Below, piece by piece: positions 1-37,416 of a stretch of DNA of 37,416 bases (position 1 is the first letter of the stretch; each line of letters opens with the position of its first letter). Source of the DNA: a virus. Below the pieces are notes generated by a model. That model worked only from the letters and a program-made list of their open reading frames with translations. It searched no databases and was not told where the DNA came from. The stretch is from the IMG/VR virus record IMGVR_UViG_3300000313_000157, positions 1-37,416 of that record; one strand, 5' to 3'. The translations under genes and the position numbers were made by a program.

Positions 1-213
1 ATGACAAAATTAGCACTTAAAGACTATGTTCATCGGCTGTCAGACACCAAAACAACCGAAAGATCACTCTTTATCAAGAGAATCGCAGAAGAATGTGCCG
101 TAACGGAATCAACGGTTTACAGATGGATTAATCAAAAGGCAAAGCCATCCCCACTTGCAAAGAGAAAACTTAGTGAATTAACAAACATCCCGGTAACTGA
201 ATTATTTTCATGA
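1..213 (+). CDS. Small helix-turn-helix DNA-binding protein
   Basis: A 70-residue protein that is almost entirely one helix-turn-helix fold. The stretch around residues 28-46 (AEECAVTESTVYRWINQKA) has the shape of a recognition helix with a preceding turn, as in Cro/XRE-like or bacteriophage-type regulators. Its stop codon overlaps the ATG of the next gene (ATGA at 210-213), so the two regulators are probably translationally coupled. The window begins at its ATG, so its promoter and any longer N-terminus cannot be seen. A role in early gene control is likely by context. It could be Cro-like, but no partner repressor is visible. Confidence 0.65.
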   Translation: MTKLALKDYVHRLSDTKTTERSLFIKRIAEECAVTESTVYRWINQKAKPSPLAKRKLSELTNIPVTELFS

Positions 214-779
214 TGGAACTTGAATTAGTTGAAATGGAATTTTATCAAGAACCGTCCGGGGAGATCATCGTAAAACAAAAAGACGGTGAGATTTTCATAC
301 TGACGCAATCTCGTAGAGATTTCATTGTACCAATGAAAATTTTATTGCAATCAGATTATTTACAAGCATACACAGCATGTGAAGAATTAAATGCAAGCTC
401 TAAAATGAATCATTTGTATCATGATTTCCTCAATGTACGCCAGTTCATAAAATGCAACTTCGGCCCTTATGATAATATTCTGGATATAGACGCATCAGGT
501 ACTCTGAATTTTGAATTCATTTCTTGCCCCCTTAGAGGGACATGCAAATACAATGGGATTATTTGCAATCCCAAGTTCACAACTAAATTGACCGACAGCG
601 ATATGACAATCATTCGCATGATAGTAATGCAGCACATGACTGCGGATCAGATTGCATTGCACCTCTGCCGATCAGTAAATACCATTAATAACAGACGTAA
701 AATCATTCTCAAAAAAACAGCGTGCAAAACAATTGCAGAGCTGGTGGCATATTGCTACGAACATAATTTAATTAAATAA
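210..779 (+). CDS. LuxR-type HTH transcriptional regulator with Cys-rich linker
   Basis: A 189-residue protein whose C-terminal third (about residues 127-185, from LTDSDMTIIRMIVM to the end) has the pattern of a LuxR/GerE helix-turn-helix: an LT-x-x-D start, a TADQIA helix and a recognition helix around SVNTINNRR. The N-terminal 105 residues are not recognised. Just before the HTH a segment carries C106, C112 and C119 (CPLRGTCKYNGIIC), which could bind metal or be redox active. I recall similar Cys-linker-HTH proteins in Bacteroidetes prophages. As one of only three DNA-binding regulators in the window (with the genes at 1 and 18067), it is a candidate activator for the repeated late promoters. 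That link is inference. A second in-frame ATG lies at 213. Confidence 0.7.
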   Translation: MMELELVEMEFYQEPSGEIIVKQKDGEIFILTQSRRDFIVPMKILLQSDYLQAYTACEELNASSKMNHLYHDFLNVRQFIKCNFGPYDNILDIDASGTLNFEFISCPLRGTCKYNGIICNPKFTTKLTDSDMTIIRMIVMQHMTADQIALHLCRSVNTINNRRKIILKKTACKTIAELVAYCYEHNLIK

Positions 780-815
780 GCAAACATCGTTTTTAACCAT
801 CAAAAAATTACAACA

Positions 816-1064
816 ATGACAACAATTAAATCAGAGAACAAAACCGCAAAAATCGGTGAAGTAATAGATCACAAGTTAAACATTATCTGCAATTTCAAAA
901 CAACAAGATTAGCAGATGAAATCGATAAGCTTTCTTATACCCATGTGCTTAGAAGCCGTGCTCTTGATGATGAAGAAACAGAATGGGGCATCGGCATTCA
1001 AATAGCAACAAAAGACGTAGAAAAGCTTAATAATGATCTTCCTTTTATCATTAACCGCCTATGA
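816..1064 (+). CDS. Hypothetical early protein
   Basis: An 82-residue protein of unrecognised family. It is polar and mixed in charge, with no membrane segment or obvious motif. Its stop overlaps the start of the next gene (ATGA at 1061-1064), which places it in the replication operon by coupling. Only 36 bases separate it from the regulator upstream, and I see no clear promoter in that gap. Its short length and position just ahead of the helicase-loader genes suggest an accessory role in replication or early takeover, but nothing in the sequence shows this. Confidence 0.6.
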   Translation: MTTIKSENKTAKIGEVIDHKLNIICNFKTTRLADEIDKLSYTHVLRSRALDDEETEWGIGIQIATKDVEKLNNDLPFIINRL

Positions 1065-1534
1065 GAACCAAGAGCAAAAATGCGCTCTGGGATAGTATTT
1101 GGCAACAGACTGATAAAGTATCAAAAAATATCAATGAATATTTAAATTGTGGCTTGCCGACAATTGTAAAAGCCAAGATGAATCCGGTCATTAAGGATTA
1201 TGAGACACTGATAAATATGATAGGCACCTTTGACAAACAAATTAAAGGGGCAGTCAAGCCTGTAAAAATAAAGATGCCGTTTGAGAGTGAAGAGTTTCAA
1301 GGTCTTTGGCAGTATTGGAAAGATTATTTACTTGAAAAATTCAACATTGAATACTGCTCGAGACAAGAGCAAATGGCTTTACAACATTTGTTCGATATCA
1401 GTGATAAAAAAGAACCGGAGGCAATGAAGTATCTAAAGTATGCAATGGCAACGGGATATAAAAACTTTTTTAAAGTGACCGGCAAGACAATGTCTACACC
1501 GGCGAAAGGAGAAAAAGATGGAGACTTTGAATAA
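1061..1534 (+). CDS. Replication-module hypothetical protein
   Basis: A 157-residue, mostly helical protein of unrecognised family. It starts in an ATGA overlap with the preceding gene and overlaps the following ATPase gene by 17 bases, so the three are tightly coupled. In many phage replication modules the gene just before a DnaC-like loader encodes an origin-binding or primosomal adaptor (as with lambda O/P or DnaD-like pairs). The C-terminal part (LEKFNIEYCSRQEQMALQHL onward) contains helices that could serve such a role. This is inference from position only. Confidence 0.6.
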   Translation: MRTKSKNALWDSIWQQTDKVSKNINEYLNCGLPTIVKAKMNPVIKDYETLINMIGTFDKQIKGAVKPVKIKMPFESEEFQGLWQYWKDYLLEKFNIEYCSRQEQMALQHLFDISDKKEPEAMKYLKYAMATGYKNFFKVTGKTMSTPAKGEKDGDFE

Positions 1535-2195
1535 TTTGTCAAACACCTTTGAGGAGGAAAACAAAAAAATAATTGATAGTAGAAATGCATGGCATTCTCC
1601 TAATTTATCCGGAGAACTATATTGGCAACTACTAAAAGGGTATGGAGATCAGATTCTAACAAAGAGACATTCACCGGACTCTTTTTATTGGGATGATGAC
1701 AATAGAGAAGTAATGCAACAACTTTATCTCTACTTAATTGGACATAAAGCCTGCAAACTTGATATTAACAGAGGGATATATATGATGGGTGCAATCGGCT
1801 CAGGCAAAACCGTTCTAATGAAATCATTTATTCAAGTACAGGATTATCTCACAAAACACCGTACGCTTATAGTACATAGCAAGAATTTATTTGATCTCAT
1901 TAAAGAAAAAGGCATTAGATTCCTTTCCGAACGTCCTATGTTCATAGATGATCTGGGACGTGAAAACCACGAGGAATCTGATTTTGGGCGTAAGATACGG
2001 CCTATCGTAGACCTTTTTTCACAAAGATATGAAAACGGTGCTCGGACGTTCGCTACAAGCAATTTCAAAATCGAAACGCTATCAGGCACTGATGATCATC
2101 ACGGTTACGGCAAATTCATCACATCAAGGATGCAAGAGATGTTTAACGTTATTGAATTGCCTGGCAAGAGCAGACGTAAACCGCTAGTGATATGA
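1518..2195 (+). CDS. DnaC/IstB-like AAA+ ATPase, putative helicase loader
   Basis: A 225-residue AAA+ ATPase. Walker A is GAIGSGKT (residues 91-98) and Walker B is MFIDDLGREN with D144/D145. A sensor-like ARTFATSNF segment and a late arginine-rich stretch (FITSRMQEMF, KSRRK) follow. This order and length match the DnaC/IstB family, which loads replicative helicase on phage DNA or assists transposases. No transposase is present and a VirE-type helicase gene follows by an ATGA overlap (2192-2195), so helicase loading or remodelling at the origin is the better reading. The N-terminal 80 residues probably bind a partner. Confidence 0.75.
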   Translation: METLNNLSNTFEEENKKIIDSRNAWHSPNLSGELYWQLLKGYGDQILTKRHSPDSFYWDDDNREVMQQLYLYLIGHKACKLDINRGIYMMGAIGSGKTVLMKSFIQVQDYLTKHRTLIVHSKNLFDLIKEKGIRFLSERPMFIDDLGRENHEESDFGRKIRPIVDLFSQRYENGARTFATSNFKIETLSGTDDHHGYGKFITSRMQEMFNVIELPGKSRRKPLVI

Positions 2196-3436
2196 TCAAC
2201 AACAGTAGAGAAATAACTCATATCACAGCAAACGGTAGCAATACATCCGGACGTGTTGAATCAATCCGAAAATGGATTGATGATAACTATGAGGTGCGTA
2301 TCAATATATTTGATAACACTAAAAGTTACATCGCATCCAAATCACGCGAGTATGCCCACCCTATTACCGAGAATGACATCTATCTGCACATGTTTGATGA
2401 AAACATACCATGCAGCCGGGCATTGCTTAAAGCCATTATAACAAATCCCAATCAGATGCACGCATTTAACCCTATTTTGGATTATTTCAGCAGCTTGGAA
2501 GGACAATATAAAGGCGAAAGCAATATCGATAAATACTGCTATCACATTGTTGCTCATGACTTCTTAGATAAAGAAGAAGGATATTATCAAAAACGGTTGA
2601 ATTACTTGATAAAAAAATGGCTTGTAGCTGCTGTTGCCGGAATATATGGCCAACATTGCAATGATGTGATGATCGGCTTCATAAATGCCAAGGGCGGAAT
2701 AGGTAAAAGCACATTAATTCGCTTCCTGGTACCTGAATCCTTGCAAGACTATTATGTGATATCAGATCGCGACGAAGCTGTGTTCAAAATGACTGACAGT
2801 TTTGCCACAAAATTCATTACCAACTTCGATGAATTTGTCGGCATAACGAAAGCAACCGAGACTACATTTAAAAAGAACATGTCGCTTGCAGAAATGGATC
2901 GCAAGCTGCCTGGTGAATCATTCACCACTCGTGTGCCTAGAATCGCGTCCTGTGCCTTTACAAGCAATAAAACGCAAGAGATGGGTGGATTCCTTTTCAA
3001 TAGTGACAACGGTCTATTACGACGCATCGCTGCAATTGAAATTGACGACATCGATCAAGCATATAGCAATAAGCTAGATGTTGATCAGATTTGGTCTGAA
3101 GCCCTCCTACTCTTTCGTAAAAGCAGCTTCGACTACGTGTGGAATAAAGATGATTTTGCAGACTTCACTAATATGAATCAACGCTATGTCATTGAAACTT
3201 CAGCTACGAAACTCATAAAAGAATATTATCGCATACCGGCTCCTAATGATTTGCCTGTATTTAAAATGCCGTCAGAGATTCTACGTGATCTTCGGGATGC
3301 ACGCAAAATCCATTATAATGATAAAGTTGACGAGCAATCAATAGGACAGGCATTAAGGATGCTAGGTTATGAGCGGACGTCACGCAGATGCAATACCGGT
3401 CCGAGATATGGATATTTATTAACTCAATTATTTTAA
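2192..3436 (+). CDS. VirE/SF3-like replicative helicase-primase ATPase
   Basis: A 414-residue protein with Walker A NAKGGIGKST (about residues 165-174) and a Walker B-like FITNFDEF (D213, E214). An arginine-containing segment (NGLLRRIAAIEID) around residue 278 follows. The arrangement matches the virulence-associated E (VirE) family of P-loop ATPases common in prophages and islands of Bacteroidetes, related in plan to superfamily 3 helicases. The C-terminal 80 residues (DEQSIGQALRMLGYERTSRR) look like a winged-helix domain that could bind DNA. No separate primase active site is obvious. The gene directly precedes the repeat-rich noncoding region, as expected for an initiator/helicase beside its origin. 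Confidence 0.7.
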   Translation: MINNSREITHITANGSNTSGRVESIRKWIDDNYEVRINIFDNTKSYIASKSREYAHPITENDIYLHMFDENIPCSRALLKAIITNPNQMHAFNPILDYFSSLEGQYKGESNIDKYCYHIVAHDFLDKEEGYYQKRLNYLIKKWLVAAVAGIYGQHCNDVMIGFINAKGGIGKSTLIRFLVPESLQDYYVISDRDEAVFKMTDSFATKFITNFDEFVGITKATETTFKKNMSLAEMDRKLPGESFTTRVPRIASCAFTSNKTQEMGGFLFNSDNGLLRRIAAIEIDDIDQAYSNKLDVDQIWSEALLLFRKSSFDYVWNKDDFADFTNMNQRYVIETSATKLIKEYYRIPAPNDLPVFKMPSEILRDLRDARKIHYNDKVDEQSIGQALRMLGYERTSRRCNTGPRYGYLLTQLF

Positions 3437-3795
3437 AGATGGACACAGATATGCACACACTGTATATATATCTTCAATATAATATTCATACTACATATAG
3501 AAGAAGAATATAGATATAATATAAATATAAAAGAAAAGGGAAAATATGAATGTTAGCATACTACCATACTACACCTATTTCAATCACTTACAAAGCCTCT
3601 TATTTACAGTGACTTAAGTATGAAATAATGTAGTATGCATTACAAAATCAATGGGCTAACTACAGCATACTACACCATACGACAAAGAGGTGGGTACTAC
3701 AAAGAAATAATAGATAAGCCACTGAATAACAGTTAATTAACAAGATGTAGTTTGTAGTAACCAACATTTAAACCCAAGAACAAAATAAAAATCAA
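3437..3795. repeat. Iteron-like repeat region, candidate replication origin
   Basis: A 359-base stretch without a gene. It opens with a very AT-rich block (about 3461-3535). It carries the octamer CATACTAC at 3487-3494, 3557-3564, 3565-3572 (two copies abutting) and 3666-3673, and its reverse complement GTAGTATG at 3630-3637. Degenerate copies are CATACGAC at 3676, GGTACTAC at 3693, GTAGTTTG at 3747 and GTAGTAAC at 3754. Repeated octamers next to an AT-rich unwinding-like block, directly behind helicase and loader genes, are the classic layout of an iteron origin. They could instead be operators for the downstream genes. Confidence 0.6.
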
Positions 3796-4302
3796 ATGGA
3801 CATTAATAAACCACTGATAGACATTGACTTGCCACAGTTGTGTATAGATTTTCTATACCATGAGTTCGAAGAACAAGACGGTGGTATATTGCTAAAAACG
3901 AGCAATGATATAGGTAAATACATCAATAGCATGCTTACTGTAGCGGCCACATCACCGGCTGTGCCAATGACAGAGTATCACATCATCATCTATTTACCCG
4001 TAAATGCATGGAATCATCACATTTTCTCAGGCAACTATATAACAATAATTCCCTGGAAACGGAAAATGTTGGAACAATTCATCATGGCTGAATTTAAGTT
4101 GCGAATTCGCGCTTACTTCCTCACAGGTTATGAGAAAGGCTACAGCCAAGACAACATCATTAAAGGCTTTCTAAAAAGCTATTCCATTAAAAACAATACA
4201 GTCAATTACGACAGTATAAAAAAGATGGACTACCGCAACCGTGAGCGCATCACTGAAGAAGTAAATAACGATATCCAATCTCAATTGACATTAAACTTTT
4301 GA
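3796..4302 (+). CDS. Hypothetical protein with C-terminal clamp-binding-like peptide
   Basis: A 168-residue protein of unrecognised family, the first gene after the candidate origin. It contains an aromatic-rich central part (IIIYLPVNAWNHHIFSGNY) and a helical C-terminal half. Its last six residues are QLTLNF, which resembles the hexapeptide form of the bacterial sliding-clamp-binding motif (QLxLxL/F). A clamp tether at the extreme C-terminus would fit a replication or repair role, but no catalytic motif is visible. The ATG at 3796 follows a short A-rich leader, typical of Bacteroidetes genes. Confidence 0.55.
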   Translation: MDINKPLIDIDLPQLCIDFLYHEFEEQDGGILLKTSNDIGKYINSMLTVAATSPAVPMTEYHIIIYLPVNAWNHHIFSGNYITIIPWKRKMLEQFIMAEFKLRIRAYFLTGYEKGYSQDNIIKGFLKSYSIKNNTVNYDSIKKMDYRNRERITEEVNNDIQSQLTLNF

Positions 4303-4313
4303 ATGAAATAGAT

Positions 4314-4493
4314 ATGATTAAAGAAGAAAAAATAGATACACTCGACCGTAAAATAGCGGAATCAACCCACTATCTCAACGAGCTAAAAGCTCTTGAGCAA
4401 AAGCGCGGAAACCTAGTTAGAGTAAAAGTATTAAACGGCTATGCTCTATGTACACCACATATTGCAGAAGTCATAAAAGCAAATCAATTATGA
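4314..4493 (+). CDS. Small coiled-coil-like hypothetical protein
   Basis: A 59-residue protein, highly charged and mostly helical (EEKIDTLDRKIAESTHYL onward suggests a short coiled coil). The ATG at 4314 is taken as start. A TTG at 4299 overlaps the upstream stop and would add five residues. The stop overlaps the ATG of the next gene (ATGA at 4490-4493), showing coupling. No function is recognised. A small DNA-associated or adaptor protein is possible but not shown. Confidence 0.55.
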   Translation: MIKEEKIDTLDRKIAESTHYLNELKALEQKRGNLVRVKVLNGYALCTPHIAEVIKANQL

Positions 4494-4810
4494 TACAAGT
4501 TGGAGATAAATTTATTTGCCATTGGAAAGGGCATAAAGAGTGCACTGAAGGTAGAATATATCAAGCCAAGAATATAATATACGATTGTAAATGTCCAAAG
4601 CCGAATTTCGATAATCATCCTCCGGACAAACAGAGAAAACCACATCTTCATATTGTAGCTGATTTAATAGAATGTCCGTATCAATATATGATAGGAGGCC
4701 CATTTTATTTTCATCCCATTGATGAAGATACATTAGAGAACATTCAAGATGAAGATGAACATTTAGAAATTATCAGAAGACCCGGTGATCAATTATCATT
4801 ATTTAAATAA
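4490..4810 (+). CDS. Small hypothetical protein ending in sliding-clamp motif QLSLF
   Basis: A 106-residue protein read from the ATG that overlaps the preceding stop; an upstream alternative start at 4448 lies inside the preceding gene and is less likely. It has several Cys/His pairs (C10, H15, C18, C41, C43) in a basic N-terminal half and an acidic segment after residue 80. The C-terminus is GDQLSLFK, an exact match to the consensus pentapeptide QL(S/D)LF by which bacterial polymerases and repair factors bind the beta sliding clamp. It may be recruited to, or may block, the host replisome clamp. No enzyme domain is seen. Confidence 0.6.
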   Translation: MIQVGDKFICHWKGHKECTEGRIYQAKNIIYDCKCPKPNFDNHPPDKQRKPHLHIVADLIECPYQYMIGGPFYFHPIDEDTLENIQDEDEHLEIIRRPGDQLSLFK

Positions 4811-4830
4811 TAAAATAGGAGAAATAAATT

Positions 4831-5211
4831 ATGTTTGAAGTATCATTAAGGTATGGTCGACATACGTGGAATAAGGTTAATAACATTACTAGATTCAGAG
4901 GTAAAAAAAGTTATGATGAATATATCTGCACTACATGCGGAGCAAAAGGCAAATCATATCAATTGGGACAAATTTCTTTTACTAACGCAGAGTTTAAAAG
5001 ACACGAATTGTGCACCAATAAGAGCCAAAGAATCAGCATACAAATTACTCATTGCCATGCTTGTGGCAATGAATTCGAATCAATGACGGACAATAGCATC
5101 CATAAAATTGTTAAGGCTCCTGATGGCAAAAAAGACGGAAGAGGTGAATGGGTAATGGGCAAAACAGAACCAGTACTTATTCTATTTGAAGAATTCTGTT
5201 ATAAAGAATAA
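4831..5211 (+). CDS. Putative zinc-ribbon-like hypothetical protein
   Basis: A 126-residue protein with two Cys-x-x-Cys knuckles (C33/C36 in ICTTCG and C75/C78 in HCHACG) and extra H58 and C61 between them, consistent with a zinc-binding ribbon. The rest is basic with no enzyme motif. It follows the previous gene by 20 bases that include AGGAG at 4818-4822, one of the few plausible Shine-Dalgarno sequences in the window. A DNA- or RNA-binding role is a reasonable guess from the knuckles, but the family is not recognised. Confidence 0.6.
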   Translation: MFEVSLRYGRHTWNKVNNITRFRGKKSYDEYICTTCGAKGKSYQLGQISFTNAEFKRHELCTNKSQRISIQITHCHACGNEFESMTDNSIHKIVKAPDGKKDGRGEWVMGKTEPVLILFEEFCYKE

Positions 5212-5214
5212 TCT

Positions 5215-5397
5215 ATGAGATACCTAATACAAATAACAGACCCTAAAACGGGTAAGAAATCTGCATTCTATACAGAATGGTACGACTACAAGAATAATTA
5301 CAGTGCTGAAAATAGCATGATTGTAATAGACTTATCAAAAGACCTCATTACCTATGATGGTCAGAAATGGGAAAAAATAGAATATGATCACTTATAA
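5215..5397 (+). CDS. Small hypothetical protein
   Basis: A 60-residue protein beginning three bases after the previous stop, so probably co-translated. It is rich in Tyr, Lys and Asp, with a beta-like start (MRYLIQITDPKTGKKSAFY) and no membrane segment. No family is recognised. Its small size and close spacing suggest an early accessory gene. Confidence 0.5.
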   Translation: MRYLIQITDPKTGKKSAFYTEWYDYKNNYSAENSMIVIDLSKDLITYDGQKWEKIEYDHL

Positions 5398-5409
5398 AAT
5401 AGAATCAAG

Positions 5410-5994
5410 ATGAAAAAAGAAATGTTTAGCGACCGCTTCAATTTAACTGAAATGGTTATTGATGGCTCCAAACTGAGAACGAGGAGATTAGCTGAAAATA
5501 ATAAAAAATACATAGGATATAAAATTGAAGATAGTCTTCTTTATGGGAAAATCAACTCATGTATATGGGAATATGTAGAGCCAAAATATAAAGTCGGTGA
5601 AGTGGTTGCAATTGCGCAAAGCTATAAAACTATTTATGATGAAAAAGGAAGTCATTATATTCCAACTCGTATAACAGAAGATATGCCATCATGGAATAAC
5701 AAATTATTTGTTTTGCCTGATGCTATGCCTCACCAAATAAAAATAACGGATATTAAGGTCGAAAGATTACAAGATATTTCGGAGGAAGATTGCTTGAAAG
5801 AGGGGATAAGAAACGATATGATGGATAGTAAAGGATATAGTTTTTCATATAAAGATGAATCAAAAAAAGGATGTTATGAATTTTTCAATAAGCCTCGTAA
5901 AGCATTTGCATCTCTTATTAACAAAATATGTGGCAAAGGTACTTGGGAACGTAATCCTTATATTTTCGCTTACGAATTTAAATTAATCAAATAA
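5410..5994 (+). CDS. ASCH/PUA-like phage protein
   Basis: A 194-residue protein whose order of motifs resembles the ASCH-domain proteins often carried by phages. An N-terminal SDRFNLTEMVIDGSKLRTRR segment is followed by YKVGEVVAIAQSY near residue 60. Next comes KITDIKVERLQDISEEDCLKEGI near 115-137, then a C-terminal KICGKGTWERNPYIFAYEF. ASCH domains have a PUA-like beta-barrel and are thought to bind RNA or nucleotides; the phage versions have no settled function. It lies in the early/accessory block between small hypothetical genes. Confidence 0.65.
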   Translation: MKKEMFSDRFNLTEMVIDGSKLRTRRLAENNKKYIGYKIEDSLLYGKINSCIWEYVEPKYKVGEVVAIAQSYKTIYDEKGSHYIPTRITEDMPSWNNKLFVLPDAMPHQIKITDIKVERLQDISEEDCLKEGIRNDMMDSKGYSFSYKDESKKGCYEFFNKPRKAFASLINKICGKGTWERNPYIFAYEFKLIK

Positions 5995-5999
5995 CACAA

Positions 6000-6191
6000 A
6001 TGAAACTTATAAAAGGAAAATGGTACAACCTCAATGTGGTGTTCATTGGTAAAAACAATATAGCCCAATTCAGCGGTGAGGATGAAGATGCACTTATCTT
6101 CATTTCTCAATCTAAGAATCGCATCGAAATTAAGAAAAACGATGCAGAGCTAGTCGGTGGCATTTCAACACTGAAAATAGCAGAAAAATAA
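6000..6191 (+). CDS. Small hypothetical protein
   Basis: A 63-residue protein five bases after the ASCH-like gene, probably in the same transcript. It has a beta-rich pattern (KGKWYNLNVVFIG, DALIFISQSKNRIEIKK) like a small SH3- or OB-type barrel, but no family is recognised. The 101 bases after it hold repeats of the type TTTTGTCGAC and TTTCGTCGAT with flanking AAAAC, which may be a regulatory site before the next gene. Confidence 0.5.
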   Translation: MKLIKGKWYNLNVVFIGKNNIAQFSGEDEDALIFISQSKNRIEIKKNDAELVGGISTLKIAEK

Positions 6192-6292
6192 CAAAAAATA
6201 TTTTTAACTAAAAATCCCGTTTTGTCGACCTAAAACTGTTATTTTTTAATCGAAAATAGAATTTCGTCGATAAAACAAAATCAAATAAAGGA
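6192..6292. promoter_or_regulatory. Short repeat-containing leader upstream of 6293
   Basis: A 101-base AT-rich gap. It contains GTTTT-GTCGACCT-AAAAC (about 6219-6237), a small inverted repeat around a GTCGAC palindrome. Near 6261 lies a related ATTTCGTCGATAAAAC, so the half-site TCGTCGA/TTGTCGA with trailing AAAAC occurs twice about 40 bases apart. This looks like an operator or promoter region for the next gene, but no clear TAnnTTTG element is present. Confidence 0.3.
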
Positions 6293-6712
6293 ATGAAAAC
6301 TCAGCAACAAAAAATCGCTTCTTATATAAAATGTGAAATTGCAAAAGCATCATTGGTTAGATTATATGATCAACCGGGACATAATACCGTTTCGTTCTTA
6401 TACCCAGAGGATGAAAAGAATTTCTGTGAATACTCAACACGCTCTATTGAGTTCTCTGATAAAAACGACGAGGATAAAACATACCAGGAGCAAGCAGCAA
6501 CAATCACACTTGCAGGTGCAAGAGATTCAACACTGAATCTTCTTTCATTAAATCAATGTGTTTTCCGCCTGACACGTTCAACAGGTGAGCAGGTAATTGT
6601 CGGTAACAATGAATTTCCGGTGCAGTTCTTCATTGAAGAATCAGGCAAACCAATCAAAACGATTATCAAATTCACGCATAAACACCCTGAATCGGCAAAG
6701 ATATTCGTATAG
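6293..6712 (+). CDS. Hypothetical protein preceding the head operon
   Basis: A 139-residue protein of unrecognised family with a mixed alpha/beta pattern. It starts at an ATG preceded by AAAGGA. It ends six bases before the late-promoter element at 6718, so it is probably not in the head operon but in the transcript that reads into it. It could be a late-early accessory or a minor virion protein. Nothing in the sequence decides between these. Confidence 0.55.
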   Translation: MKTQQQKIASYIKCEIAKASLVRLYDQPGHNTVSFLYPEDEKNFCEYSTRSIEFSDKNDEDKTYQEQAATITLAGARDSTLNLLSLNQCVFRLTRSTGEQVIVGNNEFPVQFFIEESGKPIKTIIKFTHKHPESAKIFV

Positions 6713-6717
6713 CAACC

Positions 6718-6752
6718 GTCCTTTTTATAGTATAAAGCTCATAGTACTTTTG
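6718..6752 (+). promoter_or_regulatory. Candidate phage late promoter P1
   Basis: GTCCTTTT at 6718-6725, a 19-base spacer, and TACTTTTG at 6745-6752. The latter fits the Bacteroidetes -7 consensus TAnnTTTG. The same 35-base geometry occurs at 9990, 20205 and 29914. It lies 22 bases before the ATG of the S49 protease gene and would drive the protease-capsid operon. Confidence 0.7.
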
Positions 6753-6774
6753 TGATACACAAACACAAAGTATT

Positions 6775-7698
6775 ATGAGCTTTTCTTATTTAATGAACAT
6801 CATATGTCGCGGGCAGTGGTTCTTATCTGCCCGCGAACTTGATACCCTCTATCCTACCATACAAAATATGTTAGAGGGTAGAGGCAAGATCTATGATAAT
6901 ACGCTCTTTTCTGAACGTAACCCGCTTAAATCTACATTTATGTCTTTGTCTTTAGATTCTAAGGCAAAGGCTGACACCGGCTCAACATATTCAAACGCGC
7001 CAAAAGGTAGCGTGGCACTTGTTTCGCTTAATGGTACAATGACCAAAAACGGAACATGGTGTAATTATGGTACGGCAGAGATCGCCTCTCAAATTAGAGA
7101 GGCGGCCGATGCCGACACCATTTGCGCAATTGTATTGGCAATTGATTCGGGCGGTGGCTGTGTCGATTCGATTGCTCCAATGAGGGATGCAATACAATAT
7201 GCACAGAGTAAAAATAAACCGGTTGTCGCCTGTTGTGATTTATGCGCTTCAGCTGCTTATTACGCTGCGAGCTATTGCAATGAAATCATGGCCGATAATG
7301 ATATCTCATCAGAGTTCGGTTCAATCGGTGTCATGGTCTCTTTGCCTGATTACTCAGGTAAGAATCAGATGGAAGGAGTTAAACTTCATGAGATTTATTC
7401 GACATTATCAACGGATAAAAATAAATCATACCATAACGCTTTGGCGGGTAGTTATGAAGACATCCAGGCTGAAACGCTTGACCCACTTGCTCAAGGCTTT
7501 CAGAATCAGGTAAAAAGTGCACGAAAGAATCTTAATCAAGAATGCAATGGCGTCTTGAGCGGCAAAATGTTTTTTGCTCAAGATGCTTTAAACAATGGAC
7601 TTATCGATTCTGTCGGTGGTCTGAACCTTGCTGTTTCACATGCGAAACAGCTTTCTATAGATATGCTTATGACACAATTTATAAACACGATAAAATAA
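6775..7698 (+). CDS. S49-family (SppA/SohB-like) capsid maturation protease
   Basis: A 307-residue protein with the ClpP-fold signature of peptidase family S49. LAIDSGGGCVDSIAPM lies near residues 121-136 and the nucleophile segment CDLCASAAYYAAS has Ser159 as the likely catalytic residue. GSIGVMVSLPDYSGKNQMEG follows, then a Lys-containing STDKNKSYH (K215 or K217 as general base). Phage S49 enzymes cleave scaffold and capsid proteins during prohead maturation, which fits its place directly before the major capsid gene (7-base gap). It is the first gene behind promoter P1. No nested scaffold start was identified inside it. Confidence 0.8.
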   Translation: MSFSYLMNIICRGQWFLSARELDTLYPTIQNMLEGRGKIYDNTLFSERNPLKSTFMSLSLDSKAKADTGSTYSNAPKGSVALVSLNGTMTKNGTWCNYGTAEIASQIREAADADTICAIVLAIDSGGGCVDSIAPMRDAIQYAQSKNKPVVACCDLCASAAYYAASYCNEIMADNDISSEFGSIGVMVSLPDYSGKNQMEGVKLHEIYSTLSTDKNKSYHNALAGSYEDIQAETLDPLAQGFQNQVKSARKNLNQECNGVLSGKMFFAQDALNNGLIDSVGGLNLAVSHAKQLSIDMLMTQFINTIK

Positions 7699-7705
7699 TT
7701 AATTT

Positions 7706-9241
7706 ATGTTTGAATTTAAAGACATCCTTGCCGGAGTACTGTCCACTCTGGGCATAAAAAGCTTTGCAAAAGACGACAAAGGTAATTCCATTCTTTCCGC
7801 CGATCAAAAAACTAAATTGACCGAAAAATGGGGTGACAAATTCGTTGCTGAGTTTGCTCAGCAGCTATCAGCGACACAAGAAGAAAAAGGCGCAATCGCA
7901 GAAACAGAGCTGCAAGTCGCTATGGCTGGACTACAAGCACAAAATAAAGCAAATGCAGAAGAGCTCAAAGAGTTAAAAGACAAACTAGCAGCTGCCGATC
8001 AAAAAGAAAAGAAACTGCAAGCTTCAATCACAGAGAAAGAAGGCCAAATTACTAAATTAAGTAAAGAGCCTGGGAGTGACGATGGTAAAGAAGTAACCGG
8101 TGAAAACAAAAAGAACATGGGTAAGACACAATTCAAGCCTGATATGTCCATAGAAATGAATCAGTTCTATAACGACAAATATTATGGCAAAGCCAGTGGC
8201 GAGTATTCAGGCAACACAACTGTTGATACACAAAAGTTGCAAACCGAGTTCGGCAAATATGTGAACTCTGAAAAGTTAGAGGTCATTCAAAGAATGTTGA
8301 TTAAAACAACTTCTACGGCATTAATGTCAACCATTATGACTGAGAAGACCGAGGTACGTGCCATTACAGGTGAAATAAAATCAGTGTTGCAACAGTTCAT
8401 ACCGCATTGGACGCCCAAATCAAAGGCGACTTTTACTCCGTTAACCATCAAGAATTTTAAGTGTAAAATCAACCAATCTATTATACCATCAGATATAATG
8501 GAACAGATTCTTGGATATTTGTATGATGAAAACCTTAAGCCGGAAGATATGCCAATTGTAAAATACATTTTGTTTCAATTGGTGTTCCCAAAATTAGATG
8601 AAGACCGTGAAACGGCTTTGGCAACAGGTTATTATAAAGAGAATAAGGTTGATGAAAACGGCAAATACAGTGCTTCCGATGCGACATCAGCTTTGGATGG
8701 TTATCTTACAATCTTGTCTCGAGAGAAATTAAACGCAGACACAGCCGTCAATTTCTTTGACCCCAAAGCTACAATTACTCAAGATAATATACTTGATGTC
8801 TTTGATGCCTATGCTGATAGTATCAAACCGGTATACCAGGGTTCAGGCTTACCTGTCTCAATAGACCCAAATTTGTTGTTGATGTATCAACGTGCTTATC
8901 GCAAAAAATATCCAAATACAAAAAATGAAGATGGTGCGAAAACTTCAATTGATTTCACCAAATTCAACTTCGAGCCTGTTGAAGGTATGCGCGGTACAGG
9001 ATGCTTCTTTGCCACTCCAAAAGAGAACTGGAAGCATTTAATGAGCCAAGACCCACAAAGTGCAAAAGTATGGATGGCTACCGTTGATTATGAAGCTCGC
9101 ATCTATGCAGAATATTGGGAGGCTACAGGTTTTTGGTTGGCTGATGCTATTTTCGCTTATATCAGCGATTCGCAGCTTACAGCTTACAAAACGGCTGCTG
9201 GTATTGCTGCTGCTGCAAAATCAGCTGCTACAGGTGACTAA
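7706..9241 (+). CDS. Major capsid protein with fused scaffold-like N-terminus
   Basis: A 511-residue protein. Residues about 57-120 are a highly charged heptad-rich coiled coil (EELKELKDKLAAADQKEKK region), followed by a flexible Gly/Asp/Lys linker to about residue 140. The C-terminal 370 residues form the globular part. This layout matches HK97-type capsid proteins that carry an N-terminal delta domain as built-in scaffold, removed by the adjacent protease. Cleavage probably falls in the linker around residues 122-145; the exact site is not visible. Gene order (protease, capsid, small virion protein) supports the call. The fold itself is not proven from sequence. Confidence 0.75.
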   Translation: MFEFKDILAGVLSTLGIKSFAKDDKGNSILSADQKTKLTEKWGDKFVAEFAQQLSATQEEKGAIAETELQVAMAGLQAQNKANAEELKELKDKLAAADQKEKKLQASITEKEGQITKLSKEPGSDDGKEVTGENKKNMGKTQFKPDMSIEMNQFYNDKYYGKASGEYSGNTTVDTQKLQTEFGKYVNSEKLEVIQRMLIKTTSTALMSTIMTEKTEVRAITGEIKSVLQQFIPHWTPKSKATFTPLTIKNFKCKINQSIIPSDIMEQILGYLYDENLKPEDMPIVKYILFQLVFPKLDEDRETALATGYYKENKVDENGKYSASDATSALDGYLTILSREKLNADTAVNFFDPKATITQDNILDVFDAYADSIKPVYQGSGLPVSIDPNLLLMYQRAYRKKYPNTKNEDGAKTSIDFTKFNFEPVEGMRGTGCFFATPKENWKHLMSQDPQSAKVWMATVDYEARIYAEYWEATGFWLADAIFAYISDSQLTAYKTAAGIAAAAKSAATGD

Positions 9242-9273
9242 TTAATTAACATAAATCATAGGAGATAAAAATT

Positions 9274-9927
9274 ATGGCAGATACTAATCCAAGTTACGCT
9301 TTTGTCAGCGTACCTAAAAAGTCGAACAACGCAGGACGTCCGACAGAGAAAAAAAGATACATTGTATTAATCCGTTTGCAAGACCTGAAAACGTTCACAA
9401 AAGATGCGAAGAATGTACGAGTGACAGCACTTGCACTAAATGGTACAGCAAAGCCGATAGGCTTATATTGTACGGCATCAACCATTAACGGCAAAGACAG
9501 TGTTGATGGTGACGATGATGCACGTGGTTTTGTTCATGACTTGACTTTTGATCATCCCGGTAGCAATACCGAAATTCAAGAGTTCAAAGAGGCAAATGTC
9601 AATGAACCGTTAATCGCACTCGTGGGTGATTGTACTGAAGATGATTTTACAGTCTTCGGAACTCCTGAAGCTCCTTTATCTATGACTAAGGCTGATCAGG
9701 AGGATTCTAAAGATAAGAAAAACAACTCATTTGAGTTTAAAAACACTTATCGCACAGCACCATTGGGCAAGATGGCTCAATCATTAGTACCGATAACCGA
9801 CAGCGACGCTGTAAACACGGCCCTTGGGTTGACAGCAGCAGCTGCACCGGCAGCTAATGCATCGTCTAACCAGGCTAGCACTTCAGGTGATGCAACGTCT
9901 GGCAATTTCGATGGAGGTAAAATCTGA
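9274..9927 (+). CDS. Virion structural protein following the capsid gene
   Basis: A 217-residue protein, beta-rich to about residue 180, then a low-complexity Ala/Ser/Asn/Gly tail (AAAAPAANASSNQASTSGD). It starts 32 bases after the capsid gene, with GGAG at 9261-9264 ahead of the ATG, and ends the P1 operon just before a terminator. Small beta-rich proteins in this slot are usually head decoration proteins or tail-tube subunits. The flexible tail would suit a surface-exposed decoration protein. The family is not recognised, so the role is inferred from position. Confidence 0.55.
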   Translation: MADTNPSYAFVSVPKKSNNAGRPTEKKRYIVLIRLQDLKTFTKDAKNVRVTALALNGTAKPIGLYCTASTINGKDSVDGDDDARGFVHDLTFDHPGSNTEIQEFKEANVNEPLIALVGDCTEDDFTVFGTPEAPLSMTKADQEDSKDKKNNSFEFKNTYRTAPLGKMAQSLVPITDSDAVNTALGLTAAAAPAANASSNQASTSGDATSGNFDGGKI

Positions 9928-9956
9928 TAAAACCACAAAATTAAATTTTACTTACA

Positions 9957-9987
9957 AAGGGTGATGCGCAATGCACCACCCTTTTTT
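9957..9987 (+). terminator. Intrinsic terminator of the capsid operon
   Basis: Stem AAGGGTG-a-TGC (9957-9967), five-base loop, GCA-c-CACCCTT (9973-9983), then a T run to 9987. The outer seven pairs are perfect, followed by one mismatch and three more pairs. It ends the protease-capsid unit and sits two bases before promoter P2. Confidence 0.85.
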
Positions 9988-9989
9988 AT

Positions 9990-10024
9990 GTCCTTTTCCC
10001 TGTAAAGAATGATAAATACCTTTG
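9990..10024 (+). promoter_or_regulatory. Candidate phage late promoter P2
   Basis: GTCCTTTT (9990-9997), a 19-base spacer and TACCTTTG (10017-10024), the same geometry as P1, P3 and P4. It lies directly behind the capsid-operon terminator and 25 bases before the ATG at 10050. It would drive the terminase unit. Confidence 0.75.
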
Positions 10025-10049
10025 TTGCATAACATTAAAACATAAAAAG

Positions 10050-10751
10050 ATGATAGAATTAAAAGATCAAATGACGGTGGTAATTCTGCATAAGAATCAC
10101 CACTTACGCACGAGCCAATTGATATATTTATTGCGTTCGCTTGACAACATTATAGGCGTGGACTTTAAACCGGTGGTAATCGGCGACAAAGTACCTGAGA
10201 ATTTGACGGTTGACAATATTGTTACGACACAAGAACACCCGGCACATGCCATCAGTGAGGCCATTAAGAATAATCCGGACCTGTTTAATCAGGATTTGAT
10301 CATTATGTCTGATGATATGCTTATCATCAATAAGTGCATGATCAGTACAATTCTTCTACCAAAATACAATGAATTTGAGCAGGGCAAATCGTCACATACG
10401 CCGTTTTACGCAAGAAAAGAAATGTTTACCGGGATTACTCCCGAAAATATAAAATCCTGCCCGGTACTCGAGACCTTGACACAAAAGATGTTATCTATTC
10501 CTGAAGCAATGCTTACTCCTGTTGATTTCAGAGTACCACCATTTTTAGGAAATTTCGTTTCAGCATCCCCGGATATGAAACGAGTAAAAGAACGTGCAGG
10601 TAATCGCTTTTTCTTCCACATTAGTGATGATTCGTTCCCTGCTTTAGAACCATTTCTTGCAAAATACTTCCCGACACCAGGCAAATACGAAACGGATATA
10701 AAAAAAGTGGATGATAAAAAGCCGACTAAACAAGATCAAGGCGGTGACTGA
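10050..10751 (+). CDS. Putative GT-A/Stealth-like sugar or sugar-phosphate transferase
   Basis: A 233-residue protein whose plan resembles a short nucleotide-sugar transferase. An N-terminal TVVILHKNHHLRTSQLIYLLRSL region precedes VVIGDKVPENL and TQEHPAHAISEAI. The hydrophobic strand QDLIIMSDDML (S87-D88-D89-M90) follows and recalls the DxD-type metal site and the NDDMF motif of Stealth-type capsule phosphotransferases. The C-terminal 30 residues are charged and probably disordered. It is first in the terminase operon, so it may modify a virion or host-surface component. The family call is tentative. Confidence 0.45.
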   Translation: MIELKDQMTVVILHKNHHLRTSQLIYLLRSLDNIIGVDFKPVVIGDKVPENLTVDNIVTTQEHPAHAISEAIKNNPDLFNQDLIIMSDDMLIINKCMISTILLPKYNEFEQGKSSHTPFYARKEMFTGITPENIKSCPVLETLTQKMLSIPEAMLTPVDFRVPPFLGNFVSASPDMKRVKERAGNRFFFHISDDSFPALEPFLAKYFPTPGKYETDIKKVDDKKPTKQDQGGD

Positions 10752-10784
10752 AGAGCACACGGGTTTCGGGAGGAGTTCCCATTC

Positions 10785-11216
10785 TTGAATGATCCGGGCA
10801 CTCCTCCGGAACTCGAAGCCTTAGTAACACGTAAATTCACGTGTTACTATCAATATAAGCAGCTCCATGAAAAACTGTTTAGCGCAACGAATGATGAATG
10901 TACAGAGGTAGCAGCCGAACTGATTGATGCCTACATTGAGAACCGTGTCATTTATGATGAATTAGAATATTATCGGGTGTCCGGCAAAGTATTAGGCAAG
11001 CATCCTATATTCAGACAATTCACTCGCAACAAAGAGATCAATTCAATGTCAGCAAAAGAATTATGCCATGAGCAAAAAAAGCTGATGAATAATATTTGGC
11101 GAGTGAATAACGAGATGAAAAAAGAGGATAAACCACATTTGTACGCTGCACGCAAAGTGAAGCTTGAGCAATACGAGCGTGATCTTGCGTTGATAAATAA
11201 ATTATTGAACGATTAG
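10785..11216 (+). CDS. Helical hypothetical protein (TTG start)
   Basis: A 143-residue, highly charged helical protein. The proposed start is TTG at 10785, preceded by GGGAGGAG at 10768-10775, an unusually strong Shine-Dalgarno for this window. It is in the same frame as the upstream gene, with only the TGA at 10749-10751 and no other stop between them, so an extended readthrough product is formally possible. The C-terminal half (SAKELCHEQKKLMNNIWRVN onward) is probably coiled. The stop overlaps the GTG of the next gene by one base. No family is recognised. Confidence 0.55.
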   Translation: MNDPGTPPELEALVTRKFTCYYQYKQLHEKLFSATNDECTEVAAELIDAYIENRVIYDELEYYRVSGKVLGKHPIFRQFTRNKEINSMSAKELCHEQKKLMNNIWRVNNEMKKEDKPHLYAARKVKLEQYERDLALINKLLND

Positions 11217-11785
11217 TGAGAAAATATTTCCATATCAGCGAGTTGCAACAACAGATGCAACGCGCTTGGTCAGAATCAGAGGCGTATGAGCGCATGTACA
11301 CGTTCAAGCTAAACAACTTAAAAGAACTCATAGGTAGACTACCGAATGAAAACGAGGCTTTTTTCATTGAAACGAAAAAAAGCTTTTCCGCTTTCACTTT
11401 CATAGTCTACCTTATGAAACATTCGGGGGTGATTCATCACCTCTATATTGCGACTTATTCAACCAATGAGCGCATCATTAAATCGATTGTAAAATGGCAC
11501 GAACAAAACAAGATAGAACACATTCATCTATTTATCGCTGAGAACATTCGTAATCGTATGCCGGCAGTGTACGAAAAGCTACTGAAGCTCGAGGCTGATG
11601 GTGTGATATCGCTCACCTTTGCCTGGTCTCATAAAAAAGTAACGGCCATCCATACGGATGACGGCTATTTTGTGGTTGAAGGCTCCGGCAATTACGGTGA
11701 AAATGCAATGATAGAGAACTATGTATTCATAAAAAGCAAACGCATATATGACTTCAGAACACGACTTAACGAGGTGGGAGAATAA
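11216..11785 (+). CDS. Phospholipase D-like (PLDc-type) protein
   Basis: A 189-residue protein with the C-terminal signature of a PLD-like domain: SHKKVTAIHTDDGYFVVEGS with H139 and K141, followed by GSGN (156-159) and an IENY segment. Phages often carry one such domain beside the terminase genes; the superfamily includes nucleases acting on phosphodiesters. The canonical HxKx4D aspartate position is H146 here, with D148/D149 slightly displaced, so activity is uncertain. It starts with GTG overlapping the previous stop and overlaps the next gene by 38 bases. A role in DNA end processing during packaging is inference. Confidence 0.6.
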   Translation: MRKYFHISELQQQMQRAWSESEAYERMYTFKLNNLKELIGRLPNENEAFFIETKKSFSAFTFIVYLMKHSGVIHHLYIATYSTNERIIKSIVKWHEQNKIEHIHLFIAENIRNRMPAVYEKLLKLEADGVISLTFAWSHKKVTAIHTDDGYFVVEGSGNYGENAMIENYVFIKSKRIYDFRTRLNEVGE

Positions 11786-12116
11786 CCAAGGTTTCGCACC
11801 GGCATGGTTTGATGAAATTTCAAAGCATTGGGACGAATACGAGAAGCTGGCCGCATTAAATTATACACCGGCTGACATTGCAATGTACTTTGATGTGCCG
11901 ATCAGTGAGTTTGAGCATTTCTTTTCGATGATAAACTCACCGCTCAAATATCATTATGACCGTGGCCCTCTTTTGCAAAAAGCACAAGAAGGCATGTCGA
12001 TGTTGCGCGATGCGTCAACAGGTGAGAATGTGGTACAGGCACAACGCCTTGACTCTGCACGAAAATGTACAGACTATAAAAATGCGCTGGATGAAATTCT
12101 ATTTTACGATGATTGA
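11748..12116 (+). CDS. Candidate terminase small subunit
   Basis: A 122-residue helical protein with a helix-turn-helix-like stretch (KLAALNYTPADIAMYFDVPISEFEHFF, about residues 33-59). A region like the oligomerisation part of small terminases follows (LLQKAQEGMSMLRDASTGENVVQAQRLDSARK). Small terminase recognises phage DNA and hands it to the large subunit. It sits one gene ahead of the large terminase, and the intervening gene is also a possible small subunit. It overlaps the PLD-like gene by 38 bases. Confidence 0.6.
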   Translation: MTSEHDLTRWENNQGFAPAWFDEISKHWDEYEKLAALNYTPADIAMYFDVPISEFEHFFSMINSPLKYHYDRGPLLQKAQEGMSMLRDASTGENVVQAQRLDSARKCTDYKNALDEILFYDD

Positions 12117-12118
12117 TC

Positions 12119-12742
12119 ATGTTTGAAAAAAGCTATTTTGAAGATTTGCAAGATTATTTGCAATCGTCCAATAAAGATGATTTGGATGGTGAACGATTGG
12201 ATTATTATAACGCCTTATACACGATGATTGGGTTAAACAGAAAGTATTCGCGTGACAATGCTGTTCGTACGTTTATGCACCCGCCATTTAATTGCACCAG
12301 GCGCATCGCCCGTCGTTTGTATGATGAAGCAGTCAGCCTGTTTTTTGAGTGCGATAATATATCCAATAAGGCACACCGCAACATGATGTTTCAACAACTT
12401 CAGGCCGCGGCATTAGTTGTACTAAAAACGGCTCGCTCGGCTAAAGATATGGAGGTGTACGGCAAGTTGATGAAACAGGCATCCGATATCAAAGGACTTG
12501 ATAAGCCGGATGAAGAAGAACGTGAATTGCCACCACATAAACCGATTACCGTGTGGACATTAGACCCCGAACAAGTGGGATTACCTAGTGAAGACCGCAA
12601 GCTGTTGGCTGCTCAAATTGATGATATACCGGATATCTCCGTTTCAGACAAAGAACGTTTGAAACGTGAATCCATGGCTAAAGCAATTGACATAACTGAA
12701 ATTTTAGATGACACAGAAACAAAAACTAAAGATATCGACTGA
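12119..12742 (+). CDS. Terminase-associated hypothetical protein
   Basis: A 207-residue helical protein starting at the ATG at 12119, two bases after the previous stop (a TTG at 12113 is an alternative). The N-terminal half (NRKYSRDNAVRTFMHPPFN, then RRIARRLYDEAVSLF) is basic and could bind DNA. The C-terminal half is acidic and Pro-containing (EERELPPHKP). It overlaps the large terminase gene by 35 bases, a sign of coupling. It may be a packaging cofactor or the true small terminase; the family is not recognised. Confidence 0.5.
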   Translation: MFEKSYFEDLQDYLQSSNKDDLDGERLDYYNALYTMIGLNRKYSRDNAVRTFMHPPFNCTRRIARRLYDEAVSLFFECDNISNKAHRNMMFQQLQAAALVVLKTARSAKDMEVYGKLMKQASDIKGLDKPDEEERELPPHKPITVWTLDPEQVGLPSEDRKLLAAQIDDIPDISVSDKERLKRESMAKAIDITEILDDTETKTKDID

Positions 12743-14447
12743 AAAGGTTGATTTGCGTTGGGCGAATTGGTGGGCACAGCTTGTATGTATGATGATGCCT
12801 GCTAGTTTGTATGCCATTGCCGGGCGTGGTACAGGTAAAACCGTTACCATCTTAGCCAATAGGCTTATAGAGATGATGTATGATCTCCCTGGTGCACCTA
12901 TCGTGTGGGCTGCTGATACTTTTTCAGATTTACATAAAAATATTATTCCTTCACTGCTTGACGGTCTGGTGATGCTAGGCATGCAAGAGGATAGAGATTT
13001 TGTGATGAACAGAATTCCACCTCTTGTCTGGCGTGATCGTATGTACAACAAACGTAGAGATTTCAAGCAGACACTTGTGTTTGCAAATGGCTTCAATGTA
13101 ACGTTTGTTTCATTGGATCGTCCGGCTATCGGTGCCGGCGCATCTTATGTGGCTATATTCGGCGATGAAGTAAAATATTTCTCGGAAGAAAAAATAACCA
13201 ACTTACTTAAAGCCGTCCGCGGTTTCCGTGCTAAATATGGTGATTCGCCCTGGTATCGTTCACGCACATTCACAACCGATATGCCGAACGAAAACCACAT
13301 CGGTGAAGATTCATGGATTCTTAAAATGGGCAAGCACAACAACAAAGAGAAACTCTTACTTAATATTCGTTGTTCCTTTGTCTATAATCAAACGAAACAG
13401 GTATATTCTGCCTATCATCAAGAGTATGAAGCTGCACTCGAGAAACGCCGGCAACGGATCATTTCGGATGCAGACTTTAACCGTATACAGCGCAAGCATG
13501 AGAATGCTTACAAGAATATGGAACGCTGGCGCAAACGGTGGGATAAGACACGTATAGGTCTTACATTCTTCACAATGGTTTCATCGTATGTCAATGCTGA
13601 TATCCTCGGGGCTGATTGGTTCAGTGATGAGATTACTGCTGCACTAGAGGGTATGACTGCCAATGTATTAAGTATTATACCTAAGATCGAGGCAAACAGA
13701 CTGTTCTACCCTAACCTTTCTGAAGAACATTTCTATGCTGATGGATTCCTTAATGAAGTGATAGATAAGCACCCGTACGGCTGGCAAGAGACGTGTGAGG
13801 TATTGCGTTACTTAAACAGGCGAGCACCTTTGGAGGCTGGTATGGATGCAGGTAACATGCTTTCGATGGTATTCGGTCAACGCCTTGGGCATGACTGTTA
13901 CATACTCAAGGAGCTTTATTCATTGCCTCCTGCGGGTGTAAGACAGTTGGCAGACGAGTTCATCAGTTACTTCAAACCGATGAGTTCTAAGGTGCTCATG
14001 CTGCACTATGACAGGAGTATGAACAACTACCATAGAAGTGAAGCAGATATGGCTACACAGATTAAAAAGAATATTGAGCGTGATGCGGATGGCAGACCAA
14101 CCGGATGGCATGTGATACTGTTGTCTAAAGGACAGGGCAACCTGGGCAGCAATACAGAGTACCGCCTATTCATGGACTTGCTTAGTGGTAACTTATCCAA
14201 TAGATTGTTTAGGTTGCATATTGACCGCCACAACTGTGCAAATCTCAAGTCTGAAATGGAGGTGACTAAAACTAAATTGGCGGGTAGCGCAAATGGTTCT
14301 AATGTAATCGTTAAACAAAAGACGGGTGATAAATTACCGCTTGCACGCTTGGGCAAAGAGTCTACCAACTTAACGGATGCTCTCAAGTATTTCATTATGC
14401 GCAAGGAATGGATGTACCTATGGGAGCACATGGGTACGGCACAATAA
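12708..14447 (+). CDS. terL: Terminase large subunit
   Basis: A 579-residue packaging motor. The N-terminal ATPase has Walker A AGRGTGKT (residues 38-45) and Walker B YVAIFGDE with D153 and E154. The C-terminal nuclease shows acidic positions expected of an RNase H-like fold: GMDAGN with D380, LHYDRSM with D435, and a late TDALKYF. It moves DNA into the prohead and cuts concatemers. It ends the P2 operon, 37 bases before a terminator. In most HK97-like phages the portal gene follows directly; here about 6.3 kb of accessory DNA separates them. Confidence 0.88.
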   Translation: MTQKQKLKISTEKVDLRWANWWAQLVCMMMPASLYAIAGRGTGKTVTILANRLIEMMYDLPGAPIVWAADTFSDLHKNIIPSLLDGLVMLGMQEDRDFVMNRIPPLVWRDRMYNKRRDFKQTLVFANGFNVTFVSLDRPAIGAGASYVAIFGDEVKYFSEEKITNLLKAVRGFRAKYGDSPWYRSRTFTTDMPNENHIGEDSWILKMGKHNNKEKLLLNIRCSFVYNQTKQVYSAYHQEYEAALEKRRQRIISDADFNRIQRKHENAYKNMERWRKRWDKTRIGLTFFTMVSSYVNADILGADWFSDEITAALEGMTANVLSIIPKIEANRLFYPNLSEEHFYADGFLNEVIDKHPYGWQETCEVLRYLNRRAPLEAGMDAGNMLSMVFGQRLGHDCYILKELYSLPPAGVRQLADEFISYFKPMSSKVLMLHYDRSMNNYHRSEADMATQIKKNIERDADGRPTGWHVILLSKGQGNLGSNTEYRLFMDLLSGNLSNRLFRLHIDRHNCANLKSEMEVTKTKLAGSANGSNVIVKQKTGDKLPLARLGKESTNLTDALKYFIMRKEWMYLWEHMGTAQ

Positions 14448-14484
14448 TAGACCTTTTCCACTTATAAAATACCTGTATTGATGG

Positions 14485-14510
14485 GCGTCGTAGTGATACG
14501 GCGCTTTTTT
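14485..14510 (+). terminator. Intrinsic terminator after the large terminase
   Basis: Stem GCGTCGTA (14485-14492), GTGA loop, TACGGCGC (14497-14504), eight pairs with one G-T wobble, then six T residues (14505-14510). It closes the P2 transcription unit. Confidence 0.88.
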
Positions 14511-14763
14511 AATGCCAGGTCGCTAGTAGGTGGGATTTTAAGCGAATTCACCAATATTTTAGTGTGTTTTGACTCCAAATCACATTTCTTAACAATTTAA
14601 AAGGCTTGCAATTGCAATCGACCGGAGGCGCGGTTCGGGCATCACTTCGTTAGCACGGCACTCGTTTTTCAAACTCGATGCCGTAAATTGCTCATATATA
14701 AGCATTTATTAATATTTTGGCTGTTTTTCCTGTCTAAACAAGCCCTTTTTTAACACGATGGGA

Positions 14764-14828
14764 CCCGCAAAAGGTTGAATTTTTCATGAATTGACTTATA
14801 AAGAGGAATAAATTCGACCTTTTGCGGG
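14764..14828. repeat. 19-base inverted repeat
   Basis: CCCGCAAAAGGTTGAATTT (14764-14782) pairs with AAATTCGACCTTTTGCGGG (14810-14828) with a single G-T wobble around a 27-base loop. There is no T run after it and no target-site duplication around it, so it is neither a normal terminator nor a clear transposon remnant. It could be a structured RNA stem or a binding site for a dimeric protein. Confidence 0.75.
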
Positions 14829-15019
14829 GATATCGGTATCAACCACGCATGGTTGATGGTACGTGTCTATTCATTCTCTTTTTCCGAATATTGCATAGAA
14901 GATGAAAAGAACATTTAGGTCTTAGCACGCCACAGCTAACAGACTTAATCATAGCCATGCATCTCTCAAAATATTTTTATAACTTAAACTAGCCAATCTT
15001 TAACTGCACTCTTCATCAG

Positions 15020-15082
15020 ATTGAAAGAATATAATTTGACAGTTTTTTATATTTCAACTTTTTACTGTCAAAGACTTTCAAT
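15020..15082. terminator. Nested inverted repeat downstream of the R-M operon
   Basis: ATTGAAAG (15020-15027) with CTTTCAAT (15075-15082) encloses TTTGACAGT (15035-15043) with ACTGTCAAA (15064-15072); all arms match perfectly. The repeat lies about 60 bases beyond the stop of the minus-strand endonuclease gene. It may act as transcript end or 3' stabiliser for that operon. The spacer has T/A runs, but no clean T tract follows the outer stem on the minus strand. Confidence 0.5.
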
Positions 15083-15140
15083 TCACTAACACGGAAATAA
15101 AAATTACGATAAATATCAAATTCTACTCACCAATCTTCAT

Positions 15141-16826
15141 TTAAATTAGGGCCAACCAATGCAATGCTTCTGCTGTAATCTTTTCATACCAGACTTTTTC
15201 ATTATCACAAGTTTCTGCAAGATTTTTTGAACGTTCAAAAAATCGCTTAATCGTCTTTGAGTCTGGTATATATGATGCTTTGTAAGAATCTTCTAACATC
15301 TTTTGAAATAGATTTAATGGCAAAGGGACAATTGTTGACTTACCTCCGTAATAAGAGATATTCATCTTATGTAATGCATAGAAATGAGCAATGCAAGCTT
15401 CGTTAATTGCAGGAGCTACGAACAAACAATATGCAGGTTTATTCATTTCTTTTTTTAATTTAGCAAGGTGGCGCGTTACCGGTTCTCCTTCCATCTCATA
15501 CTGCCGTTGCCCAGATTGCATTGTTACTTCAACCGCGAGTCCGAAATCACCATAGTCACAAATAATATCTGCCATATTTCCTTGCGCTGTAGACATTGGA
15601 TTACCAAAATCGTCAAATTTTAAGTTCGCTTTTATCTCCCCTCCATCTAACATTGTCATTGCTCTCCAAGTATTCCACTCCAACATCAAAGGAGAATCAT
15701 ATAAAGATTTTTTAGTTATTTGAGAAAACATTGTTTGAATTTCATCATACTGCTTATAATCTTTCATTTCCGATACTTGCTTAGCAAGAATACACTCTTT
15801 CCTATCCGCCATTTCTTTGTCAAGAAGTTCTTTAAGTACAGGTAAAGAAGCAGATTCGTCCACATGAATATTACTAAATTCAGAATGAAATTTATCCAAC
15901 AATAATTCACGGTTGTCTGTTAGAAGTTGCGGCAGTTGGGCATTACCCAGATATGCAACATAGTCGTTTTCATTATCTACAAAACACGGTTTTCGATCTA
16001 TATTTTTCAAAAAATAGTCTACATCTTTTACTTTTTCCGCTGCAATAGATATAGATTTTCTTGAAGACGAAATATTAACCAAACCAGTTGCTCGCAAATA
16101 TCTAAAACAAGCATCAGTATAGTCACGCATATTACTTTCTTTCGCCCTCAAAAAATTATCCACAGAACAAATCTTGCTTTCACGTATTTTGATTTTTCCT
16201 GTTGCTATCTCATCTTGGTAAATTTGCATTAACTCTCGTCGCATATATCCACGATAAAAGGCTTTATACTTGCCTTCATTTTGAACATTTTCTACACGAA
16301 ATTGTTCAATTTTAGCAACAATAGCATCAAACATACGATAATCAACTAATTGCAAACCAAAAATCTTTACTTCATCAAACTTCAATGAACCAAAATGGCG
16401 AATTAAACGAAATAGCTCAAGATAAGGCTTTACCCAAAATTTAGCAGCTTCATCAGAGAATTTATGAAATGGGGATGGAAGTTGAAATTTCAAAAGCTGA
16501 CGAAGAAATATTTCTTCTTTACGTTTGGATTGCACTAGCTCTTGCCCAGCAGGCGTTAATGATATCGTTGGTGACAATATCACAAACCCCAAAGATTTAG
16601 GTGCACGAGTCATCCTATCTCTTGCGCTAAGCGCAGGATCTTTTGCACCTCTTCCATTGAAGAAGCTCTCTTCTTTCAATAGTTCCATAAACGCTATTTG
16701 CGTGTCAACGTTCCATACTTGTCCCCCAAAATGAGTATTTAACAATTCTATTTCAGGAATCATTTTAGATGGAGTTCGTGGAGATGTCGTAATAAAAACG
16801 ACTTTACAATCTCTTTTTTTTACCAT
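15141..16826 (-). CDS. AlwI-family type IIS restriction endonuclease
   Basis: A 561-residue protein. The N-terminus (FITTSPRTPSKMIPEIELLN, then GGQVWNVDTQIAFMELL) and the segment MADIICDYGDFGLAVEVTMQ, then RQYEMEGEPVTRHL (D420, E433 and E444/E446 region) match the AlwI/BstNBI-type endonucleases as I remember them. AlwI itself cuts beside GGATC. The order is N-terminal DNA recognition and C-terminal PD-(D/E)xK-type nuclease. It follows the methylase gene by 21 bases on the minus strand, last in a three-gene operon. Full length and intact motifs suggest activity. The true target is not known from sequence. Confidence 0.75.
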   Translation of the reverse strand: MVKKRDCKVVFITTSPRTPSKMIPEIELLNTHFGGQVWNVDTQIAFMELLKEESFFNGRGAKDPALSARDRMTRAPKSLGFVILSPTISLTPAGQELVQSKRKEEIFLRQLLKFQLPSPFHKFSDEAAKFWVKPYLELFRLIRHFGSLKFDEVKIFGLQLVDYRMFDAIVAKIEQFRVENVQNEGKYKAFYRGYMRRELMQIYQDEIATGKIKIRESKICSVDNFLRAKESNMRDYTDACFRYLRATGLVNISSSRKSISIAAEKVKDVDYFLKNIDRKPCFVDNENDYVAYLGNAQLPQLLTDNRELLLDKFHSEFSNIHVDESASLPVLKELLDKEMADRKECILAKQVSEMKDYKQYDEIQTMFSQITKKSLYDSPLMLEWNTWRAMTMLDGGEIKANLKFDDFGNPMSTAQGNMADIICDYGDFGLAVEVTMQSGQRQYEMEGEPVTRHLAKLKKEMNKPAYCLFVAPAINEACIAHFYALHKMNISYYGGKSTIVPLPLNLFQKMLEDSYKASYIPDSKTIKRFFERSKNLAETCDNEKVWYEKITAEALHWLALI

Positions 16827-16847
16827 TTTTAGCTGTATAAATTAGAA

Positions 16848-17759
16848 CTAAACTAAAATAGTTTCTTCTTGAACACTAAACTTTGGAAACAATATTTTAT
16901 CTCCTGTATCATAATTGGAGACTAAGATATGTGTTGCAACTGACTTAAAGCGGTTTCTAATATTTACAGCATAAGTCTTAGCATACTCATCAATAATCAT
17001 ATCACCATAAAGTTTCTCCGTTAATGGTGTCCGTCCTATAACCAACAAAGCCTTACATTTCAGATTGCGAAAATCATTAGCAAGCGCGATATGACAATCA
17101 TCATTAAAACCGCCTTTATACTCCTCATTTCCATAATCAGAGAAAACACAATCATAAGGTGGATCTAAAAACATAAAATCATCTTTATCTACCATCTCAA
17201 ATATATTTTTGTAATCTGTATTGAAAATTTCTGTTTTTGAAAGTAATTGACTATGTTGAGAGGTTACAAGTGACGTGTTTAAATGTTTATATCTTCCAAA
17301 AGGCACATTAAATTCACCTTTAGCATTGTACCTAATCATACCCGAATAAGCGGTTTTATTAATGAAAAAATAAAGCAATGCATCCGAATACGTCTTATCA
17401 CCTATACCATTAAACATCCCTCTTAGTTGATAATACAATCTTTCATTTCTGTCCTCTACTCGTTCATTTGGGTTTATTTTCTTTAAAGCATCGAAATGTT
17501 TGCGGTTGGTTTCATAACATTTTTCTAGCTCATCAAGCTCGACACGCAAAGTTGAATAATTTAACTTTACGCCAGAATAAAACGCAATTAATTTAGCGTT
17601 TATGTCATTTATTATAGACCTTTTAGGCTCTAAATAGAAATATAAAGCACCACCACCAAAGAACGGTTCAATGTACCTTCCCGTGTAATGAGGAATATGA
17701 GCTAGTATATGTGGAATTTCTTTTGATTTTCCACCTCTATATTTAATTAGCGGTTTCAT
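16848..17759 (-). CDS. D12-class N6-adenine DNA methyltransferase
   Basis: A 303-residue Dam-like enzyme: KYRGGKSKEI at the N-terminus, motif I EPFFGGGAL (31-39), a GEFNVPFGRYK segment (148-158) typical of the M.DpnII/MboI/Dam group, and catalytic motif IV DPPY (199-202). It transfers methyl groups from S-adenosylmethionine to adenine and would protect the phage from the adjacent nuclease. A Dam-type enzyme acting on palindromic GATC would protect both strands of an asymmetric GGATC site, explaining why one methylase is enough for a type IIS partner. GATC specificity is inference. It starts five bases after the regulator gene. Confidence 0.85.
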   Translation of the reverse strand: MKPLIKYRGGKSKEIPHILAHIPHYTGRYIEPFFGGGALYFYLEPKRSIINDINAKLIAFYSGVKLNYSTLRVELDELEKCYETNRKHFDALKKINPNERVEDRNERLYYQLRGMFNGIGDKTYSDALLYFFINKTAYSGMIRYNAKGEFNVPFGRYKHLNTSLVTSQHSQLLSKTEIFNTDYKNIFEMVDKDDFMFLDPPYDCVFSDYGNEEYKGGFNDDCHIALANDFRNLKCKALLVIGRTPLTEKLYGDMIIDEYAKTYAVNIRNRFKSVATHILVSNYDTGDKILFPKFSVQEETILV

Positions 17760-17764
17760 ACTTC

Positions 17765-18067
17765 TTATTTTTTGATTGTTAGTTTATATTCCATCATATT
17801 TTCAGCAACTATATTTAAGACATTATCTGCATTGTCTTCTCCACCGACAACTTCATATACCTTATCTGCAAGCCAGAGTGTAAGTAATTCTTTTTCATCG
17901 GTTTTAAATATTCTGGCAAGAGCAATTACTTGATTACGCGTAGCATTACGGTCGCCACGTTCTATTTTGCAATACATGGCGTTGTCTATATCAAGAGCTG
18001 CGGATACCTGACGTTGAAGCATCTGACGGCTTTCCCTTAATTGCTTAATTTGAGTTGTAAATAACAT
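17765..18067 (-). CDS. XRE-family regulator of the R-M operon (C-protein-like)
   Basis: A 100-residue protein with an N-terminal XRE helix-turn-helix (residues about 6-55: IKQLRESRQMLQRQVSAALD, then MYCKIERGDRNATRNQVIALA) and a helical C-terminal tail. It is first in the operon, five bases ahead of the methylase. Such proteins time methylase and nuclease expression in many R-M systems. A 13-base palindrome lies inside its own promoter (18114-18126) and is a plausible autoregulatory operator. Confidence 0.8.
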   Translation of the reverse strand: MLFTTQIKQLRESRQMLQRQVSAALDIDNAMYCKIERGDRNATRNQVIALARIFKTDEKELLTLWLADKVYEVVGGEDNADNVLNIVAENMMEYKLTIKK

Positions 18068-18098
18068 ACTTGTTTATTTTTGACTTGACAATTATCTG

Positions 18099-18129
18099 CA
18101 AATGTAAGAATATGATTTTGAAAATCAAG
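18099..18129 (-). promoter_or_regulatory. R-M operon promoter with internal palindrome
   Basis: Read on the minus strand, TACATTTG (18106-18099) matches the -7 consensus TAnnTTTG. A weak -33 CTTG (18129-18126) lies 19 bases upstream. The palindrome GATTTTGAAAATC (18114-18126) lies between and partly over the -33 box, an apt place for repression by the XRE regulator. The start codon is about 30 bases downstream. Confidence 0.6.
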
Positions 18130-18363
18130 AGTTATGAGTAATATTTTGTAAATTATCCGCAGTTAACAAAATGAACAATAACAAACACTTAAAGTTTAAA
18201 GTCGCCCACGGTCAGAATTAAAGACATGTGCATATAAAGTACCAAAGATATTTCATCAAAATAATGGGCATACTATAAGACCGAAATTCATAGTGACTAT
18301 ACCTTAACTCTATAAATAAATGCAAGACACATGTTGCATTATGCGAAAAAACTTTCGCATATA

Positions 18364-18396
18364 TTTGCTTTTTCTAATTTGTTTGTATTAATTTTG
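18364..18396 (+). promoter_or_regulatory. Host-type Bacteroidetes promoter for the DUF4468-like gene
   Basis: TTTG (18364-18367), a 21-base spacer, and TAATTTTG (18389-18396): both boxes match the Bacteroides housekeeping consensus (-33 TTTG, -7 TAnnTTTG). Unlike the four late promoters it lacks GTCCTTTT, so the gene can be expressed by the host polymerase alone, as expected of a lysogen-expressed gene. A perfect hairpin abuts its upstream edge. Confidence 0.7.
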
Positions 18397-18480
18397 TGCC
18401 GCTTATAATTAAAATATGGCTGTACACATAAATAAAAACTAAATTAGAGGTATTAAGTGCAGATAATTACCATGTTTATC

Positions 18481-19044
18481 ATGAAAAAAATAATTACAAT
18501 TCTAGCATTTATGATGGTTATATCCTTCACTGCGAATGCTCAAACCCCTATAGTATTATCAAAAGTAATTCAAGTTGATAGTACAAAAGCCGATCAAATT
18601 TACGAAAGATTGGAGCTATATCTTACAAATAGCTTCAGCCGTCCGGAAAAGACCATCCAATTAAAAGACAAACAAAATCATCAATTCATAGTAAAAACAG
18701 CCTGCTTATTTAAAAGTGTGAAAAAAAACGCTGGCAATATTAGTGGAGGACTCATTTATTACACACTCAATATTGCATGTAGAGATGGAAGATATAAAGT
18801 TGACATGATAGACATACGACATGAATCAGATAGAACTAGAAATGAATGGGGTTCATGTGATTTTGGTACTTTATACTCAGATGTAGAATGCCCTGATAAA
18901 AAAATTGCTTTTGCTACAAAAAAATGGAAAATAGAAATATATAATGAAATGAAAGACACTGCAAAATTAGAGTTCGAAGCACTTTGCAATGTACTGACAG
19001 ATGCAACAAAAAAAGCTACGCTTAGCCAAGATAGCAATTGGTAA
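18481..19044 (+). CDS. Secreted DUF4468-like protein (moron)
   Basis: A 187-residue protein from the ATG at 18481, which gives a clean signal peptide (MKKIITILAFMMVISFTANA, cleavage before Q). A GTG at 18457 and an ATG at 18472 would only lengthen it. The mature part (KVIQVDSTKADQIYERLELY, then KTIQLKDKQNHQFIVKTACL) resembles DUF4468 domains of Bacteroidetes periplasmic or surface proteins, whose function is unknown. It has its own host-type promoter and a terminator, and it lies outside the structural units. It is thus a likely lysogenic-conversion gene acting in the host envelope. Confidence 0.65.
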   Translation: MKKIITILAFMMVISFTANAQTPIVLSKVIQVDSTKADQIYERLELYLTNSFSRPEKTIQLKDKQNHQFIVKTACLFKSVKKNAGNISGGLIYYTLNIACRDGRYKVDMIDIRHESDRTRNEWGSCDFGTLYSDVECPDKKIAFATKKWKIEIYNEMKDTAKLEFEALCNVLTDATKKATLSQDSNW

Positions 19045-19141
19045 AAATAAAATCCAAAATATTTTGCTAATTCAAAAATAGTTCTCATATTTGCTGCCGC
19101 TAAATAATCTAGGTTTTATTACCTCCGTCGAGTTTCGGTTC

Positions 19142-19170
19142 AGCTCAAAGATATACTTCGGGCTTTTTTT
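19142..19170 (+). terminator. Intrinsic terminator after the DUF4468-like gene
   Basis: Stem AGCTCAAAG (19142-19150) with CTTCGGGCT (19156-19164), nine positions with one mismatch and one G-T wobble, ATATA loop, then a seven-T run (19164-19170). Confidence 0.65.
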
Positions 19171-19233
19171 ATGCCCAAATTATAATGATATGGCGGCTGC
19201 CTTTCCTTTTCTTTCTAATGCCCGACGGGTATT

Positions 19234-19302
19234 ACCTGGATTGTTTAGCGACGGGAAATGGCGGCCGTTCTTATTTCTGCCTAAATGCTAAACAATCCAG
19301 GT
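19234..19302 (+). promoter_or_regulatory. Perfect 16-base stem-loop abutting a start codon
   Basis: ACCTGGATTGTTTAGC (19234-19249) is perfectly complementary to GCTAAACAATCCAGGT (19287-19302) around a 37-base loop. The right arm ends one base before the ATG at 19304, so in RNA the stem would cover the whole initiation region and could block translation until opened. The loop contains GACGGGAAATGGCGGCCG, which partly echoes upstream sequence (CGACGGGT at 19223; ATGGCGGC at 19189). Confidence 0.7.
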
Positions 19303-19303
19303 T

Positions 19304-19576
19304 ATGAGAACCAAAACAGTCTCAGCGACGACTAACGAGGTTAGAGAGTCACAAGTAAAAAAAATCCTCAATTATGAGGTTAAATCAGTGTCTGATATCT
19401 TAGGCACACCAATCAAAGTTTCACACATACTTGTATATTTAAACATCATAGCTTCATTGCTTGCAACAGTGATGCTTATAGAACAATCTTTATTGCTGGC
19501 AGGCGCTTCGCTGGCATACATGGCAATTGCAATTGCCATGCTAAAGAAATATGATATTAAAGGCCTTATTGATTAA
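19304..19576 (+). CDS. Small two-helix membrane protein
   Basis: A 90-residue protein with a charged N-terminal 40 residues and two closely spaced hydrophobic helices (about residues 42-60 and 63-79) joined by a short turn, ending in a short charged tail. No family is recognised. It is preceded by a strong stem-loop and followed by a gene for a soluble protein 38 bases on; both end at one terminator. Candidates are a superinfection-exclusion factor, a toxin-like membrane protein or a two-component defence effector. None is shown by sequence. It does not resemble the holin in the lysis block. Confidence 0.6.
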   Translation: MRTKTVSATTNEVRESQVKKILNYEVKSVSDILGTPIKVSHILVYLNIIASLLATVMLIEQSLLLAGASLAYMAIAIAMLKKYDIKGLID

Positions 19577-19614
19577 TTCGCGCGAATACTTTGTGTAATT
19601 TTAAACGTAACAAA

Positions 19615-20151
19615 ATGATTAAGTTAAATAAAATAGATGACAATAGTTACCATCTAGTAAAAGATATAAAGGGTGTAGAATTTTCTAAAGAGGATTTTGA
19701 TTTTATAAAAAAGTCGCTGAATAAACTCAATTCAAGCACCATAGAAAAAGAAAAATATCCCCTGATACACAACTCCATGTTACACGTTTATCGCGTGGAT
19801 ACATTCAATCAAAATGAGCCGAATGAACGGGGCATACACTTCTATACGGAGGATAATGCTGACTTTATATCACAGAATATAAATGGGATGAAGAGGGTAT
19901 ACAAAACATTAGGCTCTATGATTTCTTTATATGAGAGCGATAAAAAGAATAACGGGTGCATCGATGATGCTAATTTGGAGAGTGATGCATGGTCTGTCTC
20001 TATGCGCACGGCCATGTACGGGGATAAGCTCTACCCTATCAACATAAGTATCTACTTCCTGTATTTAGAGAAAGAATCTCTAAATACAGAATTAAACTTA
20101 ACCCCCGATGAATTTTTTGAATTAACTGAAATGATTAATGCTTTAGATTAA
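19615..20151 (+). CDS. Hypothetical soluble protein paired with membrane protein
   Basis: A 178-residue soluble, acidic protein of unrecognised family, read from the ATG at 19615 (an upstream start at 19591 is less likely). It is mixed alpha/beta with no clear catalytic motif; a GIHFYTEDNADFISQNI stretch and a C-terminal LTPDEFFELTEMI helix stand out. It forms a likely operon with the small membrane protein and precedes a strong terminator. The pair lies in the accessory island, so an interaction of the two proteins in host or phage conflict is a reasonable guess only. Confidence 0.55.
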   Translation: MIKLNKIDDNSYHLVKDIKGVEFSKEDFDFIKKSLNKLNSSTIEKEKYPLIHNSMLHVYRVDTFNQNEPNERGIHFYTEDNADFISQNINGMKRVYKTLGSMISLYESDKKNNGCIDDANLESDAWSVSMRTAMYGDKLYPINISIYFLYLEKESLNTELNLTPDEFFELTEMINALD

Positions 20152-20174
20152 AGTTTTGCCATAACTTTTTATTT

Positions 20175-20202
20175 GCCCCGGCTATTGAGTCGGGGCTTTT
20201 TT
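20175..20202 (+). terminator. Intrinsic terminator closing the accessory island
   Basis: Stem GCCCCGGCT (20175-20183), ATTG loop, AGTCGGGGC (20188-20196), nine pairs with one wobble, followed by six T residues (20197-20202). It lies two bases before promoter P3. Confidence 0.92.
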
Positions 20203-20204
20203 GT

Positions 20205-20239
20205 GTCCTTTTTTCTAGCCTCTTTCTAGTATAATTTTG
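20205..20239 (+). promoter_or_regulatory. Candidate phage late promoter P3
   Basis: GTCCTTTT (20205-20212), a 19-base spacer and TAATTTTG (20232-20239), the same as P1, P2 and P4. The portal-to-tape-measure unit starts 16 bases later at 20256. Confidence 0.75.
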
Positions 20240-20255
20240 TATCAAAATCATTGAT

Positions 20256-20798
20256 ATGGAGAATATACCGACAAATAATCTCGAAAATATAAAGTTGCTT
20301 TTCATCCGTGACATACTCAACAAACACGGGGATTGGTTAAAGGGTGTATTCCTGCAAACATTGCAGAAATATGACCATCAAAAAAGCGGTAACCTCATGA
20401 ACTCTATTGAGTTTGAGGTTACAGGCAATGACACGGTCAATAAACTAACATTTACTTTCACTGATTACGGTCGGTTCTTCGATATCGCGGCGTATGCTGC
20501 ACACAAACGCAAAAAGAATGATTGGAACGGCAACATTAACAAAATGCTTTGGGGGATAAATTCCAACGCGAAAAAAGGCAAATCTAAACGTTTGCTTAAT
20601 CCTTTTTATATTGCTAATGGTGGCAAATTCGGAGAAGATGGACAAAAGAACACTAAATACATACACAAAATGAACAAGTGGTATGCACGCACCATGTACG
20701 GCGGTTTTGGCAAACTCATAAGCGCGCTAATGTATGGACTATCAGATGAGGTGCTGGCGAAATTCAAACTTGAACTTGAAAAATATGACACAATATGA
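20256..20798 (+). CDS. HK97 gp10-like neck/tail-completion protein
   Basis: A 180-residue protein first in the P3 operon. The pattern of an N-terminal helix, a QKSGNLMNSIEFEV segment, a TDYGRFFDIA strand-turn and a basic C-terminal part (KWYARTMYGGFGKLISALMY) resembles the HK97 gp10-type neck proteins that join head and tail. The stop overlaps the portal start (ATGA at 20795-20798). In most phages this gene follows the connectors rather than preceding the portal. Family assignment is by pattern only. Confidence 0.5.
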   Translation: MENIPTNNLENIKLLFIRDILNKHGDWLKGVFLQTLQKYDHQKSGNLMNSIEFEVTGNDTVNKLTFTFTDYGRFFDIAAYAAHKRKKNDWNGNINKMLWGINSNAKKGKSKRLLNPFYIANGGKFGEDGQKNTKYIHKMNKWYARTMYGGFGKLISALMYGLSDEVLAKFKLELEKYDTI

Positions 20799-22186
20799 AT
20801 AAGAAAAAAGACAAAACTACAAAAGCGAATAAAGTGGCAAGTTATGGTGCGCTGTCGGTTGTTGGCACGAGTGCAGGTACTTATGCACTGAGAATGAGTA
20901 CATATAACGACTACAATTTTGAGCAGTTCTTAAATGCCGGAGCTGCTGCCTGGGACAGCGACCCCGTCAGTATTGCAGGTATTCGATGCGTGCCATGGGG
21001 CCCGGATGATAATTTACCGGCAATGGTTCGCGATCTGCTGGAGAAAAATAATCTCGGCCCCGGTATATTGACTCGTAAAACAGGACTGATTTACGGCCAG
21101 GGCCCTGCTCTTTATCGTAATAAGCTAGAGGATAACGAGATAAACCGAGAATGGTGTGAAGATGCCGACATACAAGAATGGCTTGAGAGCTGGGATTATA
21201 AACGTTACATCCGTAATGCCATCATTGAATACAACCACATGGGTGGTGTATTCGTCAAATATATTTCAGGCAAAGGCATTCGCATTGGTCGCAAATGGAT
21301 ATCCGAACTCAAAGCCCTAGCTAGTAAAGACTGCCGCCTGGTGTGGCCGGAATCCGGATTTAAAGAGATCGATTCCGTGACAAGCATACTTGTTGGTGAT
21401 TTCGAGTCCTTCAGACAGCGTGATATATTCCAATATCCTGTATTTAATCGCTTTAATCCTACAGCCAATGAGGTTGCTATCAAATATCACAGCTTGCGCA
21501 ATTTCGGACGTAACTTTTATGCTGTGTCTTCATTCCTCGGATCGCTCCCATGGATGGAGAATGCGAATGAATTACCGCGGATCATTAAAGCTCTCAATCA
21601 AAATATGATGGCTGGGGCGTATATCATACATGAGCCTTCATCATATTGGGAAGATCGAAAAATGTCTCTAATTGAAATGTACCCGGAAGACACAATGTCA
21701 CAAATTCAAGCACGTTTAAATAAACTACGAGAAGAAGTGACAGCTACCATCGCAGAGGTGATGGCGGGTAGTAAAAATGCCGGCAAATTTTTTACGGCCG
21801 TGGACTTCGTCGACCCGGCAACCGGCAAAGACCAATCGTGGAAAATTGAGCCTATTGAGATGAACATAGATAAGTACATTGATGCGCAGGTTAAGGTTAG
21901 CCGAATTGCTGACAGCTCCACCACATCAGGCTTTGGATTAAGCCCGGCTCTTTCCAACCTCATTATTGACGGCAAGTCTGATTCAGGTTCACAGATGCTG
22001 TATGCCCTCAAAATATTTTTCGGCTCAGATACACAGATACCTGAAGATATTGTACTTGAGCCTATCAATGATGCGATTGCTATCAATTTCCCTAACAAAA
22101 AGGGCATCAAATTAGGCTTATACAGGCAGATGATCAATAAAGAAGATAATGTTACCGCAACTGATCGGGCAACAAATAACATATAA
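20795..22186 (+). CDS. Portal protein
   Basis: A 463-residue protein with the layout of a phage portal subunit. The N-terminal segment (VPWGPDDNLPAMVRDLLEKN, then ILTRKTGLIYGQG) precedes a wing region and long helices near residues 240-330. A DGKSDSGSQMLYALKIF stretch comes before the C-terminal part. Twelve copies would form the DNA-entry ring to which terminase docks. It is coupled to the neck gene by an ATGA overlap. No protease- or Mu F-like fusion is present. The assignment rests on size, motif order and context, since portals diverge greatly. Confidence 0.75.
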   Translation: MNKKKDKTTKANKVASYGALSVVGTSAGTYALRMSTYNDYNFEQFLNAGAAAWDSDPVSIAGIRCVPWGPDDNLPAMVRDLLEKNNLGPGILTRKTGLIYGQGPALYRNKLEDNEINREWCEDADIQEWLESWDYKRYIRNAIIEYNHMGGVFVKYISGKGIRIGRKWISELKALASKDCRLVWPESGFKEIDSVTSILVGDFESFRQRDIFQYPVFNRFNPTANEVAIKYHSLRNFGRNFYAVSSFLGSLPWMENANELPRIIKALNQNMMAGAYIIHEPSSYWEDRKMSLIEMYPEDTMSQIQARLNKLREEVTATIAEVMAGSKNAGKFFTAVDFVDPATGKDQSWKIEPIEMNIDKYIDAQVKVSRIADSSTTSGFGLSPALSNLIIDGKSDSGSQMLYALKIFFGSDTQIPEDIVLEPINDAIAINFPNKKGIKLGLYRQMINKEDNVTATDRATNNI

Positions 22187-22190
22187 GCCG

Positions 22191-22460
22191 ATGACTGTAT
22201 TTGAAGCAATTGCAGAAATGCGCCGGATTAGCAAAGTGAATGGCGAATTTTCCTTTTCGTTCATGACTTACAGCACGGATAAACGCAAGAGTAACGGCCC
22301 GCGTTTCATATCCCGTGCCCGACTAAGCAAACAATCTCGTGAGGATCAGCGCGAGATGTCCGATAATATGCTCAACTACGTTGATCTTGACACCGGTCGA
22401 TACCGTACATGCTATCAACCATTACTAATGACTTTTAACGGTAACACATTAATTCTATAA
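22191..22460 (+). CDS. Small hypothetical protein after portal
   Basis: An 89-residue protein read from the ATG at 22191, four bases after the portal stop (a start at 22149 would lie inside the portal gene). It is basic (RKSNGPRFISRARLSKQSRE) with an aromatic C-terminus. It sits between portal and connector genes and is probably a minor virion or assembly protein. No family is recognised. Confidence 0.6.
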   Translation: MTVFEAIAEMRRISKVNGEFSFSFMTYSTDKRKSNGPRFISRARLSKQSREDQREMSDNMLNYVDLDTGRYRTCYQPLLMTFNGNTLIL

Positions 22461-22464
22461 CAGT

Positions 22465-23385
22465 ATGATATTTAAAGATTCTAAAGAATTGGCAGCCACT
22501 ACAGGCAATTATTTTGCTAACAATAATTTTGACAAGGTACGTCCCTACCTTGAAGCAGCGAGTCTTAGCCTGGCTAAAATTATCGGTGCAGAAACAATAA
22601 AAAAGGCAGAGGATATTTACCTGGCGACTGAACCGTCCGAAACTGACGCTGAATTGCTCAAGATAATTCAACACCCAATCGCTATCATGGGTACATTGCA
22701 ATTGTACCGACACAATGACATTGCCCATGAAGATACCGGGCGCAAGGTTAAGATCGATGCGGACAAAGAGAAGTTGCCTTGGGAATGGCAGCTCAACCGC
22801 GATGATGATATCATGTTGAATGACTATTACGATGCAGTTGATAATCTGCTTATTTATCTTGAGGATAAAAAGATTGATACCTGGCTCGTACAAAAAACGC
22901 GTATCGGCTTTAAAAGCTTGTTGCTCCCGGACAGTAACGCTTTTTCTCGTTTTTGGAATATTGATTCTCCTAGAATTTTCATACAGCTGCTGCCCCTCAT
23001 TAAGGAGGCACAACGGCGATGGCTTGTACCCGCTTATGGCAAAGAGGATTTTGAAGAACTGTTATTAACGGTTCAGAACAATAAAGCGTACACCGTGCCG
23101 GCATATGAATATGCTGCAAATGCCCTGGTGCTTTACACCATGCACTTGGCTTTCAAACGGGGTATATTTTCAATCATTCCGCAAGGGATTATTCAGAAGA
23201 ATTTGCAGAGTGACGGCACTTTTAAAGGGGAGAGCATTTCTTATTCTACTCTTAACAAATACACAGAATACCTGAGACATGAAGCGGATATCCTGCTTGA
23301 TGACATGAAGATCATCAAACAAGGGCCACAGACTTATGAGCTGCTGCCTAATAATGATAAAAACAATAAATACATGATTCTATGA
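22465..23385 (+). CDS. DUF6712-like head-tail connector candidate
   Basis: A 306-residue, largely helical protein resembling the DUF6712 family that recurs in Bacteroidetes phages between portal and tail genes. Features are an N-terminal DSKELAATTGNYFANNNF, a central EWQLNRDDDIMLNDYYDAVD, and a long helix ending LKNYTEYLRH-like before the C-terminus. The likely role is adaptor between portal and tail, inferred from position. It starts four bases after the previous stop and couples to the next gene (ATGA at 23382-23385). Confidence 0.55.
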   Translation: MIFKDSKELAATTGNYFANNNFDKVRPYLEAASLSLAKIIGAETIKKAEDIYLATEPSETDAELLKIIQHPIAIMGTLQLYRHNDIAHEDTGRKVKIDADKEKLPWEWQLNRDDDIMLNDYYDAVDNLLIYLEDKKIDTWLVQKTRIGFKSLLLPDSNAFSRFWNIDSPRIFIQLLPLIKEAQRRWLVPAYGKEDFEELLLTVQNNKAYTVPAYEYAANALVLYTMHLAFKRGIFSIIPQGIIQKNLQSDGTFKGESISYSTLNKYTEYLRHEADILLDDMKIIKQGPQTYELLPNNDKNNKYMIL

Positions 23386-24371
23386 CTGTTGTACAATCAC
23401 CACAGAAATACTGTTTCGCTTCAATGATGGACGATTTCATCATTGATGGCGATTCATCCATCAACTTTGCCATAAAATATAAAGGGCAAAAGATACTTGA
23501 TGAAAACTATTGCCCGGATGGCAATTATCAGATACGTATACGGCAGCTCGGCAAGCTGTGTCGCATGGCGTTATGGGGCGTGTGGTATGGTTCATCAGAG
23601 ACTGCACAGGCGAATGTATACGGCGACTTTGAGTTTTACATAAATGATGCATTACAGCAGACTAGCACGATAATATTTGCACGCTTGGCCACGAGCATGA
23701 AAGCTTCACCATTGATCACGTCCGGAGGAGCTTTAGAACGCACGTTCTCTAAAAATACACGCCGTGGCGTTCCTGAATGGATTACATTGTGTGTTCCGGC
23801 AAATACGATCGTCGAATCCCAAAAGCGTGTAGCCGGCAAACTCACAGATAAGAAAACAATTCGTGTGGCAGCCACGTCATTCGCAATTATAACGCTAAAC
23901 GTATCATCCGACACGCTATATCCGGCTGAAGAGGTAGACGGTTATCAAATCCTTGTCGGCACGAGTGCTTTTGAGTATACAATTGATAGCAGAGAGGCGA
24001 ATGATATACAGGTAATGCGCTATAAAAACATCTTTGATTGCCCGGTGACTGCGATTTTCCGTGGTGGCATTACACAAGAGGGCGACAACACATCAGAGAC
24101 GGCAGACATTGCAGGTATTACCCGCAAAGCCATGGTCACACCTAAAGATTCATTTACCTATAATTCTGGCGTTTTCTACAAGCGCACGGATTATCTCATT
24201 TATCATGATATCGCTAATGCGCAAGAGGTTTCCGTCCTAGCTGAAGACGGCACATGGGTTCCTGTTATTATCAATAAGCAATCATTCAAGCGCTATTCTA
24301 ACAGGACGTTTGAAGAGGTTGCATTTACACTCACCCCGGCAGACCCGGAACAAGAAACTTTACTATTATGA
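23382..24371 (+). CDS. Virion (tail) structural protein
   Basis: A 329-residue beta-rich protein of unrecognised family with many short strands (FAIKYKGQKI, YQIRIRQLGKL, IITLNVSSDTLY, DYLIYHDIANA). This composition suits a tail-tube or baseplate-type protein. It lies between the connector and the candidate chaperones upstream of the tape measure, the usual slot of the major tail protein. It starts and ends in ATGA overlaps. The tail-tube role is inference. Confidence 0.5.
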   Translation: MTVVQSPQKYCFASMMDDFIIDGDSSINFAIKYKGQKILDENYCPDGNYQIRIRQLGKLCRMALWGVWYGSSETAQANVYGDFEFYINDALQQTSTIIFARLATSMKASPLITSGGALERTFSKNTRRGVPEWITLCVPANTIVESQKRVAGKLTDKKTIRVAATSFAIITLNVSSDTLYPAEEVDGYQILVGTSAFEYTIDSREANDIQVMRYKNIFDCPVTAIFRGGITQEGDNTSETADIAGITRKAMVTPKDSFTYNSGVFYKRTDYLIYHDIANAQEVSVLAEDGTWVPVIINKQSFKRYSNRTFEEVAFTLTPADPEQETLLL

Positions 24372-25189
24372 TGACAGAAAAAAGCGGCTTCCCCATCAGA
24401 TGGGAGATGCTGACACAAAAAGAATTACAAGCGATTATCGAAATGTTTAACTCGCTTGACAAGGGTATGGACTTTTCCTTATTGGATATCAAACGTTCAT
24501 GGGTTGCACTCGTCCTTAAATGGCGCGGTGTGTCTATCAAAAATACGATTGATGACATGTTACTCATTGATGGGATTGCAAAGGAACTTGACTGGCTTAT
24601 TTATTATGATAATGAAAACAAGACGGCAAATATCAACTATGATTGTATCGAATGCCTGGTGCCTCGTTTCCACGGACTAGCCGGCCCGGAAAACTACGGT
24701 TATGATCTTACGTTTGGTGAATACCGCAAGCTCCTGGTCATATTCAATGAAATATCACAAGGCAGCAATGTTGGCGCATATATGGATATGCTTGCCGGCA
24801 CGCTTTATCGCAAATACGATAAGAAATTAAAACGACGTGTTGCTTTTAATCCGGATTATGATTATACCCGGAACGCGAAGCGTATGCCCGGTTGGCTCAA
24901 ATACTATGCTTACCTGTGGTTTGGTGCATTCTGTCAATACCTTATGACATCACCGTTCATTATTGACGGTAACGAAATTAACTTCTCGGCGATCTTCACA
25001 TCGCCCGACTCAAAAAATACTGTTCCGGAGAATTTCATCGGCATGAACAGTATTCTGTTCTCTGTGGCTGAAAGTCATGTATTTGGTACGGTCACCGATG
25101 TAGATAACACTCAATTATTCCGCATTCTCATGAAACTTGTGGATGATAAGAACCGATCAGACGAGCTTAAAAAATCCATGAAGCTATGA
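24368..25189 (+). CDS. Hypothetical tail-module protein, possible assembly chaperone
   Basis: A 273-residue mostly helical protein of unrecognised family. Two genes before a tape measure is the place of tail assembly chaperones (lambda G and T). The end of this gene has an A-rich run (CTTAAAAAATCC at 25166-25177) from which a -1 slip would enter the next gene's frame. However, the overlap is also an ordinary ATGA. A second ATG follows at 24371. Function is not shown. Confidence 0.5.
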   Translation: MMTEKSGFPIRWEMLTQKELQAIIEMFNSLDKGMDFSLLDIKRSWVALVLKWRGVSIKNTIDDMLLIDGIAKELDWLIYYDNENKTANINYDCIECLVPRFHGLAGPENYGYDLTFGEYRKLLVIFNEISQGSNVGAYMDMLAGTLYRKYDKKLKRRVAFNPDYDYTRNAKRMPGWLKYYAYLWFGAFCQYLMTSPFIIDGNEINFSAIFTSPDSKNTVPENFIGMNSILFSVAESHVFGTVTDVDNTQLFRILMKLVDDKNRSDELKKSMKL

Positions 25190-25638
25190 TTAAGATAAAA
25201 GACTACAAAGAGGCTTTGACCGAGATCATTGCTAAAGTCAACAAAGAGAGTGGCTCTGTCTTGCAAATTAATAGCATTCCGATTCTTTCTCCTGATGAGA
25301 AAGCGTTTTCTAAAAAAATTGCAGAACAAGGCGGGTTGATACTTGGAGGCTCCTACCCTCCTGACGATACGGATTCGGCGGATGAAGATTCTTTTATACC
25401 TGAATATGATTGCTTACTCTTTCTTATTCAGAAAATTGATTTAAGCAATATCACAGATCAAGAGCTTGAGCAATTTTATGACAATGTAGCTGATCTTATG
25501 AGATTGATAATAGATCACATCCGGGAGAATGATTTCGGCTGCGATAAACAAATTCGCTCATTGGGCAAATTCCACACCGAATGGGAATCGAATTACGGGG
25601 GATTTTATGGTAAATCCGTAAGCTTCACCCTGCAATAA
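25186..25638 (+). CDS. Hypothetical tail-module protein upstream of tape measure
   Basis: A 150-residue acidic protein (PDDTDSADEDSF region) with helical ends, coupled to the preceding gene by ATGA. Its place right before the tape-measure gene suggests a tape-measure chaperone or tail terminator, but no motif proves either. A 44-base A-rich leader separates it from the tape measure. Confidence 0.5.
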   Translation: MIKIKDYKEALTEIIAKVNKESGSVLQINSIPILSPDEKAFSKKIAEQGGLILGGSYPPDDTDSADEDSFIPEYDCLLFLIQKIDLSNITDQELEQFYDNVADLMRLIIDHIRENDFGCDKQIRSLGKFHTEWESNYGGFYGKSVSFTLQ

Positions 25639-25682
25639 ATATCGACACACGACACAACAACACAAATAAAACACGACAATTT

Positions 25683-28600
25683 ATGGCTTTAAAAATTGAC
25701 AAAGCTCAACTACAGATTGAGATTTTGCAAGATACGGCTATGCAAAATCTTAAGAATCTCGAGACGCAGATAAGAACTGCTAAAACCGAGATGAACAAGC
25801 TTAAAGAGGGCACAGACGAATATAACCAGGCACTAGCAAAAGTTAAACAACTCAATAACACTTATCAAGAGCTTGCATCTAAAATAAACATATCAGAGAT
25901 GCCTATGTCGATGCTGATTAAACGTCAGCGCGAGCTGAATGCAGCATTGCGTGAAATGCGCCCTAATTCTGCAAATTATCAAAATTTCAGAAATGAATTA
26001 GATGCAACCAATAAACGCATTCTCGAGCTAAAAGGAAAAGCCGTCGATACAGGCTTTTCTCTTACGAAAGTAGCAGATGGCATGAACAAGTATGCTGTTT
26101 TAGCTTCAGGCGTAGCTGCTAGCTTTGCGGGTATTACGCTTACAGCAAAAAAATGTGTCGATGCTTATGCTGATATGCAAGAAGCAGAGGCACAGGTGAT
26201 CAAGTATACAGGCTTGACGCAGCAACAAGTTGATGGGCTCAACGAAGATTTCAAAAAAATGGATACTCGCACCAGCCGTGAGCAATTGAATGCGTTAGCT
26301 GGTCAAGCTGGACAACTCGGTATTACTAGCAAAAAGGGTATTGAAGATTTTGTTGATGCCGCCGATAAAATTAATGTTGCATTAGGTCAAGAACTTGGTC
26401 AAGATGCGGTTAAAACAATCGGACGTCTAGCCATGATGTTTGGCGAAGATAAAACCAAAGGACTGCGAGGGGCCATGTTGGCAACAGGTTCAGCAGTCAA
26501 TCAACTTGCACAGTCTGTTGGCTCTGATGCTGATTATCTTGTTGATTTTCTCTCTCGAGTAGCTGGTGTCTCAAAATTGGCTAATATCTCACAAGCAAAC
26601 ATTATCGGCTATGCTTCTGTGTTGAATCTTAATAGACAACAAGTTGAAATGGCTGCAACTGCCTTTCAAACGTTATTGCTTAAAATGTACCAAGACCCCG
26701 CCAAATTCGCCAAACTTGCAGGTCAAGATGTAAAACAATTTACTAAATTACTCAAAACAGACGCGAATGAAGCTGTACTTCAATTCATGACAACATTAAA
26801 AGGACAAGGAGGATTTGACAAAATCGCACCTCTTTTTAAAGACATGGGATTAGATGGCGTGCGGGCATCCGGGGTATTATCAACACTTGCCGGTAAAATT
26901 GCAGACGTACGTAAACAACAGCAAATCTCTAATCAAGCATATAAGGATGGTACAAGTGCCACACAAGAGTTCAACGTGCAAAATAATACGGTTAAAGCTG
27001 GTTTTGAAAAGGCTAAAAAAGACTTATTAGATCAAAGTATAATTCTTGGTGAAAAGCTTAAGCCGGCTATGACTGGAATAATATCCAGTACTCGTTTAAG
27101 CATTAAAGTGCTAGGAACTGTCACGTCATTTATTATTGAACATAGACGTTCACTAACACTAATCATTGCAACATTGGCCACATACTATTCAGCTGTCAAG
27201 GCAATCAATGCTATTGATAAACTGCATGCTTTCTATGTCGAAAATATAAAGAATGTTGAACTTAGCAAAATTGCTATCGACAAACTTTCTATTATGTGGA
27301 CAAATACGAAAATGGCAGCAACTAAGTTATATACAGCTGTTGTCGCACTCCTTGAGGGAAATTTAAAAAAGGCAAAAGAAGAAATGATTGCCTTCAATGC
27401 CATCACTAAACTGAACCCATTCGCAATATTACTTGCAGCATTAGTCGCTGTTTGTGGGGTCATGTATCTATATGCTACGAGAACGACAGCCGCGACAGCA
27501 GCACAACAAGAATTTATAGATTTACAAAATCAAGCAGTTGCAAGCGTTAGTGAGGAGATTACAAAAACACAATTATTATTCAATGTAGCAAAGGATGAAA
27601 CAAAATCAAAAAGGGAACGCAGACAAGCCATACAAGACCTAAATAAAATTTCTCCTGAATACCTTGGTAATTTAAACTTAGAAACAATACATACTAGACA
27701 GGCAAAAGCTGCTGTTGATGCTTATGTACACTCATTAATTAGGCAAGCTGAGATTCAAGCTGAAACCAAACGTTTGGCTGATATAAACGGTAAAATAGCA
27801 GCTAATGGTGGGGTTATGGGATGGTTGAATAAAAACCGTTCGGGTTTCTGGGGTACAGTCCAAGGTACATTGTCTTTGCTAAAACATGGAGATAATAATT
27901 TTGAACTGAAAGAAATGCTTGAAGAGAAAAAAAGACTTGAAGCAGATTTAAATAAAAGAAGTGGAGAGCTGCTCAAACAAGTAGAGCAAGATAAAAGTGG
28001 CGGAGGAGGAAAACCAATCATTACACCCAAACCGGGAAAAACGCATAAAACCAATCCGGAAACGCCTTATAATATTGACACACATAACCTTGAAGCGGCA
28101 CATACCAAAGAACTTAACTCAATCAAAAAGAATGCTCTTGACAATAATAAAACAGAAGCCGAATACAACCTTGATAATATCAAGGAAAACAGAAGTTTCT
28201 ATGAAAAAAAATACACCTTGATTGAAAAATATCTCAAAAAGACGAAAGATAAAAAGATGAAATCTGACCTTGCAAAAGATGAACAAGATACGCTTTCACA
28301 ATTGATTGACATTGACAAACAAATGGGTGATGCCCGTCTTAAAGTTACTGAAGAACAACGCGATCGTAAACTTAATATCATAGAAGAGACAGCACTTGAA
28401 TCAAAACAAAAACTTGCAAAACAGTATGCCGATGGCGTAATATCAGAGGGCGAATATAACGTGAAAGTAGATGCTATCGATGAAAATCTTAAATCAGGGA
28501 AATTAGCTGCTTTAAAAGATTATCAGGATAAAGTAAATCAACTTGAAATCAAAGATGGCCAGGCTAAATTAAAAGCCGTAAATGAAGCAAACAAAGCTGC

Positions 28601-29867
28601 CCTTGATGCTGATATTGATGCCAATACGGCTCAAGCTAAAACGAAACAAACCATGTTAGAGACCGTTAATAACTTCCGCAAAAATTCTGGAATAAAAACA
28701 ACCACTAATGACGATAACGAGGAACGGCTAAAGGCTCTTAAAAAGTCATATGAAGAAACACACGCCTATATGGTTGAACACCACATGGATACTGCACAGT
28801 TAGATGCCATTTATAACGAGGCAGAGAAAGAGAGTGAAACGGAACATCAAAAAGCTCTACTCGACATCAAAGAACAATATGGCATCAATACAACACAACA
28901 ACGATATGATCTCGAGCTGCAAGCTCTTGATGAAAAGCATAATAAAGAAAAGTTGTCAGATGAAGACTATTACCAGGCAAAACAGAAGTTAGATAATGAT
29001 TATCTTGCAAAAAAGTTGGACAAATGGGAGCAAAATTTGCAAGCGATCGAGTCTATTGTAAATAATGTTTCTTCTGCTGTACAAGGATTCGCTGAAGCTG
29101 AAACTGTTACGTCCGACGCGAAATACGATAAACAAATTAAAACTGCTAAAAAAGCGGGTAAAGACACGACCAAACTTGAAGAGCAAAAGGAAGCCGCCCA
29201 AAATAAAATAAAGAGAAAGTATGCCGATATCCAATTTGCTGCATCCGTTTTACAAATTGGCTCTAGTACAGCAGTCGCAGCAATGGAAGCATATAAAGCC
29301 CTTGCAGGTATTCCTGTCGTCGGACCAGCATTAGCACACGCAGCAGAAATCGCAGCAATACTTTCAGGAGCTGCTCAAATTAAAGTGGCCAAGGCAAACC
29401 GTGATGCTGCAAAAGGTCTGTACACAGGTGGTTTCTCGAATGATTATGTCCAGGGCTATACCGGTACCGGCAACTCTCATGATGTAGCTGGAGCAATCCC
29501 GGTACATAAAAATGAATGGGTGGCCAACCATGAAGCTGTTGCGAATCCTCATGTACGTAAATTCCTCGATGTTTTCAATATTGCTCAACGCAACGGTACA
29601 ATCAATATGCTAGATACAACAGCCATTTTGCAGCAACTACAATTAACAGGGGGTAAATATTCCGGAGGATATACAGACACACCATCCGGCACCGTCACAA
29701 CACAACACATTTCAGTCAATGCAGACAATTCAGCATTAATCACAGAATTGCAGCAGCAAAACAAGTATCTCAAAGCCATTGCCGATAAAAAACTTACACT
29801 TGCAATGACAGACGTTCGCGATAAGCTGAACGAGCTAAAAACTTACGAGTCAAACGCATCAAGGTAA
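25683..29867 (+). CDS. Tail tape measure protein (TP901-type)
   Basis: A 1394-residue protein. The N-terminal 120 residues are coiled coil. Residues about 140-400 match the TP901-family tape-measure core (AEAQVIKYTGLTQQQVDGL, LAGQAGQLGITSKKGIEDF). Hydrophobic segments follow near 480-500 and 575-595, then a very long Lys/Glu-rich helical region and a Gly-rich C-terminal part. Tape measures set tail length at roughly 0.15 nm per residue, giving a tail of about 200 nm, so a long flexible siphovirus tail is expected. It ends the P3 unit before a strong terminator. Several overlapping antisense frames are by-products of its composition. Confidence 0.9.
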   Translation: MALKIDKAQLQIEILQDTAMQNLKNLETQIRTAKTEMNKLKEGTDEYNQALAKVKQLNNTYQELASKINISEMPMSMLIKRQRELNAALREMRPNSANYQNFRNELDATNKRILELKGKAVDTGFSLTKVADGMNKYAVLASGVAASFAGITLTAKKCVDAYADMQEAEAQVIKYTGLTQQQVDGLNEDFKKMDTRTSREQLNALAGQAGQLGITSKKGIEDFVDAADKINVALGQELGQDAVKTIGRLAMMFGEDKTKGLRGAMLATGSAVNQLAQSVGSDADYLVDFLSRVAGVSKLANISQANIIGYASVLNLNRQQVEMAATAFQTLLLKMYQDPAKFAKLAGQDVKQFTKLLKTDANEAVLQFMTTLKGQGGFDKIAPLFKDMGLDGVRASGVLSTLAGKIADVRKQQQISNQAYKDGTSATQEFNVQNNTVKAGFEKAKKDLLDQSIILGEKLKPAMTGIISSTRLSIKVLGTVTSFIIEHRRSLTLIIATLATYYSAVKAINAIDKLHAFYVENIKNVELSKIAIDKLSIMWTNTKMAATKLYTAVVALLEGNLKKAKEEMIAFNAITKLNPFAILLAALVAVCGVMYLYATRTTAATAAQQEFIDLQNQAVASVSEEITKTQLLFNVAKDETKSKRERRQAIQDLNKISPEYLGNLNLETIHTRQAKAAVDAYVHSLIRQAEIQAETKRLADINGKIAANGGVMGWLNKNRSGFWGTVQGTLSLLKHGDNNFELKEMLEEKKRLEADLNKRSGELLKQVEQDKSGGGGKPIITPKPGKTHKTNPETPYNIDTHNLEAAHTKELNSIKKNALDNNKTEAEYNLDNIKENRSFYEKKYTLIEKYLKKTKDKKMKSDLAKDEQDTLSQLIDIDKQMGDARLKVTEEQRDRKLNIIEETALESKQKLAKQYADGVISEGEYNVKVDAIDENLKSGKLAALKDYQDKVNQLEIKDGQAKLKAVNEANKAALDADIDANTAQAKTKQTMLETVNNFRKNSGIKTTTNDDNEERLKALKKSYEETHAYMVEHHMDTAQLDAIYNEAEKESETEHQKALLDIKEQYGINTTQQRYDLELQALDEKHNKEKLSDEDYYQAKQKLDNDYLAKKLDKWEQNLQAIESIVNNVSSAVQGFAEAETVTSDAKYDKQIKTAKKAGKDTTKLEEQKEAAQNKIKRKYADIQFAASVLQIGSSTAVAAMEAYKALAGIPVVGPALAHAAEIAAILSGAAQIKVAKANRDAAKGLYTGGFSNDYVQGYTGTGNSHDVAGAIPVHKNEWVANHEAVANPHVRKFLDVFNIAQRNGTINMLDTTAILQQLQLTGGKYSGGYTDTPSGTVTTQHISVNADNSALITELQQQNKYLKAIADKKLTLAMTDVRDKLNELKTYESNASR

Positions 29868-29890
29868 CTAGATTATTTCAGGATTTCAAA

Positions 29891-29925
29891 GGGCAGATTC
29901 GCACGCCGAGTCTGTCCTTTTTTTT
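29891..29925 (+). terminator. Intrinsic terminator overlapping promoter P4
   Basis: Stem GGGCAGATTC (29891-29900), seven-base loop, GAGTCTGTCC (29908-29917), ten pairs with two wobbles, then eight T residues (29918-29925). The 3' arm and T run also form the GTCCTTTT box of promoter P4. Confidence 0.88.
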
Positions 29926-29948
29926 CGTCCATCAAGGACGTAAATTTG
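29914..29948 (+). promoter_or_regulatory. Candidate phage late promoter P4
   Basis: GTCCTTTT (29914-29921), a 19-base spacer and TAAATTTG (29941-29948), matching P1-P3. The upstream box is shared with the terminator of the tape-measure unit. The distal-tail and lysis unit begins 22 bases later. Confidence 0.75.
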
Positions 29949-29970
29949 CATCACAACACAAAATAAAGAC

Positions 29971-31797
29971 ATGACAGAACTTATCATCGACAATGTGCAT
30001 GCAGTCTTGAGTAGTGATTTTTCTACAACTGTGAAGCAAGAAAACAGCTTCATGACTAAAAACGGAGAATATACCTATGACTGCACCTTATCACTGCTAA
30101 ACCCGATCAACGCGAAACTTTATGGTTTCCTGCACCGGATTAACAAGACAGAAGCATTCGCGACAAAACGCCGCGTGATTCTGATTGCAGACAATCGTGT
30201 ATATTGTGATGGTACTGAAGTCATTCAAAAATGGACGAATGAAAAGGTAACCATACAACTTGTATCCGGCAATTCACAATTCAATTATTTCATAGGCTCT
30301 GACAAAAAAGTGAGTGAGCTGGACTTAGGTAAAGCAACAGTTGATGATACGACTAAAATGTCTTCATTAACTGACTTTGAGGCACTCGGTTATGCTTTTC
30401 CTCCTACACAAATAGGTGGAGAGACATATAATCTCTATGATGTTTATGCGCAAGATCACGGTACAAATAGCTCTACAACATTTACGCTTAAACCCAATCC
30501 GGATTGCGGATGGATTGCTATGCCTTTTTATGTTGATTTAGCTGAAAAAATCATCACGGCATTGGGCTACACAATCAATCTGAATATGCTACGCAATTCT
30601 GAATTTAAACATATGATCATGTTGCATAATGTGGATACTACAGAGTTTGCAAAGATGTTGCCCGGCTATACTTGTAAAGAGTTCCTTGAGGAAATAGAGA
30701 AACTGTTCAATATTGAGTTTTATATCTCTTATAAGACAAAAAAAGTTGAGATAATTACTCAATCTAAGTTCTACTCAACTGCTGGAATGGTACATATCAA
30801 AAACGTAAAAGATGCCTATGAGACAGAGATAGATAGTGATGCGACTGAAGACGAGCACAGTACTGCGAATATTGGTTATGATCTTCCTGACACGACATAT
30901 TACAAGTTTAAAAAGTTGCCGGACGAAATCATTAAAATGGCGGTTAAAAAAGAAATGACATCAGAAGAAGCCATTACCTATTTCCAAGGAACGACCGACA
31001 CGGGCATGGAATTAATAACAGACCCAAACAATTATCAATATATACGACAAACAGTAAATGACAAAGACACTGCGCTTGAGGTGAACCAATTTAAAAGCCT
31101 TATTCAAGATTCCACGACCACAGATTTAGGCATTACTCTTTCAATTATTCCGATTGAATTAATCGATATCCCAGTTACCTGGACTTTATATACAGGAGCT
31201 AAGCAGCAGGGACAAATGACTGTCGGTACTTTAGATTCAGCAAGTACTTCCTCAAGTAAAACGACTCAATCTAACTTGTATAATTATCTTGAGAACGGTG
31301 GTTATGATTCTTCAGAAGGCAGCAAAAGCACATTGTATGCAGCTTTCTTTATAGGGTGTATCTGTACGGACTTGGTTTGGACTGTGTTAGGTGTTCCAAC
31401 ACCTGCATATCCACAGGTGTACACTGATCAAATCGCATTGATAGATGTTACAACCAAAAAAATAACTACGCGGTCAGAATCATTCAGATTAAAAACGATT
31501 GCTGCTGAGTTTTACGATCGCACTTATAAAATCGACAAAAAGAATAAGTTAACGATTGAGAGTTACGACCCGAACATTTATGATACCCACCTGATCTTCG
31601 AGATTTTAAACAAAAGATGGGCATGTGAGTATATTGAGTACACTATTGATAAAGACGGACGCAAAGGTGCATGGAAAGGCATTTTTCATCCTGTGACAAT
31701 TAGCGATACAGATGCAGAGCATAGATGGATTCTTGCAGATAAGAATTGGCGAGACAATGGCGTATTCCTGGACAATGGTAGATGGTTAGACGAATAA
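29971..31797 (+). CDS. Distal tail / tail-hub protein
   Basis: A 608-residue beta-rich protein following the tape measure and terminator, first in the P4 unit. The N-terminal part (ELIIDNVHAVLSSDFSTTVK, then YTYDCTLSLLNPINAKLYGFLH) looks like the start of a tail-tip ring protein, and the middle has alternating strands typical of hub proteins. This is the usual place for the distal tail or tail-associated hub gene of siphoviruses. No peptidoglycan hydrolase motif was noticed. The family is not recognised with certainty. Confidence 0.6.
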   Translation: MTELIIDNVHAVLSSDFSTTVKQENSFMTKNGEYTYDCTLSLLNPINAKLYGFLHRINKTEAFATKRRVILIADNRVYCDGTEVIQKWTNEKVTIQLVSGNSQFNYFIGSDKKVSELDLGKATVDDTTKMSSLTDFEALGYAFPPTQIGGETYNLYDVYAQDHGTNSSTTFTLKPNPDCGWIAMPFYVDLAEKIITALGYTINLNMLRNSEFKHMIMLHNVDTTEFAKMLPGYTCKEFLEEIEKLFNIEFYISYKTKKVEIITQSKFYSTAGMVHIKNVKDAYETEIDSDATEDEHSTANIGYDLPDTTYYKFKKLPDEIIKMAVKKEMTSEEAITYFQGTTDTGMELITDPNNYQYIRQTVNDKDTALEVNQFKSLIQDSTTTDLGITLSIIPIELIDIPVTWTLYTGAKQQGQMTVGTLDSASTSSSKTTQSNLYNYLENGGYDSSEGSKSTLYAAFFIGCICTDLVWTVLGVPTPAYPQVYTDQIALIDVTTKKITTRSESFRLKTIAAEFYDRTYKIDKKNKLTIESYDPNIYDTHLIFEILNKRWACEYIEYTIDKDGRKGAWKGIFHPVTISDTDAEHRWILADKNWRDNGVFLDNGRWLDE

Positions 31798-31807
31798 AAA
31801 TGACAAC

Positions 31808-34366
31808 ATGAGTTTTGATTTAGAATTTGAAAATATAACCCCATGGAACGGGGCAAACGATACCGGCAAGGATGTTCGTCTTAAATGGCAACATAACCTT
31901 GAGAAGATTTCGGAAAACTTCACGCAAATAGATAAAGTTTTTCAATTCCTTGAATATGACGAGACGAATAAAGCTATTAAGGTGAACGGCAATCTATATG
32001 CAATGGGAGGGTTAACCGCTCAAGGTCAAGGCAAAAATACAACAGGCGGAATAGGTGGTGTTTCGGCATTTAAAGACTTGGTCGATATCTCTTTAGATGT
32101 TTTATCTGATGGCGATATCATATATTACGATAAGGCATCAAGCCATTGGAAAAATCGTGCCGGCAACTATTATGCAAAGAATGATGATCTTACGAATTTG
32201 GCAAGTAAGATTAGCACGCTTAATAACTACACCCATCCGACATATTCGCCCATTAATGCCGGCGGTACTCGCAATTTCCTAACAGGCTTTATAACTGACG
32301 GATTAGGGCACGTAACGAATGTGACAACGGCAGCCATGACCAAAGGTGATATTACCGGTTTATGGGGAGCAACAATTTGGGACTCAAACAATTTTAATCC
32401 GGCAGATAAGGCAAGTGCTACAGACCTAAATTCTTTTATCACCCGCTTTTCTAATTTCTTTTTGCTTTCAGGTTCCGGTACAGATGCTGACCCTTATACT
32501 GTTAAAGTAAACGGTAACCTCTATACAGCAGGCGGATTAACAGCACTCGGACAAGGTAAAAGCACCACCGGTGGCGGTGGCGTGTCTGCATTAGCTGATT
32601 GTGTAGATGTTGATTTCTCTACGTTGGCGGATGGTGATTTCATATATTATGATCTTGCCTTAAAACGCTGGAAAAATCGCCCGGAAGACTATTTCGCAAA
32701 AAAGTCCGATCTCAACATGTCTAATTGGAATGATGCATACAATTGGGGCAACCATGCCAACGTTGGTTATGCACTGGCTAGCTCACTAGCAAATTATCTT
32801 TCATTGAATGGTGGTACTTTAAGTAATAGGTTGCAAATAATAAAAACTCTTGGTGGCAATAATGCTTCAGATTTGCAACATTCAATGCAATTTGAAATAA
32901 AAAAGCATGATGATGAAAAGGCTCTTGCTATTGGTGTATTGGATAATGGTGTAGGTGTTATACAAGCGAAAGAAAGCGGTGTAGGGTATCAAGCTTTACT
33001 CTTAAATCCTGTTTTCGGTAACGTTGGCATAAATCTTGGCGGAACGGGAATTCCAACGCACGCCCTTGAGGTGAATGGCGAAGGTATGTTTAATGGCTGG
33101 ATTAGAACTCAAGGAAACGTTGGTTGGTACAATGAAACGTACCAAGGTGGATGGTATATGTCTGATTCTACATGGATACGTGCGTGGAATAGTAAAAATG
33201 TATATACACCTGGTGCAATGAGAGCTGATGGCGGATTTCAGGGTAATTTAGATGGTCAAGCAACATCCATATCTGGGTTCACATCTTCTAATGCTTCATC
33301 ATCTGTCGACACTAATAATGCCACATCAAATGGGTTATATTATTATACTGCAAACGGTCCTAGCGGTATGAGCACCAATGATGGAGGTTTATATGTTCAA
33401 GCCTATAATACTTCGTGGGTTGGTCAAATTGCACAAGATTATAGAAATGGTAGATTAGCCGTTAGAGGTAAAAATGACGGAACGTGGACAACATGGCTGC
33501 ATGTTTTAGATGAAGCAAATTACAATGCTTATGTACCCTCATTAACAGGTGCAGGAGCTTCTGGTAGCTGGAATATCATTGCAAACAAATCGGAATATAT
33601 TGGGAATGACAGCCAATATATGCGCTTCCATTGGAATGGTCAAGGTGGACAACCATCTTGGTTATGGGGAGGGAACGATGCAGGGAACATGTATGTTTGG
33701 AATCCTGCTAATTTTCATGTTTCAGATTCAGATAGAGTTTATCCTATTTCATCGAACCCAAACAATTCTCATCCAGGTTATGGCCTAAGAGTTTTTTATT
33801 CTTGGAATATAGGACAAGCAAAGAATGACTGTGCGGGATATTCAAATGGTATTACTATAGGATCACACCCCGGAGATACAGCTTATGGGTTTCAGATAGT
33901 ACAAAATATGTGGGATGATAATTTGTATTTTAGAAGATATAATTCAGGATGGCAATCTTGGCAAACCGTATATTCTACTGCAAATTTTAATCCGGGAAAT
34001 TATTTACCACTTACCGGTGGTACTTTAAACGGAAGCTTAACCGTCAATGGAAATATACTTGCAACCGGTGGAGTAACAGCCCTATCCGATATGCGATACA
34101 AGCATGTAATCCGCAAACGGAATATTAAGTTAGCGGATATTGCTAAAGCTCCGTTATTCGATTTTACGTTAAAGATTGGCAAAGACGATGCCACACATAT
34201 AGGTACCAGCGCACAATATTGGCAAGAGATATTACCGCAAGTCATTCGTGAGAATAAAGACATGTTGTCAATGGATTATGCTTCAGCAGCTTTGGCTTGC
34301 TGTATCAGCATGAGCCGTGAAATTGTAAAACTTAAAAAAAGATTGCAAGAGTATGAGTTACGATAG
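31808..34366 (+). CDS. Tail fibre with repeat modules and S74 autoprotease
   Basis: An 852-residue fibre. Residues about 58-128 and 233-302 are a diverged duplication (KVNGNLYAMGGLTAQGQGK versus KVNGNLYTAGGLTALGQGK; DGDIIYYDKASSHWKNR versus DGDFIYYDLALKRWKNR). A pyocin-knob-like region lies around 440-570. Near 737-756 comes another GGTLNGSLTVNGNILATGGV copy. The C-terminus (residues 758-852) is an S74 intramolecular chaperone: SDMRYK with Ser760 and the adjacent Lys as likely self-cleaving dyad, ending in a coiled helix. The domain helps trimer folding and is then released. This is the likely receptor-binding protein. Confidence 0.85.
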   Translation: MSFDLEFENITPWNGANDTGKDVRLKWQHNLEKISENFTQIDKVFQFLEYDETNKAIKVNGNLYAMGGLTAQGQGKNTTGGIGGVSAFKDLVDISLDVLSDGDIIYYDKASSHWKNRAGNYYAKNDDLTNLASKISTLNNYTHPTYSPINAGGTRNFLTGFITDGLGHVTNVTTAAMTKGDITGLWGATIWDSNNFNPADKASATDLNSFITRFSNFFLLSGSGTDADPYTVKVNGNLYTAGGLTALGQGKSTTGGGGVSALADCVDVDFSTLADGDFIYYDLALKRWKNRPEDYFAKKSDLNMSNWNDAYNWGNHANVGYALASSLANYLSLNGGTLSNRLQIIKTLGGNNASDLQHSMQFEIKKHDDEKALAIGVLDNGVGVIQAKESGVGYQALLLNPVFGNVGINLGGTGIPTHALEVNGEGMFNGWIRTQGNVGWYNETYQGGWYMSDSTWIRAWNSKNVYTPGAMRADGGFQGNLDGQATSISGFTSSNASSSVDTNNATSNGLYYYTANGPSGMSTNDGGLYVQAYNTSWVGQIAQDYRNGRLAVRGKNDGTWTTWLHVLDEANYNAYVPSLTGAGASGSWNIIANKSEYIGNDSQYMRFHWNGQGGQPSWLWGGNDAGNMYVWNPANFHVSDSDRVYPISSNPNNSHPGYGLRVFYSWNIGQAKNDCAGYSNGITIGSHPGDTAYGFQIVQNMWDDNLYFRRYNSGWQSWQTVYSTANFNPGNYLPLTGGTLNGSLTVNGNILATGGVTALSDMRYKHVIRKRNIKLADIAKAPLFDFTLKIGKDDATHIGTSAQYWQEILPQVIRENKDMLSMDYASAALACCISMSREIVKLKKRLQEYELR

Positions 34367-35360
34367 TGGTAAAATTGCCTCGCCTGTTTCTATATCAGAC
34401 GTTCAAAAGGCTTTAGGAGTATCGGCGAATGATTTAGCAACATTATGCAAATCGACAAACATAAATCCTTTCTCAAAATATAAGCCTGTGATTTTCAATA
34501 ACTATTTTCCGGTTACAGGAGATAACTATTGGAAAGCGGCAGATGGAAAAGCAGGTGTTATACTACCTCAATATAGCTCATTTGCTGATATGATCAATGC
34601 AATTAAGTCAAGTAGTACCAGGTGGTCACATCAACCTCCTACATCCATTTTCAGGCTTACTGATTTTAATGGATATAATGCAAATGCACAAAAGCCTGTT
34701 GGCTCTATTTCTTCTCTGTCAATACATAGAGGTGATGTGATCATGCAGACCATTAACTGCATTTATGATGATCATGAGGATAATTTAGGGCTTATCAATA
34801 TGGGGCTAGGTGACTATTATTTGTCACTTGCAATCATGAAATCAGACAGCGACACCACACCTGCATATCTTGCCAGCTCTCCATATACGGTGCAAGGCAC
34901 ACTTAATGCAGAAGTTCCGGTAATGATCATTAATGCTTATGCCAATGAATTGCCGGCCGGCACATATCCGATGTATCTGTTCTTTTCGTGGAAAGCGATG
35001 CCTTCATTAGATAGTCAAACATTTGTGCCTATTGATAACAGCATAGGAAGATTGACGATTGTCAATCTGACATCAATTACAGTATCGGCTGCTTACGATT
35101 CAGGCAATGAAGAATACATTACATATAAAGTTGTGATTGTCAACGGTGATACATCTACAAAGGTATTCAACAACAGTTATATGTGGTTCACGAATGATCC
35201 TCAAGGTAATTCAATTAACAAGCAAGTATCGCTTGGCACTGTTAGTGTTCCGGCAGGTCAAACCAAAACGCTGACAAGTAGAGTGAATGACCCGGCAGCA
35301 AGTCCCTGGGTTATTTTCTATGCAAACTCTATGATACAAGGGTCGGCTTCAGTAGATTAA
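34353..35360 (+). CDS. Tail accessory protein
   Basis: A 335-residue protein overlapping the fibre gene by 14 bases. It starts with SPVSISDVQKALGVSANDLA and FSKYKPVIFNNYF, a beginning I associate with tail-tip proteins of Bacteroidetes phages, then becomes beta-rich with Ig-like strands toward the C-terminus (TVSAAYDSGNEEYITYKVVI). Probably a second tail-tip or adhesin-like component partnering with the fibre. No enzymatic motif is seen. Confidence 0.6.
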   Translation: MSYDSGKIASPVSISDVQKALGVSANDLATLCKSTNINPFSKYKPVIFNNYFPVTGDNYWKAADGKAGVILPQYSSFADMINAIKSSSTRWSHQPPTSIFRLTDFNGYNANAQKPVGSISSLSIHRGDVIMQTINCIYDDHEDNLGLINMGLGDYYLSLAIMKSDSDTTPAYLASSPYTVQGTLNAEVPVMIINAYANELPAGTYPMYLFFSWKAMPSLDSQTFVPIDNSIGRLTIVNLTSITVSAAYDSGNEEYITYKVVIVNGDTSTKVFNNSYMWFTNDPQGNSINKQVSLGTVSVPAGQTKTLTSRVNDPAASPWVIFYANSMIQGSASVD

Positions 35361-35378
35361 TTTTTAATACATAAATAT

Positions 35379-35621
35379 ATGAATTTAGTTAAAACAAGTG
35401 AGAACACCACCAAGCAATATGCGAATGATGGTACAGTGAAAGAGCTTCTTACTGCTGCAAATTTTAATGTAGTAGATGGTACAACGAATTTGGGAAACAT
35501 AAATATTTCTCAAAACGGGTTCAATATGAACATTAATAATCTTTCTAATGTACCGATGGAAGATTTAGAGAACAAGATTTCAGAGTTCCTTAACAAATTA
35601 AAAACTACGACAGATGAATAA
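35379..35621 (+). CDS. Small hypothetical tail-region protein
   Basis: An 80-residue protein, Asn- and Thr-rich with a beta-like middle (LGNINISQNGFNMNINNLS) and a helical end. It overlaps the next gene by eight bases. It lies between tail and lysis genes and may be a minor virion protein. No family is recognised. Confidence 0.55.
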   Translation: MNLVKTSENTTKQYANDGTVKELLTAANFNVVDGTTNLGNINISQNGFNMNINNLSNVPMEDLENKISEFLNKLKTTTDE

Positions 35622-35961
35622 GTTACAAGCATTGCAGCTTCGCCCGATATTATCGAGCATTGACATTTCTAAAATGGAGAAAACAGATCAATTCAATATC
35701 ATTGATGATATTCTTTTGCTTGATGAAATTTCATCGGAAGCTCAAAAGCAAGTTGAAGCAGCTCTTAAGGGTATCGCTAAAGATGACAAAGAGAGCAAAG
35801 TTGCTGAAGCGAATAATATAATCAACGAAAAGTTTAGCAAAGAAGAGGTCGAACTAAAGAAAATATCGTCTGCCGCTTTCGATTTGATTCTCCAGCAAGA
35901 TATTATTTCAGCAGGTGGTAAAGCCTTATTGTATAAGCAGTTGAAAAAGTCTAAAAAATAA
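35614..35961 (+). CDS. Hypothetical helical protein
   Basis: A 115-residue protein, strongly helical and Lys/Glu-rich, without membrane segments or signal peptide. It overlaps the previous gene by eight bases and precedes the holin by 36 bases. It could be a tail or lysis accessory; nothing in the sequence decides. Confidence 0.55.
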   Translation: MNKLQALQLRPILSSIDISKMEKTDQFNIIDDILLLDEISSEAQKQVEAALKGIAKDDKESKVAEANNIINEKFSKEEVELKKISSAAFDLILQQDIISAGGKALLYKQLKKSKK

Positions 35962-35997
35962 AGTAACAACACAAACACAATTATAAAACACAACATT

Positions 35998-36474
35998 ATG
36001 AATTTACTTTTTATTTCCTACCTCTTTTCTGGGGATTTTCACAAAATGGCAATATGGTTGTTAGTTGCAGCCATATTGGCCATTATTCCAAATGTTGCTA
36101 GTGTCATTGACCTTAAGACAGGCATTAATACAAGCAAACGTTTAGGTATTTTCAAAACAACATCGTTTGGATTACGGCAGACAATCTCTAAAGACAGAGA
36201 CTATCTCATGTATTTCTTTCTTCTGTTCCTGATTGACTGTTGCTTAAGTTTCTTCATTGATTTTCCGGTGTTATGCATTTTATGTGCAGTAGCTGAAACC
36301 ATAATAGAGGTGATATCAATCCGGGAGAATCTAAGCAAAGGGCAGACTAACAATCATGATCCCATTGCATTAATGCAAACAATCGCCACCGCTTACGGTG
36401 ATGACAAAGCACAGAAGATTTTTGACATTATAAAAGACAAAACAAATGAAAGCAAGTCAACTACTGATCAATAA
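35998..36474 (+). CDS. Phage holin
   Basis: A 158-residue membrane protein with about three to four hydrophobic segments (LLFISYLF near residue 3-10, MAIWLLVAAILAIIPNVA near 17-35, YLMYFFLLFLIDCCLSFF near 70-87, VLCILCAVAETIIEVISI near 91-108) and a charged C-terminal 45 residues. Position and topology match Bacteroidetes phage holins, which permeabilise the inner membrane so the lysozyme can reach peptidoglycan. It overlaps the lysozyme gene by 29 bases. Confidence 0.75.
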   Translation: MNLLFISYLFSGDFHKMAIWLLVAAILAIIPNVASVIDLKTGINTSKRLGIFKTTSFGLRQTISKDRDYLMYFFLLFLIDCCLSFFIDFPVLCILCAVAETIIEVISIRENLSKGQTNNHDPIALMQTIATAYGDDKAQKIFDIIKDKTNESKSTTDQ

Positions 36475-36880
36475 GCTAAAAGAGTTTGAGGGCTGCAAAT
36501 TGGTAGCCTATCAAGATTCTGTCGGTGTATGGACTATTGGTATAGGTCATACAGCAGGAGTGAAGAAAGGTCAGAAAATCACTTTACAGCAGGCAGAAGT
36601 CCTGTGCAAAGGTGACTTACTAAAAGTTGAAACCTATCTCAATAGTTTGAAGATACCTTTTACTCAAGGTCAATTCGATGCGTTGTGCGATTTCGCTTTT
36701 AATTTTGGTAATGGAGCATTTGCAGAAAGTACCTTGTTAAAGAAAATCCGGATTAATATAAATGATAAAACAATACCATATCAGTTTACACGCTGGGTAT
36801 ATCAGAAGGGTAGTAAAATCCCTGTAAATGGATTGGTGACACGTCGTAATTGGGAGGCAATGAGATGGCAACAAAAATAA
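36446..36880 (+). CDS. GH24 phage lysozyme (T4-type endolysin)
   Basis: A 144-residue muramidase with the T4-type catalytic arrangement: LKEFEGCKLVAYQDSVGVWT with Glu15, Asp24 and Thr30, followed by IGIGHTAGV and a C-terminal VTRRNWEAMRW. It cuts the glycan strands of peptidoglycan. There is no signal peptide or SAR segment, so it depends on the holin for export. It overlaps the holin gene before it and the spanin gene after it. Confidence 0.93.
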   Translation: MKASQLLINKLKEFEGCKLVAYQDSVGVWTIGIGHTAGVKKGQKITLQQAEVLCKGDLLKVETYLNSLKIPFTQGQFDALCDFAFNFGNGAFAESTLLKKIRININDKTIPYQFTRWVYQKGSKIPVNGLVTRRNWEAMRWQQK

Positions 36881-37416
36881 GAATCATATTGGTAGCAGTC
36901 TTAATGGCTGCTACCTTCCTCTGCTCTTGCAGGAGCAAAGAAGCAGTAACGAAAGAGACAGCAGTTTCCAAGATAGAAAGTCGATCAATGGCAAAGGATA
37001 GCATTTCTACTAAAGAATCCTATTTGTCTGAAGATACAACATATTCCAATGAAGTGACAACTATTCATCATGTTGAATATGATACAAGCAAGGCAGGCAG
37101 TGACGGCAGACATCCGGTCAAATCGACAACCGATATAACTAAAAAATCACAAGCCGGCTCAAAAGGCAAAGCGTCTCAGTCCTCGACTATTACTCAAGTA
37201 CAAACAACAAAGAAAACAGACAAACAAAAAACGACAACCAATAAGCAAGCAAATCATAAAGTTACATCACAAGTGAAAGAGGTTAACAGCCTTATTACAA
37301 ATATTATATGGTTTTTATTTATAATTACCGCTATTGCAGTTGTAATATTTTTGTCTATAAAATATCGATCAAGGATTAGACCACTACTCAATAAAATATT
37401 ATCTTTGCTTGAGTAG
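36865..37416 (+). CDS. Putative unimolecular spanin (u-spanin)
   Basis: A 183-residue protein from the ATG at 36865, preceded by GGGAGGC (a TTG at 36850 would add five residues). The N-terminus is a lipoprotein signal ending LCSC with Cys22 as likely lipidated residue. The middle is a Ser/Thr/Lys/Gln-rich linker. A C-terminal transmembrane segment (about residues 143-165, IIWFLFIITAIAVVIFLSI) ends in an 18-residue basic tail. An outer-membrane lipid anchor plus an inner-membrane helix in one chain is the plan of T1 gp11-type spanins, which fuse the two membranes at lysis. It overlaps the lysozyme gene by 16 bases. No separate Rz/Rz1 pair is present. Confidence 0.7.
   Translation: MATKIRIILVAVLMAATFLCSCRSKEAVTKETAVSKIESRSMAKDSISTKESYLSEDTTYSNEVTTIHHVEYDTSKAGSDGRHPVKSTTDITKKSQAGSKGKASQSSTITQVQTTKKTDKQKTTTNKQANHKVTSQVKEVNSLITNIIWFLFIITAIAVVIFLSIKYRSRIRPLLNKILSLLE

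Follow-up and report, generated by a model that had tools for sequence, protein, structure and literature searches.

A probable SaPI-type replication origin of iterons directly behind the vapE gene of a Bacteroidales prophage

We identify positions 3437–3795 of a Bacteroidales prophage as its very likely replication origin (probability ~0.87), organized as a SaPI-type rep–ori module with the helicase VapE as initiator; use of the origin is inferred. The iteron array, its layout, its linkage to vapE, the covariation between a VapE residue and the repeat word, and the protein fold are established directly from sequence. The window analyzed here, 37,416 bp in total, corresponds to G000:C16:39930–77345 (minus strand) in a 2.0-Mb Bacteroidales MAG of 57% completeness, and thus rests on one low-completeness MAG. 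It represents a complete prophage, as judged from its genes for head maturation protease, tape measure and tail fibre and from the adjoining host genes, such as cytidylate kinase and SusC/SusD-type genes. Identity as a PICI was rejected, since such a satellite is expected to rely on a helper and to lack the virion genes that are present here. The left part of the window encodes two HTH proteins (1–213 and 210–779), the 157-residue protein p157, a DnaC-like loader and VapE (Table 1).

The gap behind vapE extends for 359 bp, from the vapE stop (3436) to an ATG at 3796, and contains no plausible gene. All five exact copies of the octamer CATACTAC in the window lie within 187 bp of this gap (3487–3673), at 3487+, 3557+, 3565+ (abutting the preceding copy), 3630− and 3666+; 0.69 copies are expected in the window by chance, and none of 100 dinucleotide shuffles reached five. 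Five degenerate copies surround the exact ones in the same gap, and the repeat unit is better given as the 9-mer CATACTACA than as an octamer. AT content reaches 72–82% at 3437–3556 and 75% at 3702–3745, relative to 61.6% for the whole window. The original prediction of five exact copies (two abutting), at least four degenerate ones and an AT-rich block in a region without genes therefore held on each count; the GC-skew check it proposed was uninformative, with no clear switch at the locus. A host-wide motif was rejected, because only the five copies in the window are clustered among the 40 in the 2.0-Mb genome. A lambda-type origin, with iterons inside the initiator gene, was likewise rejected, as none of the five exact copies falls within vapE: all are in the gap that follows it.

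Table 1. Replication genes and proposed origin elements of the prophage (window coordinates)
Feature	Coordinates	Strand	Basis
p157, 157 aa, unknown function	1061..1534	+	aligned with 3 relatives
DnaC-like helicase loader (AAA+)	1518..2195	+	phrog_50, E 2e-12; aligned with relatives
vapE, self-loading SF3/D5-type helicase, proposed origin-binding initiator	2192..3436	+	PF05272, E 3e-16
VapE C-terminal winged helix, residues 356–412, proposed iteron-binding domain	3257..3427	+	AlphaFold model
Pro404 codon, wing; proposed specificity residue (Pro with CTAC-type iterons)	3401..3403	+	covariation
Iteron CATACTACA, extra copy ahead of main array	3487..3495	+	
AT-rich block, 82% AT	3496..3556	.	
Iteron CATACTACC, abutting direct pair, copy 1	3557..3565	+	
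Iteron CATACTACA, abutting direct pair, copy 2	3565..3573	+	
Inverted iteron	3629..3637	-	
Degenerate iteron CTAACTACA	3656..3664	+	
Iteron CATACTACA	3666..3674	+	
Degenerate iteron CATACGACA	3676..3684	+	
Degenerate iteron GGTACTACA, final copy of direct group	3693..3701	+	
AT-rich spacer, 75% AT; candidate unwinding region	3702..3745	.	iteron start-to-start 53 bp
Inverted degenerate iteron, closing pair, copy 1	3746..3754	-	
Inverted degenerate iteron, closing pair, copy 2	3753..3761	-	

The AlphaFold model of VapE (pLDDT 82.7) was built from only 8 sequences. Its nearest solved structure is 7pds (E 1e-15, TM 0.60–0.63), in which PriRep1, a protein of a staphylococcal pathogenicity island (SaPI), is bound to dsDNA. 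The VapE sequence also matches the 7pds chain (E 7e-10), which is named 'Similar to D. nodosus vapE'. The predicted C-terminal winged helix comprises helices 360–369 and 381–391 and wing strands 395–400 and 403–412. No Pfam family matched p157, which accompanies the loader and vapE at 21 of the 23 close-family loci and is possibly a primosome component.

Relatives of the module were recovered by alignment-based scans, with VapE up to 62% identical. Scanning viral and genome contigs with single VapE sequences gave no matches, alignments being needed; the A6 scan of viral contigs gave no match, and a distant blastn search of phages detected nothing related to the replication module. Three relatives from other Bacteroidales genomes (VapE 38–48% identical) keep the order p157–loader–vapE, and two of them carry an array at the same place with different words; the third (L035/L074) has none, the gap there being only 27 bp. 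The layout was analyzed in 19 close-family arrays with words picked by hand from the consensus, and these words vary (e.g., CATACTACA, CTTACAACC, CTTACAACA, CTTTCAACC and CTTGCTACA). The main array starts with two direct copies 8–9 bp apart (only one in L163), followed 40–64 bp further by a single inverted copy and then by a direct group with copies 9–13 bp apart, the last of which mostly lies 16–27 bp further. After AT-rich DNA, the arrays end with one or two inverted copies, 7–8 bp apart. In 15 of the 19 arrays, the closing inverted copy lies 52–54 bp, or about five helical turns, from the main group's last direct copy, the exceptions being L036, L040, L042 and L075. The same module, with the word TTACAACC, is found in a prophage of the isolate Bacteroides sp. 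GM023. No array was found in the available DNA of the close relatives L035/L074, L043, L177, L178, L183, L186, L188 and L199. The alignment with relatives that had been proposed as a check thus revealed arrays behind vapE across widely diverged relatives and their absence from the available DNA of several close ones.

The generality of this arrangement was assessed in 270 loci, which yielded 105 VapE genes with a complete C-terminus, non-redundant at 90% identity. An array was defined by a simple 7-mer count, as at least five copies of one 7-mer on either strand within 450 bp after the vapE stop. Arrays meeting this definition followed 54 of the 105 genes, compared with 30 of 2582 control windows from the same loci; just upstream of vapE, at least five copies of one 7-mer were reached in 1 of 93 windows. 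With 100 dinucleotide shuffles per gene, 55 of the 105 downstream windows were significant at p ≤ 0.01, leaving about half of the VapE homologues tested without a significant array within 450 bp. Arrays accompany stand-alone and N-terminally extended VapE alike, and also occur in Firmicutes phages (Bob, LfeSau). Where an ORF lies directly behind vapE, the array is in some loci (L046, L077, L083, L142 and L164) displaced beyond it rather than lost. The genes that come after the array differ among relatives (next168, DnaA domain IV, VRR-Nuc or Holliday resolvase), and the array therefore belongs to vapE; the alternative that it is a property of the next gene was rejected on the same ground. As a separate observation, the gene directly behind the array in one close relative encodes a stand-alone DnaA domain IV (L036:9768–10250; Bac_DnaA_C, E 2e-18), and a similar protein follows in L047/L075.

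These data bear on the possibility that the repeats are operators through which VapE or a phage repressor controls vapE or the next operon (3796 onward), with the origin lying elsewhere. In favor of this reading, the array sits between two operons just ahead of a gene start, and the two HTH proteins are encoded nearby; initiators often autoregulate. Against it, the array follows vapE and not the variable next gene, it stands behind vapE rather than before it, the constant opposed arrangement around 53 bp of AT-rich spacer does not resemble an operator, and the specificity residue described below resides in the helicase. We consider the operator reading unlikely and retain the origin.

To identify which protein tracks the repeat word, each VapE column was compared with the word class (CTAC or non-CTAC) in 55 non-redundant VapE proteins with arrays. 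Residue 404, placed by the AlphaFold model in the second wing strand of the winged helix, was the best of 390 columns in this unbiased scan. With motifs oriented by the strand of the site nearest vapE, Pro404 accompanied 18 of 18 CTAC arrays versus 3 of 37 others (Fisher 9e-12); the runner-up was residue 399 (6e-6), and all other columns were above 4e-4. Two of the three exceptions, L196 and L093, were orientation errors of this rule: read the other way round, their words are TGCTACA and CTTGCTACC, respectively. After correction, Pro404 was found with 20 of 20 CTAC arrays versus 1 of 35 (4e-14), with L077 and L083, which contain CTAC in the opposite orientation only, kept as non-CTAC. The proline rule was first spotted by eye and afterwards tested on more loci; all CTAC-type arrays added thereafter (L090, L093, L196, L205, L206, L257 and L258) have Pro. 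On the best helicase-core tree, built from residues below 350 and thus excluding the C-terminal domain, word class changes at least 12 times. Residue 404 follows the word in 6.9 of 7 independent pairs on average, taken on well-supported branches, and never goes against it; the next-best column scored 3.6. Word and residue also switched together in two sister pairs, window/L045 and L057/L054 (the latter 84% identical).

The rule has exceptions. L169 violates it, L169 and L171 have a proline near position 404 with a non-CTAC word, and LfeSau and FPSV-F8 depart from it. In L059, a separate 147-codon frame between the full vapE and the array (10275–10718), immediately ahead of the array, encodes a second VapE C-terminal domain. 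This placement favors the proposed origin reading, although the copy has Pro with the word TACAACC/TACACCC, contrary to the rule; the free DNA-binding domain could possibly act as a regulator or competitor. Six close relatives (L177, L178, L183, L186, L188 and L199) have the proline and no recognizable array within 3 kb downstream.

A second alternative accepts an iteron origin and assigns recognition of the repeats to the DnaC-like loader or p157, with VapE merely the helicase. It is favored by the three genes staying together in the close family. In the 18 loci with all three proteins, however, VapE 404 alone of 806 columns separates the word classes perfectly (p 2e-5), whereas the loader and p157 contain no column that tracks the word (best p 3e-3 and 4e-3, respectively). 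Moreover, arrays persist where VapE has a long N-terminal extension and in other gene contexts, and the covarying residue lies in the predicted VapE wing. This alternative is very unlikely, and the original suggestion that neighbors of the VirE-type protein might be the initiator is correspondingly disfavored. A third alternative takes the array for a partition (centromere-like) site or some other structural element of the DNA, a role that a cluster of repeats in both orientations would fit as well; it is all but excluded, as no partition gene was recognized among the annotated neighbors and the covariation partner is a helicase. VapE as initiator remains the best reading, because the array lies behind vapE across relatives, the layout is fixed while the word changes, and a winged-helix residue tracks the word. 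The covariation gives strong support to iteron binding by the VapE winged helix, although binding is unmeasured; it indicates that VapE reads the repeats and does not show that replication starts there. The original prediction, in which the VirE-type protein initiates replication at an iteron origin, is thus supported by the layout, residue 404 and the PriRep1 match, with origin use still inferred.

The proposed mechanism goes beyond these observations. VapE would assemble into a hexameric helicase of the SF3/AAA+ type and use its C-terminal winged helix to bind the 9-bp iterons that immediately follow its gene. As inferred from the layout and by analogy with SaPIs, binding to the two opposed iteron groups would position helicase rings around the AT-rich spacer, which would then be melted. 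Unwinding may then be done by VapE alone or be passed on to the host DnaB helicase with the help of the DnaC-like loader and p157, and replication would start at the array. DNA binding, hexamer formation, melting, loading and use of the origin in the cell are all inferred, without replication, binding or read-depth data.

The closest precedents are SaPI Rep, whose C-terminal domain recognizes an iteron origin directly downstream of its own gene (PMC7581432), and PICI origins, which lie immediately 3' of the initiator gene, contain an AT-rich region between two iteron sets and sustain replication of a plasmid (PMC6092414). The prophage shares with them a VapE/Pri-Rep-type AAA+ helicase (PF05272, with 7pds the top match by fold and by sequence), iterons just past the 3' end of the initiator gene in the window and its relatives, and a C-terminal domain predicted to read the origin, here on the basis of sequence and model only, with no binding data. 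As in PICI origins, an AT-rich region lies between iteron groups, here as a 53-bp spacer that separates the direct group from the inverted pair. All sequence-testable features of a SaPI-type rep–ori module are therefore met. The prophage differs in being complete, with its own head, tail and tape-measure genes, in belonging to Bacteroidales, in having a separate DnaC-like loader and p157, and in its kept ++/-/+++/+/-- layout and visible residue/word rule. In SCCmec, the C-terminal DNA-binding domain of the helicase Cch2 similarly acts on direct repeats directly downstream, in a putative origin (PMC7581432), but Cch2 has a Primase_Cterm-type domain, as SaPI5 Rep does, and works with CCPol-MP, and there are only three 5-nt iterons. 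Phages of Paenibacillus, Lactobacillus and Flavobacterium (Bob, LfeSau, pippi8-1 and FPSV-F8) also have 7–9 copies of a 7-mer behind vapE, but with other words and a VapE only ~22–25% identical. The Sfi21 phage origin is a possible precedent, for which no text was found in the open-licence literature searched. Within the same literature, no paper joining VapE with iterons and no description of iteron origins of Bacteroides prophages was found, which is weak evidence given that restriction.

A bolder reading, which we favor by a narrow margin as one joint claim, is that VapE-type helicases of phages and mobile elements in several phyla generally carry an iteron origin right behind their gene; that the origin architecture is fixed per family while the word evolves by concerted replacement; that a readable code, located in the wing of the winged helix, follows the word; and that Pro versus Thr/Val/Ser at position 404 (window VapE numbering) sets the central base of the repeat. 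If true, the origins of many such phages and islands could be located from their sequence, a family annotated as 'virulence-associated' would be one of replication initiators whose specificity follows a rule open to testing, and the two sister pairs would represent a natural experiment on initiator and origin changing in step.

Further features were observed in and around the prophage. A restriction–modification module (15141–18067, minus strand), encoding an AlwI-type endonuclease, a D12 adenine methyltransferase and an HTH regulator, lies on the opposite strand within the structural gene block and is marked by a GC drop and inverted skew. Past the window end on the same contig (L032:15625–19215), near the window's far end, a phage-type integrase is encoded near 3-dehydroquinate synthase, together with a CBASS-like SMODS nucleotidyltransferase with SLATT effector genes.
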